The position numbers and the translations under genes are program-made. From Fibrobacter succinogenes (GTDB lineage Bacteria > Fibrobacterota > Fibrobacteria > Fibrobacterales > Fibrobacteraceae), in the NCBI GenBank assembly GCA_902756345.1, contig CACVQR010000001.1, forward strand, positions 1 through 64,000: 64,000 nt of DNA, given 5' to 3'. Numbering within the stretch: position 1 is the first letter of the stretch; every line of letters begins with the position of its first letter. Positions 1 through 64,000 of this stretch are shown here, in pieces. The notes under the pieces were generated by a model. That model saw only the letters and a program-made list of their open reading frames with translations, was not told the DNA's origin and searched no databases.

Positions 1-5
1 AAAAA

Positions 6-37
6 AGCAAATTTTTCCCATAAAAGAAAAATTTGCT
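6..37. terminator. Hairpin at window edge
   Basis: A perfect 11-bp inverted repeat (AGCAAATTTTT / AAAAATTTGCT) has a 10-nt loop. It is A/T-rich enough to act as a terminator for a gene outside the window. Positions 38-111 show no gene or recognisable motif. Confidence 0.4.
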
Positions 38-111
38 ACAACGCCTTATAAATCAAAGGGTTACGAGAAATTTAGGTACCCAAATGTCATATAGGCCAAC
101 ATTTCTTATGC

Positions 112-322
112 AGAATGCCGAGCGGAGGCAACAGACCGATAGTCTATTGTCGGAGCGAAGGACGAACAACGACTCGCTTTTCCTTTTGGAGTTCTCATAC
201 CTCGTTGTTCGTATATAGAATGCCGAGCGGAGGCAATAGACCGATAGTCTATTGTCGGAGCGAAGGACGAACAACGACTTGCTTTTCCTTTTGGAGTTCT
301 CATACCTCGTTGTTCGTATATA
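112..322. repeat. Two tandem copies of a 105-bp intergenic repeat
   Basis: Copies lie at 112-216 and 217-321/322 and differ at only a few positions. Each unit holds an 11-bp inverted repeat (ACGAACAACGA at 162-172 pairing with TCGTTGTTCGT at 202-212 in copy 1). Short ORFs through the array on both strands simply follow the repeat and do not look like genes. A shortened relative lies at about 3316-3406, also just beyond the end of a FISUMP lipoprotein gene. Confidence 0.9.
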
Positions 323-326
323 TAAA

Positions 327-350
327 GAAGGCGTGCCGAAGCACGCCTTC
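327..350 (-). terminator. Terminator of the first FISUMP operon
   Basis: A perfect 10-bp stem (GAAGGCGTGC / GCACGCCTTC) has a CGAA loop. It lies 45 bp past the stop codon of the lipoprotein gene at 395-2260, with a T-rich stretch after it in the direction of transcription. Confidence 0.75.
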
Positions 351-394
351 TCCCAATCTGCCTCCTAACCGATCCTCCTTAACCCCCAAATTCT

Positions 395-2260
395 CTATTC
401 GTCCTTGATGCAGCGGACAAAGCCATAGCCAGGCAAGTCGTAACCGAGCACTAGCGCTTCAAAATACATATTGGCCCCATTCCTACGGCTAGAAGTTTGA
501 GTTGCAAGAGCTCCCACGACATCACCCGCTGCATTTTCACGGATTTCCTCAGGCGTCACCACAGGCTCAAACTGATACATTCCCACTCCTCTAACTATAG
601 CCCTATAGTCGCCTTTTTCACCACGAATGTCAGCCAGAAGATCCAAGCCAAATCCCGTAGGATCTCCATAATTTGCCAACAGCAAGGTCAATGCAGGGCC
701 CTGTCCAAGGCCATCGAGATAACTGAGCAAAGCATTCCAGTCTTCATACTTCGGCATGCGCCAACCTTCTGGACACACTTCAAAATTTATCGTCTCGAGC
801 GAATCGATCACCTTGTCCCAAAGCATATTATCACCATCATCACGATAATCGCCATATTCATAAATTTCATCACAATCTTCTTCGGCCCTACCCCGCCAAT
901 ACAGCGTATCATCAGACGAAATCCCGTTCAAGTATTCAAGTGTTTTAACGTCAACACACGATTCTTTAGTCGTGTACTTTCGGTAAGACGAATCCAGACC
1001 ATACAACGGAGAATACAACCGACCGTATACGGAGCAGTACGACGGATTGTCCATAAAGCAGCCGGAATATTCCGCAGCATACCTTAAGTTTTCCGCCATC
1101 CAGGTCTGCGAAGTTCCACCCAAATCAATAGTCACCGTTTTATATTCCTCGCCATCGCGAGAATCAACCATCGTCCCAAACGTATGCGCAATATTCAACC
1201 GGCTCGTTTTGCGATATGCAAATTCCCAAGAACCGGACACGCATTTCAGTTCAAAGAGATCTCCCTGAACATCGGCAAACGTCCCCTCGTTTTCAGAAGA
1301 GCATTGTCCCACACCGAAAACACTTGCCAACAGGTTCACATAATAAGCCTTAAATTGCATGCACTCCTGATAAAAATCCTCATCCCACATTTCAAAGGCC
1401 TTTCGCGAAGTGCTCAACAATCTCCAATAATGCGACTTTTCGACAGCTTCCGTCAAAGATTTTTTTGTATCTTCCGACAAATCAGCCAACAATCCAGACT
1501 CGCCAAGTTCCTCTTTCAAATGCTGTAGCAAATTAAACGGGACCAATTCATTAAACGCCTTGCGCCACACAGCTACATTCGAGGAATTCATCAAGCTTTC
1601 CTCCACGAACGGATTTTGCGAGCCAAAACCTAGCGCATTTGCAATTTCGGTTTCAGCCCGGGCCTTCGCCGCCACAAACGACATTCCAGATTCAGCCAGC
1701 TTCCGTATGCGATAGGTCGCCAAATGACTCAATCCATCAATCACAAAGGTATTCGCATCCCGGATATCCACAACCGCACTCAGCGATACTTCACCCGATA
1801 CAGCTTCCAACAAGACAATCGGGCTTCTCAGCGAAACACTATCAAAACTGGCCATTCCGTCGTCACCAGGAACCCATTCTCCTGTGAGCGGATCTATGAC
1901 GTCACCCTTAAAGGACTCCGTAATCGTGGAATCATCCAATGGTTCAAGCGTCACCGTATCCAGTTCCGTCAGAATGATCCGCCCTCCATCGAAGAACACA
2001 TTCGTCGGAACAGAAACAGAAACATATTCTGACGAACCGGCCTCATTACCTGCCGGCGCATAATAAGCACGCCCTCTCAAAGAGATATTTTCGTACGCGA
2101 TAACATTCGGCTCTTCTGAAGAGCCTCCCATCTGCGTCCCCGGAGTCGTTTCCACTTTTGAAATGGCATTCCCTTCGTCAGTGGAGCAGGCCGCGAACAT
2201 CAAGGCGAGCGGCATCGCCATTTTGCAGACAAACTGCATAGCCATTTTTGAGTAATTCAT
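395..2260 (-). CDS. FISUMP-domain lipoprotein
   Basis: A 621-residue exported lipoprotein. The N-terminus has a hydrophobic segment ending in a lipobox (LMFAAC) with the acylated cysteine at residue 25. From about residue 366 to the end it carries a FISUMP domain, with the hallmarks VDSRDGEEYKTV, WMAENLRY, CPEGWRMP and a closing VRCIKDE. FISUMP (TIGR02145) is a very abundant Fibrobacter surface domain of unknown function. The middle, residues about 30-350, is not recognised. The ATG follows AGGAGG, which overlaps the stop codon of the upstream TIGR02147 gene, so the two are translationally coupled. The gene at 3467-5311 is a paralogue with the same layout. Export is well supported; the function is unknown. 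Confidence 0.88.
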   Translation of the reverse strand: MNYSKMAMQFVCKMAMPLALMFAACSTDEGNAISKVETTPGTQMGGSSEEPNVIAYENISLRGRAYYAPAGNEAGSSEYVSVSVPTNVFFDGGRIILTELDTVTLEPLDDSTITESFKGDVIDPLTGEWVPGDDGMASFDSVSLRSPIVLLEAVSGEVSLSAVVDIRDANTFVIDGLSHLATYRIRKLAESGMSFVAAKARAETEIANALGFGSQNPFVEESLMNSSNVAVWRKAFNELVPFNLLQHLKEELGESGLLADLSEDTKKSLTEAVEKSHYWRLLSTSRKAFEMWDEDFYQECMQFKAYYVNLLASVFGVGQCSSENEGTFADVQGDLFELKCVSGSWEFAYRKTSRLNIAHTFGTMVDSRDGEEYKTVTIDLGGTSQTWMAENLRYAAEYSGCFMDNPSYCSVYGRLYSPLYGLDSSYRKYTTKESCVDVKTLEYLNGISSDDTLYWRGRAEEDCDEIYEYGDYRDDGDNMLWDKVIDSLETINFEVCPEGWRMPKYEDWNALLSYLDGLGQGPALTLLLANYGDPTGFGLDLLADIRGEKGDYRAIVRGVGMYQFEPVVTPEEIRENAAGDVVGALATQTSSRRNGANMYFEALVLGYDLPGYGFVRCIKDE

Positions 2261-2269
2261 GATATCCTC

Positions 2270-3100
2270 CTAACCCTTTTTAGAACTCTTGTTTGTCATG
2301 GGGAAAAACTGGATGTTCAGGCGGTACACCTCATCTGTTTCGGTTTCCCTCGTAGCAATTTCAATAATGCGCTTGCGGAACGCATTGATTTCAGCGACAA
2401 TTTCGTCGTAGGCGCCTTGCGTAATGCCAAGCGTCACGCCCGAAAAATGCCTTTCGTTTTGCGGCACGCCCTCGATTGTGTCAAGCGCGAGTTCGCACAT
2501 TTGACGGTGCAGGCCGCGAATCACCGCAGGCGTCACTTCCATGGGCCCAGCCGTAATCGACCTGTCCGTCTGAACGTAATTGCCGTTCTCGTCTTTCTGA
2601 AGCATGTTCGCCTTCACCAGAAAGTTCAGCGAATCACTCACCTCGGCAGCGGTAATTTTAGGGCGACAAGCTTTCGCTAGTGCAAGCGGTTTTGCCCCCG
2701 GCATGGCAGGCGCAAGTTCGCGAAGCACCGGATTTTTCCAGCTTTCAAAATAGCGGAAGGCATCAGCCTCAATGATTTTCACCTTGCGGTTTTCCGCCAT
2801 CGCAATCAACTTCTGGAAGGATTCCTTCTTGGCCTTGTCCGTCTTGGCGTGGTCAAAGCGAACCATCTCTCGGAAAAACTCGAGATCGCCACCAATCAAG
2901 TGCATCGCAGCACCAACGCGCTCGACAGCCGCTTCACTCAAGTTGAAGCGGCCTTCGCTCACATATTTTAAGTAGACCGGCGAAGAAAATCCCGCCGCAG
3001 ACGCGAACTCCGGCCAAGTAAACGCGGATTTCGCCTTCTTGTCGGCGTAGTAGTCCGCGATATACTGGCGGTAACTCGTATATTCAAGTATATCTTTCAT
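2270..3100 (-). CDS. TIGR02147 family protein (possible regulator)
   Basis: A 276-residue cytoplasmic protein of family TIGR02147 (DUF4423-like), a paralogous family first defined in F. succinogenes. Hallmarks are YRQYIADYYADKK near the N-terminus, a helix-turn-helix-like stretch (FASAAGFSSPVYLKYVSEGR) and the conserved end VYRLNIQFFPMTNK. The start was chosen at 3100 because AGGAGG lies just before that ATG; the reading frame continues 12 codons further to 3136 without a better signal. The gene directly precedes a FISUMP lipoprotein gene with 9 nt between them. A role in controlling the lipoprotein is plausible but inferred. The paralogue at 5321-6157 is very similar, especially in its second half. 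Confidence 0.85.
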   Translation of the reverse strand: MKDILEYTSYRQYIADYYADKKAKSAFTWPEFASAAGFSSPVYLKYVSEGRFNLSEAAVERVGAAMHLIGGDLEFFREMVRFDHAKTDKAKKESFQKLIAMAENRKVKIIEADAFRYFESWKNPVLRELAPAMPGAKPLALAKACRPKITAAEVSDSLNFLVKANMLQKDENGNYVQTDRSITAGPMEVTPAVIRGLHRQMCELALDTIEGVPQNERHFSGVTLGITQGAYDEIVAEINAFRKRIIEIATRETETDEVYRLNIQFFPMTNKSSKKG

Positions 3101-3315
3101 TTGTCCTCCTCTTAACCCCCCGAAAGCTCGGCCCAAGTTAAGTACATTCTAAATATAACCAATAAATTTTAAAAAATCAATAGTTTTTACAATAAATTTT
3201 TCATTATTTTCAACAATTTTAAGCATTTTTGAAATTTTAAATAAAAATTCAAGATTTTTTACAATAAATCGAATTTATATACTCAACAAACCGGACAGAC
3301 AACAAACATCTAACC

Positions 3316-3406
3316 CTTTTGGAGTTTGCTCCCCTCGTTGTTCGTATACAGAATGCCGAGCGAAGGCAATAGACCGAAGTTCTCATACCTCGTTGTTCGT
3401 ATATAT
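3316..3406. repeat. Shortened copy of the 105-bp repeat
   Basis: Segments of the repeat at 112-322 reappear (CTCGTTGTTCGTATA twice, and AATGCCGAGCGAAGGCAATA) but the central part is deleted. The gap between the two operons, 3101-3466, otherwise holds only very A/T-rich DNA (about 3137-3290), probably the promoter of the TIGR02147 gene, and a terminator. Confidence 0.8.
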
Positions 3407-3409
3407 TAA

Positions 3410-3431
3410 AAGGCGGGCTTACGCCCGCCTT
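3410..3431 (-). terminator. Terminator of the second FISUMP operon
   Basis: A 9-bp stem (AAGGCGGGC / GCCCGCCTT) with a TTAC loop lies 36 bp past the stop of the lipoprotein gene at 3467-5311. A/T-rich sequence follows it on the minus strand. Confidence 0.75.
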
Positions 3432-3466
3432 CTCGTTCACCTCCTATCCTCCCAACCCCAAATTCG

Positions 3467-5311
3467 CTATTCGTTCTTGAGGCAACGGACTGAATAAAAT
3501 GTCGAAGCAAAGTCATAGCGATAGCTTGCAGAAACAAGACATTCGCCATCCACTCTCACAGAACAACCACCCATACTAACAGCCGAAGAATATCCCGATT
3601 GTCCATACCCTTTTTCAATATCAGGGACAGCCACAAAACTTGGTTCATATTTTAGCCAATTTTCATCGTCTCTTATCAAAACCAAACTTTTCATATTAAA
3701 TCCCGTAGCCACTTCATCAGCAAGCGCCGCAAAAGTCACCCCTTGGCCAGTAACGTATTCAAATAAAGTTTTCCAATCCCTTTGATTCGGGAGACGCCAT
3801 CCGTCAGGACATACGCCTTGATAACTCATGACATTAGACTGGGACAAATAATCCGCATAATTCCATTTCCAATATGCATCGCCTTCGCCAAGCATCGTCA
3901 ATATACCTTCGGGATAAAGAGATTTACAATATTTCTCACTTTCCCTACGCTTTTCTCCACAATTAGAAGTTTCAATGAATGTGCACTTATTTAAATCTTC
4001 AATCATAGATTTACACTTATCATCCAAGAAAACCGTATCACTTTCAGGAAGAGCAAGGAACACCTTCATCGAGTTTCTATCCATATTCATCGCAGCCTGC
4101 CATTCATACAAGCGACCATTTACTTCGCAAGCAAATTCATCACCAGCAAGGCAACCAGTACTTTCATGCAAATTAGATTCGTAAAAATTCAAATTTTCAG
4201 CCATCCAAGTTTGCGGTTTACCACCAATGTTGTACGTTACCGTTTTGTAGGATTTTCCATCACGATTATCGACCATCGTTCCGCTCGTAAATTCAATACC
4301 CTTATATTGCATTTTCCATTTTCCAGAAAGGCAGACAAGTTCATATTCTTTATAGGGGACCGATTCTCCTTCACGCGAGTCCTTACATTGTCCCAATCCT
4401 TGATACTCAGCAATAAAACCCGTTTCCAATTCCAAATACGACACAATCTTTTCATACAGAGCTTTATTCTCTTCACTTGAAGAATAAGCCGCACGAGGAA
4501 TACTCATATACCGCTTAATATAATCTTCAAAGGCCCAAAGAATAGCACTGGTGTCACCCATATAGTACATAATCACATCTTCATGAACGGTAGATATAAA
4601 CTCCTTAACACGAATAAACTCATCATCACACTCACTTTGCGGTGTTTCAAAAGGCCCAAACTCCTTATATATTCCATGACTTTCAAGTATATCACGTTCA
4701 GCCTTTTTCTCTGCCTCAGCAAAAGGCATTCCGGCAGCCACATAACTCCGTAAAACAGGGACTTTCATAAGCGTCAAAACATTTACTTCAATATTTTTAG
4801 ACACTCGAAGATCCACAATTGCAGTCAACTCAGGAACATAAGTACCAGTAAGACTGTCTGCGCAACTTTCGTTTCCATCAAAAGGAGATCCCCATGGCTG
4901 ACAATAATCCAAACTATCTGGATTAAAAACACTTATCCGAACATACGGGCTATTGAGCAAGAGATTCTCAAAACCAAAATGGCCATTACTATCCGAAATC
5001 GTATCAACAAAAACAAGCCCCGTCATATCCAACGAAATCGAATCCAGTTCACTAACCCTAACAACCGTTCCCGGTTTTACAGATAAAGTATTTGGCAAAT
5101 CCGTAGAATCCGACATGATCGCCATTCTAGCTGCAGCATCCACTCGACCCGTCAAGGCATAAATTCCCGTTTCTTCTTCGGAAGCGCCACCCGCAACAGA
5201 CTTGCCATCGGAACACGCGACAAGCGCATTTGTGAGAAATGCCGCGAACATCATGGCGAACGGCATCGCCACACTGTAGATAAACTTTCTGCTCATTTTA
5301 ACGTTATTCAT
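3467..5311 (-). CDS. FISUMP-domain lipoprotein (paralogue)
   Basis: A 614-residue exported lipoprotein, paralogous to the one at 395-2260. The signal segment ends in a lipobox (NALVAC) with cysteine at about residue 33. The C-terminal half is a FISUMP domain (VDNRDGKSYKTVTYNIGG, WMAENLNFYE, CPDGWRLPNQRDW, final VRCLKNE). The upstream part shares features with the first paralogue, such as a DRDGxF-like extracellular stretch and the motif AGMPFAEAEKKAE, while the rest diverges. AGGAGG overlaps the stop of the upstream TIGR02147 gene and sets the ATG. Codon use is more A/T-rich than in the first copy. Function unknown. Confidence 0.88.
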   Translation of the reverse strand: MNNVKMSRKFIYSVAMPFAMMFAAFLTNALVACSDGKSVAGGASEEETGIYALTGRVDAAARMAIMSDSTDLPNTLSVKPGTVVRVSELDSISLDMTGLVFVDTISDSNGHFGFENLLLNSPYVRISVFNPDSLDYCQPWGSPFDGNESCADSLTGTYVPELTAIVDLRVSKNIEVNVLTLMKVPVLRSYVAAGMPFAEAEKKAERDILESHGIYKEFGPFETPQSECDDEFIRVKEFISTVHEDVIMYYMGDTSAILWAFEDYIKRYMSIPRAAYSSSEENKALYEKIVSYLELETGFIAEYQGLGQCKDSREGESVPYKEYELVCLSGKWKMQYKGIEFTSGTMVDNRDGKSYKTVTYNIGGKPQTWMAENLNFYESNLHESTGCLAGDEFACEVNGRLYEWQAAMNMDRNSMKVFLALPESDTVFLDDKCKSMIEDLNKCTFIETSNCGEKRRESEKYCKSLYPEGILTMLGEGDAYWKWNYADYLSQSNVMSYQGVCPDGWRLPNQRDWKTLFEYVTGQGVTFAALADEVATGFNMKSLVLIRDDENWLKYEPSFVAVPDIEKGYGQSGYSSAVSMGGCSVRVDGECLVSASYRYDFASTFYSVRCLKNE

Positions 5312-5320
5312 AGTTTCCTC

Positions 5321-6157
5321 CTAACCCTTTTTATTTAAGCCCTGTTTGTTCGTCATCGGGAAAAACTGGAGATTCAAGCGATATACTTCGTCCGTCTCGT
5401 CTTCCGCGGTGGCAATTTCGATAATCTTCCTGCGGCACGCATCCAGTTCCGCGACAATCTTGTCGTAGGCGTTGCGCGTGATACCCAGCGTCACGCCCGA
5501 AAAGTGGCGTTCGTTTTGTGGAACGCCCTCGATTGTATCGAGCGCGATTTCACCCATCTGGCGGTGAAGCCCGCGAATGGCGACGGGTGCAGCCTCCATC
5601 GGGCCGGTCGTCACGAACTTGTCGGTCTGCACGTAGTTGCCATTAGCATCTTTCAAGAGCAGATTCGCCTTGACAAGAAAGTTCAACGATTCACTGACTT
5701 CAGCGGCAGTGACCTTCGGGCGGCACGCTTTTGCCAGCGCCAAGGGCTTTGCACCCGGCATGGCGGGAGCAAGTTCGCGAAGCACCGGATTTTTCCAGCT
5801 GTCAAAATAGCGGAACGCGTCACCCTCGATAACCTTGGCGTTGCTCTGCTTTGCAATGGAGAGCATCCTCTCGAAAATTTCCTTCTTTATGTTGTCCGTA
5901 ACGGCATGGTCAAACTCCACCATCGCGCGAAAATATTCCAGCCGGTTCCCGCTTAGCCCCATGGCCTTTGCCACACGCTCGACGGCATCTTCGCCCAGGT
6001 TGAAACGTCCCTCGCTCACGTATTTCAAGTGGACCGACGAGGAGAACCCCGCCATCCTTGCAAACTCCCGCCAGGTAAACGCAGACTTCACCTTCCTTTC
6101 GGCGTAAAAGTCCGCGATGTACTGACGGTAGCCCGTATATTCAAAGACATCTTTCAT
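5321..6157 (-). CDS. TIGR02147 family protein (paralogue)
   Basis: A 278-residue protein of TIGR02147, closely related to the one at 2270-3100. The shared blocks include WKNPVLRELAPAMPGAKPLA and QNERHFSGVTLGIT. The start is set at 6157, where AGGAGG precedes ATGAAAGAT; five more in-frame codons upstream lack a ribosome site. It is the first gene of a two-gene operon with the FISUMP lipoprotein at 3467-5311. DNA binding through the N-terminal helix-turn-helix-like segment is an inference. Its promoter should lie in the A/T-rich DNA at 6190-6310. Confidence 0.85.
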   Translation of the reverse strand: MKDVFEYTGYRQYIADFYAERKVKSAFTWREFARMAGFSSSVHLKYVSEGRFNLGEDAVERVAKAMGLSGNRLEYFRAMVEFDHAVTDNIKKEIFERMLSIAKQSNAKVIEGDAFRYFDSWKNPVLRELAPAMPGAKPLALAKACRPKVTAAEVSESLNFLVKANLLLKDANGNYVQTDKFVTTGPMEAAPVAIRGLHRQMGEIALDTIEGVPQNERHFSGVTLGITRNAYDKIVAELDACRRKIIEIATAEDETDEVYRLNLQFFPMTNKQGLNKKG

Positions 6158-6354
6158 TTTTCCTCCTGACAAAGCCCCGCTTCCGAGGGCTTCACGTTAC
6201 CAAATATACCTCTTATTCCGCAAAAGTCAACTTGTTTTGCAATACAAAAATTGCGTTTTTACTCAAATTTCGGCAGCAATTTAAAAAATCATAAAAAATT
6301 TGCATTTTTCTATAATGCAAGACAGCGCTCATTTTCAAGGTATCCGCCTTTACC

Positions 6355-6360
6355 TATATT
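6355..6360 (+). promoter_or_regulatory. -10 box placed for a leaderless transcript
   Basis: TATATT ends 6 nt before the ATG of the GSCFA gene and there is no Shine-Dalgarno sequence, so transcription should begin at or next to the start codon. Confidence 0.5.
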
Positions 6361-6366
6361 TACGGC

Positions 6367-7323
6367 ATGGAACTTTTCACCAGAGTAGATACGCCCAAAG
6401 CAGGATTCGAAATTGACTACACGAGCCGCATCGCGTTTTTCGGGTCGTGCTTTGCAGACAACATATCGGCACAATTTACCGCGCGCAAGTTCAATGTTCT
6501 TGCAAATCCGTTCGGCACCGTTTACAATCCGGTTTCCTTGGAGAGCCAAGTCAAGGCGATTGCCGACGGGAAAGTTTTCGGAGAAGACGATGTTTTTCAG
6601 GACACGCGATGCGACGGGCTTTGGCACTGCTGGGATGCGCACAGCTCGCTTTCGGGCGCGACGAAAGAAGAATGTATCGGCAAGTTGAACGCAGCGACAG
6701 CACAAGCCCGCGATTTTCTGCGAAAGGCAGATGCCGTCTTTATTACGCTCGGCACCGCATTCGTTTACTATTTAAAGGACAGCGGCATGCCCGTTTCGAA
6801 TTGTCACAGGCAAGACCCGAATCTGTTCACGCGCCGAATGATTTCGGTCGACGAAGCAACCGAAGCCATCCGTGAAATCGCCACAAGCATTCGTCAACTG
6901 AATCGAAATACACATATCGTTTTCACCGTGTCGCCGCTGCGGCACATGGGCGACGGCGCGCACAACAACACACTTTCTAAGGCGACATTGCAACTCGCCA
7001 TCAACAAGGCTCTAGAAGAGGCAAACGCAACCTACTTCCCGAGTTACGAAATCGTGATGGACGAACTGCGGGACTACCGTTTTTACGCCGACGACATGGT
7101 TCATTTGTCCAAAACCGCCGAGGAATACATCTTTGAACAGATGACAGAGACCTACTGCGACAGCACCACCCGCGAGAACATGGCGAAAGTGGAAAAGTTC
7201 ATGAAAATGGCAAACCACCGTATTCAAGACGAGAGCTCCCCCGCCACGCAGGAATTCAAGAAAAAAATCGCCGTGCAGGCGGCAGAACTTGAAAAGCAAA
7301 TTCCGGGACTCTCGTTACGCTGA
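6367..7323 (+). CDS. GSCFA domain protein
   Basis: A 318-residue protein with the family-defining FFGSCFADN near residue 19, followed by NPFGTVYNP. GSCFA proteins (PF08885) belong to the SGNH/GDSL hydrolase-like group. The conserved serine lies in the GSCF block, and a VHLS motif near the C-terminal third (YADDMVHLSKTAEEYI) could supply the histidine. No signal peptide is visible, so it is probably cytoplasmic. Substrate unknown; many relatives are annotated only by domain. It stands alone between the FISUMP operons and the xylanase gene. Confidence 0.85.
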   Translation: MELFTRVDTPKAGFEIDYTSRIAFFGSCFADNISAQFTARKFNVLANPFGTVYNPVSLESQVKAIADGKVFGEDDVFQDTRCDGLWHCWDAHSSLSGATKEECIGKLNAATAQARDFLRKADAVFITLGTAFVYYLKDSGMPVSNCHRQDPNLFTRRMISVDEATEAIREIATSIRQLNRNTHIVFTVSPLRHMGDGAHNNTLSKATLQLAINKALEEANATYFPSYEIVMDELRDYRFYADDMVHLSKTAEEYIFEQMTETYCDSTTRENMAKVEKFMKMANHRIQDESSPATQEFKKKIAVQAAELEKQIPGLSLR

Positions 7324-7365
7324 CGTCTTCATTTTCGCCCTAAAAAACGGAACTTTTGGTTTCGG

Positions 7366-7371
7366 TATATT
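7366..7371 (+). promoter_or_regulatory. Probable -10 box of the xylanase gene
   Basis: TATATT lies about 75 nt upstream of the start codon, giving a leader of roughly 65 nt. Regulatory role inferred from position. Confidence 0.4.
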
Positions 7372-7404
7372 TACATCTTTTGCAGTCATTTTTGATTATT
7401 TTAT

Positions 7405-7420
7405 ACACGAGTGATCGTGT
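7405..7420 (+). promoter_or_regulatory. Leader hairpin before the xylanase
   Basis: ACACGA-GTGA-TCGTGT forms a 6-bp stem in the predicted leader, 14 nt before the AAGGAG ribosome site. It may stabilise the mRNA or serve as a protein site. Confidence 0.35.
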
Positions 7421-7444
7421 GGGGCGATAAAATAAGGAGAAGTA

Positions 7445-8851
7445 ATGATGAGCAATCATCCCATTGCGGGTTTCGCATTGTGCGCGACCCTTCTCGGTGC
7501 AGGCCTCACAAGTGCCGTCGCTGCAGATGAAACACTCAGGTCACTGGCTGACAAAAACAACATCTATATCGGCGCCATTCTGAATTCGCAGTGGTTTGGC
7601 GGCGGCCTCCCCGGAAACTACGAACAAGTTCACAAGACGCAGTTCAACATCGTCGTTGCCGAAAACGAGATGAAGTTCGACGCAACCGAACCTAGCGAGA
7701 ATAGGTTCAACTACAACAACGGCGACAAGATGGTCAGGTACGCAAAGCAGAACGGCATGCGCGTCCGCGGCCACGCACTCGCCTGGCACAGCCAGGTCCC
7801 GAACTGGGTGAACAACTACAAGAACGACAAAAAGAAACTGCTCTCCGTTCTCAAGAACCACATCGACAACGTGGTCGGGCACTGGAAAGGCCAGGTGGAC
7901 GAATGGGACGTGGTGAACGAGGCCATCAGCAACAACGAACCCCAATGGCGTACCTATTCCGTGTGGTACCAGGGAATCGGCCCCGAATTCATAGACTCCG
8001 CCTTCGTGTGGGCGCACGCCGCCGACCCCAACGCGGAACTCTGCTACAACGACTACAACCTCGAACAGGGGGTCAACCCGAAAGCCAAGGCAGGGTTCTT
8101 GCTGGAACAGGTGAAACGCTGGGTCGCAAACGGCATTCCTATCCATTGCGTGGGTTCGCAAACTCACGTGGAAGACACCACCACCGACAAGCACTTTATC
8201 GGTTCGCCGGACAGTCTCCGCTCGCTTGCCAAGGAACTTGCAAAGCTCAACGTCAAGCTGAAAATCACCGAGCTCGATATCGGATTCAAGAGCGGCATTA
8301 ACGTGAGCAAGAGCGACCTTGAACGCCAGGGGCAGACTTTCCGCCAGTACCTGGACATCATTCTTGAAGAACCGAATGCAGACACTTACCTGATTTGGGG
8401 CGTGTCCGATAAATGGAGCTGGCTTGGCGGCCTGAACAGGCAAAAGGGCCTTATCTACGACGACAACCTGCAACCGAAACCGGCTTTCGACAGCATTCTG
8501 GTGAGACTCCAAACGTATGAACCGCCGCAGGATACGACAAAGCAGGACACCACGAAAACCGACACGACTAAAACGGATACGACCAAGACTGATACGACAT
8601 CGAACGATTCCACAATCGCAATCAAGAGCATTGCCGGCATGAGCAGCCTCTCGATGCACCTCTCTGGCCGCATGCTATTTATTGCAGGCGCCACCGCCGC
8701 CAAGGTCGACGTGTTCGACATGCAGGGCCGCCCGGTATTCAGCGCAAAGAACGTGAAGGGTTCTGTCGACTTGAAGGTTGCCGAAGGCATGTACGTGGTT
8801 CGCATGCGCGACGGATCCAAGAGCCTCACTCAGAAAATTGCGATAAAGTAA
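7445..8851 (+). CDS. Secreted GH10 endo-1,4-beta-xylanase
   Basis: A 468-residue secreted enzyme expected to cleave the xylan backbone. A signal peptide ends near residue 27 (SAVA-ADET). The GH10 domain spans about 30-355. WDVVNEA gives the acid/base Glu159 and KITELDIG the nucleophile Glu276; GHALAWHSQVPNW is also typical. A short linker of repeated DTTKT units (about 359-377) leads to a C-terminal domain of about 70 residues (VDVFDMQGRPVF ... GMYVVRMRDGS ... KIAIK) that resembles a T9SS sorting domain. AAGGAG lies 5 nt before the first of two adjacent ATG codons, and either could be used. It appears to be a single-gene transcript ended by the hairpin at 8885-8914. Confidence 0.95.
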   Translation: MMSNHPIAGFALCATLLGAGLTSAVAADETLRSLADKNNIYIGAILNSQWFGGGLPGNYEQVHKTQFNIVVAENEMKFDATEPSENRFNYNNGDKMVRYAKQNGMRVRGHALAWHSQVPNWVNNYKNDKKKLLSVLKNHIDNVVGHWKGQVDEWDVVNEAISNNEPQWRTYSVWYQGIGPEFIDSAFVWAHAADPNAELCYNDYNLEQGVNPKAKAGFLLEQVKRWVANGIPIHCVGSQTHVEDTTTDKHFIGSPDSLRSLAKELAKLNVKLKITELDIGFKSGINVSKSDLERQGQTFRQYLDIILEEPNADTYLIWGVSDKWSWLGGLNRQKGLIYDDNLQPKPAFDSILVRLQTYEPPQDTTKQDTTKTDTTKTDTTKTDTTSNDSTIAIKSIAGMSSLSMHLSGRMLFIAGATAAKVDVFDMQGRPVFSAKNVKGSVDLKVAEGMYVVRMRDGSKSLTQKIAIK

Positions 8852-8884
8852 AACGCACGGCACTCCACAATTACAACGAATATC

Positions 8885-8914
8885 AAAAGGCTACGAAACG
8901 AATCGCAGCCTTTT
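8885..8914. terminator. Bidirectional terminator, xylanase / symporter
   Basis: AAAAGGCT at 8885-8892 pairs with AGCCTTTT at 8907-8914, extended by CG pairs, and A/T runs lie on both sides. It separates two convergent genes. Confidence 0.75.
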
Positions 8915-8937
8915 TAATATCATGATTTGGAATTCGG

Positions 8938-10374
8938 TTATTCCCTTTCGTCCCTTTCCTTGTGGTGCCAGTAATCGAGTTTTTCGGCATCTAAGCCGAT
9001 ATGCCTTGCAATAAAAGCCGGATTGCGACCTTGCTTGCGCTGGAATTCGTAATCGCGAAGCGCCTTGATGGCAACCCCGCCCAGAATAACGCACGCGGGC
9101 AAGTTGATGAGCGCCATGCCGCCCATGGTAATGTCGGCGAGAGCCCAACAGGCATCCATCGGAGTGACCGCACCAAAGAGCACCACCAGGCTGCACAATA
9201 TATGAATCACCGTCATAGCCTTCTTGCCGGGCATTTTCTTCTTGTTGATGTAAGCAATCGCGTTGTGCACGTAGTAGAGGTTACCTAAAAGGGTTGTGAA
9301 TGCGAACAGCGTCATCGCCACCGTAATGAACACCGGACCCACCGCACCGAACGTCGTAGAGACAGCCTGCTGCACGTACATGGCGCCTGCGTTCTCGGCA
9401 GTTCCCGGCACGCCGGAAACAAGGCACATCAAAGCCGTAGCCGTGCAAAGGAACAGCGTATCGATATACACCGAAAGCATCTGCGCGAGGCCTTGCTTTA
9501 CCGGGTGCGAAACATGAGCCGCCGCAGCAGCATTCGGGGCAGAACCCACACCAGCCTCGTTGGAATAAAGTCCACGCTTGATGCCGTACATCAGGCAAGA
9601 GCCTGCAATGCCGCCACCAATCGCCTGGAAGTCGAACGCATCCTGCATAATCGCAACAATCACAGAGGGAATCAAGTTAAAATGTGCAATCAGCATGATA
9701 GCCGCAAGAATCACATAGAAAAGTCCCATGACCGGGACAAGGATTCCCGTCGTCTTTACGATGCGCTTGCCACCGCCGAACAGGCAGAAACCCACCAACA
9801 CCGCAAGGATTATGCCGATAATCCATGGCGTGACCGACGGGTTGTAGAAACTGTATGTTTCGAAAGTCGACTGCAGGTTGTAAGAGCAAAGCAGATTGAA
9901 GCCGAACGCGTAAGTAGAAATCAGGAACACCGCAAACACGATGCCCAGCCAGCGGCTATGCAGCGCACTTTCAATATAATACGCAGGGCCACCGTAGCAG
10001 GCGTTCGTGCGATGATCTCGACGCTTGTACACCTGAGCCAGCGTGCTTTCGACAAACGCCGACGATGCTCCGATAATAGCAAGCACCCACATCCAGAAAG
10101 TGGCACCGGCGCCACCGAGGCAAATTGCCGTTGAAACGCCGATGATGTTTCCTGTACCCACGCGCGATGCCGTAGACACAAGCAGTGCCTGCAACGAAGA
10201 AACCCCGCCCGCCTCGTGTGGCTTTTCGACCAGCGTGCGAACCGCCTCCACGAATAGCCTAATCTGCACGAACCGCGTGCGAATGCTAAAATAGATTCCC
10301 GCCGCAGCAAGAACAATAATCAGAATCGGGTAATAAAGAACACTGTCAACCGTGTTCAAAAAATCGACAATCAT
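8938..10374 (-). CDS. AGCS family amino acid:sodium symporter
   Basis: A 478-residue inner-membrane protein with about ten hydrophobic segments. It matches the alanine-or-glycine:cation symporter family: an N-terminal VSTASRVGTGNIIGVSTAI block, then YGIKRGLYSNEAGVGSAPNA, which is highly characteristic. It should import alanine or glycine with sodium. The start is the ATG at 10374, five nt after AGGAG; an in-frame TTG five codons upstream sits before that site and is unlikely. Exact substrate uncertain. It lies next to alaS but each gene has its own terminator, so the proximity may be incidental. Confidence 0.93.
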   Translation of the reverse strand: MIVDFLNTVDSVLYYPILIIVLAAAGIYFSIRTRFVQIRLFVEAVRTLVEKPHEAGGVSSLQALLVSTASRVGTGNIIGVSTAICLGGAGATFWMWVLAIIGASSAFVESTLAQVYKRRDHRTNACYGGPAYYIESALHSRWLGIVFAVFLISTYAFGFNLLCSYNLQSTFETYSFYNPSVTPWIIGIILAVLVGFCLFGGGKRIVKTTGILVPVMGLFYVILAAIMLIAHFNLIPSVIVAIMQDAFDFQAIGGGIAGSCLMYGIKRGLYSNEAGVGSAPNAAAAAHVSHPVKQGLAQMLSVYIDTLFLCTATALMCLVSGVPGTAENAGAMYVQQAVSTTFGAVGPVFITVAMTLFAFTTLLGNLYYVHNAIAYINKKKMPGKKAMTVIHILCSLVVLFGAVTPMDACWALADITMGGMALINLPACVILGGVAIKALRDYEFQRKQGRNPAFIARHIGLDAEKLDYWHHKERDERE

Positions 10375-10464
10375 CGCATCTCCTAACAAAATGAATGCTA
10401 AGGAGACAATCTAGAAAAAAAAACTAAACCCTCCAGTGCATTAACTGCGAAAGGAGTTTATCAA

Positions 10465-10500
10465 AAAAGGCTCCCCGCACTAACGCGAGGAACGCCTTTT
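10465..10500 (-). terminator. Terminator downstream of alaS
   Basis: AAAAGGC at the left pairs with GCCTTTT at the right, with further imperfect pairing (CCCCGC with GCGAGG). It ends the alaS transcript before the symporter promoter at about 10380-10460. Confidence 0.6.
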
Positions 10501-10514
10501 GAAATGGTGATGCT

Positions 10515-10571
10515 GTGCGTTATTTACGCACCCAACTTCGTGAGCCACAAGCGATTTGTATTAACAAATCG
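10515..10571. other. Two adjacent hairpins after alaS
   Basis: GTGCGT-TATTT-ACGCAC (10515-10531) and CGATTTGT-ATTA-ACAAATCG (10552-10571) are perfect small inverted repeats in the 3' region between the alaS stop and its terminator. They may protect the 3' end or be remnants of a repeat element. Confidence 0.4.
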
Positions 10572-10613
10572 TGGTGGCGAGAGCGAAGTCCAATCACAAG
10601 TTCTTTTCTGAAC

Positions 10614-13268
10614 TTAGGGCTGAGCGGTCAGTTTAGCTCTAATCCAGTTGTTGGCGTTCGCGATGGCACCGGCAATCTTGTCGACTTCCTTGGTGCCGGC
10701 CTGAGCGCGGTCCGGGCGTCCACCGCCGCGGCCACCGCAAGCAGCGGCGAGGTCCTTGACGAGGTCGCCAGCCTTGATGCCCTTGGCCTGAACGTTCTTG
10801 CCGACCATCACGGCGATGCTTCCGTTACCTTCGCCCTTGTTCGCAATCACGGCGACGCTGTCGGTGTCGAGCTTGTTCTGAACGCCGTCCAGCAAGTCCT
10901 TGTACTTTTCATCGGGGATAGAAAGTTCGCGAACGTAGAGGTTCACGCCAGCCACGTTAATGCCGCCGTTCAAGAGTTCGGCAGCAGCGAGCGTCGCAAG
11001 TTCCAGCTTCACGGACTGCAGGCTCTTTTCCAAGTTCTGCGTCTTGGCGAAGCTCTGCTGAATGCGGTCGAGAACTTCGGCGTCCTTGCAGCGAAGCTGT
11101 TCGCGGAGGGCCGTCAAAATCTGCGTTCCGGCACGGAGCAGCGAGAGAGCGCCACGGCCAGAGACGGCTTCGATACGGCGCACGCCAGCGGACACGCTGG
11201 ATTCAGAAACAATCTTCACGAGGCCGATGTTACCGGTGTTCTGCACATGCAAGCCACCGCAGAGTTCCTTGGAGAATTCTTCGTTCGCGCAGCCCATCTT
11301 CACCACGCGGACTTCGTCGCCATACTTTTCGCCGAACAGAGCCATAGCACCGCTAGCCTTAGCTTCATCCACACCCATCACCTGAGTGTTGACCGGCAGG
11401 CATTCCATCACCTTAGCGTTCACGATGTCTTCGACCTTCTGGATTTCTTCGGCGGTCATTGCGTTGAAGTGGCTGAAGTCGAAGCGGAGGAGTTCGTTGG
11501 AAACAAAGCTACCCTGCTGCTGCACGTGAGTGCCGAGCACCTGGCGGAGCGCCGCCTGCAGCAAGTGGGTGGCGGAGTGGTTCTTGCGGATGTCGTTACG
11601 GCGGTCGTTATCGACAGTTGCCATGAACACGGCGCCCATCGTCGTTTCGTTGGCCGTGCCCTTCACAACCTTACCACGGCAGAGAGCGGTATCGTTCACC
11701 TTCACGGTGTCGAACACCTGGATTTCGAGGTCGGCAGAAACGAGCGTTCCCTTGTCGCCGACCTGGCCACCCATTTCGGCATAGAACGGAGAGGTTTCGA
11801 GCACGATGCTGAGCACGCCCTTGTCTTCGCGCCAGCGGACGACCTTCGTTTCGCAAGCGGAAAGTTCATAGCCCACGAACTTGGTGCTTTCTTCGCTGTA
11901 CTGCGTCCAGCCTTCGGTACCCATGGTGTTGATGCCCTGCTTCATGTTGGCGCGGGCGCGGGCCTTCTGTTCTTCCATGCACTTGTTGTAGCCTTCTTCG
12001 TCAATCGTAAGGCCCTTTTCTTCGGCGAGAATGCCGGTAAGGTCCGGCGGGAATCCATAGGTATCATAGAGCAAGAACACCTTGTCACCCGGCACGGTCT
12101 TTGCGTCGCCGAGTTCAGCCACGATGCCGGCAAAGCGTTCGAGGCCGGCGTCCAGCGTGCGGATAAAGCTTTCTTCTTCGCTCTTGATGACGCTTGCGAC
12201 GAAGTCCTTGCGTTCGCGGATTTCCGGGAAGGCGTCGCCCATCGTATCGGCGAGCACCTGCACCAGCTTGTAGATAAAGGCTTCCTTCTGACCGAGCAGG
12301 CGGGCAAAGCGGCTGGCGCGGCGCAAAATGCGGCGGAGCACGTAGCCACGGCCTTCGTTGCTCGGCAAGGCGCCATCGGCAATAGCGAAGGAGATTGCGC
12401 GGATGTGGTCGGCAATCACGCGGTGCGGGGTGCCGGCTTCGCCATCGTTGTACGGAACACCGCTGAGTTCAGCAATCTTTGCGATAATCGGGGTAAACAC
12501 GTCGGTGTCGTAGTTGCTGGTCTTGCCCTGCAGAATAGCGCAGATACGTTCGAAGCCCATACCGGTATCGACGTTCTTAGCCTTCAGCGGAATCAAGCTT
12601 CCGTCGCTCACGCGTTCGTACTGCATGAACACGTTATTCCAGATTTCGATGTAGCGGTCGTTTTCGCCGTTCACGCCCTTGATGGGGTCCTTGAACGTTT
12701 CGGCCTGCGTGGCGAGGTCGCCGCGGTCGTAATGGATTTCGGAGCAGGGGCCGCACGGACCGGTGTCGCCCATTTCCCAGAAGTTGCTGTGGGCGTCAAA
12801 GCGCATGATGCGGTCATCCGGGAGGCCGGACACGTCCTTCCAAATCTGCCAGGCTTCGTCATCGTCCTGATAGACAGTCGCGAACAGGCGTTCCTTCGGG
12901 AGCTTCCACACTTCGGTCAAGAGTTCCCAGGCCCAGGCGATGGCTTCTTTCTTGTAGTAGTCGCCAAAGCTCCAGTTGCCGAGCATTTCGAAGAAGGTGT
13001 GGTGGTAGTTGTCGCGGCCCACCACGTCGAGGTCATTGTGCTTACCGGACACGCGGAGGCACTTCTGGCTGTTGCATACGCGCTTCCAGCCCTTCGGATT
13101 ATCGCCCAGGAAGATGGCCTTGAACTGGTTCATGCCCGCATTCGTGAACATGAGCGTCGGGTCGTCATGCGGAACCACCGGCGAAGAACGCACAAAGAGG
13201 TGGCCCTTGGATTCGAAGAACTTGATAAAAGATTCGCGCACCTGCGCAGAAGTCATTATTTCGGACAT
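10614..13268 (-). CDS. alaS: Alanine-tRNA ligase
   Basis: An 884-residue cytoplasmic enzyme that charges tRNA-Ala. The class II catalytic part opens with SFIKFFESKGHLFVRSSPVV and contains MFTNAGMNQFK and GRDNYHHTFFEMLGNWSFGD. The editing domain shows the zinc-binding HSATHLLQA and ELCGGLHV motifs (HxxxH and CxxxH), which remove mischarged serine or glycine. The C-terminal DHHA1 domain ends with the glycine-rich ACGGRGGGRPDRAQAG. Length is normal. The ATG follows AAAGGA. No frameshift seen. Confidence 0.98.
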   Translation of the reverse strand: MSEIMTSAQVRESFIKFFESKGHLFVRSSPVVPHDDPTLMFTNAGMNQFKAIFLGDNPKGWKRVCNSQKCLRVSGKHNDLDVVGRDNYHHTFFEMLGNWSFGDYYKKEAIAWAWELLTEVWKLPKERLFATVYQDDDEAWQIWKDVSGLPDDRIMRFDAHSNFWEMGDTGPCGPCSEIHYDRGDLATQAETFKDPIKGVNGENDRYIEIWNNVFMQYERVSDGSLIPLKAKNVDTGMGFERICAILQGKTSNYDTDVFTPIIAKIAELSGVPYNDGEAGTPHRVIADHIRAISFAIADGALPSNEGRGYVLRRILRRASRFARLLGQKEAFIYKLVQVLADTMGDAFPEIRERKDFVASVIKSEEESFIRTLDAGLERFAGIVAELGDAKTVPGDKVFLLYDTYGFPPDLTGILAEEKGLTIDEEGYNKCMEEQKARARANMKQGINTMGTEGWTQYSEESTKFVGYELSACETKVVRWREDKGVLSIVLETSPFYAEMGGQVGDKGTLVSADLEIQVFDTVKVNDTALCRGKVVKGTANETTMGAVFMATVDNDRRNDIRKNHSATHLLQAALRQVLGTHVQQQGSFVSNELLRFDFSHFNAMTAEEIQKVEDIVNAKVMECLPVNTQVMGVDEAKASGAMALFGEKYGDEVRVVKMGCANEEFSKELCGGLHVQNTGNIGLVKIVSESSVSAGVRRIEAVSGRGALSLLRAGTQILTALREQLRCKDAEVLDRIQQSFAKTQNLEKSLQSVKLELATLAAAELLNGGINVAGVNLYVRELSIPDEKYKDLLDGVQNKLDTDSVAVIANKGEGNGSIAVMVGKNVQAKGIKAGDLVKDLAAACGGRGGGRPDRAQAGTKEVDKIAGAIANANNWIRAKLTAQP

Positions 13269-13391
13269 AGCTATTCCTTTAATTTTTACGGCACAAATTT
13301 AGTAAAAAACAGACTATGGAGAATGAGGTATGGGGTCGCGGCTACGCCGCTTTGAGGTATGGGGTATGAGGAGTTTGCCGCCATGAGCCTG

Positions 13392-13410
13392 CCCCGGACT
13401 TGTTCCGGGG
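13392..13410. repeat. GC-rich hairpin in the alaS-pflB gap
   Basis: CCCCGGA-CTTGT-TCCGGGG forms a perfect 7-bp stem. The gap 13269-13638 also has three copies of the short phrase GAGGTATGGGG or near variants (about 13323-13370), so this looks like a small repeat island with no coding content. Confidence 0.55.
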
Positions 13411-13426
13411 TAACGCCCCGTCAAGG

Positions 13427-13463
13427 AAGACCTAACTCGTTGTCAGGCGTAGAATTAGGTCTT
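13427..13463 (+). terminator. Terminator-like hairpin
   Basis: AAGACCTAA (13427-13435) pairs with TTAGGTCTT (13455-13463) and continues into TT. No plus-strand gene ends here, so it may belong to a repeat element or insulate pflB. Confidence 0.4.
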
Positions 13464-13587
13464 TTACAAAAATCATAATCTGTAAAACAGAGCATCAAGA
13501 AAGCAAAATATAGTCCAAATAATCCCTTTGGGCATACCTCCTTATTTTCTATATTGGGGTTCAAACAAAAATCAACAAAAAGAAAGA

Positions 13588-13623
13588 CTCGGCTGTCTGA
13601 ATTTATGGCGTTGGCCAGCCGAG
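13588..13623 (+). promoter_or_regulatory. pflB leader with promoter and hairpin
   Basis: A likely -10 box TATATT lies at about 13550-13555. In the leader, CTCGGCTG (13588-13595) pairs with CAGCCGAG (13616-13623), just before the ribosome site GAAGGAAA. The hairpin could influence stability or translation of pflB. Confidence 0.45.
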
Positions 13624-13638
13624 CAAAGAAGGAAAATC

Positions 13639-15897
13639 ATGAGCGAAGCATGGAATGGCTTTACCGGCGGACTCTGGCAAGAAGAAATCAACGTCCGCGA
13701 CTTTATTCAACGCAACTACACCGCCTATGAAGGCGGCAAGGAATTTTTGGCAGGCCCGACAGACGCCACCGAAAAGCTCTGGGGTGAACTCCAGAAGCTG
13801 CAGGCCGAAGAACGCAAGAAGGGCGGCGTGCTCGATATGGACACCGATATCGTCTCGACGATTACAAGCCATAAGCCGGGCTACATCAGCGAAAGCCTCA
13901 AGGACCTGGAAAAGGTCGTGGGTCTGCAGACCGACAAGCCGCTGAAGCGCGCCTTCATGCCGTTTGGCGGCATCAAGATGGCCGAAGAATCCTGCCAGCA
14001 GTATGGCTACACTCCGAGTGCCGAACTCCACAAGATTTTTACCGACTACCACAAGACCCACAACCAGGCTGTGTTCGACTGCTACACTCCTGAAATCCGC
14101 GCCGTCCGCAAGGCCCACTTGCTGACCGGTCTTCCGGACACTTACGGTCGTGGCCGTATCGTGGGTGACTACCGCCGCGTAGCCCTTTACGGTATTGACT
14201 ACATCATCCAGCAGAAGCAGAACGACCTCGCCCACGTGGGTGACGGCACCATGACCGACGACGTGATTCGCCTGCGCGAAGAAGTCGCCGAACAGATCAA
14301 GGCCCTCAAGGCCATGAAGGTGATGGCCGCTAGCTACGGTTTCGACATTTCGAAGCCGGCAACGAACGCCCGCGAAGCTTTCCAGTGGCTCTACTTTGGC
14401 TACCTCTCTGCCATCAAGACGCAGAACGGTGCCGCCATGAGCGTCGGCCGCATTTCGACCTTCCTCGACATCTATATCGAACGTGACCTCAAGAACGGCA
14501 CGCTCACTGAAAGCGAAGCTCAGGAACTCGTGGACCACATGGTCATGAAGTTCCGTATGGTCAAGTTTGCCCGTATTGAATCTTACAACCAGCTCTTCAG
14601 CGGTGACCCGGTGTGGGCCACCCTCGAAGTCGGCGGTATGGGCCAGGATGGCCGCCCGATGGTTACCAAGAACGACTTCCGTTTCTTGCACACCCTCGAA
14701 AACATGGGCCCGTCTCCGGAACCCAACCTCACCGTTCTCTACACCAAGCGCCTCCCTGAAAACTTCAAGGAATACGCCGCCTACATCTCTGTGACGACCA
14801 GCTCGATCCAGTACGAAAACGACGACGTGATGCGCCCGGTCTGGGGTGACGACTACAGCATCTGCTGCTGCGTTTCTGCAACGCAGACCGGTAAGGAAAT
14901 GCAGTTCTTCGGCGCCCGCGCAAACCTCGCGAAGGCTCTCCTCTACGCCATCAACGGCGGCAAGGACGAAGAAGGCGGCCTGGTGCCCGGTATGCAGATT
15001 GGTCCGGAACTTGCCCCGATTACCGGCGACGTGCTGAACTACGACGAAGTGATGCACAAGTACGACATCATGCTCGAATGGCTCGCAGGTATCTACGTGA
15101 ACACGCTGAACCTGATCCACTACATGCACGACAAGTACTACTACGAAGCCGCTGAACTCGCCCTTATCGATACCGACGTGCGTCGCACGTTTGCAACGGG
15201 TATCGCAGGATTCAGCCACGTGGTCGACAGCCTTTGCGCCATCAAGTACGCCAAGGTTTCCGTGGTTCGCGGCGAAAACGGCCTCGTGAAGGACTTCAAG
15301 ATCGAAGGCGACTTCCCCAAATACGGCAACGACGACGACCGCGCCGACGAAATCGCCGTCTGGCTCCTCAAGGAATTCATCGCGAAGATCAAGAAGCACC
15401 ACACCTACCGCGGCGCCGAACCGACCACGTCGATTCTTACGATTACCAGTAACGTTGTTTACGGCAAGGCCACTGGCGCCCTCCCCGACGGTCGCCCGGC
15501 TCACGCCCCGTTCGCTCCCGGTGCAAACCCGAGCTACGGCGCCGAAAAGAACGGCCTGTTGGCCTCGCTCAACTCTGTCGCCAAGCTCCCGTACGAATAC
15601 GCACTCGACGGTATCAGCAATACGCAGACCATCAGCCCGAACGCTCTCGGCCACAGCGACGACGAACGCGCCCAGAAGCTCGTCACCGTCATGGACGGTT
15701 ACTTCGCCCAGGGCGCACACCACCTGAACGTGAACGTGTTCGGTGTTGAAAAGTTGCTCGACGCCCAGGCGCACCCGGAAAAGCCCGAATACGCGAACTT
15801 CACCATCCGCGTTTCCGGCTACGCTGTCAAGTTCCTCTCGCTCACGAAGGAACAGCAGGACGACGTGATCAGCCGCACCTGCCACGGCGTGTTGTAA
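13639..15897 (+). CDS. pflB: Pyruvate formate-lyase
   Basis: A 752-residue glycyl-radical enzyme converting pyruvate and CoA to acetyl-CoA and formate in anaerobic fermentation. The active-site cysteines are in [20 protein letters not shown] (Cys410-Cys411 by alignment with the family CC pair, with one extra Cys at 409). The radical glycine is Gly727 in [12 protein letters not shown]. The start at 13639 follows AAGGAAA and gives the usual N-terminus [20 protein letters not shown]; the frame stays open 37 codons further but lacks similarity there. Strong codon bias fits a highly expressed gene. The activating enzyme gene pflA is 1.36 kb downstream, beyond a GH16 gene on the other strand. Confidence 0.98.
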
Positions 15898-15957
15898 CAG
15901 ACCGTTCGCGCTAGAATCCGGCAATCAGGTGCTGGACCGGCGCTCACTCTCGCAACC

Positions 15958-15979
15958 GCCCCGGTTTAATAACCGGGGC
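15958..15979 (+). terminator. pflB terminator
   Basis: GCCCCGGTT-TAAT-AACCGGGGC forms a perfect 9-bp stem followed by a short T run. Confidence 0.8.
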
Positions 15980-16020
15980 TTTGTTGCTCACAGAAAAGTT
16001 CTCAACTTTATCGCATACAA

Positions 16021-16049
16021 AAACGTCCCGGATTTTATCCGGGACGTTT
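16021..16049. terminator. Bidirectional terminator between pflB and GH16
   Basis: AAACGTCCCGGA pairs with TCCGGGACGTTT (12 bp, 5-nt loop). T runs on both sides let it serve the convergent pflB and glucanase transcripts. Confidence 0.8.
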
Positions 16050-16072
16050 TCATTTATGGAGGAGAACAAAAA

Positions 16073-17137
16073 CTAGTTGTCAGCTTCGCGGGTCATCAGG
16101 AGCTTGCAGTAACCATCTTCAACGACCACGTTGTCGCGGTTCAGCATGACTCGTTCCATTTCCCAGTTGCCGGTGCCCCAATGGTCGGAAAGATCCGTGC
16201 CATCAAAGTCATCCTGCCAATCCAGGGTAAAAGTCTTGGTCGCTTCATCATACTTATAGGTACGCACATAGTCAATCCATTGAGCCTGCGGACCGGCAGC
16301 GAGTTCAGAGCCCGTAAACTTGCCCACCCATGCGGCACTCTTCGATGCCCAGAGGTTAAAGCGGAGCGACTGTTCTTCGGTCAAGAAGGCAACCTGGTCG
16401 GCATCAGCATGAGTACCGCGAGTGATACCGAGCGTATCGCGACGGATTTCAACGCTGTCGATTTCCCAAGCGACATATTCCGGTGTCCAGATAAGGGCAT
16501 AGAGGTGGAAATCTTCCGTTGCATCGAACCCGTATTCGTGAATCTTTTCAGAAGATGTATTCTTCTTGATGGAAGGGTCGCCTTCACGGGTAATGATGTT
16601 GGACTGCCAAGAAGTTCCGCCCTTGCCGAGCACTTCGATATCGATTTCATTCCAAGGAATGTCGCCATTCTTGTAGGAATCATCGTAGTAAAGGAACATG
16701 GAACTCACGGAACCCGGAATCGAGACCATCTTCATGCGGGCTTCAAAACGGCCATACTTGAACTGGTCGCGGCCAGAAAGTTCAGCACCGTAATAGGTAT
16801 AAGTCACATTCGGGTCGTCAACGACCGGAGTCGGGTCCGGAGTCACAACCGGGTCCGTAACCGGATCGGTCGGAGTCTGGGTCGGATTCGTCACGGCAGG
16901 ATCCGTTGCGGGATCGGTAGCCGGGTCCGTCTGGGTCTGAGCCGGGTCAGTCTGGGCCGGATCGGTCTGCGTCTGAGCAGGATCAATTGCAGGGTTGGTA
17001 GCAGGATCAGTCGGATTCTGAGTCGGGTCCACCACAGCAGACGGGTCAGAAGCTACGGGAGCATGAGAGCTGCTGTCATCGCTACAAGCGGCAAACAGGC
17101 CAAGAGCGATAATCGGGAGAAGGAATTTCGTTTTCAT
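16073..17137 (-). CDS. GH16 glucanase, circularly permuted, lipoprotein
   Basis: A 354-residue exported lipoprotein (lipobox LFAAC, Cys18) likely to cut mixed-linkage beta-1,3-1,4-glucan. Residues about 31-108 form a linker of DP(A/T) and DPAQTQT repeats. The catalytic motif NEIDIEVLG places the nucleophile at Glu164, the helper at Asp166 and the acid/base at Glu168. The order of conserved blocks is that of the permuted F. succinogenes lichenase: YGRFEARMKM and VSSMFLYY come first, while FTLDWQDDFDGTDLSDHW, which opens ordinary GH16 enzymes, comes near the C-terminus. The protein ends soon after that block, without the tail of the known enzyme. Two TATATT-like boxes (about 17157-17170) form the likely promoter. 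Confidence 0.93.
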   Translation of the reverse strand: MKTKFLLPIIALGLFAACSDDSSSHAPVASDPSAVVDPTQNPTDPATNPAIDPAQTQTDPAQTDPAQTQTDPATDPATDPAVTNPTQTPTDPVTDPVVTPDPTPVVDDPNVTYTYYGAELSGRDQFKYGRFEARMKMVSIPGSVSSMFLYYDDSYKNGDIPWNEIDIEVLGKGGTSWQSNIITREGDPSIKKNTSSEKIHEYGFDATEDFHLYALIWTPEYVAWEIDSVEIRRDTLGITRGTHADADQVAFLTEEQSLRFNLWASKSAAWVGKFTGSELAAGPQAQWIDYVRTYKYDEATKTFTLDWQDDFDGTDLSDHWGTGNWEMERVMLNRDNVVVEDGYCKLLMTREADN

Positions 17138-17247
17138 AAACTACCTCGTTTCTTTGAATATAAATATACCCCCTTTTTCGACTCCCATGTAGCGTCCAAA
17201 ACGCAAACCAAACACAACTGTATCAAAAGTATCAATCCATAAATTTC

Positions 17248-17253
17248 TACATT
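17248..17253 (+). promoter_or_regulatory. -10 box placed for a leaderless pflA transcript
   Basis: TACATT lies 6 nt before the pflA ATG and no Shine-Dalgarno sequence is present. Confidence 0.45.
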
Positions 17254-17259
17254 TACAAT

Positions 17260-18000
17260 ATGCTCGGACGAATCAACAAATTAGAGACCTTTGGCTCGGT
17301 AGACGGCCCCGGAGTGCGTTTTGTCGTATTTGTGCAAGGCTGTCCCATGCGTTGCCAGTTCTGTCACAACCCCGAAACCTGGGATTTCAAAGGCGACAAA
17401 GCCGGAGCATACGACATCTCTGCGCAAGACCTTTTAAAGAAAGCCCTACGCTACCAGAGCTATTGGGGTAAAGACGGCGGCATCACCGTCAGCGGTGGCG
17501 AGCCACTTGCACAGATGGATTTCATGATTGAATTCTTTGAAGCAGCCAAAGCCGCAGGTGTACACACCTGCATCGACACCTCTGGCGTAAACTTTGTTCG
17601 TAATGAGCCCTACTTCGGCAAGTTCAAGCGTCTTATGGATGCAACAGACTTGCTCCTCGTCGACATCAAGAACATCGACCCCACAGAACACAAGAAACTC
17701 ACCGGTCACGACAACAAGAACATCCTCGACATGTTCCGCTATCTAGATGAAATCCAAAAGCCCATCTGGATCCGCCACGTACTCGTACCCGGCATGAGCG
17801 ACAACGACGAACTGCTAATCAAGACCCGCGAATTCATCGATACGCTCCACAACGTTGAAAAAATCGAAGTTCTCCCCTACCATGCTTTAGCGCTTGCCAA
17901 GTACCAAGAGCTCGGCATCGACTACGCACTCAAAGACGTGAAGTCGCCATCGCCGGAGCGGATTGCTAACGCCAAGAAAATTTTAGGAATACTTCCATAA
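17260..18000 (+). CDS. pflA: Pyruvate formate-lyase activating enzyme
   Basis: A 246-residue radical SAM enzyme that installs the glycyl radical on PflB. The cluster-binding CxxxCxxC is in GCPMRCQFCHNPETW, and the SAM-binding GGEP is in TVSGGEPLAQ. Further family blocks are LLLVDIKNIDP and EVLPYHALALAKYQELG. Length is normal. It stands downstream of pflB in the same direction but is separated by the GH16 gene and two terminators, so it needs its own promoter, probably the TACATT box just before the start. Confidence 0.97.
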   Translation: MLGRINKLETFGSVDGPGVRFVVFVQGCPMRCQFCHNPETWDFKGDKAGAYDISAQDLLKKALRYQSYWGKDGGITVSGGEPLAQMDFMIEFFEAAKAAGVHTCIDTSGVNFVRNEPYFGKFKRLMDATDLLLVDIKNIDPTEHKKLTGHDNKNILDMFRYLDEIQKPIWIRHVLVPGMSDNDELLIKTREFIDTLHNVEKIEVLPYHALALAKYQELGIDYALKDVKSPSPERIANAKKILGILP

Positions 18001-18036
18001 CAGTAGGAAGTAGACAGTCGACAGTAGGAAGTAAAA
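18001..18036. repeat. Intergenic repeat, 'GTAGGAAGTAGACAGT' family
   Basis: The phrase CAGTAGGAAGTA occurs twice around ACAGTCGA right after the pflA stop. Related sequence lies at 21374-21404 and, more weakly, at 23851-23879. Confidence 0.6.
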
Positions 18037-18043
18037 AGGCTGC

Positions 18044-18274
18044 CTAGCGCAAGTGAAGCCATTTTGTCAGCGGAATGGCAATAATAAAATTTATAATAAA
18101 GTTCTCTACGAAAATGAAAAGCAAAGGAAGTTCAATTTCTGGAGTAAGATTTATCGAAATAGACCTCACTCCGCGATTCTCTGGATCAAGTATCAACACA
18201 ACCACACTCATGACAAGTGCGAAAACAAAACACTTGATAAAATTTTTTATAAAGTCTTTTGATTTCTGTTGCAT
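18044..18274 (-). CDS. Small two-helix membrane protein
   Basis: A 76-residue protein with two strongly hydrophobic segments (about residues 14-29 and 50-69) joined by a polar loop with a conserved-looking DPENRG. It begins with a basic QQKSKDFIKNFIK amphipathic stretch and ends KWLHLR. No Shine-Dalgarno is obvious; a CATATT box lies about 11 nt before the ATG. The composition suggests a genuine small membrane protein, but no family was recognised. DNA from 18275 to 18435 shows no gene. Confidence 0.5.
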   Translation of the reverse strand: MQQKSKDFIKNFIKCFVFALVMSVVVLILDPENRGVRSISINLTPEIELPLLFIFVENFIINFIIAIPLTKWLHLR

Positions 18275-18435
18275 CGTGACGTACTAATATGAGTAAAGGC
18301 TAAAAGGCTTTTTGTAAAAAGTCAATACTTAACTAAAACGAAATTTTGCAGAAAAACGAGTGAGGCGAGGCGACCTTACCGGCCGTAGCGTACTATTTTA
18401 GCAAGGGATAAGAAACAAGTAAGACGAGGCCACGA

Positions 18436-18472
18436 CCCCCGAAGCCGTAGTAAAATCTACGGCGAGAGGGGG
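18436..18472. other. Long hairpin downstream of pilC
   Basis: GCCGTAG-TAAAAT-CTACGGC (18444-18463) is flanked by CCCCC and GGGGG that can extend the stem. It lies 25 bp past the pilC stop and may end that transcript. The surrounding 18350-18480 contains two diverged copies of a phrase like ACGAGTGAGGCGAGGC, so it could also be part of a repeat element. Confidence 0.5.
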
Positions 18473-18496
18473 AGTAACGAAGTATTACGCAGTTTA

Positions 18497-19699
18497 TTAT
18501 CCCTTGACCGCGTCGCCCATGGAAAACATTGGCATATACATAGCGATCAGCAAGCCACCGACGGCACCGCCGAGGAACACGATAATCAAAGGTTCCATCA
18601 TGCCCACCACGGCGTCCACTGCGGCGTCCACTTCTTCATCATAGAAGTCAGCCAATTTCAAAAGCATGCCACCAAGGTTACCGGTTTTTTCACCCACACC
18701 GGTCATCTGAATCACCATAGGCGGGAAAAGTCCCGTATCCTGCATCGGGTCGGCGATACTCTTACCACCGGCAATACCGATTGCAATCTTGTTGATACCT
18801 TTTTCCACCACCTTGTTCGTCACGGTCGAGGCCACCACTTTCAAGGAATCCATGATGGACACGCCGGCGTTCAGCAAAGTACCAAGCGTTCTCGCAAAAC
18901 TAGCGGTCGTCGACTTGATCTGAAGGTCCCCTAGTTTAGGCACTTTCAGCATAAAGCCGTCCCAGGCAAACTTGGCCGCAGGCACGCGCATGGCCACCTT
19001 AAAACCGACAATCAAGAGAATCGCGCCGATAAACAGGAACGCACCATTATCGCGTATAAAGTCAGAAATGCTCATCACTGCCTGCGTCGGTGCAGGGAGT
19101 TCGGCATCAAGGGCTGCGAACTGTTCAGCGAACGTCGGCACAACGAAGGTCATAAGGGCGATCACCACCAAGATACCCACAATAATAAGCATCACCGGGT
19201 AGGTCAAGGCCTTTTTCACTTTACGTTTCAGACGTTCCTGGTTTTCCAAGGTTTCTGCCAGACGAGCCAAGATACCGTCCAAAATACCGCCCGCTTCACC
19301 GGCCGCCACCATGTTCGTGTACAAGGTACTGAACACCTTCGGGTGCTGCGCCAAGGCGTCAGCCAACGACGAACCACCGTTAATGGACTGCGTAATCTTG
19401 TGGACCACGTTCTTGAGTTCCGGATTTTCGCACTGGTTCTCCAGAATGTTCAAGCACTGCAACATGGGCAAACCGGCAGAGCTCATCGAAGAGAACATAC
19501 GGGTAAAACGGGCAATTTCTGCAGGCTTGATACCCGAGCCAATCTTGATCTTGATTTCGGTCGGTTTCTTCTTGAGGCTTACAATGATAAGGCGCCTGCG
19601 CATCAAGAGCGCTTCGGCTTCAGCCTTGTCCTTCGCTTCGAGAGTTCCCTCGAAATTGTTACCCTGGCTATTTGTCGCCTTGTAAAGGAATTCTGCCAT
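18497..19699 (-). CDS. pilC: Type IV pilus inner-membrane protein PilC
   Basis: A 400-residue member of the GspF/PilC family, the platform protein around which pilins are polymerised. It has the two repeated GspF domains (about 66-190 and 270-395), each with a helical cytoplasmic part and hydrophobic segments. Typical phrases are FTRMFSSMSSAGLPMLQCL, MVAAGEAGGILDGIL and the mirrored FARTLGTLLNAGVSIMDSL and MTGVGEKTGNLGGML. It follows pilT by 3 nt on the same strand. No pilB or pilin gene is in the window. Confidence 0.93.
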   Translation of the reverse strand: MAEFLYKATNSQGNNFEGTLEAKDKAEAEALLMRRRLIIVSLKKKPTEIKIKIGSGIKPAEIARFTRMFSSMSSAGLPMLQCLNILENQCENPELKNVVHKITQSINGGSSLADALAQHPKVFSTLYTNMVAAGEAGGILDGILARLAETLENQERLKRKVKKALTYPVMLIIVGILVVIALMTFVVPTFAEQFAALDAELPAPTQAVMSISDFIRDNGAFLFIGAILLIVGFKVAMRVPAAKFAWDGFMLKVPKLGDLQIKSTTASFARTLGTLLNAGVSIMDSLKVVASTVTNKVVEKGINKIAIGIAGGKSIADPMQDTGLFPPMVIQMTGVGEKTGNLGGMLLKLADFYDEEVDAAVDAVVGMMEPLIIVFLGGAVGGLLIAMYMPMFSMGDAVKG

Positions 19700-19702
19700 A
19701 AA

Positions 19703-20770
19703 TTACACGCCTTCTTTCACAAACAACTGTTCCAGCTGGTCCGGACTCGGAGAGCGGGCAAGCGCATCGAAACGGTCAACCTTGTGGTTCTTCACCAATT
19801 CGCACAAGCACATGTTCATGGTGTTCATGCCGAACTTTTGGCCAATTTCAATCATCGATTCAATCTGGTGAACCTTGTCATCGCGAATCAACGCACGAAT
19901 ACCCGGAGTCACGTTCATAATTTCGTACGCCATCACGCGGCCACCGCCAATGCGCGGGATAAGCGTCTGGCATATCACGCCCTGGAGCACAAACGAAAGC
20001 TGCGTACGCACGGTCTGCTGTTCGCCCTTGGGGAAAGCGTCCACCACACGGTTAATCGTCTGCACACAAGAGTTGGTATGGAGCGTTGCAAAAGCCAAGT
20101 GACCCGTTTCTGCAATCGTAAGGGCGGCACGGATTGTTTCAAGGTCACGCATTTCGCCGATAAGCACCACATCAGGATCCTGACGAAGCGCCATCTTAAG
20201 CGCCTGAGCAAAGCTGTTTGTATCGCTACCGACTTCGCGCTGGTTAATCATACAACCCTGGTGTTTATGCAAGAATTCAATCGGGTCTTCCACCGTCAGA
20301 ATGTGGTCGTGACGTTCCTTGTTGATCTTGTCGATCATGGCAGCCAAGGTCGTCGACTTACCGGAACCGGTAGCACCCGTCACCAGCACAAGGCCAGACG
20401 GACGGGTCGTGAATTCGGCCAGAATTTTCGGAAGGCCGAGATCCTTAAATGTCTTAATTTCAAGCGGAATAATACGCAAGGCCAAAGCCACGCAACCGCG
20501 CTGCAAATAGGCGTTCGCACGGAAACGCGCGAGGTTTGCAATACCGAAGGAGAAGTCGCATTCCTTCTGCTGTTCGAAAGTCTTTTTCTGGCCTTCGTTC
20601 ATCAAGCTATAGGTCATGCGCATGGTTTCGTCCGGTTTCAGCTTATCTTCGCCAATCGGCGTAAGTTTGCCGGAAAGACGAATGAGAGGGGGCGCACCTG
20701 CGGTAATGTGCAAGTCAGAAGCGCCACGCTGGACCATTTCAGAAAGAAGATCTTGAATATTGTATGCCAT
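19703..20770 (-). CDS. pilT: Type IV pilus retraction ATPase PilT
   Basis: A 355-residue hexameric ATPase that depolymerises type IV pili for twitching motility. Walker A is VTGATGSGKSTTLAAMID, the Asp box is ILTVEDPIEF, Walker B is DPDVVLIGEMRD and the His box follows in GHLAFATLHTNS. The N-terminal SDLHITAGAPP is characteristic of PilT. It heads an operon with pilC. No Shine-Dalgarno is visible; a TATATT box lies 7 nt before the ATG, suggesting a leaderless transcript. Confidence 0.96.
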   Translation of the reverse strand: MAYNIQDLLSEMVQRGASDLHITAGAPPLIRLSGKLTPIGEDKLKPDETMRMTYSLMNEGQKKTFEQQKECDFSFGIANLARFRANAYLQRGCVALALRIIPLEIKTFKDLGLPKILAEFTTRPSGLVLVTGATGSGKSTTLAAMIDKINKERHDHILTVEDPIEFLHKHQGCMINQREVGSDTNSFAQALKMALRQDPDVVLIGEMRDLETIRAALTIAETGHLAFATLHTNSCVQTINRVVDAFPKGEQQTVRTQLSFVLQGVICQTLIPRIGGGRVMAYEIMNVTPGIRALIRDDKVHQIESMIEIGQKFGMNTMNMCLCELVKNHKVDRFDALARSPSPDQLEQLFVKEGV

Positions 20771-20777
20771 GCTTAAG

Positions 20778-20783
20778 AATATA
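20778..20783 (-). promoter_or_regulatory. -10 box placed for a leaderless pilT transcript
   Basis: On the minus strand TATATT is 7 nt before the pilT ATG, with no Shine-Dalgarno sequence between. Confidence 0.5.
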
Positions 20784-20842
20784 ACTTAAAAAAGGCCAAT
20801 TTTTCCATTAAAAACCCACATTTTTCAAAAAAAACGCTATTT

Positions 20843-20848
20843 TATTAT
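20843..20848 (+). promoter_or_regulatory. -10 box placed for a leaderless transcript
   Basis: TATTAT lies 6 nt before the ATG of the thioredoxin-like lipoprotein gene; the intervening TCTAGA has no ribosome site. Confidence 0.45.
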
Positions 20849-20854
20849 TCTAGA

Positions 20855-21391
20855 ATGGAACTTGGGCGTAAAATAACCTCCTCGCGAGGCGTTTTTTCCG
20901 TAGTATGCACGCTGCTTTTGGCACTTGCATTCCTGTTTTCTGCATGCGGGCAGGAACACTTCCAGGCGGCACCCACCAAAATCGAAGACTTTAAGGGAAA
21001 ACTGCTAGACGGCAGTCTTTCAACTTACCAAGCCGAAAAGGGAACCGTTACCTTAATCGCTCTTACCGCCTCGTGGTGCCCTGGCTGCCGCGCCGAACTT
21101 CCGTTACTCAAAAAACTTGACGAAGAATTTGCCGACAAGGGTTTCAAAATCTTGATGGTGAACGAAGACGACTCCCCTAGAATCGGAGCTAAGTACAACA
21201 AGGCTGCAGGAATCACCTGGACCACCTTCCACTGGAATTACGACATGATGAACGTGCTCGGAAATCCGGGCGTGATTCCCGTAACCTACCTCGTGAACGC
21301 ACAAGACAGCATCGTGAAAATCAACGTCGGAGAATTCGACGAGAACAAGATGCGCAAGCTGATCGGGAAGTTAGTTGACGGTCGGAAGTAG
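20855..21391 (+). CDS. TlpA-like thioredoxin-fold lipoprotein
   Basis: A 178-residue exported lipoprotein (lipobox LFSAC, Cys at about residue 31) with a TlpA/ResA-type thioredoxin domain. The redox motif WCPGC is in LTASWCPGCRAELPLL, and the cis-proline region is GNPGVIPVTYLVN. It should reduce disulfides in the periplasm, for example in cytochrome or envelope proteins, but no client gene is next to it. The final residues KLVDGRK and the stop lie within an intergenic repeat, so the C-terminus may have been altered by the repeat. Confidence 0.87.
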   Translation: MELGRKITSSRGVFSVVCTLLLALAFLFSACGQEHFQAAPTKIEDFKGKLLDGSLSTYQAEKGTVTLIALTASWCPGCRAELPLLKKLDEEFADKGFKILMVNEDDSPRIGAKYNKAAGITWTTFHWNYDMMNVLGNPGVIPVTYLVNAQDSIVKINVGEFDENKMRKLIGKLVDGRK

Positions 21392-21404
21392 ACAGTCGGA
21401 AGTA
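21374..21404. repeat. Repeat overlapping a gene end
   Basis: GACGGTCGGAAGTAGACAGT followed by CGGAAGTA belongs to the same family as 18001-18036. It supplies the stop codon of the thioredoxin-like gene. Confidence 0.55.
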
Positions 21405-21413
21405 TTTTGAATA

Positions 21414-22364
21414 TCAAGCGATTGGGCTTGGGAAGAGGATTACGTCCTTGATTTCCTTTTTTCCCATCGCAAGCATAAACAATCGGTCTAGACCTAGTGC
21501 CACGCCAGAACAGGCGGGCATTCCCGATTCAAGCGCTTCCAAAAAGTTTTCATCAATCGGCGGCAAGGGTTTGTTCATGCCACGGCGAATTTCTAGGTCA
21601 GCAGCAAAGCGCCTGCGCTGTTCGGCTGCATCGGTGAGTTCCGTGTAGCCGTTGCAAAGTTCCACCTGGTCTACAAATAGTTCGAATCGACGCGCCCAAG
21701 TGAAGCCGTCTTCGCCCACGTACGTTTGCGCAAGCGCCGCCTGCGACTGCGGGTAATCTAAAATGAACTCGGGACCGTTCTTGGCAAGTGCGGGTTCTAC
21801 CGCAAAAACCATCAGGTAATCCCACCAGTCTTCGCGGGACATGGCGGTACCATCGGCCGGGAGCGGAATTTCGCGGGCGGTACAGGCCGCGGCAAATTCT
21901 TCGCCCGAAGCCGTCAACGGATTCACGCCGGCATAATTCTTGAACGCATCGATCCAGCGCGTGCGGCGAGCGTTAATGGGCTTACCGATGATTTCAGAAA
22001 CGAGCGCCTCGACCTCGTCCATCAACTTTTCTTGCGGCATGCCGACGCGGTACCATTCCACCATGCTGAATTCATTGTTGTGGTGGGCGCCGAATTCATC
22101 TTTGCGGAAAGACTTTGTAATCTGGAAAATGTCACCGAATCCCGCCGAGAGCAAGCGCTTCATGTGGAACTCGGGGCTCGTCATCATAAAATGCCTGCCC
22201 TCGACCTCAAAGTAGTCTAGCTGAGGGTCGGTACCGCCCGCATTCGAAAGCGTCGGCGTTTCTACTTCCAACACCCCGCGACCCTCAAAGAAAGCACGCA
22301 CCTTGTTCATCAAGGCTTGACGCTTTACCCAAGAATCACGAGAACAAGTCGGCTTAAAGGACAT
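21414..22364 (-). CDS. epmA: EF-P lysine lysyltransferase
   Basis: A 316-residue homologue of the lysyl-tRNA synthetase catalytic domain without the anticodon-binding part, matching EpmA (PoxA/GenX/YjeA), which attaches a lysine-type residue to elongation factor P. Class II motifs are visible: FFEGRGVLEVETPTL, then FRKDEFGAHHNNEFSMVEWY and the terminal GVALGLDRLFMLAMG. The first two thirds of a normal LysRS C-terminal core are intact. Neither efp nor epmB is nearby. No clear Shine-Dalgarno was found. Confidence 0.93.
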   Translation of the reverse strand: MSFKPTCSRDSWVKRQALMNKVRAFFEGRGVLEVETPTLSNAGGTDPQLDYFEVEGRHFMMTSPEFHMKRLLSAGFGDIFQITKSFRKDEFGAHHNNEFSMVEWYRVGMPQEKLMDEVEALVSEIIGKPINARRTRWIDAFKNYAGVNPLTASGEEFAAACTAREIPLPADGTAMSREDWWDYLMVFAVEPALAKNGPEFILDYPQSQAALAQTYVGEDGFTWARRFELFVDQVELCNGYTELTDAAEQRRRFAADLEIRRGMNKPLPPIDENFLEALESGMPACSGVALGLDRLFMLAMGKKEIKDVILFPSPIA

Positions 22365-22369
22365 ATAAA

Positions 22370-22434
22370 ATGTGAGATGTTAAATGTGGGATGTGAAATT
22401 ATTCATTTCTCATTTCACATTACTCATTGTTAAT
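22370..22434. repeat. A/T-rich 'ATTTCACATT' repeat
   Basis: TGTGAGATGT, GTGGGATGTGAAAT and the opposite-strand ATTTCTCATTTCACATTAC fold back on each other. A relative lies at 56078-56146. It overlaps the end of the FISUMP gene by a few codons. Confidence 0.55.
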
Positions 22435-23808
22435 TACGCAGCGAACAGAGAGCCAGAATTTCTTATCGACCGGAATGGCAGACACTTCTTTATCGGTATT
22501 GAACATGGAACGTGCGATACCGCGACCATCACCCACATCCTTGCTTGTCCAGAAGTAAGCACCTTCGCCCTGAATCACCGAGATGCCGTTCTTGTTGGCA
22601 TAGCCACCGAACATGGCAGTGAAGGCGTAATCGTCAGAGCCGTTACTACGCAGGCGGACTGCAGCTGTGTTTGCGCCGCCAGCATAAATTTCAAGCATTT
22701 TCCAGTCGTCATCCGTTGCAAGATGCGAACCTTCGGGGCAAGCCGTCAAAGCCGCGTCATGCGTATACAGACGACCGTAGGTTGCGCAGTTTTCTTCTTC
22801 GCGGTCATAGCACATGGAATTTTCTTCAATCGCAAAGTTCAAGTTCTGCACAAACCAGCGCGTGCCATTGATTTCTTTAACTCTGTAAGTCTGACCATCG
22901 CGATTGTCTACGAACGATTCGAACACCGGGCAACGGGTTTCGAATTCCTTTGCCCCCAAGATCGAGTCCACCGCAGGCTGCCATGAGGTGCAGAAACGGA
23001 AGAGTTCACCACCCGGGAGCGCCGTAGAATCAGCCTTGTGCTTTTCAGCCCAGCGGTCTACGTAAGCTAGGTTAATGACAGCAGTATCCGGAATCGAAAG
23101 CGCCTTGGCAGAGGCCTGCATAATCTTCGAATACTTTTCAGCAGCGCTCTTCGGAGTCTTCCAGTAACCTTCGAGCAAGCCCTTGCGGAGCTTTTCATAA
23201 AGCGGAGAAGGAACCTTCACCTTGATAGTCGTATCGACAAAGTGTTCCGGCTTGGTAGCGCAAGCGGCTTCGCGAATGGTATCGCGCAGGCTGCCTGCCT
23301 TTTCATAACATTCTTCAATGCACTTGTCACGGGCTTCGCCCTTCTTCTTGGGGCAAGGAACCCAAATGCTCGTGTCGGCATCAACCTTGACCGGCTTGGC
23401 ATAGCCCTTCGTCTTCAGAGCAACCTTCGCCACCGATTCCAAAGTTTCAAGAGCCTTCGTGTTGCCCGATTCGCCTTCCAGGAGCAAGAACGAAATCACC
23501 TCGGTACATGCATCCATGGCCTTGGCGTTGGCGCAGACCTTGGTGCCGTAACCATAAGAGAACTGCGATTGGCAATTCGAGAACGATTCGTAAGGCATGG
23601 CCTTGAAGATTTTTTCGTAGACCTTGACGGCATCGGCCGGCGTCATCTTGCCGCAATAAATTTCTTCGGCGGCCCCCTTTTTTACGATTTTCTGGGCCGC
23701 GGCAATATCGCCGTTATCAATAGCGTCACGAAGTTCCGGCTGGGCAAAAGCGTTAGAAACGCCCAAGGCAAGAACTCCCAAAAACAATACACCACCAAGA
23801 ATTTTCAT
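22420..23808 (-). CDS. Secreted FISUMP-domain protein
   Basis: A 462-residue exported protein with a signal peptide (ILGGVLFLGVLALGVSNAFA, cleavage near residue 23) and no lipobox. The FISUMP domain covers about residues 300-462: FVDNRDGQTYRVKEINGTRW, FVQNLNFAI, CPEGSHLATDDDWKMLE and the closing LSVRCVINNE. The N-terminal 270 residues are helical, with several Cys pairs (for example CPKKKGEARDKCIEEC), and are not recognised. The start was placed at 23808 because GAGGG precedes that ATG. Function unknown. Confidence 0.87.
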   Translation of the reverse strand: MKILGGVLFLGVLALGVSNAFAQPELRDAIDNGDIAAAQKIVKKGAAEEIYCGKMTPADAVKVYEKIFKAMPYESFSNCQSQFSYGYGTKVCANAKAMDACTEVISFLLLEGESGNTKALETLESVAKVALKTKGYAKPVKVDADTSIWVPCPKKKGEARDKCIEECYEKAGSLRDTIREAACATKPEHFVDTTIKVKVPSPLYEKLRKGLLEGYWKTPKSAAEKYSKIMQASAKALSIPDTAVINLAYVDRWAEKHKADSTALPGGELFRFCTSWQPAVDSILGAKEFETRCPVFESFVDNRDGQTYRVKEINGTRWFVQNLNFAIEENSMCYDREEENCATYGRLYTHDAALTACPEGSHLATDDDWKMLEIYAGGANTAAVRLRSNGSDDYAFTAMFGGYANKNGISVIQGEGAYFWTSKDVGDGRGIARSMFNTDKEVSAIPVDKKFWLSVRCVINNE

Positions 23809-23850
23809 TTTAACCCTCACAAAAAATTCCGGTGTAAATATAGAAAAAAT

Positions 23851-23879
23851 GGCAGTAGGCAGCTGGCAGTAAGCAGAAC
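23851..23879. repeat. Degenerate 'GCAGTAGGCAG' repeat
   Basis: GGCAGTAGGCAGCTGGCAGT resembles the 18001 and 21374 repeats. It lies between two divergent genes. Confidence 0.4.
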
Positions 23880-23940
23880 TTAGTTGGTTGATCCTAGTAC
23901 GCTATAACAATCAATAAATCCAGGCTATAACGTTAATTAC

Positions 23941-23946
23941 TATATT
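23941..23946 (+). promoter_or_regulatory. -10 box placed for a leaderless sufS transcript
   Basis: TATATT lies 7 nt before the ATG, and the intervening TGGGCCC is not a ribosome site. Confidence 0.5.
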
Positions 23947-23953
23947 TGGGCCC

Positions 23954-25180
23954 ATGATTGATGCCGAAAAAATCCGTAGCGAATTTCCGATGCTTGTCGC
24001 AGGCGATAAGGACGCAAAGCCGCTCGCCTTCTTGGACAGCACGGCCACCACGCAAAAGCCCGCGTGCGTCATCGACGCGATGGACGACTTTTACCGCGAG
24101 CACTACAGTTCCGTGAAACGCGGTGTGTACCGTCTGAGCGCCCGCACCACCGAAGCGTTCGAAGCAACGCGCAAGAATGTCGCAAAATTTATTAACGCGA
24201 AGACCGAAGACGAAATCGTGTTCACCCGCGGCACCACCGAAAGCATCAATCTGGTGGCATGGAGTTACGGTCGCAAGTTCTTCGAAGCAGGCGACGAAAT
24301 TTTGATTAGCGGGCTCGAGCACCATGCAAACATCGTGAGCTGGCAGCTGGTCGCCGAAATGAAGAGCGCCAAGATCAAGGTGATTCCCGTTTTGGACAAC
24401 GGCGATTTGGATTTGGCGGCACTACCCGGATTACTCACTCCACGCACCAAGATGGTGGCCGTCGCCCACGTAAGCAATTCCGTCGGCACCGTAAATCCGA
24501 TTGCAGAAATCATCGCGACGGTACGTAAGCTCGCCCCGCAGGCAAAGATCCTGATTGACGCCGCCCAGAGTTCGAGCCACATCAAGATTGACGTGCAAAA
24601 GCTGGACTGCGATTTTCTCGCCTTCAGCGGACACAAGATGTACGGCCCTACCGGCGTGGGCGTACTCTACGGCAAGTACGAAGTTCTCGACAGTATGCCT
24701 CCCTGGCACGGCGGCGGCGAGATGATCAAGAACGTGACTTTTGAAAAGACGACGTACGCCGATGTTCCCGCACGCTTCGAGGCGGGCACGCCCATGATTG
24801 CCGAAGTCATCGGCCTCGGCAAGGCCATCGAATGGATTAATGCGGTTGGCATCGAAAACATCCGCAAGCACGAAGAAGAAATTACGAACTACGCGCTGGA
24901 ACAGCTTGCGCAAATCCCGCAGGTAAAAATCTTCGGGAACCCGAAGGAACGCGGCGCCCTTATCAGCATCACGCTGGACGGCATCGCCGTAAGCGACGCC
25001 GCCATGATTCTCGACGAAGAGAACGTTGCGGTGCGTAGCGGGCACCACTGCGCCCAACCCGTCATGGACCGCTTCGGCGTCGACGCCACACTTCGTTTGA
25101 GTTTCGGTGCGTACACCCTGAAGCGCGACATCGACCGCTTTATCGCCGGCATCAAGCGCGTTCTCCGACTCTTCGGCTAA
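23954..25180 (+). CDS. sufS: SufS/CsdA-type cysteine desulfurase
   Basis: A 408-residue PLP enzyme of the group II (SufS/CsdA) type that takes sulfur from cysteine. The PLP lysine is in FLAFSGHKMYGPTGVG, the substrate region is SGLEHHANIVSW and the catalytic cysteine is in VRSGHHCAQP. The name sufS is by family; csdA is equally possible because the next gene, 11 nt downstream, is tcdA. In E. coli CsdA and TcdA (CsdL) are neighbours and act in tRNA ct6A formation. No suf scaffold genes are present here. Confidence 0.93.
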   Translation: MIDAEKIRSEFPMLVAGDKDAKPLAFLDSTATTQKPACVIDAMDDFYREHYSSVKRGVYRLSARTTEAFEATRKNVAKFINAKTEDEIVFTRGTTESINLVAWSYGRKFFEAGDEILISGLEHHANIVSWQLVAEMKSAKIKVIPVLDNGDLDLAALPGLLTPRTKMVAVAHVSNSVGTVNPIAEIIATVRKLAPQAKILIDAAQSSSHIKIDVQKLDCDFLAFSGHKMYGPTGVGVLYGKYEVLDSMPPWHGGGEMIKNVTFEKTTYADVPARFEAGTPMIAEVIGLGKAIEWINAVGIENIRKHEEEITNYALEQLAQIPQVKIFGNPKERGALISITLDGIAVSDAAMILDEENVAVRSGHHCAQPVMDRFGVDATLRLSFGAYTLKRDIDRFIAGIKRVLRLFG

Positions 25181-25191
25181 CCGGGATTCGT

Positions 25192-26025
25192 ATGGGAATC
25201 GAGAAAGGCATCTTTAACCGCACATCGCTCCTGCTCGGGGACGACGTGATGGGCGACATCTACCAGAAGCGCGTCATTATCTTCGGTCTCGGCGGAGTCG
25301 GCAGCTGGTGCGCCGAAAGCCTGGTGCGTTCCGGCATCAAGGAACTCGTACTCGTTGATTCAGACCGCGTGTGTGTCACCAACGTGAACCGCCAACTGAT
25401 GGCCACCACGAAAACCGTGGGGCAAGTCAAGGTGGCCGTGCTGAAAAATCGCCTACTCGAAATCAACCCGCACGCAAACATCGTAGCGCTGCAGGACATT
25501 TACGAAGAAGCGAATACGGACAAATTCCAACTGGACACCTTCGACTACATCATCGATGCCATCGACAGCCTCGAAAACAAGATGCAGTTATTGTGGCACG
25601 CCACGCGCACAAAGGCCACGGTATTTTCTTCAATGGGGGCAGCCCTCAAGATGGACCCCACACGAATCAAGGTCGCCGAATTCTGGAAAGTCGCCGGTTG
25701 CCCGCTCGCCCGCGCGCTCCGCGACAAGTTCAAGAAAAAGAAAATGGCTCTCAAGAAAAAAGTGCTATGCGTCTACAGCGACGAACTCCTGAAAAACCGC
25801 GGCAAGAATTCTTCTTGCGGAACGGACGCCTGCATGTGCCCCAAGGTGCGCCACGAAAGAAGCGAAGCCGAACTCCGGAATGCAAGCCTGGTCGATCACG
25901 AATGGTGCAGCAGTAAGGCACAAATCAACGGCACCATGGCGCACTCCACCGCTATTTTTGGATTCATGATTGCGGGCCTCGTGATGCAGGACATCTACAA
26001 GAAGGCCTTAGCAAGCGCCGAGTAA
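25192..26025 (+). CDS. tcdA: tRNA threonylcarbamoyladenosine dehydratase
   Basis: A 277-residue E1-like ATP-dependent enzyme (ThiF/MoeB fold) that cyclises t6A37 of tRNA to ct6A. The nucleotide loop is IIFGLGGVGSWCAESLVRSG, followed by VLVDSDRVCVTNVNRQ, and the adenylation and catalytic regions (DAIDSLENK) are present. A lysine-rich stretch with two Cys (FKKKKMALKKKVLCVYS) and the cluster CGTDACMCP are near the C-terminal third. It follows the cysteine desulfurase by 11 nt, the arrangement of the E. coli csd genes. Length is normal. Confidence 0.92.
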   Translation: MGIEKGIFNRTSLLLGDDVMGDIYQKRVIIFGLGGVGSWCAESLVRSGIKELVLVDSDRVCVTNVNRQLMATTKTVGQVKVAVLKNRLLEINPHANIVALQDIYEEANTDKFQLDTFDYIIDAIDSLENKMQLLWHATRTKATVFSSMGAALKMDPTRIKVAEFWKVAGCPLARALRDKFKKKKMALKKKVLCVYSDELLKNRGKNSSCGTDACMCPKVRHERSEAELRNASLVDHEWCSSKAQINGTMAHSTAIFGFMIAGLVMQDIYKKALASAE

Positions 26026-26029
26026 AAAG

Positions 26030-26983
26030 CTAAAATTCCGGCATGCTGAAATCGCCGTAAAGTTCACGGCCGTCAAACACCCAAACCACCATCTTTTTGC
26101 CATCCAAGAATTCCGAACGGTCCTTGAACAAGGTCGGGCCCAAGTTTCCCCCGCCGATACGACTGCGGGTAAACGTCTTAATCCCTGTCGCCTGCGCAAT
26201 GTAGGCGCCGATATTGGAAGAACTGTTCCAACCAAAATCGGCATTGCTGTCGCCAATCACCACAATGGGAGCGTCCTTGGAGCCGTGATAGCGTTTACCT
26301 TCTGCATCCACGGTCTTTAACACGCGCACATCGTAATCCGGGTAAGAATTGTACTTCAGGTGATAAAGATTTCCGGTACCGGGAACAACCGTATCGCGCA
26401 GGAACCATTCTTCCCTCGGGACATCCAAATCCATCTCGTTGATAGAATCGGCAATCATCTGTGCAAGAACCTGCCGGCCTGCGCTAGTATAGTGGCTTTC
26501 GTACGCTTCGAACATGGGCGTTTCTTCGTTCTTTTCGAGAAACTCCTCTACCGCATCGACAACGACAACACCTTCGTCTTGCAACGCATCTACCCATTCT
26601 TCATATTGCGGGGCAACAATCCCTCCCGACAATTCTTCCGAATAATGTTCTGCCTCGATTTGCAATTTATCTGGAACAGGCACCACCACCAACTTGATAC
26701 CGCGCGCTTCCAAGGAATCATTGAAAGCGACAAAGGGCTTCAAATTGTCTTTCCAATCCGCCACCAGATTGACAAGACTTTCCTGCAGAAAAATCCAGTC
26801 GCCTTCGCCACTTACCGCACAGCGGGCCTCTTTCAGCTGTCCGCCACACTTTTCAATATCGGCTTCAATCTGTTCCTGAACGTCCAACGGGATAAGCGGA
26901 CGAGTAGAAAGGTAGACCATGGCAAGTGCAACAACCGCCACTCCAAATCCAAAAATAAGCCCCAAATTTTTCCTAAAAAACAT
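26030..26983 (-). CDS. AlgX/AlgJ-like SGNH-fold membrane-anchored protein
   Basis: A 317-residue protein with an N-terminal membrane anchor (about 8-27) and an extracytoplasmic SGNH-like domain similar to the AlgX/AlgJ group, which modifies polysaccharides. Motifs seen are VVIGDSNADFG (GDS block with the candidate nucleophile serine) and YESHYTSAGRQVLAQMI (histidine block). Acetylation of an exopolysaccharide is possible but not shown. It converges on tcdA with 4 bp between stops and diverges from the WYL gene. TAAATT lies 10 nt before the ATG. Confidence 0.72.
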   Translation of the reverse strand: MFFRKNLGLIFGFGVAVVALAMVYLSTRPLIPLDVQEQIEADIEKCGGQLKEARCAVSGEGDWIFLQESLVNLVADWKDNLKPFVAFNDSLEARGIKLVVVPVPDKLQIEAEHYSEELSGGIVAPQYEEWVDALQDEGVVVVDAVEEFLEKNEETPMFEAYESHYTSAGRQVLAQMIADSINEMDLDVPREEWFLRDTVVPGTGNLYHLKYNSYPDYDVRVLKTVDAEGKRYHGSKDAPIVVIGDSNADFGWNSSSNIGAYIAQATGIKTFTRSRIGGGNLGPTLFKDRSEFLDGKKMVVWVFDGRELYGDFSMPEF

Positions 26984-27073
26984 GACAAGGCCAAATTTAG
27001 AATTTTTTAGAATCCTTGGCAGGGACCAAACGGCCTTTATGCTTCGGCAGACGAACTACTTTCGCATAAAAAG

Positions 27074-27106
27074 ACGACAATTATCGTCGTCTACATTTTA
27101 TATATT
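27074..27106 (+). promoter_or_regulatory. Inverted-repeat operator and -10 box, WYL gene
   Basis: ACGAC-AATTATC-GTCGT (27074-27090) is followed after exactly 10 nt by TATATT (27101-27106). The same layout precedes the AAA+ ATPase and Fic genes. The repeat covers where a -35 element would be. Confidence 0.7.
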
Positions 27107-27153
27107 GAGAGATATTCCCCGACTCGCGGGGATTGCATTGTGCAGGAGGCTTT

Positions 27154-28179
27154 ATGGCAGATCAAGCTCGCGGCGAACGAATGATACGAATTTTCGTCTA
27201 TATGATGGCACACTACAACAACCGTTACAGCGTCGCCGACATCATGCGGCATTTAGACATCCGCGAAGAAGATTTGAGGAGTGTGCAACGCGACATGCAT
27301 GCACTTTCCGAAATCGAGGGCGGCTACATCAGGCGTTCTGTCGAAAGCGGCAAGACCTATTACCAGGTGGCACTCGAACGCGCAAACAAGCTCGTGTTCC
27401 CGGAATTCGGCGACACGCTTTTGCACTTCATGTTCCTGCAGCGCATCGCGAACATCTACCCGGCAACTTCGAACCTTATCGAAGACTTAACCAAGAGAAT
27501 CACGCAGGATTTGCCCGCCAAGGAACAATCGACGTTGGCATATTACGCAAAGGAACTGAATGGACGCATTCTGTTCATGGGAACGCCCCCGAGCATTGAC
27601 GAAAATGTCGGCAAAAATCTGCCAGTCATCCTTGACGCCATTCGCAAAAAACAGAAAGTACAAATCACCTACACCGACAACTGGGGAGCCATCACCAACA
27701 AGCCGCGCATTCCGCTGATGGTCGCCATCAACCACGGCGAAATCTACATCGGCTGCGTATCGCAGCACCACCCCGACAAAACATACGCCCTCAAGCTCCG
27801 CCGCATTCAATCCGTAAAGCTCTTGCGCGAACAATTCGTCGAAGATCCGAAAGTTGTCGACATTCTCCGTAAACGAATCCGCACCGGTACGCTGCTGTCC
27901 GGCGACCAGGATCAAGAAGAAGAAAAAGTCGTCATCTATTTCCCGGGATACGCCAAGAACTTTCTGCAAGAACGCCCCTACCACCCCAGCATGAAAATCA
28001 AGGAGCTGGAATGCGGCGACTTGCACGTAACCATGAAGGTCGCCGTAAACGGACTGCTTAAGCAATGGGTCATGTATTACGGTTCCATCGCTGAGGTGCT
28101 AAAGCCCGCTAAACTCCGCCAAATGGTACTCGACAGCGCAAAAGATTTAGTAAAACTGTACGAAAGAAAGTCTACTTAA
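27154..28179 (+). CDS. WYL-domain transcriptional regulator
   Basis: A 341-residue regulator with an N-terminal winged helix-turn-helix (about 5-75, YSVADIMRHLDIREEDLRSVQRDMHAL), a WYL domain in the middle (VQITYTDNWG ... RIPLMVAINHGEIYIGCVS, TYALKLRRIQSVKLL) and a C-terminal WCX-like part (DLHVTMKVAVNGLLKQWVMYYG). WYL regulators bind DNA as dimers and often control phage-defence genes. The start at 27154 follows CAGGAGG. Its own promoter holds an inverted repeat shared with two other promoters in this region, so it is the leading candidate for binding them. It overlaps the convergent PLD gene by 8 nt. Confidence 0.88.
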   Translation: MADQARGERMIRIFVYMMAHYNNRYSVADIMRHLDIREEDLRSVQRDMHALSEIEGGYIRRSVESGKTYYQVALERANKLVFPEFGDTLLHFMFLQRIANIYPATSNLIEDLTKRITQDLPAKEQSTLAYYAKELNGRILFMGTPPSIDENVGKNLPVILDAIRKKQKVQITYTDNWGAITNKPRIPLMVAINHGEIYIGCVSQHHPDKTYALKLRRIQSVKLLREQFVEDPKVVDILRKRIRTGTLLSGDQDQEEEKVVIYFPGYAKNFLQERPYHPSMKIKELECGDLHVTMKVAVNGLLKQWVMYYGSIAEVLKPAKLRQMVLDSAKDLVKLYERKST

Positions 28180-28693
28180 TCCTATCGCCGCAGAATTCCT
28201 GGCAGCCACATTTTTTGCAGTGCGAGCCCATCCATAGCGTATCGAACTGTTCTATAGCAGGTTCGACAAGCGCAGGGTCGTTCGTGAGAATTCCTGCTTC
28301 AAAATTACGGCGCAAGGAACTTTTCATACCGATTCCCGCACCCGTCAAATTCGCAGAGCCAATGTAAGCCGTCTCAAGATCAAAAATCATCATCTTGAAA
28401 TGCACCCGCGGGCACATCACGCGTTCCAAATCCGTCACCAGAATCGGAAATCGGTCAAAATCCTCACGAAAATTCGGACCAGGTTCCTTTGCGTGAATCA
28501 GACGCACGCCCACGCCGCGCTTCAAAAGTGCGGCCAACTGTCCCAGTAACGGAATTGTCTCACCATCCTGTTTCACATACACATCCTTGATATCGGCTGT
28601 ACCAATCCACAGGTTATTGCGGACCGACATGATTCGTGAAATCACTTCGGAATAGTGTTCTTCGTTTTGGATGTATTTAGTGAAAATGGACAT
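28172..28693 (-). CDS. Phospholipase D-like (HKD) protein
   Basis: A 173-residue protein with one HKD motif: VHFKMMIFDLETAYIGSANL (HxK, Asp, then GSxN), typical of PLD-superfamily nucleases and transferases. A single motif implies that it works as a dimer, as in the Nuc/BfiI type. The C-terminus has a Cys cluster (CKKCGCQEFCGD) that could bind zinc. No signal peptide is seen, so it is cytoplasmic. The start was chosen at 28693 because the upstream extension lies in a repeat from the toxin-antitoxin genes; GATATT is 7 nt before this ATG. It could be a nuclease effector of the defence-like cluster, but that is inference. Confidence 0.78.
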   Translation of the reverse strand: MSIFTKYIQNEEHYSEVISRIMSVRNNLWIGTADIKDVYVKQDGETIPLLGQLAALLKRGVGVRLIHAKEPGPNFREDFDRFPILVTDLERVMCPRVHFKMMIFDLETAYIGSANLTGAGIGMKSSLRRNFEAGILTNDPALVEPAIEQFDTLWMGSHCKKCGCQEFCGDRIK

Positions 28694-28700
28694 CGTGGTA

Positions 28701-28706
28701 AATATC
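28701..28706 (-). promoter_or_regulatory. -10-like box 7 nt before the PLD gene
   Basis: GATATT on the minus strand, no Shine-Dalgarno before the ATG; compatible with a leaderless start. Confidence 0.35.
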
Positions 28707-28721
28707 GTTTTATTGGACTTC

Positions 28722-29297
28722 CTATTTCCTCTCCGCTCTTGCAGCTTTGATTTCGGCTTCAATTTCTTCTTCACTCATGCCAGCAGAGCCGTTTTTCAAA
28801 GCATCTTCATTCAAGGCTTGTAACGCGGACATAAGAGTGGATGCGGAATAAGAAACCGAGACATCATTTACAAACATTTGCGATTGAACGGGATTTATCA
28901 AATCCAGAAAATTTCGAGCACTTATCGTAAAAGGAACGTTAGGAAAATGCTTTATATTACCCGTAACGATATAAGCATTTTTATCACGATGAGCAAAAGC
29001 TACATCATAAAAGATTCTGTCATCAACATCTGGCAAAGTAAAGTCCGTCGGCGCGACAGGCTCATTTATAGCGTATTTTAAAATTTCATCCACAAAGCGT
29101 TGACCGTATGAAGCATTCCACCTGAATTTAGAACGGCTCATCACTTCACAATATTCTTCAACAATATTTTCATCAACAATCGGCGTAAAAAGGTGTTTCG
29201 AGATACCTTGAAAAACCGCATAAGGAACTGATTGCAGACGATCTGTCGCAAGGGCGGCTGAGACCAATATATTCGTATCAACGACTGCGTAATACAC
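28722..29297 (-). CDS. PIN-domain toxin with antitoxin-like tail
   Basis: A 191-residue PIN-domain protein, likely the ribonuclease toxin of a type II toxin-antitoxin pair. Acidic motifs are AVVDTNILVSA at the start and LPDVDDRIFYDVAFA in the middle, then VTGNIKHFP. The start is the GTG at 29297 with GGAGAG upstream, giving a 20-nt overlap with the antitoxin end; the longer frame from 29339 would begin inside the antitoxin coding region. The last 41 residues (TLMSALQALNEDALKNGSAG onward) nearly duplicate the antitoxin C-terminus, which ordinary PIN toxins of this group lack. Confidence 0.85.
   Translation of the reverse strand: MYYAVVDTNILVSAALATDRLQSVPYAVFQGISKHLFTPIVDENIVEEYCEVMSRSKFRWNASYGQRFVDEILKYAINEPVAPTDFTLPDVDDRIFYDVAFAHRDKNAYIVTGNIKHFPNVPFTISARNFLDLINPVQSQMFVNDVSVSYSASTLMSALQALNEDALKNGSAGMSEEEIEAEIKAARAERK
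28731..28835. repeat. 105-bp direct repeat, copy in toxin gene
   Basis: Matches 29308-29412 with about 15 mismatches, displaced by 577 bp. It encodes the C-terminal tail of the toxin. Confidence 0.9.
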
Positions 29298-29595
29298 GTT
29301 TTTTTCTCTCCGCTCTTGCAGCTTTGATTTCCTCTTCAATTTCTGCTTCGCTCATCCCTGCAGAGCCGTTTTTCAATGCATCATCATTGAGCGCACGTAA
29401 TGCCGACATAAGTTCAGAAGATTCATTCACCGTCGGACGTTCAGACACCTTAAACGGCAACCCTCTTTCAATTACCGCTCGCTTGAAAAAAATGCGAACA
29501 GCCGTAGGAATGTCCATTCCTAGACTTTCAAACAAGTCGGAGACCTCGTCTTTCAACTTGTCATCAACGCGTATTTGTAATATTGATGTCGCCAT
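29278..29595 (-). CDS. RelB/DinJ-type antitoxin
   Basis: A 105-residue antitoxin. The N-terminal ribbon-helix-helix part (SILQIRVDDKLKDEVSDLFE, then SLGMDIPTAVRIFFKRAV) is the typical RelB/DinJ DNA-binding and dimerisation module. The C-terminal tail (GSAGMSEAEIEEEIKAARAE) is the segment that usually wraps the toxin. It is translated ahead of the PIN toxin, with overlapping reading frames. The ATG follows TGAGG, and a TATATT box lies about 35 nt upstream. The pairing of a RelB-type antitoxin with a PIN toxin is a mixed but known combination. Confidence 0.9.
   Translation of the reverse strand: MATSILQIRVDDKLKDEVSDLFESLGMDIPTAVRIFFKRAVIERGLPFKVSERPTVNESSELMSALRALNDDALKNGSAGMSEAEIEEEIKAARAERKKRVLRSR
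29308..29412. repeat. 105-bp direct repeat, copy in antitoxin gene
   Basis: Partner of 28731-28835; encodes the antitoxin tail. Recombination between the two would delete the toxin body. Confidence 0.9.
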
Positions 29596-29669
29596 ACAGA
29601 CCTCAAACGATATACAACTACTAAATATAGTATAAACACATTACAAAAGCAATATGTTTGTATATTTTT

Positions 29670-31970
29670 CTACAACCCCAGCCTACGGCCTTGATGGTCG
29701 TCTTTATTGGCGAGTTCTTCGAGCATGTTCTGCAAGATAAGTTCCTTCGTACGCAAATCGCTCGGGACATATTCTAGCTTGCGGCGCACATTCTGAAAGT
29801 CGCTAATCGCCACATTATCACAGCGAAGGATTTCCTTGGGGCAATGGCCCCCGAAAAATGCCGTCCAAGTTTTTGAAATTTGCGGCAGGTCCATATAGTT
29901 AAACGCCAGTTTCAGCTGAAAGCGTCTACGAATCGCCCAATCCAGAACATTCTCGTAGTTTGTCGCAGCAATCAACATACCGCTAAAAGAATCCATTTGG
30001 CAAATAAACTCATTCACCAAAGTCACTTCCCAATGGTTTTTCGCGTTGCCACGATTTTCAAAGAAACTGTCCGCCTCGTCGATAAACAGAATCGCATCAC
30101 TCCGTTCCGCTTCCCGGAACATCGCGCTAACGTTATGTTCACTTTCACCCACATGGCACCGCAGAATATCGCTCGCCCGTTTCACGATAATCTCGCGGCC
30201 AAGAATGTCATGCGCAATATGCTTTGCAAAAGCCGATTTTCCCGTACCGGGAGGACCATACAGGAATACATTCAAGTTCTCCCTGCAACCCGTCGCCTTC
30301 GAATCTTTCCATCGGGCATCAAAATTCTTGAGCATCGGCACGACATAATCAATATTCCGAATATCCCCGCTCGAAATGCGGACACATTCCATATTATAAT
30401 CTGGCCTCGATTCCTGCGGCAAAGTCGATATACCCAAAAGTTTAGCATGCGAAGACGCAACTTCGCGAACCACATTTAAAGGCGACATATCCTGAGACTG
30501 CATCCGTTGAGCAAGCCGAACCGCCAAAGTGGCGCTCCCTGCCATCACTGGTATTTCCTTGGCCACACATTCAATATCTTCGCCACGCATCATTGATTCC
30601 GCCTGTTGCGTTTTCAGCACCGATTGCCAAATGGCAATGCGTTCGCTCTTGTTGAACGAGAAAAATTCCAGCGAATAATCGAAACGGCGACGGGTACTAT
30701 TTTCAATCATCGCGATATTATTCGTAATCCAGATAACAGGCGTTTTCAGGCTCTCAAAAATAATATTCAGCAATCCCTTTTCTGCCTTATTCAAAACCAA
30801 GTCTGCCTCATCCATCAAGATGATGCCGCCACTCCGCTCACATTCCCAATCGGCCAAAAGCATCGAGCGCAGGCGTGTCTGCAAAAGAGATTCCTCACTC
30901 ATCGATTCTTCACCGATGCCCACCGAAAGCAATGCAACATTCAATTCTTGCGCAATCGCCTTGGCAAGTTCCGTCTTGCCCGTACCCTCGCGACCATAAA
31001 AAAGGATGTTCAGCGGGATGCCCCTTTGGTGCGATTTAAGCATCTGCAGAACAAAAGACGCCTGCGGATTCGTCTTGACTATCTGCTCATAGGGGACACA
31101 CGATTTTGCTGCCGGTCTGAAATCCATAATCTGCGACATATCTGAGAATCCGTACAGATAATTGCTCACATCATCTGCCAGGTACAATTCCTTGCGTTTG
31201 ATTCTCAAATCCGTATTGCGGAACGATTCTTCCATTTGAATTAACTGAAACTTAAGAAGCGGACTCTCCTTGGAACAAAGTTCCTGAAGCATTGCGCCAT
31301 CAAGCCCCGTCAGCAAGGCAATCCGACTAAAGGCACCACGCTCATTCGGGTCAAAAGTTTCCCCCTCTTTCACCCGAATGTTTTCTAGCCTCAAATACAG
31401 TCGCTGATGGTTCCGAAGCCACAAATAAAGCACCAGTTCCACCGCCTCATCCGATAAATGGAAAAGACGCTTTAATTCAAAAGCGCGTTGAAAAGCTTCG
31501 TCATCGTGCGAGCAACCTTTTGCCAGCTTTTCTTTCACGCAATTTTCAATCATCTGCACGATAATCGATCGCAGGCAATCATTCGCGCGCTCCAAATAAG
31601 CCATAATCTCAAAAAACTGCTGAGCAAAGCGAACATTCCTGGTTTCGTGATACGCCTCCAAAAGCTCCCGCACCCCATAATGCTTGTCATCAATCGAAGT
31701 CTTGATAGTACTCGAAAAATCAACTTGGTCGCGAATCTCGTAAACACGGTCCGCAAATTCGCCATAATAACGGACCGGCAAATAATTCTCGCAAAAACTG
31801 CGGCAGCAACCATCCGGATACGCCCGCATAAAGCGCACCCAGTATTCCATAATCTTCAAGTCGATAAAAGAAGTCCTCGACTCCGCCTTCGCCGCAGGCG
31901 ACTCCCCTTCTAACCGATCCAGAGCATTCCCGAAATAATTCTCTGCCGAATTTTGATAGTGTAATTGCAT
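29670..31970 (-). CDS. Tandem AAA+ ATPase
   Basis: A 766-residue protein with two AAA+ modules related to COG0464 (Vps4/SpoVK-like). The first, about 325-480, has Walker A YGREGTGKTELAKA and Walker B GGIILMDEADLVLN. The second, about 555-700, has Walker A YGPPGTGKSAFAKH, Walker B AILFIDEADSFFENRG and an arginine-finger region AIRRRFQL. The N-terminal 300 residues are helical and unrecognised. The start at 31970 follows an AGG-type ribosome site; 21 more in-frame codons overlap the promoter. Its promoter carries the inverted repeat shared with the WYL and Fic genes. A role as a remodelling ATPase in defence is inferred only. Confidence 0.85.
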   Translation of the reverse strand: MQLHYQNSAENYFGNALDRLEGESPAAKAESRTSFIDLKIMEYWVRFMRAYPDGCCRSFCENYLPVRYYGEFADRVYEIRDQVDFSSTIKTSIDDKHYGVRELLEAYHETRNVRFAQQFFEIMAYLERANDCLRSIIVQMIENCVKEKLAKGCSHDDEAFQRAFELKRLFHLSDEAVELVLYLWLRNHQRLYLRLENIRVKEGETFDPNERGAFSRIALLTGLDGAMLQELCSKESPLLKFQLIQMEESFRNTDLRIKRKELYLADDVSNYLYGFSDMSQIMDFRPAAKSCVPYEQIVKTNPQASFVLQMLKSHQRGIPLNILFYGREGTGKTELAKAIAQELNVALLSVGIGEESMSEESLLQTRLRSMLLADWECERSGGIILMDEADLVLNKAEKGLLNIIFESLKTPVIWITNNIAMIENSTRRRFDYSLEFFSFNKSERIAIWQSVLKTQQAESMMRGEDIECVAKEIPVMAGSATLAVRLAQRMQSQDMSPLNVVREVASSHAKLLGISTLPQESRPDYNMECVRISSGDIRNIDYVVPMLKNFDARWKDSKATGCRENLNVFLYGPPGTGKSAFAKHIAHDILGREIIVKRASDILRCHVGESEHNVSAMFREAERSDAILFIDEADSFFENRGNAKNHWEVTLVNEFICQMDSFSGMLIAATNYENVLDWAIRRRFQLKLAFNYMDLPQISKTWTAFFGGHCPKEILRCDNVAISDFQNVRRKLEYVPSDLRTKELILQNMLEELANKDDHQGRRLGL

Positions 31971-31996
31971 AGCAAAACCTCTTGATTCTACTACGC

Positions 31997-32029
31997 AATA
32001 TAAAAGAAACGCACGACAATTAGTGTCGT
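31997..32029 (-). promoter_or_regulatory. Inverted-repeat operator and -10 box, AAA+ gene
   Basis: Read on the minus strand: ACGAC-ACTAATT-GTCGT (32029-32013), exactly 10 nt, then TATATT (32002-31997). The outer bases extend the stem to GCACGAC / GTCGTGC. Confidence 0.7.
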
Positions 32030-32047
32030 GCAAGAAGATTACAAGTA

Positions 32048-33169
32048 TTATCTTTTACTTTTAACCAACTTAACAATACAATCTAATTTTTCAAAAACAT
32101 TTTGCAGTTCCTTTACAATCTGTTCATTGCTGGGATTCTTTATGTGAGATATTTTTTTCACCCATTTAAGTTTATCAGGTTGTTCATCTGGGGGACCAAA
32201 TTCAAGCAATTCACCCTTATAATTACTCAGTATTGAAGGCCGCTTAGCAGGTTGCCAAATAGTTATTTGAATATTAAAGGCATCTTGCAAATCAAATCCA
32301 GACTCTATACCAATCTCATAAGAATTATCATTCTTTTCAAAAGTGTAGCCTAAATCCAATTTTTCATACACCCACCATCCAAGCGTTTCGTTCGGATCTA
32401 ATATTTTTTTTATAATCGCGATTCGATTACTCTGTTCCATTCTTTTTTCATTAAGAAACTCTGAACGTCGAGCAATTAATTTTGAAATTTCAGAGTCATT
32501 TTCTTGAAAGAAAACTCTTTCTGCTTCCGAAAAATTTGACATAAGACCACCCTTATTTTCTAAATGTTCAAACCAATCCATCAAAACAGAAAGATACTTT
32601 CTGTTACAGTTGATTAAATACTCTCCTACACTCTCTTTTATCTTTTCAATAAATTCATGATAGTAAATAACCTTAAATTGTCCTTTTGTTCCTCCGGGAT
32701 GCTCGTCGCCACCCATTGAAAGAATTATATAAAAAGCATTTTTTCCATTCTTTATAGACTCAACATAATCAAAATAATCATCAAATGGATTATATCGTTG
32801 CGCCCAAATTTTATTTTCAACACAAATAATAAAATCATCACTAGTGATTACCAAATCAATTCGATTGTCATTGATTGTTTTCACTTCCGTTTCTGCTATT
32901 AGAGTATTCGTCTTTCCAAATACCGCATTGGAGTCAAATTTAGATCTATATATTTCAATTAAAGTGTCTATGAAAAGAGACCCAAAACCATGTGGTCCAC
33001 CCTTGTCTATAAAAAAACGAAGTAAGCGAGAACAAATCTCCTCAAAACGAGACCTTGGATAAGAACATAGTTCCAAATAAGTCGGTTCATACACCAGTTT
33101 TTTGGGAAACATCTTAAACTCATCAAGAAGTTTCTTAAATTCTGCTAGCTGATTTTCGCCATTTTCCAT
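32048..33169 (-). CDS. PD-(D/E)XK nuclease superfamily protein
   Basis: A 373-residue protein resembling the PDDEXK_20 group (PF14281). The nuclease core is visible at about residues 95-125: an acidic residue in ETEVKTINDNRIDLVI followed by ICVENKIWA (ExK). An aromatic-rich SYPRSRFEEICSRLLRFFID lies near the N-terminus. The coding DNA is clearly more A/T-rich than the genes on either side, suggesting recent acquisition. The start at 33169 follows AGAGGA. It lies 77 bp upstream of the AAA+ gene start on the same strand. It may act on foreign DNA, but no methylase or specificity partner is near. Confidence 0.75.
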   Translation of the reverse strand: MENGENQLAEFKKLLDEFKMFPKKLVYEPTYLELCSYPRSRFEEICSRLLRFFIDKGGPHGFGSLFIDTLIEIYRSKFDSNAVFGKTNTLIAETEVKTINDNRIDLVITSDDFIICVENKIWAQRYNPFDDYFDYVESIKNGKNAFYIILSMGGDEHPGGTKGQFKVIYYHEFIEKIKESVGEYLINCNRKYLSVLMDWFEHLENKGGLMSNFSEAERVFFQENDSEISKLIARRSEFLNEKRMEQSNRIAIIKKILDPNETLGWWVYEKLDLGYTFEKNDNSYEIGIESGFDLQDAFNIQITIWQPAKRPSILSNYKGELLEFGPPDEQPDKLKWVKKISHIKNPSNEQIVKELQNVFEKLDCIVKLVKSKR

Positions 33170-33252
33170 AAGCAAATCCTCTTGTCTTTAAATATACTCT
33201 ATTTAACTAACAATTCGCATTTTTTTTCAACTCGCAACATATAATTTTTTTA

Positions 33253-33315
33253 TTAGTGTCCGGTGATTTCTTCTTTCTGTTCCGCAAGAACCTGCAGTAG
33301 CTTTTTTTCGTCCAT
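33253..33315 (-). pseudogene. 20-codon ORF, likely remnant of an ATPase gene
   Basis: A short frame, MDEKKLLQVLAEQKEEITGH, has a good ribosome site (GAGG, 8 nt upstream) and two promoter-like repeats before it. The peptide resembles the first residues of DUF4143/COG1373-type ATPases, which often begin with a similar helix. It is therefore probably the stump of a deleted gene. The alternative is a genuine micro-peptide. Confidence 0.4.
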
Positions 33316-33326
33316 AAGGCACCTCT

Positions 33327-33373
33327 TAATGGACTAAAATACAGAAAATAGTTCGTCATAATGGACTAAAATA
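33327..33373 (-). repeat. Direct repeat TAATGGACTAAAATA, two copies
   Basis: Copies at 33327-33341 and 33359-33373, 32 bp apart, lie directly upstream of the 20-codon ORF. They may be a paired protein-binding site. Confidence 0.6.
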
Positions 33374-33417
33374 TAATTTATTGCCTAATTTTACCTAAAA
33401 AGTGCAATTTTATATTT

Positions 33418-34047
33418 TCAGCAATCCTTCACGCAGCGGATTGAATTCGCGCAGGAAAAATCGTTCCAAAAGCGGTCGAGAACGGCATCGTCGTAACAAT
33501 TGTCTAGGCGAACGCGGTATGCCCACTTGTTTTGCCCGACGGAACTCCAGAAACGAGTGTGTCGGCCACGCGCTCCGCAAAAGCCGAATTCTTCCATACA
33601 ACCCGCCGGATACGCCGTAAAGTTGAATGCATCAGCACTTTTGCCAACAGGGAACAGTTCGTCTTCTTCCCAATCGTCTTTGGACTTTAACGCAAGAGCC
33701 GCCCCAAGGTAAGTTTCGGCACCATGCTCGCCCATTTCACATTTAGCGCCAACTGCATTAAACAAGTCTCGCCAATCGTCATTGTTCGGCAAGCGCCAAC
33801 CTTTGGGGACCGCGGCTTCTGCAAATTTCCAGTAGTAGCACAAGCCATATTTCTTCACATCTGGGTCGCAGTTCCAATCGTAAGGCGGCGTTTCGCCATT
33901 CAAGCACAAGTACCCCATGCCGCCGGCATACGCCTGCGCACCTTCGCATTTATGCCGCAAGTTTTCGGCGAACCAAATCCGATTGCCGATTTTCACGGTG
34001 CGGTAGGTTTCACCGTCTCGCGGATCCGTAAAGTATGAGTCTTTCAT
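33418..34047 (-). CDS. Stand-alone FISUMP-domain protein without signal peptide
   Basis: A 209-residue protein that is almost entirely one FISUMP domain: DPRDGETYRTVKIGNRIWFA, ENLRHKCE, PKGWRLPNNDDWRDLF, RHTRFWSSV and the closing SIRCVKDC. Unlike the other three FISUMP proteins in this window it has no signal peptide or lipobox, so it should stay in the cytoplasm. It follows the Fic gene by 9 nt with AGGAGG setting its ATG, so the two form an operon. Eight or more cysteines are present. Function unknown; a role as partner of Fic is a hypothesis. Confidence 0.88.
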   Translation of the reverse strand: MKDSYFTDPRDGETYRTVKIGNRIWFAENLRHKCEGAQAYAGGMGYLCLNGETPPYDWNCDPDVKKYGLCYYWKFAEAAVPKGWRLPNNDDWRDLFNAVGAKCEMGEHGAETYLGAALALKSKDDWEEDELFPVGKSADAFNFTAYPAGCMEEFGFCGARGRHTRFWSSVGQNKWAYRVRLDNCYDDAVLDRFWNDFSCANSIRCVKDC

Positions 34048-34056
34048 AAAAGCCTC

Positions 34057-34590
34057 CTACATAATCAAGTTCACTATGAGTTTGGTCATGGTTTCACATT
34101 CTTCGGGTTTGCTTTCAGCAATGAGCAGCGTGAGTGCGACTAGGGCACCATCGCTTACGATTTTGGAGCCATCCACTCGATAAAGGATATCGTTGCGCGA
34201 CATATACCACAAGAAAATGAACGCAGCAATGCGCTTATTGCCGTCAACAAAAGAATGGTTCTTGACAAGCAGATACAGGAGTGTTGCCGCCTTCATCTGC
34301 ACGGTCGGATAAAGTTCCTTGCCGTCGAAGGTCTGGTAAATTTGTCCGAGTGAACTCTTGAAAGAAGCATCCTTTTCGACACCGAATATTCCACTGTCGC
34401 GGAATTTTTCCTTGAGCACAGCAATCGCTTCCATCGCCAACTCATAGGTGATGGGGCCGTTCGTTTCGCTGTAGTCTACGCCGGTCTTTGGGAATTCCAG
34501 TTGCTGATGGTCGTAGCGGTCCAAAGTTTCAAGGGCCGCGCGAAAATCATTGATGACATTTGATATTTCTAGTTTCTCCAATCTGTTCAT
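34057..34590 (-). CDS. Fic/DOC family protein
   Basis: A 177-residue Fic-fold protein. The active-site motif HSFVDGNKRIAAFIF (His112, Asp116, Asn118, Lys119, Arg120) fits HxFx(D/E)GNKR. Fic proteins usually transfer AMP, and DOC uses phosphate, onto target proteins. No clear inhibitory (S/T)xxxE(G/N) helix was seen in the protein, though one may be hidden in the N-terminal 60 residues. The next gene encodes a FISUMP protein rather than a known antitoxin. The promoter carries a variant of the inverted repeat found before the WYL and AAA+ genes. Confidence 0.87.
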   Translation of the reverse strand: MNRLEKLEISNVINDFRAALETLDRYDHQQLEFPKTGVDYSETNGPITYELAMEAIAVLKEKFRDSGIFGVEKDASFKSSLGQIYQTFDGKELYPTVQMKAATLLYLLVKNHSFVDGNKRIAAFIFLWYMSRNDILYRVDGSKIVSDGALVALTLLIAESKPEECETMTKLIVNLIM

Positions 34591-34618
34591 GACGCACTCC
34601 TTTTAGGGGAACATCACG

Positions 34619-34651
34619 AATATAGATTGAGCACGCGACAATTAGCTTCGT
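34619..34651 (-). promoter_or_regulatory. Inverted-repeat operator variant and -10 box, Fic gene
   Basis: Read on the minus strand: ACGAA-GCTAATT-GTCGC (34651-34635), exactly 10 nt, then TATATT (34624-34619). It shares CTAATTGTCG with the AAA+ promoter. Confidence 0.6.
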
Positions 34652-34795
34652 TTGCATAATTCCCATAACGAAGCACCACATCCAAGCTTTTACTGTTTTT
34701 ACAAAAGTTTTACAAGAAATCGGTATTCAATAGACTGAAAAAAGCGTGTTAGGTAAGAGGGAGTGCTTCACAACTTAACATGAAAGGAAAATCCA

Positions 34796-35608
34796 ATGAA
34801 TATCAAGTCTTTTGATGACCTTGACATCACCGACCCGATTATGTTCGGGCTCGTTTTCAGCAACAAGCACATCGCGCAACCATTCATCGAGCATTTGTTG
34901 GACATAAAAATCGACCATTTGGAAACTCCTATTCCGGAAGCGGTTTTGAGCTACGATGCAGAGCACAAGGGCGTCCGCTACGATGTATTTGCGCGTGAAA
35001 CCAATGAAAATGGCGAAACAATCCGTTCCTTTGATTTAGAGATGCAGATGGTTGATACCAAGGAACTCCCGCAGCGGGCTAGGTATTACCAGAGCGTGGG
35101 CGACGGCGTCGCTCTTTCAAAGGGAGGCCATTACACCGGCCTTAAGGAACAATACATCATCTTCCTTTGTCCTATGGATATCTTTGGGCGGGGCTTTCCT
35201 GCGTATCATTTCGAAAACAGGGCGTTCGAAGATTTCAACATCACATTGAACGACCTCACTTACAAGAATTATTATATATTTACAAGGTACAAGGATTTTA
35301 CGGACCCGGTCGTTAAAGCTTACATGAAGTACTTTGCGACTAGGAATGTGGACTCCCGTGAAACCGAAAACATCAACAACCAGGTGTCTTATTACAAGGC
35401 CGACACTCTCATAAGGAACAAGTATATGACTTTCGAATATGACCTTCATGAAAGTAAGGAAGAGGGCCGAGCAGAAGGCCGTGTCGAAGAACGTCGCGAA
35501 ATAGCTGCGGCCATGCTCGCGGACGGCGATTCTGTCGAGAAGGTCGTGCGGATTTCCAAGTTGACCGAGGCCGAGGTTTTGGCAATCAAAGCCAACCTTG
35601 CGAATTAA
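34796..35608 (+). CDS. Rpn / TIGR01784 PD-(D/E)XK nuclease-like protein
   Basis: A 270-residue member of the Rpn / TIGR01784 family, often labelled putative transposase. These are PD-(D/E)XK nucleases linked to RecA-independent recombination. The catalytic pattern is GVRYDVFARE (Asp) and FDLEMQM (ExQ). The opening FDDLDITDPIMFGLVF and ARYYQSVGD are typical. The C-terminus is helical and charged (EEGRAEGRVEERREIAAAML). AAAGGA gives the start. No inverted repeats of an insertion sequence are visible around it. A strong terminator follows at 35633-35660. Confidence 0.87.
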   Translation: MNIKSFDDLDITDPIMFGLVFSNKHIAQPFIEHLLDIKIDHLETPIPEAVLSYDAEHKGVRYDVFARETNENGETIRSFDLEMQMVDTKELPQRARYYQSVGDGVALSKGGHYTGLKEQYIIFLCPMDIFGRGFPAYHFENRAFEDFNITLNDLTYKNYYIFTRYKDFTDPVVKAYMKYFATRNVDSRETENINNQVSYYKADTLIRNKYMTFEYDLHESKEEGRAEGRVEERREIAAAMLADGDSVEKVVRISKLTEAEVLAIKANLAN

Positions 35609-35632
35609 CCGACGTTTCGTCAAAATTATGCA

Positions 35633-35660
35633 AAAAAGGTAGTCCTAGGACTACCTTTTT
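35633..35660. terminator. Terminator after the Rpn gene
   Basis: AAAAAGGTAGTCC and GGACTACCTTTTT are a 13-bp perfect inverted repeat separated by 2 nt; the innermost pairs would open to form the loop. Confidence 0.85.
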
Positions 35661-35713
35661 CAATATATTTTTCAACGCATAATTGGTGCGGTTTAATAAA
35701 TAAACGGACATTT

Positions 35714-35768
35714 GGGCTTCCACCTTCGACGGAAGCCCATGCTTTTCATCTTAGTAGATGAAAAGCAT
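35714..35768 (-). terminator. Tandem hairpins at the end of glnN
   Basis: GGGCTTCC pairs with GGAAGCCC (35714-35738). Next to it ATGCTTTTCATC pairs with GATGAAAAGCAT (35739-35768), and this second stem includes the last codons and stop of glnN. Confidence 0.7.
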
Positions 35769-37871
35769 CTCACGATACTTCGGCAGAGGCCACATTTCGT
35801 CGGGGACGACCTTTTCGAGGCCGTCGACAACCTTGCGCAAAGCGGCCATTGCATCGAGAATACCTTCGTGCAGGCCGTTCAGGCTTTCTTCCATGGTAGC
35901 GATGGCGGCACTCAGATTCTTGACGCCTTCGCCGAGAGACTTCACGTAGGCATCGACGCCGGGGAAGCCCTGGTTCAAAGCCATTTCGTTGGTCTTCAGA
36001 GCGCTGGAGTAAGCCTCGACGACCTTCGGCAAGATGATGTTTTTGGCCATGTCGCGGCAGACTTCGCCTTCGATGTGGATGCGCTTGTGGAAATCTTCGA
36101 CGTTGATTTCGTAGCGGGATTCCATTTCGCGGCGATTCATGACGCCATACTTTTCGAACAACTGAATATTTTCTTCCTTGGTGAGGGCCTTGAGGGCTTC
36201 CACGGAGGTACGAATATTCGGGAGACCACGGCGTTCGGCTTCGGCAACCCATTCATCGGTGTAGCCGTTACCATTAAAGATGACGCGCTTGTGTTCCTTC
36301 ACGATCTTCTGCAAAATCTTTTGCAGGCCCGTGTGGAAGTTCTTCTCGTCGAGTTTTTCGAGCTGTTCGGCAATCATGTCGAATGCTTCGGCGACAATGG
36401 TGTTCAGCACCACGTTCGGTTCGGAGCAGCTCTGGCTGGAACCCGGTGCACGGAATTCGAACTTGTTGCCGGTGAAGGCGAACGGAGAAGTTCTGTTGCG
36501 GTCAGTAGCGTCGCGCGGCAAAGCCGGGAGCATGTCGGCACCGATGCGGAGCGCGCCAGCTTGCTTAGAGGACTTGGGCACGCCTTGTTCAATCTGTTCG
36601 ATGACGTCCATCAATTGGTCGCCGAGGAACATGGAGACGATCGCCGGAGGAGCTTCGTTTGCACCGAGGCGGTGGTCGTTGCCGGCGCCAGCGGTCGTCA
36701 TGCGGAGCAAGTCAGCGTGGGTGTCGACAGCGTAAATGATGGCGCAGAGCGTGGTGAGGAACACGGCGTTCTGGTGCGGGTCCTTACCCGGATTGAGCAG
36801 GTTGCCCTTACCGTAAGACACAGACCAGTTGTTGTGTTTGCCGGAACCGTTCACGCCGGCGAAAGGCTTTTCGTGCAGCAGGCACACGAGTCCGTTCTTG
36901 TCGGCCACGTTGCGGAGCACTTCCATAATCATCATGTTGTGGTCGCAAGCGAGGTTCACTTCCTCGAACATCGGGGCGAGTTCGAACTGCGCGGGCGCAA
37001 CTTCGTTGTGACGGGTCTTCGCCGGAATGCCGAGCTTCCAAAGTTCGATTTCTACTTCGTTCATGAAGTTCAGAATGCGAGCCGGAATACTACCGAAGTA
37101 GTGGTCATCCATCTGTTGATGCTTGGCAGGAGCGGCACCGAACAGCGTGCGACCTGCCTGGTACAGGTCCGGGCGTTGCAGGTAGAAACGCTTGTCGATC
37201 AGGAAGTATTCCTGTTCGGCACCGAGCGTGACCGTCGTCTTCTTGGGGCCAGCCTTGAAGCAAGTCATGAGGCGGCGGGTAGATTTAGAAAGAGCTTGCA
37301 AACTGCGCAGGAGCGGAGTCTTCTTGTCGAGCGCTTCTCCGGTGTAGCTACAGAAGGCGGTCGGGATGCAGAGCGTCGCCCCGTTGCCGTGGCGCTTGAG
37401 GAATGCCGGGCTGGTCGGATCCCAGGCGGTATAGCCGCGGGCTTCGAACGTGGAACGGAGTCCGCCGCTCGGGAAAGACGATGCGTCCGGTTCGCCGACA
37501 ATCAGGTTCTTGCCGCTAAAGGCCATGATGGCGCGGCAACCGTCGGGTTCAAGGAAGGAGTCATGCTTTTCGGCAGTGGAACCGGTGAGCGGCTGGAACC
37601 AGTGCGTAAAGTGCGTGGCACCGCGGTCCATGGCCCACTTCTTCATGGCGTGGGCCACATCGCCTGCGATACTCGGATCGAGGGCGGCTCCTTCGTTAAT
37701 GGTTGCTATCAGCTTTTCGCAGACATCCTTGGGCAAGTATTCGCGCATGGCGTCGATGTTGAACACATCTTCGCCATAGAAATCCACATTCACCGGACCG
37801 GCCGGCTTGACGGGCGCGGTAGGGGCCTTTGCGATTTCGTTGATGGTCTTTTTGCGGTAGCTTACGCTCAT
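35751..37871 (-). CDS. glnN: Type III glutamine synthetase
   Basis: A 706-residue GSIII enzyme that makes glutamine from glutamate, ammonia and ATP. It matches the long GlnN type seen in Bacteroidota and Fibrobacter rather than the 470-residue GlnA. Blocks present are [29 protein letters not shown] and [14 protein letters not shown] (catalytic nucleotide region), with [10 protein letters not shown] after it. Length is close to the family norm of about 700-730. AGAGGT precedes the ATG. A sigma-54-activator-like gene starts 183 bp away in the opposite direction and probably controls nitrogen genes. Confidence 0.97.
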
Positions 37872-37891
37872 TTTGAACCTCTTCTAATGTG

Positions 37892-37920
37892 TCATCCTGA
37901 CGCCGAAGGCGGAAGGATCT
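37892..37920. repeat. REP-like repeat, ATCCTTC...GGATGA family
   Basis: TCATCCTGA ... GGAAGGATCT in the glnN leader region. Inverted relative to the two other copies at 39110-39152 and 56692-56729. Confidence 0.65.
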
Positions 37921-38003
37921 AGGCTGTTTTTCAATTTATGGAAGGAAATTAGGAATAAAAATGGGGGTTGGCACCCAAATTTTACAGGTTTTGAAACAAA
38001 ATA

Positions 38004-38048
38004 TTTTACAATATTGTAAAATTAGTGTATATTATTACAAAAATGTAA
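38004..38048 (+). promoter_or_regulatory. Operators and promoter of the NtrC-like gene
   Basis: TTTTACAATATTGTAAAA (38004-38021) is a perfect 18-bp palindrome. TATATT (38028-38033) follows as the likely -10 box, and TTACA-AAAA-TGTAA (38035-38048) overlaps the expected transcription start. An extra half site, TTTTACA, lies at about 37980. Autoregulation is likely. Confidence 0.55.
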
Positions 38049-38054
38049 AGTATT

Positions 38055-39098
38055 ATGACAGAATCCGAAGAAATAGAGAAGCTGAAAGCGGAGATCTGCG
38101 AGCTGCGCAATATCATCGACGAAAAGCCCGGCAAAATGGTCGGCAACAGCGGCGAAATGCGCGAGGTCTACAAGCAAATTAAAAAGTGCGCCAAGAACGA
38201 CGCACAGGTGCTTATCTACGGCAACGACGGCACGGGCAAGGAACTCACGGCCCACACCATCGCAGAACTTTCCGCCCGCAAAGAAAGCCCGTTCGTCGTA
38301 ATGGGTTGCGCAAACTTGAGCGAAGGCTTCGGTAACCCCGCAAATACTTTCGAAAGTGAACTCTTCGGTTACGAACGCGGCGCATTCATCGGCGCAAACA
38401 GCCGCCACCTGGGCAAGGCCGAAATCGCAAACGGCGGCACGCTATTCCTGGACGACGTCTCGGCACTGAGCCCGAAGAACCAGGAGATTCTGCTGCGGTT
38501 CATGCAAGACCAGAGCTTTTACCGCCAAGGGGGCAACATCCACCTGCATAGCGACGTGCGCCTGATTGCAGCCTCTAGCCGCGACCTCGAAAGCCTGATG
38601 CAGCAAAAACTTTTTCGCGAAGACTTGTTCTACCGCCTGAACATCGTGCAGATTTCGCTGCCCGACTTGGCGCAGCGCAAGAGCGACATTCTACTTCTGG
38701 CAGAGCATTTTATTTCGCAAGTGAACCTCAAGTACGGCACGCATGTGGTGCGACTCTCGACGCCCGCAATCGACATGCTCATGAGTTACCATTGGCCAGG
38801 CAACGTGCAGGAACTCGAGAACTGTATCGAGCGCGCAGCCCTCGCCACGAGCGACGACTGCATCCATTCGCACAACTTGCCGCCCACCTTGCAGACCGAT
38901 GAATCGGCCCGCAAGCCCATGCTTCCGAATAAAATTGCACCGCTCTCGACGCTCATGGACACCTACGAAAAAGAAATCCTGAGCGAGGCCTTAAAAAGAA
39001 ACGGCGGCAACATGTCTGCTGCCGCACGCGATTTAAGTATTTCGCCGAGAGTCATGCACTACAAGGTGCACCGGCTGAACATCAACATCTCGGAGTAA
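38055..39098 (+). CDS. NtrC-like regulator with GAFIGA variant
   Basis: A 347-residue sigma-54-activator-like protein without a receiver domain. The AAA+ part (about 28-270) has Walker A YGNDGTGKE (56-63), the loop ERGAFIGANS (109-114; Ile in place of the usual Thr of GAFTGA) and Walker B GTLFLDDVS, where the usual DE is DD. Sensor and arginine regions (FREDLFYRLNIVQI, WPGNVQELENCIERA) are intact. A Fis-type helix-turn-helix ends the protein (NMSAAARDLSISPRVMHYKV). The Thr in GAFTGA contacts sigma-54, so this protein may act without it. It diverges from glnN and is probably its regulator. Confidence 0.9.
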   Translation: MTESEEIEKLKAEICELRNIIDEKPGKMVGNSGEMREVYKQIKKCAKNDAQVLIYGNDGTGKELTAHTIAELSARKESPFVVMGCANLSEGFGNPANTFESELFGYERGAFIGANSRHLGKAEIANGGTLFLDDVSALSPKNQEILLRFMQDQSFYRQGGNIHLHSDVRLIAASSRDLESLMQQKLFREDLFYRLNIVQISLPDLAQRKSDILLLAEHFISQVNLKYGTHVVRLSTPAIDMLMSYHWPGNVQELENCIERAALATSDDCIHSHNLPPTLQTDESARKPMLPNKIAPLSTLMDTYEKEILSEALKRNGGNMSAAARDLSISPRVMHYKVHRLNINISE

Positions 39099-39109
39099 CG
39101 CACTCCTAC

Positions 39110-39152
39110 AGATCCTTCGACTTCGCCCTTACGGGCTACGCTCAGGATGACA
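39110..39152. repeat. REP-like repeat, second copy
   Basis: AGATCCTTCGACTTCGCC ... GCTCAGGATGACA can form a stem. It lies between convergent genes and may help terminate both. Confidence 0.7.
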
Positions 39153-39154
39153 AG

Positions 39155-42100
39155 CTACTTAACATTCACCTGGACGGCGGCCTTGCCGACGCGCACGGTG
39201 TAGCTACCCGACTTGGGCACTTCTACACGCTGCGAGCCGTTCGACACCACACCACGCTTTACAACGCGGCCATCCATGTCGAACACGGCGTAACGGGCTC
39301 CCATCTGTGCCTCTTCAATGCTGAAGGCTCGAGAATCAAGCACCACATTGAAGCGGACAGAGACTCGCTTAAAGATCGCCACATACACGCCATCCACAAG
39401 TTTCCAGCCGTTGAACGTATACTTCACGCCACTCTTGGCGAAGTCCTTCGGCAAAATGCTACGTAGGGCGCGTTCGATTGTCGTGTCGGCACGATCCGTG
39501 TAAATAACCACGATTTCGCCCTTCTCGCCATTGGCATTGACTTCCTTTTCACCATAGGTGTCGTAACGAAGCGTCTTGATAAAGTACGGATACAGGCTCT
39601 TGTTGCCAAAATCACCTTCGCGCATGGCCTTCACATGGTTGCCGCGACCCTTGGTCTTTGTATACCAGCCCTTGAACACCCAAGTCGTATCAGACGTCAT
39701 GACCGCATCCGGGAGCTTCGCGACCTTGCCGTAAACGTAGCCTTCGAATTCTTCAGTAAGCTCTGCGCCTTCGGGCAAGTGGAAATTGATCTTGAAGACC
39801 AATTCTTCCTTCGAGAAGATCGGAACATAGTTGCCCGTCTTCGAATCCTGTTTCCAGCCAACGAGCGAGTACGAAGTATCCTTAGGCGTCACCTTGATAG
39901 GCGGCAAATGATTCGTAAGGGCGTTACCAATCTTATTGTTAATCTGGGCATTTGTATCCTTCGGGCGAATCATCACATGAATGGTATCGGTCGGAGAATC
40001 ACCGTATTGCGCGGCAATTTCAACCACAATCAATTCACCCTTGAATTCAGGTTCATACTCTCCGGTAGAATCATCCTTCACCCAAACGAGCACATAGTTC
40101 GAATCACCATCGCTCGGCTTGGTCGGCAAATCGAGACCTCTATCATTGAACATGCTGTCGATTCTCTGTACAATTTCACTGTACGTATCCGTTACGTGAA
40201 TCACGACATCGATCGTTTCTTTAGGATTCTTCTGGTAAACCACCTGAATCGTGTCGAGCTTGACCGTAGCGTCAAATACCGGTTCATACATGCCCGAGCC
40301 CAGGTTCTTTGCCCAGCCGGCAAAGGCATAGGTAGAGTCGTCATCAGCAGCCTTCGTCGGCAGCGGAATCGGCGGCACATGATTTTCGAGGGCATCGTTA
40401 ATCTTCGCATTCACTTCGGAATCGGAATCCTTTTCGCCGACAACCACGTGGATCGTGTCGCCGGCATCGTTGTACTTGACCGCGATTTCAGGCGGAAGAA
40501 TAACCAAGCGACCATCCGTTACATCAAAAGTAACGTCGAAGTTCGCATTCTTGTTCGCGAAGTTCTTAACTTCGAGCCCCATCGGGTAATTGCCGCTTCG
40601 AGTCTTACGAACGACAGAATCTCCGCTGAACTCGATATCGCTTACAGAATAAAGGCTATTGTCCATCTTCAAGCTGTAACCCGAAATCACCTGTTCCCAA
40701 CCATTGTAGGCATAGGTATTGGTGTTACCCTTGATTGTCACATTCACAGGAGACTTGGTCACCTGAAGCTTACCGATTACCGGCGCGTCAACGATATAGT
40801 TTGCAGCCGTATCCGTATTCGCCTTAAGAACATAGGTAAAGGCATTCTCGCTGCTACCAGCATTCGTCTGCGTGCCGGTTACCGTAAAGATAAAGCCTTC
40901 GTCGGGAGCAAAGCCGTCGCCACCAACATTGATTGTGTCATTTGTCAGCGGGGTGCCATCATACACCTTGGTCGCAGAGGCAGACGTCAACGTCACATGG
41001 CGTTTTTCAATCGTCAACTTACCCAGAACAACAGTCACATCGTAGTTCGGGTTAGGCGTATAGCTCACCGCAATGGAGTCCACATTTTCGCCAGCATTCT
41101 TGACCGACGGATTCAAGCGGTAATACCTGAGTTCGCCCAAATCGCCTTCGGCTCCATCAGCCAAGTCCGACACAGTACCAATCAAAGCAGGATCCGCATC
41201 GCCGTAGAGCTTAACGGCATCTTTCACCCGAATCTCGACTTGAGCCTTTGTCACCGTGAGGGTTCCGAGATCTTCGATAATCTGATAGTTCTTGTAATTC
41301 GCGGAACCGCCCCATACAATCGTATATTCATTTGTAGAAGAGCCGACCATTTTCTGGCTACCCGTCACCTCGATTGTAGCGGTTTCATTATTCTTAAATC
41401 CTGTAACTGTCGGAACATCCTTGACAAGAGGCGTTCCGTCGTAAGACTTCGTGCCAGATTCAGTCTTAATGTTGAGTACCGCTTTCTTCACCGTCAAGAA
41501 CGCATCGTACGTATTGACTACATATTTAGAAGTCACATCCGTAGAACCATTCATCACTTTGAAAGACTTCACCCGGGCAATTACGGATCCCACATCCTTA
41601 ATCGAACCGGACAGTTCAACAACCGGCTCATCACCCGGTTCAAACGCACCATTCGTCTCGTAAGTCGTTGTCAAAGGAGTTCCATCATATTCCTTGGATT
41701 TACTCTTCACTTCGACAGTAACAATAATCTTATCGGTAATTACCAGCTTCGCCGTTTTTTCTTGAGTCTTATTGTAATTCGGGTTGGTAGCAATCACTTT
41801 AACTGTATGTTCTCCAACTCCCGACGCCACAAGAGAGCTCAAGTCATCCGTCCATTCTCCGGCACCATCCAGCTGGTACTTGAATGTCGTTCCCGGGACA
41901 TCGCTATAGGCACCACGCGTCATGGAATGCGGATTGCCATCATCCGTCACATGTTCATCGGCGAAAACAACATCGAAGTCGCCATCGCTCTTCTTAACAA
42001 CAAATTTCTTGGTCGGCGGAGCAATACTGCCTATGGTATAGTTATCTGTCACGTCGTTGCCGTCGGCATCCAAAATTTTCACCTTAGCAGGATCCGTCAT

Positions 42101-45100
42101 AACCGGGTCATAGCCATCTTCACGCCATTCGAGAGCATCTACAGTGTAGCCCACATTGTGCGTATGTCCCGCAATCAGGTCTTTCGTCTTGGAGCTGCCC
42201 TTTACATGGATAGAGTCTCCCGTATACGTTGCCGGCGGGATATTATCCGTGGTAAAGTTAACCAGTTTCGGATTCACACTGACAGATCCGCTTTCATTGA
42301 ACACGACATTGAACGCACTGGTTACAGTATCGCCCGTCGTCGTATTTACGATAATAAAGCCAACAATCTTTGCGGCAATCGGCCCATCCTTTACATTCTT
42401 GATAGAATCCGTAATTGCATAGCCCTTGTATCCGCCCGGAACGCCCGTTATAGAGACCTTGGCACCGCAGTTCTTTCCATTGTAATCACAGGATTTTTCT
42501 TCGGCCTTAACCGTTACCACAATCTGGCTCCACTTGGCATAAAGAGTCTTGTTGCCATACGGAGTCTTGGCCTGGAACTTTGCAATCTTCGAACCGCTAA
42601 AGTCTTCGGTTTCATACCAGCCCTTAAACTCATAACCCAATCTTGTCGGATTCTTCAAGTCAATCCCCGTCGAATCATCCAAGGTGTAGGTTGCCGGATT
42701 TTCGGCATCATTTACGCCACCGTTCAACACGTACGTAATTGTATAAGCAACCTTTTTCCAATGCGGGAACAATTGCACGGCCTTGTTGTCCGTATAAAGA
42801 CCATTCAGGTTGTACACCTTGTCACCGTTATCGACTGTAGACCAGCCGTCCTGTTCGTAACCGGGACGTTGATACACGGCCCCCAACAAGTTTATCGCTT
42901 CGCCATATTTCTTTACCACGGGAGGAACGTTGTTCACGCCTTCTTCACCAGCCTGATAATTGATGACGAATTCCTTGATTTTCCAGTAAGCATAAAGCGT
43001 TATATCGCCGTAAGAACCCTTCGTGACCTGATTAGCAGGATTCGTAAAGGCGCCGTCATAGAACCAACCCTTGAATTCGAGAGTGTCATTGTTGATGGTC
43101 GGCGCAGCAAAAGTGAATTCCTTTTCAACCGTATAAGTAGTCGGGTTAGCGACATTATTCAATCCGCCATTCAAATTGTAAGTAATGTCGTAAACCATGG
43201 GCGTCCACTTGGCATACAACGTGATTGTCGTATCTACCAACGTCTGGAAATTATACTTGTTCTTGCAAGACGGTTCCTTATACCAGCCTTCAAAAACATA
43301 TCCGATGGCGGTAGGTTCATCAGGAGCCGTCGTGTGTTCGCCTTCGGCAACAAGTTTGTCGGCAGGCGCAGTTCCGTGACCTTGCACGTCGAAAATCACC
43401 TTGTATTGCGGAGCATCTCTCCATCGAGCATAGAACGTAATATCCTTCGTCGCCACGCCTAGGGTATCAATAACCTGACCCATCTTGGCAAGCGACCAGC
43501 CGGCAAAATAATACTTGGCATCACCGACCATATAAACAGACGGGAGTGCTCCTTCTGCAAAACCATCCGTCGTAATGGCCTTATTTTCTACCACCATCTT
43601 CGTTAATGTCGCAGAGCTGTCGCCCGTATTGAGGTCAAAGGTAATCTTGTAAAGATTCAGATTTTTCCATACGGCATACACTTTTTTTACGCCATAGACA
43701 ATTCCCAAATCTCCAAATGCCGTAGCCGTCGGATCCAAAGACCAGCCCACAAAAGCCTTGGTGCTGTCGTAAGTCGGAGTCGAGATTTCATCGGCCGTCA
43801 ACGGGGTATTGAACTTCAGTTCCTTAGTCGTTTTTGCGCCAGGAGCGAACGAGCCACCGTTTGCATCGAAGGTAATCAAGAACACCGTTTCCGCATTCAA
43901 GTCGCCTTCTCTTTTAGAAACACCGGTAATGGCGATATTTTCTTGATTCGTCCAAAGGCCCGTAGAATCGGAGCAAGTCTTTGTCGATTCATTCCATGTA
44001 TGTTTATTCAGCAAGCACGCATTTTCTTCTGTATTGACATCAGAAAATCCCTTGGGGTCGCCAATTACATTCACATATACATCGAGGGAACCAACCCAAT
44101 TATCGTTGTCTAGGGCATCTTCATCGTAATAGCAATGCGACAGAGTAATATCGATCGTTTGGGCTTTTGAAGTGTCTCTGTTATTTACGACTCGGCCAGC
44201 TATAGCCCCCTGCGCTCCGATTTCATCCGGATGAGCCTCCAGAGCATCGCCATCATAGACGCTACTTGAAATAGTCACGCCACCACGGATAACACCCGAA
44301 ATACCACCGACATAGACATCTCGTCCGGACGCTTCAATCGAAACCGTACTCAAGGCATTGCTTATTTTTTTGCCGTTGGTCATTGCACCCAAAATACCGC
44401 CAGCACCAACATCTCGACCATTCGTGACGATTTTTCCCGAAGTATAGCAGGTATCAATGGTTCCGCCGGTCATCCAACCGACAATGGGACCCACACTCAC
44501 CTGGTGCGGGTTTGCCCAGTAATCATTTTTACCGGTCGCATAAATAGTCACCCCATCAAGAATCAGATTCCTTACTGTACCGCTACCGATCACGCCGAAC
44601 AAGCCCACATTCTGACAATAGGAGGGGTAGCCATGCACCACGTCAAAGACCTGTAACGGGAATTCCTTACTATCGACCTTTAAGTTCTTGATGGTAATAC
44701 CGTTTCCCAAGAACGTTCCTGTATATTTCGCAGTACCATTACCGGCAGCAATCGGAGTAAACGGAATATTGTTCATATCCAGGTATTCCGCCGTTATCGT
44801 GGCATTCATTTCTACATCGGTCGTAAAGTCCCACGCCGATCTCAAATACCCTGTATATGGGCCCTTATTCCAGAGAGCTTTTTTGGCGGGATCCTGATAG
44901 TAGGATTCCGGATCCTGCCGGATTGCCGTCATCAAGGCAATAGCAGAATCCTTGAACGCACGAGTCCTATATTCGGGTTTAGAGGTGTCGGCCTCAATGA
45001 GACTTATCATCCTCTGCCATTTCGCATTAAGCACATACTTGTTGACAGAATCGGAAAACCACGCCAGGTGCGCAGCCTTTTCAATCACGTAATATTCCTT

Positions 45101-45229
45101 GCCCCCGATAGTCTGCTTTTGGGGAGCCTCGATATTACCTTTCCAAACATCAGCCCATACAGATTGAAAACCCACCACAAAAACAAGCAGGGAGAGTAAC
45201 TTTCCGAGAGAAATCTTACCTGTATTCAT
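39155..45229 (-). CDS. Giant repeat-rich surface protein with T9SS-like tail
   Basis: A 2,024-residue secreted protein. A signal peptide (SLGKLLSLLVFVVGFQSVWA) precedes a GLUG-like segment with a glycine-rich pattern (VGGISGVIRGGVTISS). Six InlB B-repeat-like units follow (about 435-910; each ends like TLYAKW), then MBG/YDG-type domains (KEYDGTPL and KVYDGTPLTN). Near the C-terminus about four copies of a 65-residue unit (DTIHVMIRPKDTNAQINNKI) are not recognised. The last 70 residues (YAVFDMDGRVVKRG ... SGSYTVRVGKAAVQVNVK) look like a T9SS sorting domain. The start at 45229 follows AGAGGAA; the longer frame to 45304 lacks support. Adhesion is a reasonable guess. Confidence 0.85.
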   Translation of the reverse strand: MNTGKISLGKLLSLLVFVVGFQSVWADVWKGNIEAPQKQTIGGKEYYVIEKAAHLAWFSDSVNKYVLNAKWQRMISLIEADTSKPEYRTRAFKDSAIALMTAIRQDPESYYQDPAKKALWNKGPYTGYLRSAWDFTTDVEMNATITAEYLDMNNIPFTPIAAGNGTAKYTGTFLGNGITIKNLKVDSKEFPLQVFDVVHGYPSYCQNVGLFGVIGSGTVRNLILDGVTIYATGKNDYWANPHQVSVGPIVGWMTGGTIDTCYTSGKIVTNGRDVGAGGILGAMTNGKKISNALSTVSIEASGRDVYVGGISGVIRGGVTISSSVYDGDALEAHPDEIGAQGAIAGRVVNNRDTSKAQTIDITLSHCYYDEDALDNDNWVGSLDVYVNVIGDPKGFSDVNTEENACLLNKHTWNESTKTCSDSTGLWTNQENIAITGVSKREGDLNAETVFLITFDANGGSFAPGAKTTKELKFNTPLTADEISTPTYDSTKAFVGWSLDPTATAFGDLGIVYGVKKVYAVWKNLNLYKITFDLNTGDSSATLTKMVVENKAITTDGFAEGALPSVYMVGDAKYYFAGWSLAKMGQVIDTLGVATKDITFYARWRDAPQYKVIFDVQGHGTAPADKLVAEGEHTTAPDEPTAIGYVFEGWYKEPSCKNKYNFQTLVDTTITLYAKWTPMVYDITYNLNGGLNNVANPTTYTVEKEFTFAAPTINNDTLEFKGWFYDGAFTNPANQVTKGSYGDITLYAYWKIKEFVINYQAGEEGVNNVPPVVKKYGEAINLLGAVYQRPGYEQDGWSTVDNGDKVYNLNGLYTDNKAVQLFPHWKKVAYTITYVLNGGVNDAENPATYTLDDSTGIDLKNPTRLGYEFKGWYETEDFSGSKIAKFQAKTPYGNKTLYAKWSQIVVTVKAEEKSCDYNGKNCGAKVSITGVPGGYKGYAITDSIKNVKDGPIAAKIVGFIIVNTTTGDTVTSAFNVVFNESGSVSVNPKLVNFTTDNIPPATYTGDSIHVKGSSKTKDLIAGHTHNVGYTVDALEWREDGYDPVMTDPAKVKILDADGNDVTDNYTIGSIAPPTKKFVVKKSDGDFDVVFADEHVTDDGNPHSMTRGAYSDVPGTTFKYQLDGAGEWTDDLSSLVASGVGEHTVKVIATNPNYNKTQEKTAKLVITDKIIVTVEVKSKSKEYDGTPLTTTYETNGAFEPGDEPVVELSGSIKDVGSVIARVKSFKVMNGSTDVTSKYVVNTYDAFLTVKKAVLNIKTESGTKSYDGTPLVKDVPTVTGFKNNETATIEVTGSQKMVGSSTNEYTIVWGGSANYKNYQIIEDLGTLTVTKAQVEIRVKDAVKLYGDADPALIGTVSDLADGAEGDLGELRYYRLNPSVKNAGENVDSIAVSYTPNPNYDVTVVLGKLTIEKRHVTLTSASATKVYDGTPLTNDTINVGGDGFAPDEGFIFTVTGTQTNAGSSENAFTYVLKANTDTAANYIVDAPVIGKLQVTKSPVNVTIKGNTNTYAYNGWEQVISGYSLKMDNSLYSVSDIEFSGDSVVRKTRSGNYPMGLEVKNFANKNANFDVTFDVTDGRLVILPPEIAVKYNDAGDTIHVVVGEKDSDSEVNAKINDALENHVPPIPLPTKAADDDSTYAFAGWAKNLGSGMYEPVFDATVKLDTIQVVYQKNPKETIDVVIHVTDTYSEIVQRIDSMFNDRGLDLPTKPSDGDSNYVLVWVKDDSTGEYEPEFKGELIVVEIAAQYGDSPTDTIHVMIRPKDTNAQINNKIGNALTNHLPPIKVTPKDTSYSLVGWKQDSKTGNYVPIFSKEELVFKINFHLPEGAELTEEFEGYVYGKVAKLPDAVMTSDTTWVFKGWYTKTKGRGNHVKAMREGDFGNKSLYPYFIKTLRYDTYGEKEVNANGEKGEIVVIYTDRADTTIERALRSILPKDFAKSGVKYTFNGWKLVDGVYVAIFKRVSVRFNVVLDSRAFSIEEAQMGARYAVFDMDGRVVKRGVVSNGSQRVEVPKSGSYTVRVGKAAVQVNVK

Positions 45230-45418
45230 AAACATTCCTCTAATGCTAGCGTTTTGCCCTTCAACAAAAACAAGGAAAACCACTAGGAATCCTTCTTGAG
45301 ACAAAACTAATTATTTTTTTTTACAAATTCCATTTTTTTTAATATTTTTTTGCACAAGGGTTATTTTTTTCTTATTTTATGTATCTGAAACCCCATTTAT
45401 GGGAGCTAATGCACGATT

Positions 45419-46456
45419 ATGAACACGATTCGCAAAATTTTGACTATTAGCAGCGTTTTTGCTGTTCTCGGATTCGCCCAGGGATCCCCTGAACCGCCCC
45501 CTGACGATTGGAATACTGATTCTACCGCCTCGGCCAACCAGCCAGAGGCCGCCTTGCAAGATTCTACAGTCAAAGCAGCAGACACCTCTGCCATAGTGGC
45601 AGACAGTGCAAAGTCCGCCGACACCGACAAGGTCGCAGCTGCACCGGCAGATACAGCCAAGGCCGACACGACAGCCGCTGACACCGCCGGTTCAAAGAAA
45701 ATGCGCAACAAGATCACTTACGCCGACTACCAAGAAAAGGTCTTGCGTTCTGCCAAGAAGCGCTCCAAGACAATGCACCACGGTTTGAGCCTTATGAGCG
45801 CCACATACAACGACAAGAACTACTGGCACATGGACCACGACGCCAATTGGGGCATGGGCATGGGCATGTATTACTTCTACAGACACTACTTTGGCAACTA
45901 TTTTGGAGTCCAAGGTCGACTGGGAGCACTGTACCGCTATTCCCGCTGGACCTTTGATGTAGACGAACAAGAAGGCAAGCTTTCTACAGGTGAAAAGTAC
46001 ACGCTCAGGCACGAACTTGACCGCAAGTACTACAATTTCTCGGCCGACATGCCGCTGACCGGCAAGTTCGGTTACCACATCAAGGGAACGACCACCTTCT
46101 TGTACACCAGCTTGACGCTTGGACTGACCAAGCCCATTTACGAACTGACCGACACCGAGAACAGGCTCTATATGAGCACCAAAGACGAGAAACTCAAGGA
46201 AGACCTTGCCCTGTTCGAAAGCGCAGGCGCAACGCCGTTCCCGGCATACGAAAGCCACCAGACAAACAAGTTCTTCTACATGGACGACTGGGAAACGAAC
46301 AGCTGGATCGGTCTTGGTATCGAAAGCCGACTCGTGTCCTTCGAAATCCAGATGTTCGCCTTTGGCGGCGCAACCCAGAACGCGAACCACCGGTTCCACA
46401 ATATCGGACAAGGTTCCCCGACCTGGCGCATGTTCTTAGACTTTAGCATAAGGTAA
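45419..46456 (+). CDS. Exported protein, probable outer-membrane barrel
   Basis: A 345-residue protein with a signal peptide (ILTISSVFAVLGFAQG). Residues about 30-90 are low-complexity, rich in Ala, Asp, Thr and Lys (ADTAKADTTAADTAGSKK). The rest alternates polar and aromatic residues (MYYFYRHYFGNYFG, WTFDVDEQEG) and ends in FLDFSIR, consistent with a beta-barrel. It is followed after 12 nt by a lipoprotein gene, so the two may be co-transcribed and act together. No family recognised. Its upstream DNA (45230-45418) is extremely A/T-rich with no other gene. Confidence 0.78.
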   Translation: MNTIRKILTISSVFAVLGFAQGSPEPPPDDWNTDSTASANQPEAALQDSTVKAADTSAIVADSAKSADTDKVAAAPADTAKADTTAADTAGSKKMRNKITYADYQEKVLRSAKKRSKTMHHGLSLMSATYNDKNYWHMDHDANWGMGMGMYYFYRHYFGNYFGVQGRLGALYRYSRWTFDVDEQEGKLSTGEKYTLRHELDRKYYNFSADMPLTGKFGYHIKGTTTFLYTSLTLGLTKPIYELTDTENRLYMSTKDEKLKEDLALFESAGATPFPAYESHQTNKFFYMDDWETNSWIGLGIESRLVSFEIQMFAFGGATQNANHRFHNIGQGSPTWRMFLDFSIR

Positions 46457-46468
46457 TCAGGTATTATT

Positions 46469-47287
46469 ATGAATCAGAAAAACTTTATGTTGAAACTAGT
46501 CTCGATTCCGCTGCTTGCCCTGGCAACGCTTCCGCTTGTTGCATGCGGAGACAACCCCATTGAAGTCGAAGACAAGAAACAAGTCGAATTCTCGATTGAA
46601 GTCGGAGCCCAGGACGCCCTGGAGTCCCTCGAATCCTTGCGCGAAAATATCGACAACTACAATTGCTACGACCAGACCAAGCGCTTTACCGACAATTACA
46701 AGAAGCGCTGCGACCTCTTTATCGACAAGTTCAGGGGCAACAGCGCCGACACCGTGCTGAGCCTTGCCACAATCATCAAGATGGTCAAGAACGAAGACGA
46801 ATACAACGACAAGGGCAACTACACCGGATCAGACGATGGCCCGATGGTCAACTACCTGCGCTACAACAAGATGCTGAGCATTACGCTTATCAACTACAAG
46901 CAGACAGTTGAATCCATTAGCAAGAACGAAAAGCTGGGCGATCCCGAAATCAGGTTCCTGGTCAAGTCTTACATTGACTCCGATCCTTCGGAGTACGACC
47001 CGTTTTCTGCAACGATTCTGGATACTGTCGACGTCGACAGATGGGCTGGCGAAAAGAAGATTGCTATCCAGCTGCCCCGCGGTATCGACGCAATCGAGAT
47101 TTGCCCGGTTCTCAGGGACAAGAACGAACATGACGACTACTACGATGACGAGGACTTGCTGAAGGATTCCGACTGCGTTCCGGTCAAGAACCTGGGATGG
47201 GTCGCAGAAAACAATCCGAAACTGCACACGACTACGGGCGAAAAGGCAAGAATCATTTGGGAATGGTTCTTGTACTCGATCGAATAG
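46469..47287 (+). CDS. Hypothetical lipoprotein
   Basis: A 272-residue lipoprotein; the signal segment ends in TLPLVACGDN, with the acylated cysteine at about residue 26. The mature part is charged, with four Cys in the first half (NYNCYDQTKRF, KKRCDLFIDKFRG) and later EICPVLRD and KDSDCVPVKN. No domain recognised. It follows the probable barrel gene by 12 nt and meets rhlE tail-to-tail with one base between. Function unknown. Confidence 0.8.
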   Translation: MNQKNFMLKLVSIPLLALATLPLVACGDNPIEVEDKKQVEFSIEVGAQDALESLESLRENIDNYNCYDQTKRFTDNYKKRCDLFIDKFRGNSADTVLSLATIIKMVKNEDEYNDKGNYTGSDDGPMVNYLRYNKMLSITLINYKQTVESISKNEKLGDPEIRFLVKSYIDSDPSEYDPFSATILDTVDVDRWAGEKKIAIQLPRGIDAIEICPVLRDKNEHDDYYDDEDLLKDSDCVPVKNLGWVAENNPKLHTTTGEKARIIWEWFLYSIE

Positions 47288-47288
47288 C

Positions 47289-48743
47289 TTAATTGCCTTG
47301 AGCGCGGCGAGCGGCCTCGGCAGCCTCGCGCATGCGCTTGCGGGCACGCGAGCCGGGACGGTTTTTCCCGATGGTGCGGCGCCCCAACTGATCCTGCGGA
47401 TTCGCTTGTTGAACGCCTTCGCTCTTTGGAACGGGGCGTTTTTCGTTTTGCGGTTTATTCTGCGGGCGGTTTTGCTGCGGACGCTCCTTTTTGTTACCGG
47501 GCTTAGCCTGATTCTGTTTGCCGCGGCTGTTGTCACGACGCGGGAATCCGCGACCGCGGGCATTGCGCATTTCGCTTTCGGGAGTTTCTTTTTGCTGGGG
47601 CGGGAGCTTTTCGTAAATCGCCTTGTCGCCTTCGGGAATGCTGATTCGGGTCAGCTTTTCGATGGCGCGTAAATCTTGCTCTTCGTCAGGAGCGCAGAAC
47701 GAAATCGCGATGCCATCTTTACCCGCGCGGGCGGTACGGCCGATACGGTGCACGAATGTTTCGGGAACGTCGGGCAAGTCGTAATTGAACACGTGCGACA
47801 CGTCGTCCACGTCGATTCCGCGGGCAGCGATATCCGTTGCAACGAGCACGCGGATCTGTTCGCACTTGAAGTTGCCTAAAGCCTGTTGCCTGCGATTTTG
47901 GCTCTTGTTGCCATGAATGGCGGCACACTTGATGCCCGCCTTTTCGAGCACGCGCGTAATCTTGTCGGCGCCGTGCTTGGTGCGGCTGAACACAAGCACC
48001 TTTTTCATTTCGGGGTGCGCGAGCAGCAGTTCCTTGAGGAGAGCGCCTTTGCGGCGTTTGTCAATGCGGTAGAGTTCTTGATGAATGCGTTCAATCGGAG
48101 TGCTCTGCGGCGCCACCTCCACCCTCACTGGGTTCGGGCGCAGAATGGTTGCGGCAAGCTTCGTAATATCGTCGGGCATGGTCGCGCTGAAGAACAGATT
48201 CTGGCGATTCTGCGGCAACAGCGCCACCACCTTGCGGATATCGTGGATGAATCCCATGTCGAGCATGCGGTCAGCTTCGTCGAGCACGAAGAATTCCAAA
48301 GCCTTCAAGGACACAGCCTTCTGGTTGATCAAATCAAGCAGGCGACCCGGTGTCGCGACCAGAACATCTACGCCACGAATCAGGTTGCGCTTTTGGCTCA
48401 CGTCGCTCACACCGCCGAAAATGCAGGCGGTCGAAATCGCCGTAAACTGGGCATACTGCTTAAAGCATTCTTCTACCTGAATGGCAAGTTCACGCGTAGG
48501 CAAAAGAATCAGCGCGCGACAAGTCTTGGGCGCACGAAATTTCCCCGAATCGAGCAACAGCTGCAAAATCGGGAGAGCAAAGGCGGCCGTCTTCCCCGTG
48601 CCCGTCTGGGCGATTCCCAGCAGGTCCTTGCCTTCGAGAAGGCTCGGAATGGAGCGTTCCTGAATCGGAGTGGGCTGTTCATAACCGACAGCGCGAATCG
48701 CGCGCTGCAAGGGATTTGCCAGGGGAAGTTCAGAGAAAAGCAT
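47289..48743 (-). CDS. rhlE: DEAD-box RNA helicase, RhlE type
   Basis: A 484-residue ATP-dependent RNA helicase. The Q motif (YEQPTPIQERSIP), Walker A AQTGTGKT, DEAD in FVLDEADRMLDMGF, SAT and the C-terminal HRIGRTARAGK are all present. The basic tail from about residue 385 is rich in Asn, Gln, Arg and Lys and ends with RKRMREAAEAARRAQGN, as in RhlE-type helicases that act on ribosomes or mRNA decay. The start at 48743 gives the usual MLFSELPLANPLQRAI; the open frame to 48905 has no similarity and crosses a terminator. TACATT lies 10 nt upstream. Confidence 0.93.
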   Translation of the reverse strand: MLFSELPLANPLQRAIRAVGYEQPTPIQERSIPSLLEGKDLLGIAQTGTGKTAAFALPILQLLLDSGKFRAPKTCRALILLPTRELAIQVEECFKQYAQFTAISTACIFGGVSDVSQKRNLIRGVDVLVATPGRLLDLINQKAVSLKALEFFVLDEADRMLDMGFIHDIRKVVALLPQNRQNLFFSATMPDDITKLAATILRPNPVRVEVAPQSTPIERIHQELYRIDKRRKGALLKELLLAHPEMKKVLVFSRTKHGADKITRVLEKAGIKCAAIHGNKSQNRRQQALGNFKCEQIRVLVATDIAARGIDVDDVSHVFNYDLPDVPETFVHRIGRTARAGKDGIAISFCAPDEEQDLRAIEKLTRISIPEGDKAIYEKLPPQQKETPESEMRNARGRGFPRRDNSRGKQNQAKPGNKKERPQQNRPQNKPQNEKRPVPKSEGVQQANPQDQLGRRTIGKNRPGSRARKRMREAAEAARRAQGN

Positions 48744-48761
48744 ATTAATGCCAAATGTAGA

Positions 48762-48795
48762 AAAAGGGAATCCCTTTTTATCAGGATTCCCTTTT
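48762..48795 (-). terminator. Terminator of the CE4 deacetylase gene
   Basis: AAAAGGGAATCC pairs with GGATTCCCTTTT (12 bp, 10-nt loop), with T runs on both sides. It separates the deacetylase and rhlE transcripts. Confidence 0.85.
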
Positions 48796-48822
48796 TTTCG
48801 AGAGAGGTTTTGGTAAAACGGA

Positions 48823-50223
48823 TTAAAGCTTGACCTTAAAGGACTTGCTGCCCACCTTGACAATGTACACGCCCTTGGCGCCGGTGTAAACCTTCTGCAC
48901 GGCACCGAGACCGCGAGTGGTACGCACCTGGTGACCGAGGCTGTTGAACACGGTAATGCTCATGCCCTGAGCGCCGCCGACCACGATGTAGTTGTCAGAG
49001 GATCTGTAGACAGAGAGACCGAAGTCGTTCTGAAGTTCGGCAGCAATAGCCATGCCATGGCAAGAAGGATCGAACGGATTAGCGCTGCAATCCACTTCGC
49101 CCTTGCTGGAAGAGGACTTCGGACCCCACGGATTCGTAGAAGAAGAGCTCTTGGCTTCGCTAGAAGAAGACTGCGGCGGTTCTGCGCTAGAAGAAGATTC
49201 CGGAGAGGGACCAGCACCTTCGCCAGCGATCACGATCTCGCCTGCGTTCGGCACGGCGTCGAAGTACACATAGCCGCCGTCAATCTTGGATTCAAGCTTG
49301 GCACCCGCCTGCGTCACGTTGGCAGTTGAACCGCTGTACTTGACGCGCAGGGAGAGCGGGTAGTCATAATTGGAAATGTTGTCCTTGATGTTGTGAGTCA
49401 ACTTAACGGTAGTGGTGCTGCCGCTATTAGAAACTTCAGCCTTCGATGCCTTGCGTTCCTTGATGTACATGGCAACGTGACCCATCGGGGCAACCCAGAT
49501 GTCCTTGTCGTTTTGCTGGGCATACTGGAGGGAGCCTTCCATAGTGCTAGCATCGGTCGGAGAGTAAGTCGCATAGCCGTTTGTGCCCGTTGTAAAGCCG
49601 TGCGTCAGGAATGCAACCCAACCGCCTTGTTGAACGGCCTTTTGCATATTGCCCTTAAAATCGCTGGTTCCCTGATTACCGGTCATGAGCGCAGAAACGG
49701 CAGCCCAGTTGTTCGGACCATCTTTGCCCATAATATCGGAGCCGCCCTTCCAGCTTCCGTTACAAATTCTTCCGACAACGTAATTCTGAAGAACCTGGGA
49801 GTCACCCGGGGTATCGCAGTTCGGGTAAGCCAGCGTAATACAGCCGTATTTCTGCTGAACCTTGCTGTTAAGAGTCTGCTTGGACGATGCAATTTCGTTA
49901 CCGGGCATCGGTTGTCCATTGGGATGACTGTCACTATGGCTTGCGATTTCGTGACCAGAAGAGGCTAGTTGTTTCACTCCATCCCAACTAATCATTCCTT
50001 GTCCGCCAACCCAACCTGTAACAATGTTAAAGGTAGCCTTATAGCCGTACTTATCGAACATGGGCAAAGCAACACCTACATCGCTTTGCGGGCCATCGTC
50101 AAACGTGAAGGAAACGGCAGCCTTGCGGAAGCCTGCCCAAGTGGCAATTTCAGCATCCTGAGCAAAAACCATGGAAGAACCCATGGCAATCAGCGCAGCA
50201 ATAGAAATCTTTTTGTAATTCAT
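48823..50223 (-). CDS. Secreted polysaccharide deacetylase (CE4) with T9SS-like tail
   Basis: A 466-residue secreted esterase of the NodB/CE4 family, likely to remove acetyl groups from xylan, chitin-like polymers or peptidoglycan. A signal peptide ends near AQDAE (residue 22). Metal and catalytic residues are in SFTFDDGPQSD (Asp42, Asp43) and HEIASHSDSH (His96, His100). An apparent beta-sandwich follows (about 265-340), then poly-serine linkers (PESSSSAEPPQSSSS), common in Fibrobacter enzymes, a small CSANPFDPSCHG segment, and a C-terminal T9SS-like domain ending VYIVKVGSKSFKVKL. Acetyl-xylan esterase fits the xylanase nearby but is not proven. Confidence 0.92.
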   Translation of the reverse strand: MNYKKISIAALIAMGSSMVFAQDAEIATWAGFRKAAVSFTFDDGPQSDVGVALPMFDKYGYKATFNIVTGWVGGQGMISWDGVKQLASSGHEIASHSDSHPNGQPMPGNEIASSKQTLNSKVQQKYGCITLAYPNCDTPGDSQVLQNYVVGRICNGSWKGGSDIMGKDGPNNWAAVSALMTGNQGTSDFKGNMQKAVQQGGWVAFLTHGFTTGTNGYATYSPTDASTMEGSLQYAQQNDKDIWVAPMGHVAMYIKERKASKAEVSNSGSTTTVKLTHNIKDNISNYDYPLSLRVKYSGSTANVTQAGAKLESKIDGGYVYFDAVPNAGEIVIAGEGAGPSPESSSSAEPPQSSSSEAKSSSSTNPWGPKSSSSKGEVDCSANPFDPSCHGMAIAAELQNDFGLSVYRSSDNYIVVGGAQGMSITVFNSLGHQVRTTRGLGAVQKVYTGAKGVYIVKVGSKSFKVKL

Positions 50224-50317
50224 ACACTCACACCCTTTTTAGTGATTGATTTAATGTTCTACCCCGTTATAATATATATATGGGCTAAAACAATCGCAAT
50301 AATAGGGCGACAGTATC

Positions 50318-50350
50318 CGTTGTTAGCAAAAACAACGAACGTAAACGTTC
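50318..50350. other. Two adjacent hairpins after cdsA
   Basis: CGTTGTT-AGCAAA-AACAACG and GAACGT-AA-ACGTTC lie just past the cdsA stop. They could end that transcript or lie in the deacetylase promoter region. Confidence 0.4.
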
Positions 50351-50363
50351 GGAAACGTTTCTG

Positions 50364-51245
50364 CTAAGCGAGTTTCTGGAAAAAATCCATCAGCAGGTAG
50401 AGAGCGGGGGCCGCGAGGTAAAAGGAATCGCAGCGGTCAAGCACACCACCGTGGCCAACAAACAGGTTGCCGGAATCCTTGGTACCACTCCAGCGCTTAA
50501 GGGCAGACATCAAGAGATCGCCCACCTGGCCCGCAACAGTCACCAAGACGCCAAGGCCAATCGCCTTCGCCCAGTCGATATCCACATTAAAGCACCCGAG
50601 GGCGGCGCTGCACTTGGCCCAATAAGCCACCCAAGCAACCGTTGCTATAGAACCGGCGACAGAACCTTCCCAGGTCTTTTTCGGGCTGATGCTCGGCGCA
50701 AACGGATGACGACCAAAGGGACCCTTGCCTGCCGCAAACTTGCCAAAGAAATAGGCCACCGTATCGCAAAGCCATACACCCGTCATCACAAGAATAAACG
50801 GATAGCAATGTTCAAAACCCTGGCCGTTGCCCATCATGAGCACGTTCATGCCGCCCCAAAGCCCTACATAAAGCGGGGCGCCCAGCTGCATCACGAGCCA
50901 TGGGAACAAGTGGTCAATTTCAACCTTGGCATACGCGACACCAATGTAGATTGCAAAAATCACGAGGAAGGTCATGCCCACCACGTACGGCACGGCAGGC
51001 ATTCCAAAATAGCCACCCTTGGAAAGAGCCCATGCGAGCGTCAGGGCCAAGGAAGATGCAAACGAAAGGTAGCGGGTATCGGGGCCCTTGTACATTTTGC
51101 AGGCCATACCGGCCCATTCCCAAGCACCGACACCAGCCATAAAGCACATCAAGCCAATACGGCTGTAATCGCTGAACCACAGCAAAAAGAATACAATAGG
51201 AATGGCGATGAACGCCGTAATTAAACGCTGCGCAAGATTACTCAT
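50364..51245 (-). CDS. cdsA: Phosphatidate cytidylyltransferase
   Basis: A 293-residue inner-membrane enzyme making CDP-diacylglycerol for phospholipid synthesis. About eight hydrophobic segments are seen. The family signature is SALKRWSGTKDSGNLFVGHG followed by GVLDRCDS, and SISPKKTWEGS is also typical. The start at 51245 overlaps the end of uppS by 8 nt (ATGAGTAA), with AAGGTG upstream. It is the last gene of the classic frr-uppS-cdsA operon. Confidence 0.95.
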   Translation of the reverse strand: MSNLAQRLITAFIAIPIVFFLLWFSDYSRIGLMCFMAGVGAWEWAGMACKMYKGPDTRYLSFASSLALTLAWALSKGGYFGMPAVPYVVGMTFLVIFAIYIGVAYAKVEIDHLFPWLVMQLGAPLYVGLWGGMNVLMMGNGQGFEHCYPFILVMTGVWLCDTVAYFFGKFAAGKGPFGRHPFAPSISPKKTWEGSVAGSIATVAWVAYWAKCSAALGCFNVDIDWAKAIGLGVLVTVAGQVGDLLMSALKRWSGTKDSGNLFVGHGGVLDRCDSFYLAAPALYLLMDFFQKLA

Positions 51246-51948
51246 GCAACACCTTTCCAAAACGTCTTTCTCGAGTATTGAAGAACTCGACGGCCTTCAA
51301 GAATTCTTCCTTGGTAAAGTCGGGCCACAGCGTATCGGTTACGTAGAATTCGCTGTAAGCGGCCTGCCAAAGCAGGTAATTCGAAAGCCTGAACTCTCCC
51401 CCGGTACGAATCACGAGATCCGGATCGGGAGCTCCTTTTAAATACAAATTCTTAGCGAAGAGCGTCTCGTCGATATCTTCAACCTTGATTGCCCCGGACG
51501 CCACTTGCGCGGCTATGGAACGCGTCGCTTCGACAATTTCTTGCCTGCCACCATAAGAGATAGCGAGGTTCAGCTGCATGCCCGTGTTGTTCGCCGTCTT
51601 GTCGATGGCGGACTGAAGACTTGTGCGCGGCTTTTCTGGCAAACGGTTCATGTTGCCAATCACCGTAAGCTTCACGTTCTTTTCCATGAGATCGGGAATT
51701 TCCTTGACAACCATCTCAATCAAGAGGTTCATCAAGTAATCCACTTCCTTGCTGGGCCTGCCCCAGTTTTCGGAACTGAACACATACAACGTCATGTGTT
51801 CAAGTTTCAGGTTCACGCCCACTTCGACGGCATCAATCGTCGCCTGGGTGCCCTTGCGGTGGCCCAGGAAACGTTCAAGACCGCGGCTACGGGCCCAGCG
51901 CCCATTGCCATCCATGATAATCGCTACATGTCTAAGCTGATTTGCCAC
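51238..51948 (-). CDS. uppS: Undecaprenyl diphosphate synthase
   Basis: A 236-residue cis-prenyltransferase making the lipid carrier for cell-wall precursors. The substrate site HVAIIMDGNGRWARSRG, then FSSENWGRP and the C-terminal DLVIRTGGEFRLSNYLLWQA region are intact. It lies between frr (12 nt) and cdsA (overlapping). Confidence 0.97.
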   Translation of the reverse strand: MANQLRHVAIIMDGNGRWARSRGLERFLGHRKGTQATIDAVEVGVNLKLEHMTLYVFSSENWGRPSKEVDYLMNLLIEMVVKEIPDLMEKNVKLTVIGNMNRLPEKPRTSLQSAIDKTANNTGMQLNLAISYGGRQEIVEATRSIAAQVASGAIKVEDIDETLFAKNLYLKGAPDPDLVIRTGGEFRLSNYLLWQAAYSEFYVTDTLWPDFTKEEFLKAVEFFNTRERRFGKVLHE

Positions 51949-51960
51949 GCAAACCCCGGA

Positions 51961-52494
51961 CTACACCTTGAGGATGTCTGCTTCCTTTTCAGCGAGGAGG
52001 CTGTCGATCCGGGCAATAGCCTTATCGGTAGCCTTCTGGATTTCGTCCTGCTGCTTCTTGACTTCGTCTTCGGGCAGTTCCTTGTTCTTCTTGAGGGCGT
52101 CGTTAGCATCGCGGCGGATATTGCGGATTGCCACACGACCTTCTTCGGCATGCTTGCGGGCAATCTTTGCAAGTTCCTGACGGCGTTCCGTGGTAAGAAT
52201 CGGAAGGCTCACGCGAATGCAGTTGCCGTCCTTCATCGGGGTAAGGCCGATGTTTGCTGCAAGGATAGCCTTTTCAATCGGGTCGACCATGGTCTTTTCC
52301 CACGGGGACACAAGCAGCATGCGCGGTTCGGGCACAGAAACCTTAGCCACCTGGGAAATCGGAGTCGGCGTACCGTAGTAGTCGATGCGCACGTCGTTCA
52401 GGATAGCGGGGCTAGCCTGGCCTGCGCGGATCTTCGAGAATTCACGTTCGGTGGCCTCAATGGCCTTGTTCATTTTATCAGAATAATCTGCCAT
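51961..52494 (-). CDS. frr: Ribosome recycling factor
   Basis: A 177-residue RRF that, with EF-G, splits post-termination ribosomes. The family opening MNKAIEATEREFSKIRAGQA, the central ISQVAKVSVPEPRMLLVSPW and the end part KKNKELPEDEVKKQQDEIQK are intact. First gene of frr-uppS-cdsA. Confidence 0.97.
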   Translation of the reverse strand: MADYSDKMNKAIEATEREFSKIRAGQASPAILNDVRIDYYGTPTPISQVAKVSVPEPRMLLVSPWEKTMVDPIEKAILAANIGLTPMKDGNCIRVSLPILTTERRQELAKIARKHAEEGRVAIRNIRRDANDALKKNKELPEDEVKKQQDEIQKATDKAIARIDSLLAEKEADILKV

Positions 52495-52600
52495 AATTTT
52501 TTGCGTGTTAAAAGGTTTTACTTACCAGTTACTAGTTGCGAAATATAGATAATTGAAAATGTAGGCGCAAAATAAGTAGTGTTTTTGTAAGAGAAAATTC

Positions 52601-52606
52601 TAAATT
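52601..52606 (+). promoter_or_regulatory. -10-like box placed for a leaderless rimO transcript
   Basis: TAAATT lies 7 nt before the ATG, and TGCCACC between them is not a ribosome site. Confidence 0.45.
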
Positions 52607-52613
52607 TGCCACC

Positions 52614-53924
52614 ATGCCTACCAAAAAGCCCAAAGTTTTCGTAGTTCATCTAGGATGCGCCAAGAACCAGGTCGATGCAGAAAACCTGGTCGGAGAAATG
52701 TTACACGCCGGTTTTGCAACTTGCGATACGGCCGCCAAAGCGGACTACATCCTGGTGAACACTTGTGGATTCATCGAAGCTGCCAAGGAAGAATCCATCA
52801 ACGCGATTCTCGCACAAATTAACGGCAAGAAGCCCAAGCAGAAGCTGATTGTGTCGGGCTGCCTTTCGGGCCGCTACGGCGACGAACTAGTAAAGGAACT
52901 GCCCGAAGTCGATTACTGGGTGGGCACCTACAAACCGGGTGAGCTCTTGAAGAAGATGGGCATCGTGGCTCCGCAAACTTGCGACGCAGAGAACTTGCCG
53001 CGCATGAACCTGGGCGGATTCAAGCACCACGCCTACCTGAAGATTGCCGAAGGCTGCAACCGCCGCTGCGCCTACTGCGCGATTCCCCTTATTCGCGGAA
53101 AGCAGGTTTCGCGAAGCATCGAAGACATTGTGGCAGAAGCCAAGGAACTCGAAGCGCAGGGCGTCCAGGAAATCACGCTCATCGCACAAGACACGACTTA
53201 CTTTGGCCGCGAAAAGGGCAAGAAGGGCGGCACGCTCGCCCAGCTTTTACGAGCCATTCTCGACAACACAAACATTCCGTGGATCCGCACGCTTTACTGG
53301 TACCCGATGTTCGTGGACGATGAACTTTTGGACCTGATGGCAAGCGAACCGCGCCTGGTGAAGTATGTGGACATGCCCATACAGCATGCAAGCGACAACG
53401 TACTCAAGAACATGAAGAGGAACTACCGCAAAAAGGAACTCGTCGATATTCTGCACAAGATTCGCGAGCGTATTCCGGGCGTTACGCTGCGCACCACAGT
53501 GCTTGTCGGATTCCCCGGCGAAACCCACGAAGACTTTGAAGAACTGATGGAACTGTTGGAAGACATTCAGTTCGATCACTTGGGCGGATTCGTATTCAGT
53601 CCCGAAGAAGGCACCCCCGTGATGGAGATGGACTTGCCTGCAGTCGACGAAAGCGAAGCCCGCGCAAGGCTCGACGCCGTAAACGATTTGCAAGAAGAAC
53701 TTGATGCACAACACGCCGAGGCGATGATCGGAAAGAAAGTCCGCATCATCATCGACCAGGTTGCCGAAGAAAGCGAATACCACTTTTACGGACGCACCGA
53801 AGGCAACTCGATGGAGAACGACGACATCGTGAAGGTGCTCGAAGGCGATGCCGACGTAGGTGAATTCCGCGACGCGCTCGTGGTAGACGCCGAACCGCAT
53901 GAACTGATTGTGAAGCTGGTGTAA
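52614..53924 (+). CDS. rimO: Ribosomal protein S12 methylthiotransferase
   Basis: A 436-residue radical SAM enzyme that adds a methylthio group to the S12 aspartate. The N-terminal cluster cysteines are in HLGCAKNQVDAE, VNTCGFIEAAKEES and VSGCLSGRY. The radical SAM motif is EGCNRRCAYCAIPLIRG, and a TRAM domain ends the protein. Length is normal. The tRNA-Arg gene follows 21 bp after the stop. Confidence 0.97.
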   Translation: MPTKKPKVFVVHLGCAKNQVDAENLVGEMLHAGFATCDTAAKADYILVNTCGFIEAAKEESINAILAQINGKKPKQKLIVSGCLSGRYGDELVKELPEVDYWVGTYKPGELLKKMGIVAPQTCDAENLPRMNLGGFKHHAYLKIAEGCNRRCAYCAIPLIRGKQVSRSIEDIVAEAKELEAQGVQEITLIAQDTTYFGREKGKKGGTLAQLLRAILDNTNIPWIRTLYWYPMFVDDELLDLMASEPRLVKYVDMPIQHASDNVLKNMKRNYRKKELVDILHKIRERIPGVTLRTTVLVGFPGETHEDFEELMELLEDIQFDHLGGFVFSPEEGTPVMEMDLPAVDESEARARLDAVNDLQEELDAQHAEAMIGKKVRIIIDQVAEESEYHFYGRTEGNSMENDDIVKVLEGDADVGEFRDALVVDAEPHELIVKLV

Positions 53925-53945
53925 TTTACTATCTTTGCACCACAC

Positions 53946-54019
53946 GCCCTTGTAGCTCAGTTGGATAGAGTGTCAGCCTCCGAAGTTGAAGGTCATGCGT
54001 TCGAATCGCATCAAGGGTA
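53946..54019 (+). tRNA. tRNA-Arg (anticodon CCG)
   Basis: All four arms fold: acceptor GCCCTTG with CAAGGGT (one G-U pair at the end), D arm GCTC with GAGT, anticodon stem TCAGC with GTTGA around CTCCGAA, and T arm ATGCG-TTCGAAT-CGCAT. The anticodon CCG at 53980-53982 reads CGG. The 3' CCA is not encoded. Confidence 0.95.
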
Positions 54020-54021
54020 TA

Positions 54022-54050
54022 AAAAAGGCTCCTCATCGAGGAGCCTTTTT
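54022..54050. terminator. Terminator after the tRNA
   Basis: AAAAAGGCTCCTC and GAGGAGCCTTTTT form a 13-bp stem with a tiny ATC loop; the inner pairs probably open. It serves the tRNA and the convergent gene at 54067-55089. Confidence 0.85.
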
Positions 54051-54066
54051 CAATGTCATTCAGGAC

Positions 54067-55089
54067 TTAGCGACCGGCGACGCCAGAGCGGGCTCTAGCC
54101 TTTTCACGTTCGCGGCGGCGCTTTTCGGTGTCATCCGGGAAGAGTTCCGGCAGAGCGTAACCGATAGCGATACCGAAGACGATGCCTGTCTTGCTCATAC
54201 CTTTCGGGTCCACCACGCGGGAACCCCATTCACCCGTTTCGCCATCAGCCAGCCAAATGTTCTGGTAATTGCCTTCCAAGTCCATCATCGGAGTTTCTAG
54301 CTTGCGGAAGCTCGGGTTATCCGTTTCCTGGTCGCCCTGACCGGTGCTTGCATAATAGGTCTTCGGAGTCTTGGCAAGCTTCGGTGCATAGTACATACCG
54401 ATAGAGAACTGCAAGTAATACCATTCGTTGGTCAGGTAGGTGATAAGGGCGTCAAACTGGAAGCCATCCACCTTAATCAAAGCACGGGTCTTGCTTTCGT
54501 CGGGAACGATGTCATGGTCAAAGTACACAGTACCGTAAGACACAGACACGCCCAAATGGAGCGGATTCTTGGGGAACAGATAGTAGTTCAAGCCAACCTT
54601 GTAACCCGTACCGCCTTCAAGATCCCATTCGTCGAAATCGTTGTCAGTTCCCTTCGGCACGAAACCGAAAGAACCGTAAAGAGCCAAATGGAACGGCAAA
54701 ATGTATTCAATGCCGGCACCAAGACCCATACCCATACCGGTTTCGCCCATAATCGGGTAACGGGAACCCATACCGATCTGGAAAATCAGACGGTTACGGA
54801 GCCAGTCGCGGCGACGTTCGGAGTTCGCGTATTCATCGAGACGCTGCTCTTCTTCAAACTTCTTGCGTTCGGCCATTTCACGACGCTGGGCAGAGTTAAT
54901 ACCAACGTCATAGACTTCTTCCTCTTCTTCGTCATCGCCAGTGGCCATGGAAGCATGCGGAGCAGCGTCACCTTCTTCTTGAGCAGAGGCGGGGGCAGAA
55001 ATAAAGCCTTCATCGTCCTCGTCAAAGTCGTCTTGCGCCCAAGACAAGAAGGCGGTCAAACATAAAGACAAAAGTACTTTCTTAAACAT
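54067..55089 (-). CDS. Exported protein, probable outer-membrane barrel
   Basis: A 340-residue protein with a signal peptide (VLLSLCLTAFLSWAQ). Residues about 20-60 are very acidic (DDEEEEEVYDVG), then a charged coiled stretch (AERKKFEEEQRLDEYANSER). The rest alternates as in beta-strands (GMGMGLGAGIEYILPFHLAL, YLQFSIGMYYAPKL). The gene ends with a basic tail. No family recognised. TATAAT lies about 20 nt before the ATG. Confidence 0.8.
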   Translation of the reverse strand: MFKKVLLSLCLTAFLSWAQDDFDEDDEGFISAPASAQEEGDAAPHASMATGDDEEEEEVYDVGINSAQRREMAERKKFEEEQRLDEYANSERRRDWLRNRLIFQIGMGSRYPIMGETGMGMGLGAGIEYILPFHLALYGSFGFVPKGTDNDFDEWDLEGGTGYKVGLNYYLFPKNPLHLGVSVSYGTVYFDHDIVPDESKTRALIKVDGFQFDALITYLTNEWYYLQFSIGMYYAPKLAKTPKTYYASTGQGDQETDNPSFRKLETPMMDLEGNYQNIWLADGETGEWGSRVVDPKGMSKTGIVFGIAIGYALPELFPDDTEKRRREREKARARSGVAGR

Positions 55090-55204
55090 GAAAAAGCCTC
55101 AGATTATATAATCGCATTTGCGAATATAACTTTTAAGCGAGCAAATCGCACGAAACTTAATGTAAAAAAAGCAAAAAACACGCTTTTCGAAGGTTTTTTG
55201 GGCA

Positions 55205-56065
55205 TTATTTGGCCTCAAGCAATTTAGCCTTGATAGAACCAAGCGCAATTTCGCACTCCATAAGTACCGGAATGCGGCGTTCGTCATCGGTGAGCCATAT
55301 AAAAATGCGCCCTTTGGAGACAAAAATGCCGTCGCCATCGAGAACGGGTTCCACTTTAATGCAGGGGACTTCGCCAAAAATGCTCTCGATCTTTTCGCGA
55401 CCGTGTACAATGACCTTAAGTTCGTAGCGTTTTTTGCCACTCACCGCCGAAAAACGGGAAGTCTCCCCCACCTTGAGCGGGAGGGTTCGCACCAAGTAGA
55501 ACGCCGACATAATGCTATGTTCTTCGCCCTGGATAGTGACTGCCGTATCGGCGGAGCGCTTGGCCTTGCGGGTTTTCATATCGGTGAACACGGTGTCCGA
55601 AAGCCAGGCCTTTTCACCCTTGCGGTCAAAGCGGATAACAGACGTGTTGTGAAACGTGCCCTCATGGAGTCGCTTGCGGAACACTTCGGTCATGAGTCCC
55701 TTGTTACGCACGCGGGTGTACACCGTATCATTGACCGGATAGATTCGATTGATAGTCTTGTTGCCTGTCGCGAAGGTCAGGAACTCCGTCTTGCCGCCAG
55801 CAATCGGCTTGACCTCGAGAGTCGCTGTACCTGCCGTAATGAACCCCCAACCAAGGCTGAAGGTCAGCTTTTCGCCCTTCATCCACGGGGCGTTGACCTC
55901 TGGAAGGTCGGGTTCACCGGCGAAAGACGCCGCCACGAGGAACGCCGTGAGAAAGACGATAGACGACAACTGCGTAAAGCGAGAGTCGCGACCAACGAAG
56001 TTGGGCATGACCGAGCTGAACAGTTGGTACATGAGCGAAGCGAATGTACAAAGACGAGAGAGCAT
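55205..56065 (-). CDS. DUF3108 domain exported protein
   Basis: A 286-residue protein with a hydrophobic N-terminus (IVFLTAFLVAASFAGE, likely signal cleavage after about residue 49 or a shorter real start further in). The DUF3108 domain (PF11306) shows GEKLTFSLGWGFITAGTATL and the later FIWLTDDERRIPVLMECEIA, FGEVPCIKVEP. The family is thought to sit in the periplasm and has no established function. The exact start is uncertain: no strong ribosome site precedes the first Met. Confidence 0.83.
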   Translation of the reverse strand: MLSRLCTFASLMYQLFSSVMPNFVGRDSRFTQLSSIVFLTAFLVAASFAGEPDLPEVNAPWMKGEKLTFSLGWGFITAGTATLEVKPIAGGKTEFLTFATGNKTINRIYPVNDTVYTRVRNKGLMTEVFRKRLHEGTFHNTSVIRFDRKGEKAWLSDTVFTDMKTRKAKRSADTAVTIQGEEHSIMSAFYLVRTLPLKVGETSRFSAVSGKKRYELKVIVHGREKIESIFGEVPCIKVEPVLDGDGIFVSKGRIFIWLTDDERRIPVLMECEIALGSIKAKLLEAK

Positions 56066-56077
56066 AAAAGAATGTGA

Positions 56078-56146
56078 GGTGTGTAATGTGTGATGTGTGA
56101 TGCGAAATATCTAATTCCACATTTCACATTACACATTCCACATTGT
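56078..56146. repeat. A/T-rich 'ATTTCACATTACACATT' repeat
   Basis: GTGTAATGTGTGATGTG and the reverse ATTTCACATTACACATT fold back on each other. It lies between purE and DUF3108 and relates to 22370-22434. Confidence 0.65.
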
Positions 56147-56147
56147 G

Positions 56148-56627
56148 TTACCCTTCAATATCTCCGAGACTCTTGCGGTAGGCGACGAGCTTCTCGCGGA
56201 CAGCCGGGTCTGCGATGGCGACGATGTGGGCGGCGAGGTAACCGGCATTCTTGCCGTTGCCGATGCCGACCGTTGCCACCGGGATTCCCGGGGGCATCTG
56301 CACAATGCTGTGCAGGGCATCGACGCCGTTGAGCGGGCCGCCGGCGCAGGGCAGGCCAATGACCGGAAGAATCGTGTGCCCTGCGAGCACGCCCGGGAGG
56401 GCTGCAGCGAGGCCAGCAACACCGATGAGAACCTGGAGGCCTCGCCCGGCGGCTTCGCGAGCATACTTCGCGGTGGCGTTCGGGGTGCGGTGTGCGGAGA
56501 GGATGTTGTATTCCCACACGATGCCGAAGCTGTCGAGCACCGCGGTGATCTTATCTACAGTTTCCTGGTCGGACTTGCTACCCGCAACGATACCGACCTT
56601 TGCATTCGGAACTTCATTAATCTGCAT
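56148..56627 (-). CDS. purE: N5-carboxyaminoimidazole ribonucleotide mutase
   Basis: A 159-residue class I PurE of the purine pathway that turns N5-CAIR into CAIR. The signature VGIVAGSKSDQETVDK, EYNILSAHRTPNAT and GLPCAGGPLNGVDALHSIVQ are complete. The start was placed at 56627 because AAGGAAA precedes that ATG; the longer frame to 56708 runs into the REP-like repeat at 56692-56729. purD is upstream on the same strand, but the repeat lies between them. Confidence 0.96.
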   Translation of the reverse strand: MQINEVPNAKVGIVAGSKSDQETVDKITAVLDSFGIVWEYNILSAHRTPNATAKYAREAAGRGLQVLIGVAGLAAALPGVLAGHTILPVIGLPCAGGPLNGVDALHSIVQMPPGIPVATVGIGNGKNAGYLAAHIVAIADPAVREKLVAYRKSLGDIEG

Positions 56628-56691
56628 ATTTATTTCCTTGTTCAAATCATACAACAGAGCGCTTTCGATAAGCAAAACGTCCTTAAGCAAG

Positions 56692-56729
56692 AGATCCTTC
56701 GACTTCACTTCGTTTCGCTCAGGATGACA
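56692..56729. repeat. REP-like repeat, third copy
   Basis: AGATCCTTCGACTTCACTTC then GTTTCGCTCAGGATGACA. Between purD and purE it may act as a terminator or mRNA stabiliser. Confidence 0.7.
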
Positions 56730-56744
56730 CGTTTGGGGATTTTC

Positions 56745-58031
56745 TTACTTTTTCGCCAGACGGGCCAAACCCTTCTTGCCGATGTCCTTGCGGTAGAACT
56801 TGCCTTCGAACTGAACCTTTTCGGCGGCTTCGTAAGCGATGTCGAGAGCGGCCTGGAGCGTTTCGCCATGGCCCACCACGCCAAACACGCGGCCACCGTT
56901 GGTGACCAGCTTGCCATCGACCATCTTGGTACCGGCATGGAGCACCTGGGCGCCGTTCTTTTCGGCTTCTTCGATACCCGTCACAACCTTGCCCTTTTCG
57001 TAGGAGCCCGGATAACCCTTGCTAGCGAGCACCACGATAGCGGAGCTGCCCTTCGGAGCCTTCGGGGCACCGAGTTTCGCGAGTTCGCCCTTTTCGGCAG
57101 CGTCGAACAATGCGAGCACGTCACCGTCGTAGAGCGGGAGCACAATCTGGCATTCGGGGTCGCCGAGGCGGCAGTTGTATTCCACGACCTTCGGGCCCTT
57201 CGCAGTCACCATGATGCCCACGTAGAGCACGCCCGTGTAAGGCTTGCCTTCGGCGGCCATGCCCTTGAGGGTCGGTTCGATAATCGTCTTCTTCACTTCG
57301 TCGAGGAGAGCGTCCGTCACCACCGGAGCCGGGCTGTAAGCGCCCATGCCACCCGTGTTCGGGCCCTTGTCGTCATCGAAGACGCGCTTGTGGTCCTGGG
57401 CAGAAGAGAGAATCACGTAGTCCTTGCCGTCGCAAACCACGAAGATGGAGGCCTCTTCGCCGTCCATGAATTCTTCAATCACGACCGTCTTGCCGGATTC
57501 GCCGAAGACGGCCTTGTCGCCGAGCATTTCTTCGACAGCGTCGTTCGCTTCCTTGTCCGTCATGCAGACGATAGCGCCCTTGCCTGCAGCGAGGCCCGAC
57601 GCCTTCACCACGATTGGAGCCGGGTGTTCGGCGAGGAACTTCTTCGCGGAGGCGAGATCGGTGAAGGTCTCGAAGGCTGCCGTCGGCACGCCATACTTCT
57701 TCATGATATCCTTGCTGAAAGCCTTGGAGCCTTCGAGCGCGGCAGCAGCCGCAGTCGGGCCGAAAGCGCGCAGCCCGCGACGGCGGAATTCATCCACTAC
57801 GCCAGCGACCAGCGGAATTTCGGGGCCGATGACCGCGAGGTCGATATGCTCTGCTACGGCGAGGTCGGCAATAGCCTTCGGGTCGGCCACATCCACCGGC
57901 ACGCACTTGCCGAGGTTAGCCATGCCCGGGTTGCCCGGAGCGCACACGAGAGTGTCGCACAGCGGCGACTTCTTGACTGCAAGAGCGATGGCATGTTCGC
58001 GACCACCGCTACCAACGACGAGAATATTCAT
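56745..58031 (-). CDS. purD: Phosphoribosylamine-glycine ligase
   Basis: A 428-residue ATP-grasp enzyme making GAR in purine synthesis. The N-terminal MNILVVGSGGREHAIALAV, the ATP-grasp core (VVKASGLAAGKGAIVC, SSAQDHKRVFDDDKGPNTGG) and YNCRLGDPECQIVLP are all intact. AAGGAT precedes the ATG. purE is downstream. Confidence 0.97.
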   Translation of the reverse strand: MNILVVGSGGREHAIALAVKKSPLCDTLVCAPGNPGMANLGKCVPVDVADPKAIADLAVAEHIDLAVIGPEIPLVAGVVDEFRRRGLRAFGPTAAAAALEGSKAFSKDIMKKYGVPTAAFETFTDLASAKKFLAEHPAPIVVKASGLAAGKGAIVCMTDKEANDAVEEMLGDKAVFGESGKTVVIEEFMDGEEASIFVVCDGKDYVILSSAQDHKRVFDDDKGPNTGGMGAYSPAPVVTDALLDEVKKTIIEPTLKGMAAEGKPYTGVLYVGIMVTAKGPKVVEYNCRLGDPECQIVLPLYDGDVLALFDAAEKGELAKLGAPKAPKGSSAIVVLASKGYPGSYEKGKVVTGIEEAEKNGAQVLHAGTKMVDGKLVTNGGRVFGVVGHGETLQAALDIAYEAAEKVQFEGKFYRKDIGKKGLARLAKK

Positions 58032-58159
58032 ATAGCGTATCCTTATACTTGTACGGGGGATAATGTAGAAAAATGCATTATAAGAAATTTGCCAACATAC
58101 AGAATAATGTATAATTAGAGTTATCCAAGTTCCTCAACACACCGTCTCTGGAGAAAAAC

Positions 58160-58684
58160 ATGAGAAGAACTCGCTATTGGGCAGTTACCATCTTAGCCAT
58201 TATCGCCTTGTCAATATGTGGCTGTGCACCAGCAATAGGCTATCATGCACTACCCAGCATTTCTCAAAATGCAACTTCAGCCCCCGAAGCATGTATTTTC
58301 CTTGCCGTTGACGATGCAGCACATTATGACGGCATTCACAACGCCATTGGCATCAGAAATGACAGTTTGTATTTTGAATACAACATCTACAAGAAAACAG
58401 ATGACAGCCAAGATTATCAAAAGTACGAAACAATTCATATTTCAAAAAAGCCGCATGACATTAAAGCCAAATTCTTCCCATACCGCGATAAGAACGGCAC
58501 CATTAACGACCGCTATATGATAAAGCCTATTTCCAACAACGAAGAGTTAGACGCCATTCCTTTAACATACTACACAACTGATTCAACCTATTTCGCACAA
58601 ATTGAGCATCGTTCAATGGAATCGTCCGAAGCAAATACAAGGCTTTACAATCTAATTCTTTACGTCGAAAACGTTTCAAAATAG
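58160..58684 (+). CDS. Small hypothetical lipoprotein
   Basis: A 174-residue lipoprotein; the signal segment ends in LSICGC with cysteine at about residue 22. The mature part has no recognised domain. CTGGAG lies about 8 nt before the ATG. Codons are more A/T-rich than in purD. A terminator follows directly. Confidence 0.72.
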   Translation: MRRTRYWAVTILAIIALSICGCAPAIGYHALPSISQNATSAPEACIFLAVDDAAHYDGIHNAIGIRNDSLYFEYNIYKKTDDSQDYQKYETIHISKKPHDIKAKFFPYRDKNGTINDRYMIKPISNNEELDAIPLTYYTTDSTYFAQIEHRSMESSEANTRLYNLILYVENVSK

Positions 58685-58688
58685 ATAG

Positions 58689-58713
58689 TGCAGCGTTCCG
58701 CTGCATTTTTTTT
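58689..58713 (+). terminator. Terminator after the lipoprotein gene
   Basis: TGCAGCG-TTC-CGCTGCA followed by a run of eight T. Confidence 0.9.
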
Positions 58714-59048
58714 CAAAATGCCCAGTATAGGCCCAAGCTCCCTAAAGCAGTTATACCTAGGCCACCACCAAGCATCGCACCTCCGTTATCGCCCCCGTCC
58801 TTGAGTTCCGCTGCCCCCATCACACCCCAAGAAAACCCGAAAATAACAAGCATAAACGAAATCACACTCACAAAGGGTTTAAAGAAACTGAAATCAGCCT
58901 CCGATCTTTCATTATAGTCAAAATCGTCGGAGGACATAGTCCCTTCATATTCCTGCATCGACAGAACCAGCGGAGGGTTCAGCGACACAGCAAAAGAACT
59001 TGTCGCCACCAACGAAAGCATCAAAAGGAATACTGCTAAAAATTTCAT
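58713..59048 (-). CDS. Small exported membrane protein
   Basis: A 111-residue protein with a signal-like N-terminus (FLAVFLLMLSLVATSSFA), an acidic middle (GTMSSDDFDYNERSEADF) and two more hydrophobic segments (VISFMLVIFGFSWGVMGA and the glycine-rich LGGGLGITALGSLGLYWAF). No family recognised. The ATG has only a weak ribosome site. The gap after it, 59049-59268, has several copies of a T-rich phrase like GTTTTTCCAAC and the palindrome at 59230, but no gene. Confidence 0.6.
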   Translation of the reverse strand: MKFLAVFLLMLSLVATSSFAVSLNPPLVLSMQEYEGTMSSDDFDYNERSEADFSFFKPFVSVISFMLVIFGFSWGVMGAAELKDGGDNGGAMLGGGLGITALGSLGLYWAF

Positions 59049-59229
59049 ATAGTTTCTACCTTCTCCATAAAATCCACGAGACTCCAGTTGTCGATTTTAC
59101 GTTGAATCATCAGTTTTTCCGTTTATCCAACCTTAAAACAACTAATTTTGTCCGTTTTTCCAACTATTTTTACGATATTTTTGCCCATTTTTCCAATTTT
59201 AGCAAAAATCCATGTTTTTAATGACATAA

Positions 59230-59255
59230 CCATTTTGTTGGCGCCAACAAAATGG
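59230..59255. repeat. 26-bp perfect palindrome after dinD
   Basis: CCATTTTGTTGGC and its reverse complement meet at GGCGCC. It lies 13 bp past the dinD stop and differs only in the two central bases of each arm from the palindrome inside dinD. Confidence 0.85.
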
Positions 59256-59268
59256 GAGCCGTAGTTTG

Positions 59269-60108
59269 TCATTTCTTCGCAATGGCTTTTTTGCGTTCCT
59301 GCTTCAACTTTTTGGCACTGATTTTGGGCGTGGGGAGATTTTCAGGCATTGTTCCGCCAAGTTCAGCAATCGTCTGGCGGACTTTTTTACCTACGGCATA
59401 ATGTGTTTCGTTTGCCTGCTCCTTCCCCTTGATGTTTTCACGACGGAGTTTGTCGTCAGTCTGGGTGATGCGGAACAGGTTCGCCGCAAGTTCGGTGGCC
59501 CCCATGTGGTCCAGGATCTGTTCGTTTTTCTTGAGTCCCTTGCGCTTGTGAATATCCTTCATTCCCAACCCGTTGTAAAGTCCCTGGTAACCGCGATTCT
59601 GGAACACGGCGTAATCTACGGGAGTTTCAACACCGGCCGCCTTTGCAGAACTGGCAAGGAATTTGTTGCGAATGGTCACTTCGTCACGAATCGCCAGGCG
59701 TTTTTCGTCTTCCGAAAGCTGTGCCGCAGAGTCCGAAATTTCCTTCTGCCGGGTTTTGACGGCAAAATATGTTTGACCCAGGGCAATCACTTCTTTGCGG
59801 GGGTCTCCGTTCATCACGATCAGGTAACAAGCGTAACGGGAAAGCTTGATATCGGTGATTTCACGTTGTGAACCAGAGCCAAGATTAACCATTTTGTTGA
59901 CGTCAACAAAATGGTCTGTTTCGACAAAACCACTTGCCAAACACGCTTCTTTTGCGCGTTTTACGCTCTTTTCAAAATTTCTCCATTCTGTATATTCAAG
60001 AGCCGTTTGCAGCTCCCTTGCATACCAGAATTCAGCTCCATTTTCGTCGGTGTGCTTGATATTCTCAAACGTCTGCTGAGAATAGGTGACAATTTCTTTT
60101 TTAGCCAT
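59269..60108 (-). CDS. dinD: DNA damage-inducible protein D (DinD-like)
   Basis: A 279-residue DinD-like protein, known in E. coli as an SOS-induced protein that binds DNA and affects RecA. The N-terminal BRO-like part (GAEFWYARELQTALEYTEWR, FEKSVKRAKEAC) and NLGSGSQREITDIKLSRYAC fit the family. The C-terminus is lysine-rich. The start is set at 60108 with AGGAGG upstream; the frame is open to 60186. A 28-bp perfect palindrome lies inside the gene (59888-59915), coding for DHFVDVNKMVN. No LexA-type box was recognised upstream. Confidence 0.87.
   Translation of the reverse strand: MAKKEIVTYSQQTFENIKHTDENGAEFWYARELQTALEYTEWRNFEKSVKRAKEACLASGFVETDHFVDVNKMVNLGSGSQREITDIKLSRYACYLIVMNGDPRKEVIALGQTYFAVKTRQKEISDSAAQLSEDEKRLAIRDEVTIRNKFLASSAKAAGVETPVDYAVFQNRGYQGLYNGLGMKDIHKRKGLKKNEQILDHMGATELAANLFRITQTDDKLRRENIKGKEQANETHYAVGKKVRQTIAELGGTMPENLPTPKISAKKLKQERKKAIAKK
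59888..59915. repeat. 28-bp perfect palindrome inside dinD
   Basis: ACCATTTTGTTGAC and its reverse complement. Its middle 26 bp match the palindrome at 59230-59255 apart from the central GACGTC versus GGCGCC. Confidence 0.85.
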
Positions 60109-60177
60109 AGGGCCTCCTGCGTTTATTGTTTTTACTAGGAACGCCCTTGCAATACGGCAAAGCCAAATAAAGCAAAA

Positions 60178-60208
60178 GCGCATCATTCCTTTCTACGGAA
60201 TGACGCGC
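60178..60208 (-). terminator. Hairpin upstream of dinD
   Basis: GCGCATCATTCC pairs with GGAATGACGCGC (one mismatch, 7-nt loop), with T-rich DNA after it on the minus strand. It probably ends the transcript of the disrupted genes at 60.3-62.5 kb. Confidence 0.6.
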
Positions 60209-60312
60209 ATGAGTGTAATGTACCTAATATCGCCAAAGTTGGCAAGGGGCTTAAGGAAATTTTACACTAGGTTGAGCTGCAGTTGTTCGGAAATTCCGAA
60301 CAGCTGACGAGA

Positions 60313-60668
60313 CTAAATTTTTTCCAACTCGTCTCTCATGGCGGGGCGATTCTTGAACCGCGACAGCCAAGATATTTTCAGCCGGTTGACTTCCGGGAGG
60401 CCACCCTCGTACTTGAGCAGTTCGAGTCGTCAATGTTCAGGTTCCCGAGCTTTTTCGTGAAATGGACCAGGACCTTCTTGGCGCCGTCATTGTTTACAAA
60501 TAGGCGTTGCCTTTCGATTCGCTCGAAAAGATTCAGCATGTCGTTCATGAAATAGCGCGCATCGCGGTAAGCGATAAGGCCACCGTCGCGATACCTGCGG
60601 ACGATGCTGTCGAACAGGGCGGTAAGATCTTCAAGTTTTAGTGGTTGCATAGTTATTATCGGAGTCAC
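60313..60668 (-). pseudogene. Frameshifted unknown gene
   Basis: Frame one begins at GTG 60668, overlapping the stop of the gene before it (GTGA), and reads LEDLTALFDSIVRRYRDGGL onward to LGNLNIDDSN. Near 60425-60430 the coding signal moves to another frame: LLKYEGGLPEVNRLKISWLS then RFKNRPAMRDELEKI, stop at 60313-60315. One missing base near the TCGAACTG stretch would explain it. Family not recognised. Two-domain helical composition; probably paired with the AlbA_2 gene upstream. Confidence 0.55.
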
Positions 60669-61895
60669 TTTTTCAACGAGTACGTCCTATTCTTATTTGC
60701 ACCGTTGGAGACTATTTTACCTTCTTCTACAAGATCAGCGAGATATATCTTTGTGCGAGAAATCTTCAAGCCGATGTAAGCAGAGATTTCTTGAGAGCGA
60801 GCTTCTTCGTGTTCGGCAAGAAATTCGACAATCATTTTCTTGAATTTTGTCGACTTTTTATCGCCATTTTTATCGCCGTTTTCAGCGTTTATCGCCACTT
60901 TTTCGCCGCTTTTATCGCCATTTTCGGGATTTATCGCCGTTTTATCGCCACTTTTTAAGTTTATCGCCACTTTTTCGTCGTTATTGTGGTGATAAAAATT
61001 CACTCGGAACATATCCCCGATTTCGGTGAATTCAGGAAGGGCCACGCCATATTCCCGACACAACGTATTAATCCGCTGGAAACCGGAGCCCCAGCCTTCC
61101 AGAACATGAACCTTTTCCAGAGTGCGGGCAAGAGTCTTGTTACGGATAGAAGAGCGGCCGCTCAAGGCCTCTTCAAGAGTTTGCGTTCCGTAAAGAGTTC
61201 CCGGTGAAGAAATCTCCACGCGGTCATCATATACGGCCACCTGCACGCTGAAATTCATTTGATAATTCCTATGGATTGCAGCATTGATTATTAGCTCTCG
61301 AATAGCTTTCGGCGGGAGTTCGTACTTTTCATCATGAACGACCCCGTTTATTTCGATAGCCATATTCAGGTGGTTGAGAACGAACTTATAAGCATCGTCA
61401 ATTTGCTTGCAGAGCGGGCCATTATAATCCTTTTTATCTAGAAAGTCAGCTCGCATCGTTCCACGGAACCGGGCACACTGAATTCGTGAAGTATATTCAT
61501 GCTTGCCCAAGAGAATAGCCAACGCATTCGTCGCCTTGTCATGCGAACGACCCGCAAGCAGATGCAAGTTTTCTAAATCCGCTTTTGTAATTTTACGCTT
61601 TGCCCTTTTTGAAAAATCCTTGCATAGAAATTCTATATCATCATCGGTCACCTTGAGCGAACGATACGGGAGTCCATCGTTTATCGGCAATACTATCCTT
61701 GAGTTCGAACAAGTCGGCCTTTTTAGGGATGCCAATAAACTCGCGACGATTATTCACGCCAACAACAAATTTGCCGCCCGCCCCATTCGCAAAGGCAACG
61801 ATAGACTTGACCCATTTTTCGGAATCTTCGGGCAGCTCCACCTTGTATTCCAAGGTGCGGCTCTCGCCATTCAAGATTTCTTGCTGTAAAGACAT
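60665..61895 (-). pseudogene. Disrupted AlbA_2 / HATPase_c_4 gene
   Basis: The N-terminal piece (start 61895, SLQQEILNGESRTLEYKVEL, FANGAGGKFVVGVNN) is an AlbA_2 (Schlafen-like) domain. It breaks off after LFELKDSIAD at about 61690. A second frame, stop at 60665, gives the rest: SLKVTDDDIEFLCKDF, ELPPKAIRELIINAAIHRNY, GWGSGFQRINTLCREYG and a C-terminal winged helix. The 60-75 residues usually found between these parts are missing, so there is a deletion as well as a shift of frame. Such proteins are putative regulators or ATP-binding proteins of the COG2865 type. Confidence 0.8.
60857..60985. repeat. Tandem coding repeat 'GDKxAIN'
   Basis: Short units with TTTATCGCC repeat several times, coding for phrases like GDKTAINPENGDKSGEKVAI. 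It forms a flexible linker before the C-terminal winged helix of the disrupted AlbA_2 gene. Confidence 0.75.
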
Positions 61896-61976
61896 TCGCA
61901 TTTTCCTCTAGTCCATGGGATTCCTATTCTACCTAAATATAACTCCATCCGCTTGACACAAAGTGACAAAATGCAA

Positions 61977-62515
61977 CTATTTTCCGAGGCTTTTCAATTC
62001 CTTCCTATCCTTATTCTTCCAGAAGGTGAGGCCGTTTCTAGCTCCTCCGGCAACGAACGCAGCCGCCATTGACGGGACCACGGGGTGACCCAGCCGTTCG
62101 TCGTTGTGCGCGATGGACTGATTTGCTGAATGCAACGCAAGGCAGAGACGCTGGCCGAAGAAACGATTCCGTCCACCTCGATTCCGTCGGAACAGATTTT
62201 TCCTTCGAAATGCGTCTTGGATTTGCCCTTCGGGCCATAATCGAAATGCACGACATCGCCCACGTTTAAAAGCCCCGCCTTCACAATCTCGTACAAAGCG
62301 TTGCTCTTGTCCGTCGTCTTTAAGGACTCCTTTTCCTGCGTCAATTCCAAATCCGGGAAGTCGTAAAGCACCTCGCCCTTGCCGTTCATGTATTTCTCGA
62401 TATGCTGAATCTGCACATCGACCTTCTGCATCGACGCCCATTCCTCAAGGTCGCTCGGGGAATAGTCTATCGGCAAAGAGACAAGTTTCCCTGTAGTTGT
62501 ACACAACTTTATCAT
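61977..62515 (-). pseudogene. RAMA-domain gene remnant
   Basis: From ATG 62515 (overlapping the helicase stop as TAATG) the frame reads KLCTTTGKLVSLPIDYSPSD and then a RAMA-like domain: EIVKAGLLNVGDVVHFDYG, GIEVDGIVSSASVSALR, TNGWVT. After about residue 140 the frame becomes nonsense-like and stops at 61994. Another frame, stop 61977, carries a second RAMA-type end: PSMAAAFVAGGARNGLTFWK then NKDRKELKSLGK. Two RAMA tails so close in different frames suggest deletion and frameshift. RAMA domains accompany restriction and methylation enzymes. Confidence 0.6.
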
Positions 62516-64000
62516 TAAGAAAGATTCCTTGTAAAGGTACACTTTTGGTATTCGCGTCTATAATTACTACAGCCGATAAACATTCCATACGGACCTTTTT
62601 TCTTTTCTAAATGACCGCCGCACTTGGGGCAAATCCAGCCTTCGGCCTTAATATCATTTTCGTAACGACTTGAAATTTCTTCATAGAAGCAAGATTCTTC
62701 CGCAGAGTTTGAGGGAGGAACGAAAATCACTTTTTTCTTCGCCCGCGTCATTGCCACATAAAAGAGGCGTCGTTCTTCGGCATAAGGGAATTCTTCTGGA
62801 TTTTCGGAAAAGAGTTTCATCACGGGAGCATCCTCAATTTTACTTGGGAAGCCTTTCCGGCCGTTTTTATTGTTCAAAATAAAAACATAATCCGCTTGCA
62901 AACCTTTTGACGCATGAACTGTCATAAAGTTGATAAACAAATCCTCACGACCGGCATATTTGTATTCGCCATTTTTTCCTATCGGAACCAAATTTTTCAA
63001 ATAATTTTTCATCATCTTTTCATCATCTTTGTAACGACCAAGGAAAAGCACCTTGCTGTTTCGCGGCAATTCATTCAATCTCCACTCCCATAAACCTTTA
63101 CCTAAAACAAAGTCATTATCCTTTGATGGTGTTTTCAGTTGTTTCTTAATCTGAGACGGATTTTCCATGACAAAACTACCACTCGCCTCAATAAGTCGTT
63201 TCGGGAATCGATAGGTTGTTTCAATTTTTCCAATTTCCGTAGGCCCCCAATATTTTTCAAAATTGAGGATATAACTCACATCGCTCCCAGCAAATCGGTA
63301 AATACTTTGCCAATCATCACCAACACAGAACAACTTGTAATCCGATGAATCACGCAAAGCCTTTAGCAAGTTAAATCGAGGCTTCGATATATCCTGATAT
63401 TCATCAACTATCACAACCTTATATGGATTGGTATATTTGCCCTCACGAGCATATTGAGCAGCGTTATTAATCATATCGCTAAAATCGATATAGTTCTTTT
63501 CAGAAAGCATTTTCAAATATGCGGTATATATCGGTTCAAATAAACGCAGAATATCATCATTCTCTCGTCGTTCCAGAATACTAGCAGTTGAATAATTAAT
63601 TCGTTTTAAATCTTCAACAGAATAGACATTCGCTTTGGCTTGGGTAAGCATAGCCCCCAAAAGAGACGCGATTCTTTGAAAAACGAAATTTTTGTCATAA
63701 TCATTCTGCATACTCGCCCACATATCTTCTGCAGAACGAGGCTTGAGAATCACACCTTGATTAACAAGTCTTTTGGACAGTTCATCTAAAAGAGTATCTT
63801 CAAATTTTTCATAGGCAAAGCATTCGACAAGTTTGGTATTATGCTCTTTGTGGATTCTTCGCTTCCACCTCATTCCTTCCGAATAAAGCTGACTTGCCGT
63901 TTTTCCATTCTTACCTAAAAACGCATCAGAAACTCTACCTTGCCTATTGATTCCAAAGTATTCTATATATACGTCGTATTCAGGCAAATAAAAATCGGGC
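62515..64000 (-). CDS. UvrD/HelIV-type DNA helicase (5' end beyond window)
   Basis: Over 490 residues of a superfamily 1 helicase; the Walker A part lies outside the window. The visible frame begins PDFYLPEYDVYIEYFGINRQ, then the Walker B VVIVDEYQDISKPRFN, CVGDDWQSIYRFAGSD, TVHASKGLQADYVFILN and RRLFYVAMTRAKKKVI. The C-terminus is a topoisomerase-type zinc finger (CPKCGGHLEKKKGPYGMFIG, then CSNYRREYQKCTF). It likely unwinds DNA in repair or defence. The stop overlaps the ATG of the RAMA gene remnant. Codons are A/T-rich compared with the core genes. Confidence 0.9.
   Translation of the reverse strand, partial: PDFYLPEYDVYIEYFGINRQGRVSDAFLGKNGKTASQLYSEGMRWKRRIHKEHNTKLVECFAYEKFEDTLLDELSKRLVNQGVILKPRSAEDMWASMQNDYDKNFVFQRIASLLGAMLTQAKANVYSVEDLKRINYSTASILERRENDDILRLFEPIYTAYLKMLSEKNYIDFSDMINNAAQYAREGKYTNPYKVVIVDEYQDISKPRFNLLKALRDSSDYKLFCVGDDWQSIYRFAGSDVSYILNFEKYWGPTEIGKIETTYRFPKRLIEASGSFVMENPSQIKKQLKTPSKDNDFVLGKGLWEWRLNELPRNSKVLFLGRYKDDEKMMKNYLKNLVPIGKNGEYKYAGREDLFINFMTVHASKGLQADYVFILNNKNGRKGFPSKIEDAPVMKLFSENPEEFPYAEERRLFYVAMTRAKKKVIFVPPSNSAEESCFYEEISSRYENDIKAEGWICPKCGGHLEKKKGPYGMFIGCSNYRREYQKCTFTRNLS

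Follow-up and report, generated by a model that had tools for sequence, protein, structure and literature searches.

Three promoters in a stretch of Fibrobacter succinogenes DNA carry the same palindromic operator, in each case exactly 10 nt upstream of a TATATT hexamer, and it is likely that the WYL protein encoded behind one of them is a DriD-like activator with positive autoregulation that governs a defence-like cargo island. A literature search for this regulon returned no earlier description among the matches listed.

Three promoters with one layout

The window that we analyzed comprises 64,000 nt (assembly GCA_902756345.1, contig CACVQR010000001.1, positions 1-64,000, forward strand). 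The pattern RCGAM-N7-KTCGY-N10-TATATT has three matches without mismatch (27074-27106 on the + strand, 31997-32029 and 34619-34651 on the - strand), and no further matches with up to two mismatches were found in the window. Dinucleotide shuffles averaged 0.39 matches at that tolerance and reached three in 1 of 100 cases. These matches confirm the first-pass annotation, which had described three promoters sharing one inverted repeat at a fixed distance from the -10 box. The features of the island are:

27074..27090, + strand: WYL-gene operator, ACGAC-AATTATC-GTCGT (pattern match; kept in WYL orthologues)
27101..27106, + strand: presumed -10 of the WYL gene, TATATT, 10 nt 3' of the operator
27154..28179, + strand: WYL-WCX regulator, 341 aa, predicted wHTH-three helices-WYL-WCX (Pfam WCX, 7.7e-10)
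29670..31970, - strand: tandem AAA+ ATPase, 766 aa, IetA-like (Pfam AAA, 1.1e-41; PADLOC IetA, 8e-42)
31997..32002, - strand: presumed -10 of the AAA+ gene, TATATT (pattern match)
32013..32029, - strand: operator of the tandem AAA+ gene, ACGAC-ACTAATT-GTCGT (pattern match)
32048..33175, - strand: PD-(D/E)XK protein, PDC-S26-like, inside the island, without a convincing operator
33418..34047, - strand: FISUMP-domain protein, presumably encoded second in the Fic operon (Pfam Fib_succ_major, 1.5e-20)
34057..34590, - strand: Fic-domain protein, 177 aa, PDC-S23-like (Pfam Fic, 2.1e-11; PADLOC PDC-S23, 6.3e-65)
34619..34624, - strand: presumed -10 of the Fic operon, TATATT (pattern match)
34635..34651, - strand: operator of the Fic-FISUMP operon, ACGAA-GCTAATT-GTCGC (pattern match with one arm mismatch)

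The regulator matches Pfam WYL at 2.2e-4 with 21.6 bits, slightly below the cut-off of 21.8, and the FISUMP gene starts 10 bases past the Fic stop codon. Several island and cargo proteins match defence models (PADLOC). The AAA+ protein, at 133.8 bits, falls far under the NCBIfam IteA cut-off of 510, so that its sequence indicates similarity to IetA only and does not place it among the IetA/IteA defence ATPases.

The PD-(D/E)XK gene of the window is not a convincing target of the regulon and was rejected as one. The weak match (AATTGT) previously noted before it is at chance level, the slot AAAATGCGAATTGTTAG agreeing at 4 of 10 arm positions by hand count. A relative of 43% identity (L105:5205-6368) has an operator 46 nt upstream, with perfect arms, N10 and TACATT.

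Geometry and conservation of the operator

Across 71 WYL neighbourhoods that were chosen independently of the motif, the distance from the operator to TATWTT is 10 nt at 95 sites, the next most frequent being 8 nt at 4 sites, and the gap between the arms is 7 at 95 sites, with any other gap occurring at most twice; adding two loci chosen by the motif brings the count to 96. A relaxed scan of the operator-to-(-10) distance (score of at least 14/16) returned 59 sites at 10 nt, 51 at 8 and 43 at 12. We put down the latter two counts to TATATATT runs, which score at several offsets, and relied on the strict count for spacing.

The layout reaches a score of at least 14/16 in 59 of the 71 WYL upstream regions, against a rate of 0.00028 in single-base shuffles; its absence in full form from the other 12 counts against an activator. 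Operators precede 21 of the 22 AAA+ homologues of at least 45% identity (30 loci fetched), and a site is found before 15/15 Fic orthologues of at least 83% identity, all ten arm bases being present in the other 14/14 fetched, as against the one substituted base (ACGAA) in the window. According to the first-pass annotation, which had proposed that an autoregulated WYL protein ties the AAA+ gene and the Fic operon into one regulon, failure of the sites to persist together with the genes would have told against such a regulon, as would a motif at many unrelated promoters. Close AAA+ and Fic orthologues keep their sites, and the comparative data as a whole support the proposal.

The three sites could in principle be products of chance, or functionless copies of one promoter segment that was duplicated and inherited. 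Close relatives do share flanks, and a near-identical 10-nt spacer is common to many AAA+ promoters. However, the layout is also kept upstream of 31 of 39 WYL genes of only 40-50% identity, far above the shuffled rate, and unrelated cargo families carry it with different spacers. We regard this explanation as very improbable.

A -10 hexamer without a -35

None of 61 operator promoters has TTG at -35, compared with 22% of 130 operator-free TATATT upstreams (6.6% when shuffled), the TATATT sets in this comparison being defined by sequence rather than as mapped promoters. The best match to TTGACA under the operator averages 1.66 of 6 positions over 110 distinct sites, against a random value of 2.51. 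As far as sequence can indicate, the operator promoters have a good -10 but a poor -35 beneath the operator.

Distribution of sites and covariation with the recognition helix

The source genome contains seven matches to the pattern with at most one mismatch, four of them exact, whereas a reversed control gave one. The fourth exact match precedes a second WYL gene (WYL-2), and altogether five sites occur in two islands: the three of the window, that of WYL-2 and that of one cargo gene (C5:59530, with TATTTT as its -10). A palindrome at G000:C5:36919 was rejected as a site; it lies within a coding region, without a -10 at 10 nt.

Among 80 genomes of the genus, the strict form occurs at 155 sites in 50 WYL-positive genomes and at 2 sites in 30 WYL-negative genomes (Fisher, 7.6e-13), while the reversed pattern matched once across all 80. 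There are exceptions in both directions, in that 7 of the 50 WYL-positive genomes lack a strict site and 2 of the 30 WYL-negative genomes have one. That 155 of 157 strict sites fall in WYL-positive genomes is not what would be seen for a motif at many unrelated promoters, and the near-absence from WYL-negative genomes led us to reject a generic promoter motif. On contigs with a WYL gene, 122 of the 126 strict sites listed lie within 15 kb of it. We also rejected an obligate coupling of WYL genes to tandem AAA+ genes, since the latter lie within 15 kb of just 42 of the 71 WYL genes. The cultured strain F. intestinalis ATCC 43854 carries two WYL homologues. Few cargo families have a Pfam name, 16 of 20 representatives lacking a match at E 0.01, and 9 of 10 lack a PADLOC match at 0.01.

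Beyond the genus, we examined 20 regions near distant WYL homologues. Three of them (L284, L286 and L292, the last from another family of the same phylum) have 9-10 of 10 arm bases, N10 and a near -10, and in L285 and L291 the arms agree at 8/10. A clear WYL-promoter site was absent from the other 15; in one of these, L288, the arms are perfect but no -10 follows at 10 nt.

The operator also varies with the regulator. Among 59 WYL genes (2 unclassified), the tenth operator base is A before 22 of 27 genes with an L-R-S/N recognition helix and before 1 of 30 with R-R-N/S (Fisher, 8e-10), although this covariation may rest on few events and related sequences are non-independent. At non-WYL sites the corresponding counts are 48/52 near L-R-S/N genes and 11/43 near R-R-N/S genes, such that the tenth base appears to follow the local helix type mostly at other targets too. 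R42, R46, K214 and R217 are invariant in 39/39 WYL sequences.

These patterns bear on whether the sites form a fixed promoter type recognized by an alternative sigma factor or some other regulator, the WYL gene being just one target. A sigma-factor promoter would fit the rigid -10 spacing and the absent -35 equally, and 24 of the 150 sites listed are on contigs for which no WYL gene is listed, the assemblies being fragmented. But the near-absence of sites from genomes without WYL genes, their concentration within 15 kb of WYL genes, their tracking of the recognition helix, and the fact that the element is a symmetric palindrome equal to the DriD core all make this an improbable account.

Similarity to DriD and to other WYL regulators

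The predicted fold of the WYL protein (pLDDT 77.8, pTM 0.55) is nearest to that of DriD, the WYL activator of an SOS-independent DNA damage response in Caulobacter crescentus. In a Foldseek search of the model, DriD ranked first (8tp8, 5.1e-14), followed by PafBC (3.6e-11), CapW (1.4e-6) and BrxR (1.2e-5), and VIA Z values were 15.7 for the DriD core, 14.4 for DriD, 12.1 for PafBC, 11.6 for BrxR and 11.4 for CapW. The order of wHTH, three helices, WYL and WCX, predicted here, is that of DriD, the model helices (85-99, 103-118 and 122-135) lying in its least confident stretch, with block means of 51-67. A point against an activator is the distance between the two proteins, which come from different phyla: identity is about 15%, with a full-length TM-score of 0.42 and an rmsd of 18.5. 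A phmmer search with the WYL protein against the PDB gave no match, its profile matches PafC and DriD weakly, and the HTH alone, used as a profile, did not find DriD and gave no residue alignment to its HTH. The invariant R42 and R46 are candidates for the recognition-helix arginines that contact guanines in activators of the DriD type.

The likeness extends to the promoters. According to PMC12340889, the DriD consensus is ATACGAC(X)7GTCGTAT, with sites at one distance from the -10 and above a poor -35. DriD thus shares the operator core ACGAC-N7-GTCGT, a palindrome served by the product of one gene, and likewise its placement over a missing or poor -35. The distance of 10 nt is also the same, the printed didA and CCNA_03891 promoters reading as core-N10-hexamer when the Caulobacter -10 is placed by our own reading of the printed oligonucleotides and the conserved G-14 given in the text. 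The systems differ in that DriD is without autoregulation, whereas the promoter of the Fibrobacter WYL gene itself carries an operator, and in that the DriD targets are didA, bapE, recJ and dnaG rather than a clustered, variable, defence-like island.

PafBC, which serves sigma adaptation in mycobacteria, shares the WYL-WCX activator fold. K214 and R217 align with R201 and R204 of PafC, which belong to the arginine set tied to ssDNA binding, over a segment of only 4.4 bits in which the first arginine is a lysine here. Between the promoter-proximal TTGTC and the -10 there are 12 nt, as in the RecA-NDp motif. PafBC, however, acts as a heterodimer of two WYL proteins on a non-palindromic motif, in contrast to the single WYL gene and palindrome of the Fibrobacter island, and it binds only together with RNA polymerase (PMC12340889). 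SiwR of Mycobacterium smegmatis is described, in the accessible part of PMC10693628, as a homodimeric WYL activator of adjacent genes, whose 19-bp imperfect palindrome lies upstream of a -10 motif and spans the -10 to -35 region; its target is a dinB-like operon, unlike the Fibrobacter island, and that part of the source does not describe a multi-promoter island.

A different explanation for the operator is that it binds a repressor of the BrxR/CapW type, covering the -35 of the island promoters and of its own, and released when ssDNA or another phage-infection ligand reaches the WYL domain. Both WYL regulators of defence loci that we compared are repressors: BrxR of BREX islands, whose own gene is also preceded by an inverted repeat, with 11-bp arms around a 5-bp spacer and a position downstream of the predicted -10 (PMC9122601), and CapW of CBASS, also of the WYL homodimer type, whose palindrome in a defence-gene promoter overlaps the -10 (PMC9122588). 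A site over the -35 would block sigma, and the matches of island and cargo proteins to defence models suit such a repressor as well. Yet neither repressor has its sites at a fixed upstream distance, whereas the operator here ends 10 nt upstream of the -10; a repressor needs a self-sufficient promoter, and the -35 TTG is absent; blocking has no need of a rigid 10-nt distance; and the fold is closer to DriD than to BrxR or CapW. Judged by its position, the operator is laid out as for the activator DriD and not as for the defence repressors, and we consider repression unlikely.

A probable self-activating island

We infer that the WYL protein itself binds these operators, activates rather than represses, has ssDNA as its ligand and serves a role in defence. 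As a DriD-like activator, a WYL dimer would bind the 17-bp palindrome RCGAC-N7-GTCGY; with TATATT as the -10, which starts exactly 10 nt further on, the bound palindrome would cover about -39 to -23 and so take the place of the -35 box. Bound in this position, the protein would, like DriD in Caulobacter, recruit RNA polymerase to promoters with a good -10 and without a -35. Its own gene would be among those activated, generating positive feedback. The other targets, genes and small operons close by, would form a variable set, which here comprises the tandem AAA+ gene and the Fic-FISUMP operon. As DriD and PafBC suggest by analogy, the trigger is probably ssDNA, which would be held in the WYL domain and arise from DNA damage or phage infection.

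It may well be, though we stop short of calling it more probable than not, that in Fibrobacter islands an ssDNA-triggered, self-amplifying activator switches on the whole defence-like cargo set at once, unlike the derepression of BrxR and CapW. It would do so through a portable operator/-10 cassette of 33 bp, to be acquired by new cargo genes, and the source genome would contain two circuits of this kind that differ in operator flavour. The operator of DriD, together with its distance to the -10, is now found in another phylum, and the natural variation among more than 150 sites there makes a large data set on how homodimeric WYL activators may read promoters. The combination of arms, a gap of 7 and a distance of 10 supplies a sequence test for island members, including cargo without a known domain, and the prediction that follows is that WYL regulators of defence-like islands would in some cases be activators with positive feedback.

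Distribution and geometry of the operators

The first-pass annotation had claimed that three promoters in the window share one inverted repeat at a fixed distance from the -10 box, and a motif scan confirmed this: all three sites match the pattern RCGAM-N7-KTCGY-N10-TATATT exactly, and allowing up to 2 mismatches adds no other site in the window. The genes concerned are a WYL-WCX regulator, a tandem AAA+ gene and a Fic-FISUMP operon, and the surrounding features are as follows.

27154-28179 (+), WYL gene, preceded by an operator
28172-28774 (-), PLD-like gene, convergent to the WYL gene; no operator there
28722-29339 (-), PIN ORF
29278-29595 (-), RelB-like ORF, sharing a near-identical C-terminal tail of ~40 residues with the PIN ORF (nine overlapping 18-mers repeated 577 bases apart)
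29670-31970 (-), tandem AAA+ gene, preceded by an operator
34796-35608 (+), PDDEXK_2 gene (PD-(D/E)XK family transposase type), divergent to the Fic promoter

Genome-wide (3.36 Mb on 27 contigs), the pattern occurs seven times with up to one mismatch, four of them exact, against one reversed-control match. The fourth exact site (contig C5, 71215-71247) lies directly upstream of a WYL paralogue of 46% identity (C5:70222-71199), and a further site at C5:59530, with TATTTT as its -10, precedes a cargo gene of a second island (ORF at L111:2608), so this genome appears to carry two circuits. Downstream of the operator, that island (L111:2608-9689, +) contains two ORFs with HNH motifs recognized by eye and several unknown genes.

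The genus-wide search that had been proposed as a check shows that the sites track the WYL gene. Counting strict sites (RCGAC-N7-GTCGY-N10-TATWTT) in 80 Fibrobacter genomes gave 157, against 1 in the reversed control, with 155 in the 50 WYL-positive and 2 in the 30 WYL-negative genomes (sorted by WYL gene matches, four weak ones excluded); seven of the 50 have no strict site. Of the 150 sites listed, 126 have a WYL gene on their contig, and for 122 of them it is no more than 15 kb away. In 71 WYL neighbourhoods fetched blind to the motif, the operator stands 10 nt from the -10 in 95 distinct sites (96 with two more loci added), and no other spacing in the 0-30 range accounts for more than 4; the arm gap is 7 in 95 sites, and any other gap from 0 to 15 occurs in at most 2. 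In all, 59 of the 71 WYL upstream regions score at least 14 of 16 points (rate in single-base shuffles, 0.00028). By WYL identity to the window protein, this layout is present in 11/11 at ≥90%, 11/12 at 70-90%, 5/5 at 50-70%, 31/39 at 40-50% and 1/4 below 40%.

Genes behind the operators

Conservation at the targets, whose absence had been named as grounds for refutation, was examined in thirty AAA+ and thirty Fic loci. The site is kept in 21 of 22 AAA+ homologues of at least 45% identity, the single miss being a copy whose match starts only at residue 59, and in none of the eight at 33-38%; other distant AAA+ genes near second-type WYL genes do have it (e.g., in genome G063, C7:63105, 84 nt upstream of an AAA+ match at 63221). 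All 15 Fic orthologues of at least 83% identity, including the window copy with its one arm mismatch, retain the site, as do 4 of 15 below 83%.

PLD-like proteins related to that of the window, one of them 93% identical, stand behind sites in ten other loci; some of their genes share a single palindrome with a WYL gene transcribed the opposite way, the -10 lying 10 nt from it on both sides. Small proteins that match no Pfam family are also numerous behind sites. Defence-type matches in the window's island comprise an IetA-like AAA+, a PDC-S23 Fic and a PDC-S26 PD-(D/E)XK protein; among ten further cargo proteins the sole PADLOC match is LeoC-like (L103:14576-15073, -; 8.2e-40; 145 nt downstream of the operator and -10). 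The defence label of these genes denotes similarity only. Also behind operators are a short GyrA/ParC-like protein in two genomes (L049:9573-10583, -, Pfam DNA_topoisoIV 1.5e-52; and L052) and a SprT-like protein (L063:6973-7350, -; Pfam 2.3e-5, just below cut-off).

The regulator and its relation to DriD

Two main forms of the WYL recognition helix occur, L-R-S/N and R-R-N/S. Among 59 WYL promoters (2 unclassified), 22 of the 27 with the first form have A as operator base 10, vs 1 of the 30 with the second. Nearby non-WYL sites covary likewise (A in 48/52 vs 11/43). This links the local WYL protein, predicted to bind there, with operators that precede unrelated genes; a reservation is that the helix forms also correspond to two groups of relatives. 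R42 and R46 in this helix are invariant, reminiscent of R44/R48 as described for PafB in PMC6789036. K214 and R217, also invariant, are matched to PafC R201/R204 in a low-scoring alignment. According to PMC11804915, ssDNA binding was lost when these PafC residues were changed jointly with PafB R211/R214, the rest of the Arg set and its decisive pair. Single-stranded DNA may be the ligand here as well.

According to PMC12340889, DriD binds ssDNA in its WYL domain and then anchors polymerase, and its target, ATACGAC(X)7GTCGTAT, lies at a single distance from the -10, overlying a poor -35. In our own reading of the promoter sequences printed there, didA and CCNA_03891 have the core, then 10 nt, then the hexamer. 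With bapE aligned to didA by eye, only one guanine is common to all three in the 16 bases that follow the core, at position nine; taking this as G-14 places -12 at position eleven, with ten bases between it and the core, which is the Fibrobacter geometry. Unlike DriD, which by the same account does not control its own gene, the Fibrobacter regulator has a site before its own.

Among WYL repressors, CapW has sites that overlap the -10 (PMC9122588), and the box of BrxR is placed downstream of the -10 (PMC9122601). The predicted structure (pLDDT 77.8, pTM 0.55) best matches DriD, followed by PafBC, CapW and BrxR, at low full-length TM-scores. A -35 TTG is found in 22% of 130 operator-free TATATT upstream regions of the Fibrobacter genomes studied (6.6% in shuffled sequence) and in none of 61 operator promoters. 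Since the geometry is that of DriD, the predicted structure is nearest to it, the -35 TTG is missing and CapW and BrxR sites are placed otherwise, an activator is more likely than a repressor, a direction of regulation that we infer.

The earlier proposal of an autoregulated WYL regulon linking the AAA+ gene and the Fic operon is supported and sharpened, in that the sites follow the WYL gene and persist at close AAA+ and Fic orthologues. These results support, in Fibrobacter, a WYL regulon of the DriD kind that would control its own regulator gene together with a variable island of defence-like genes.
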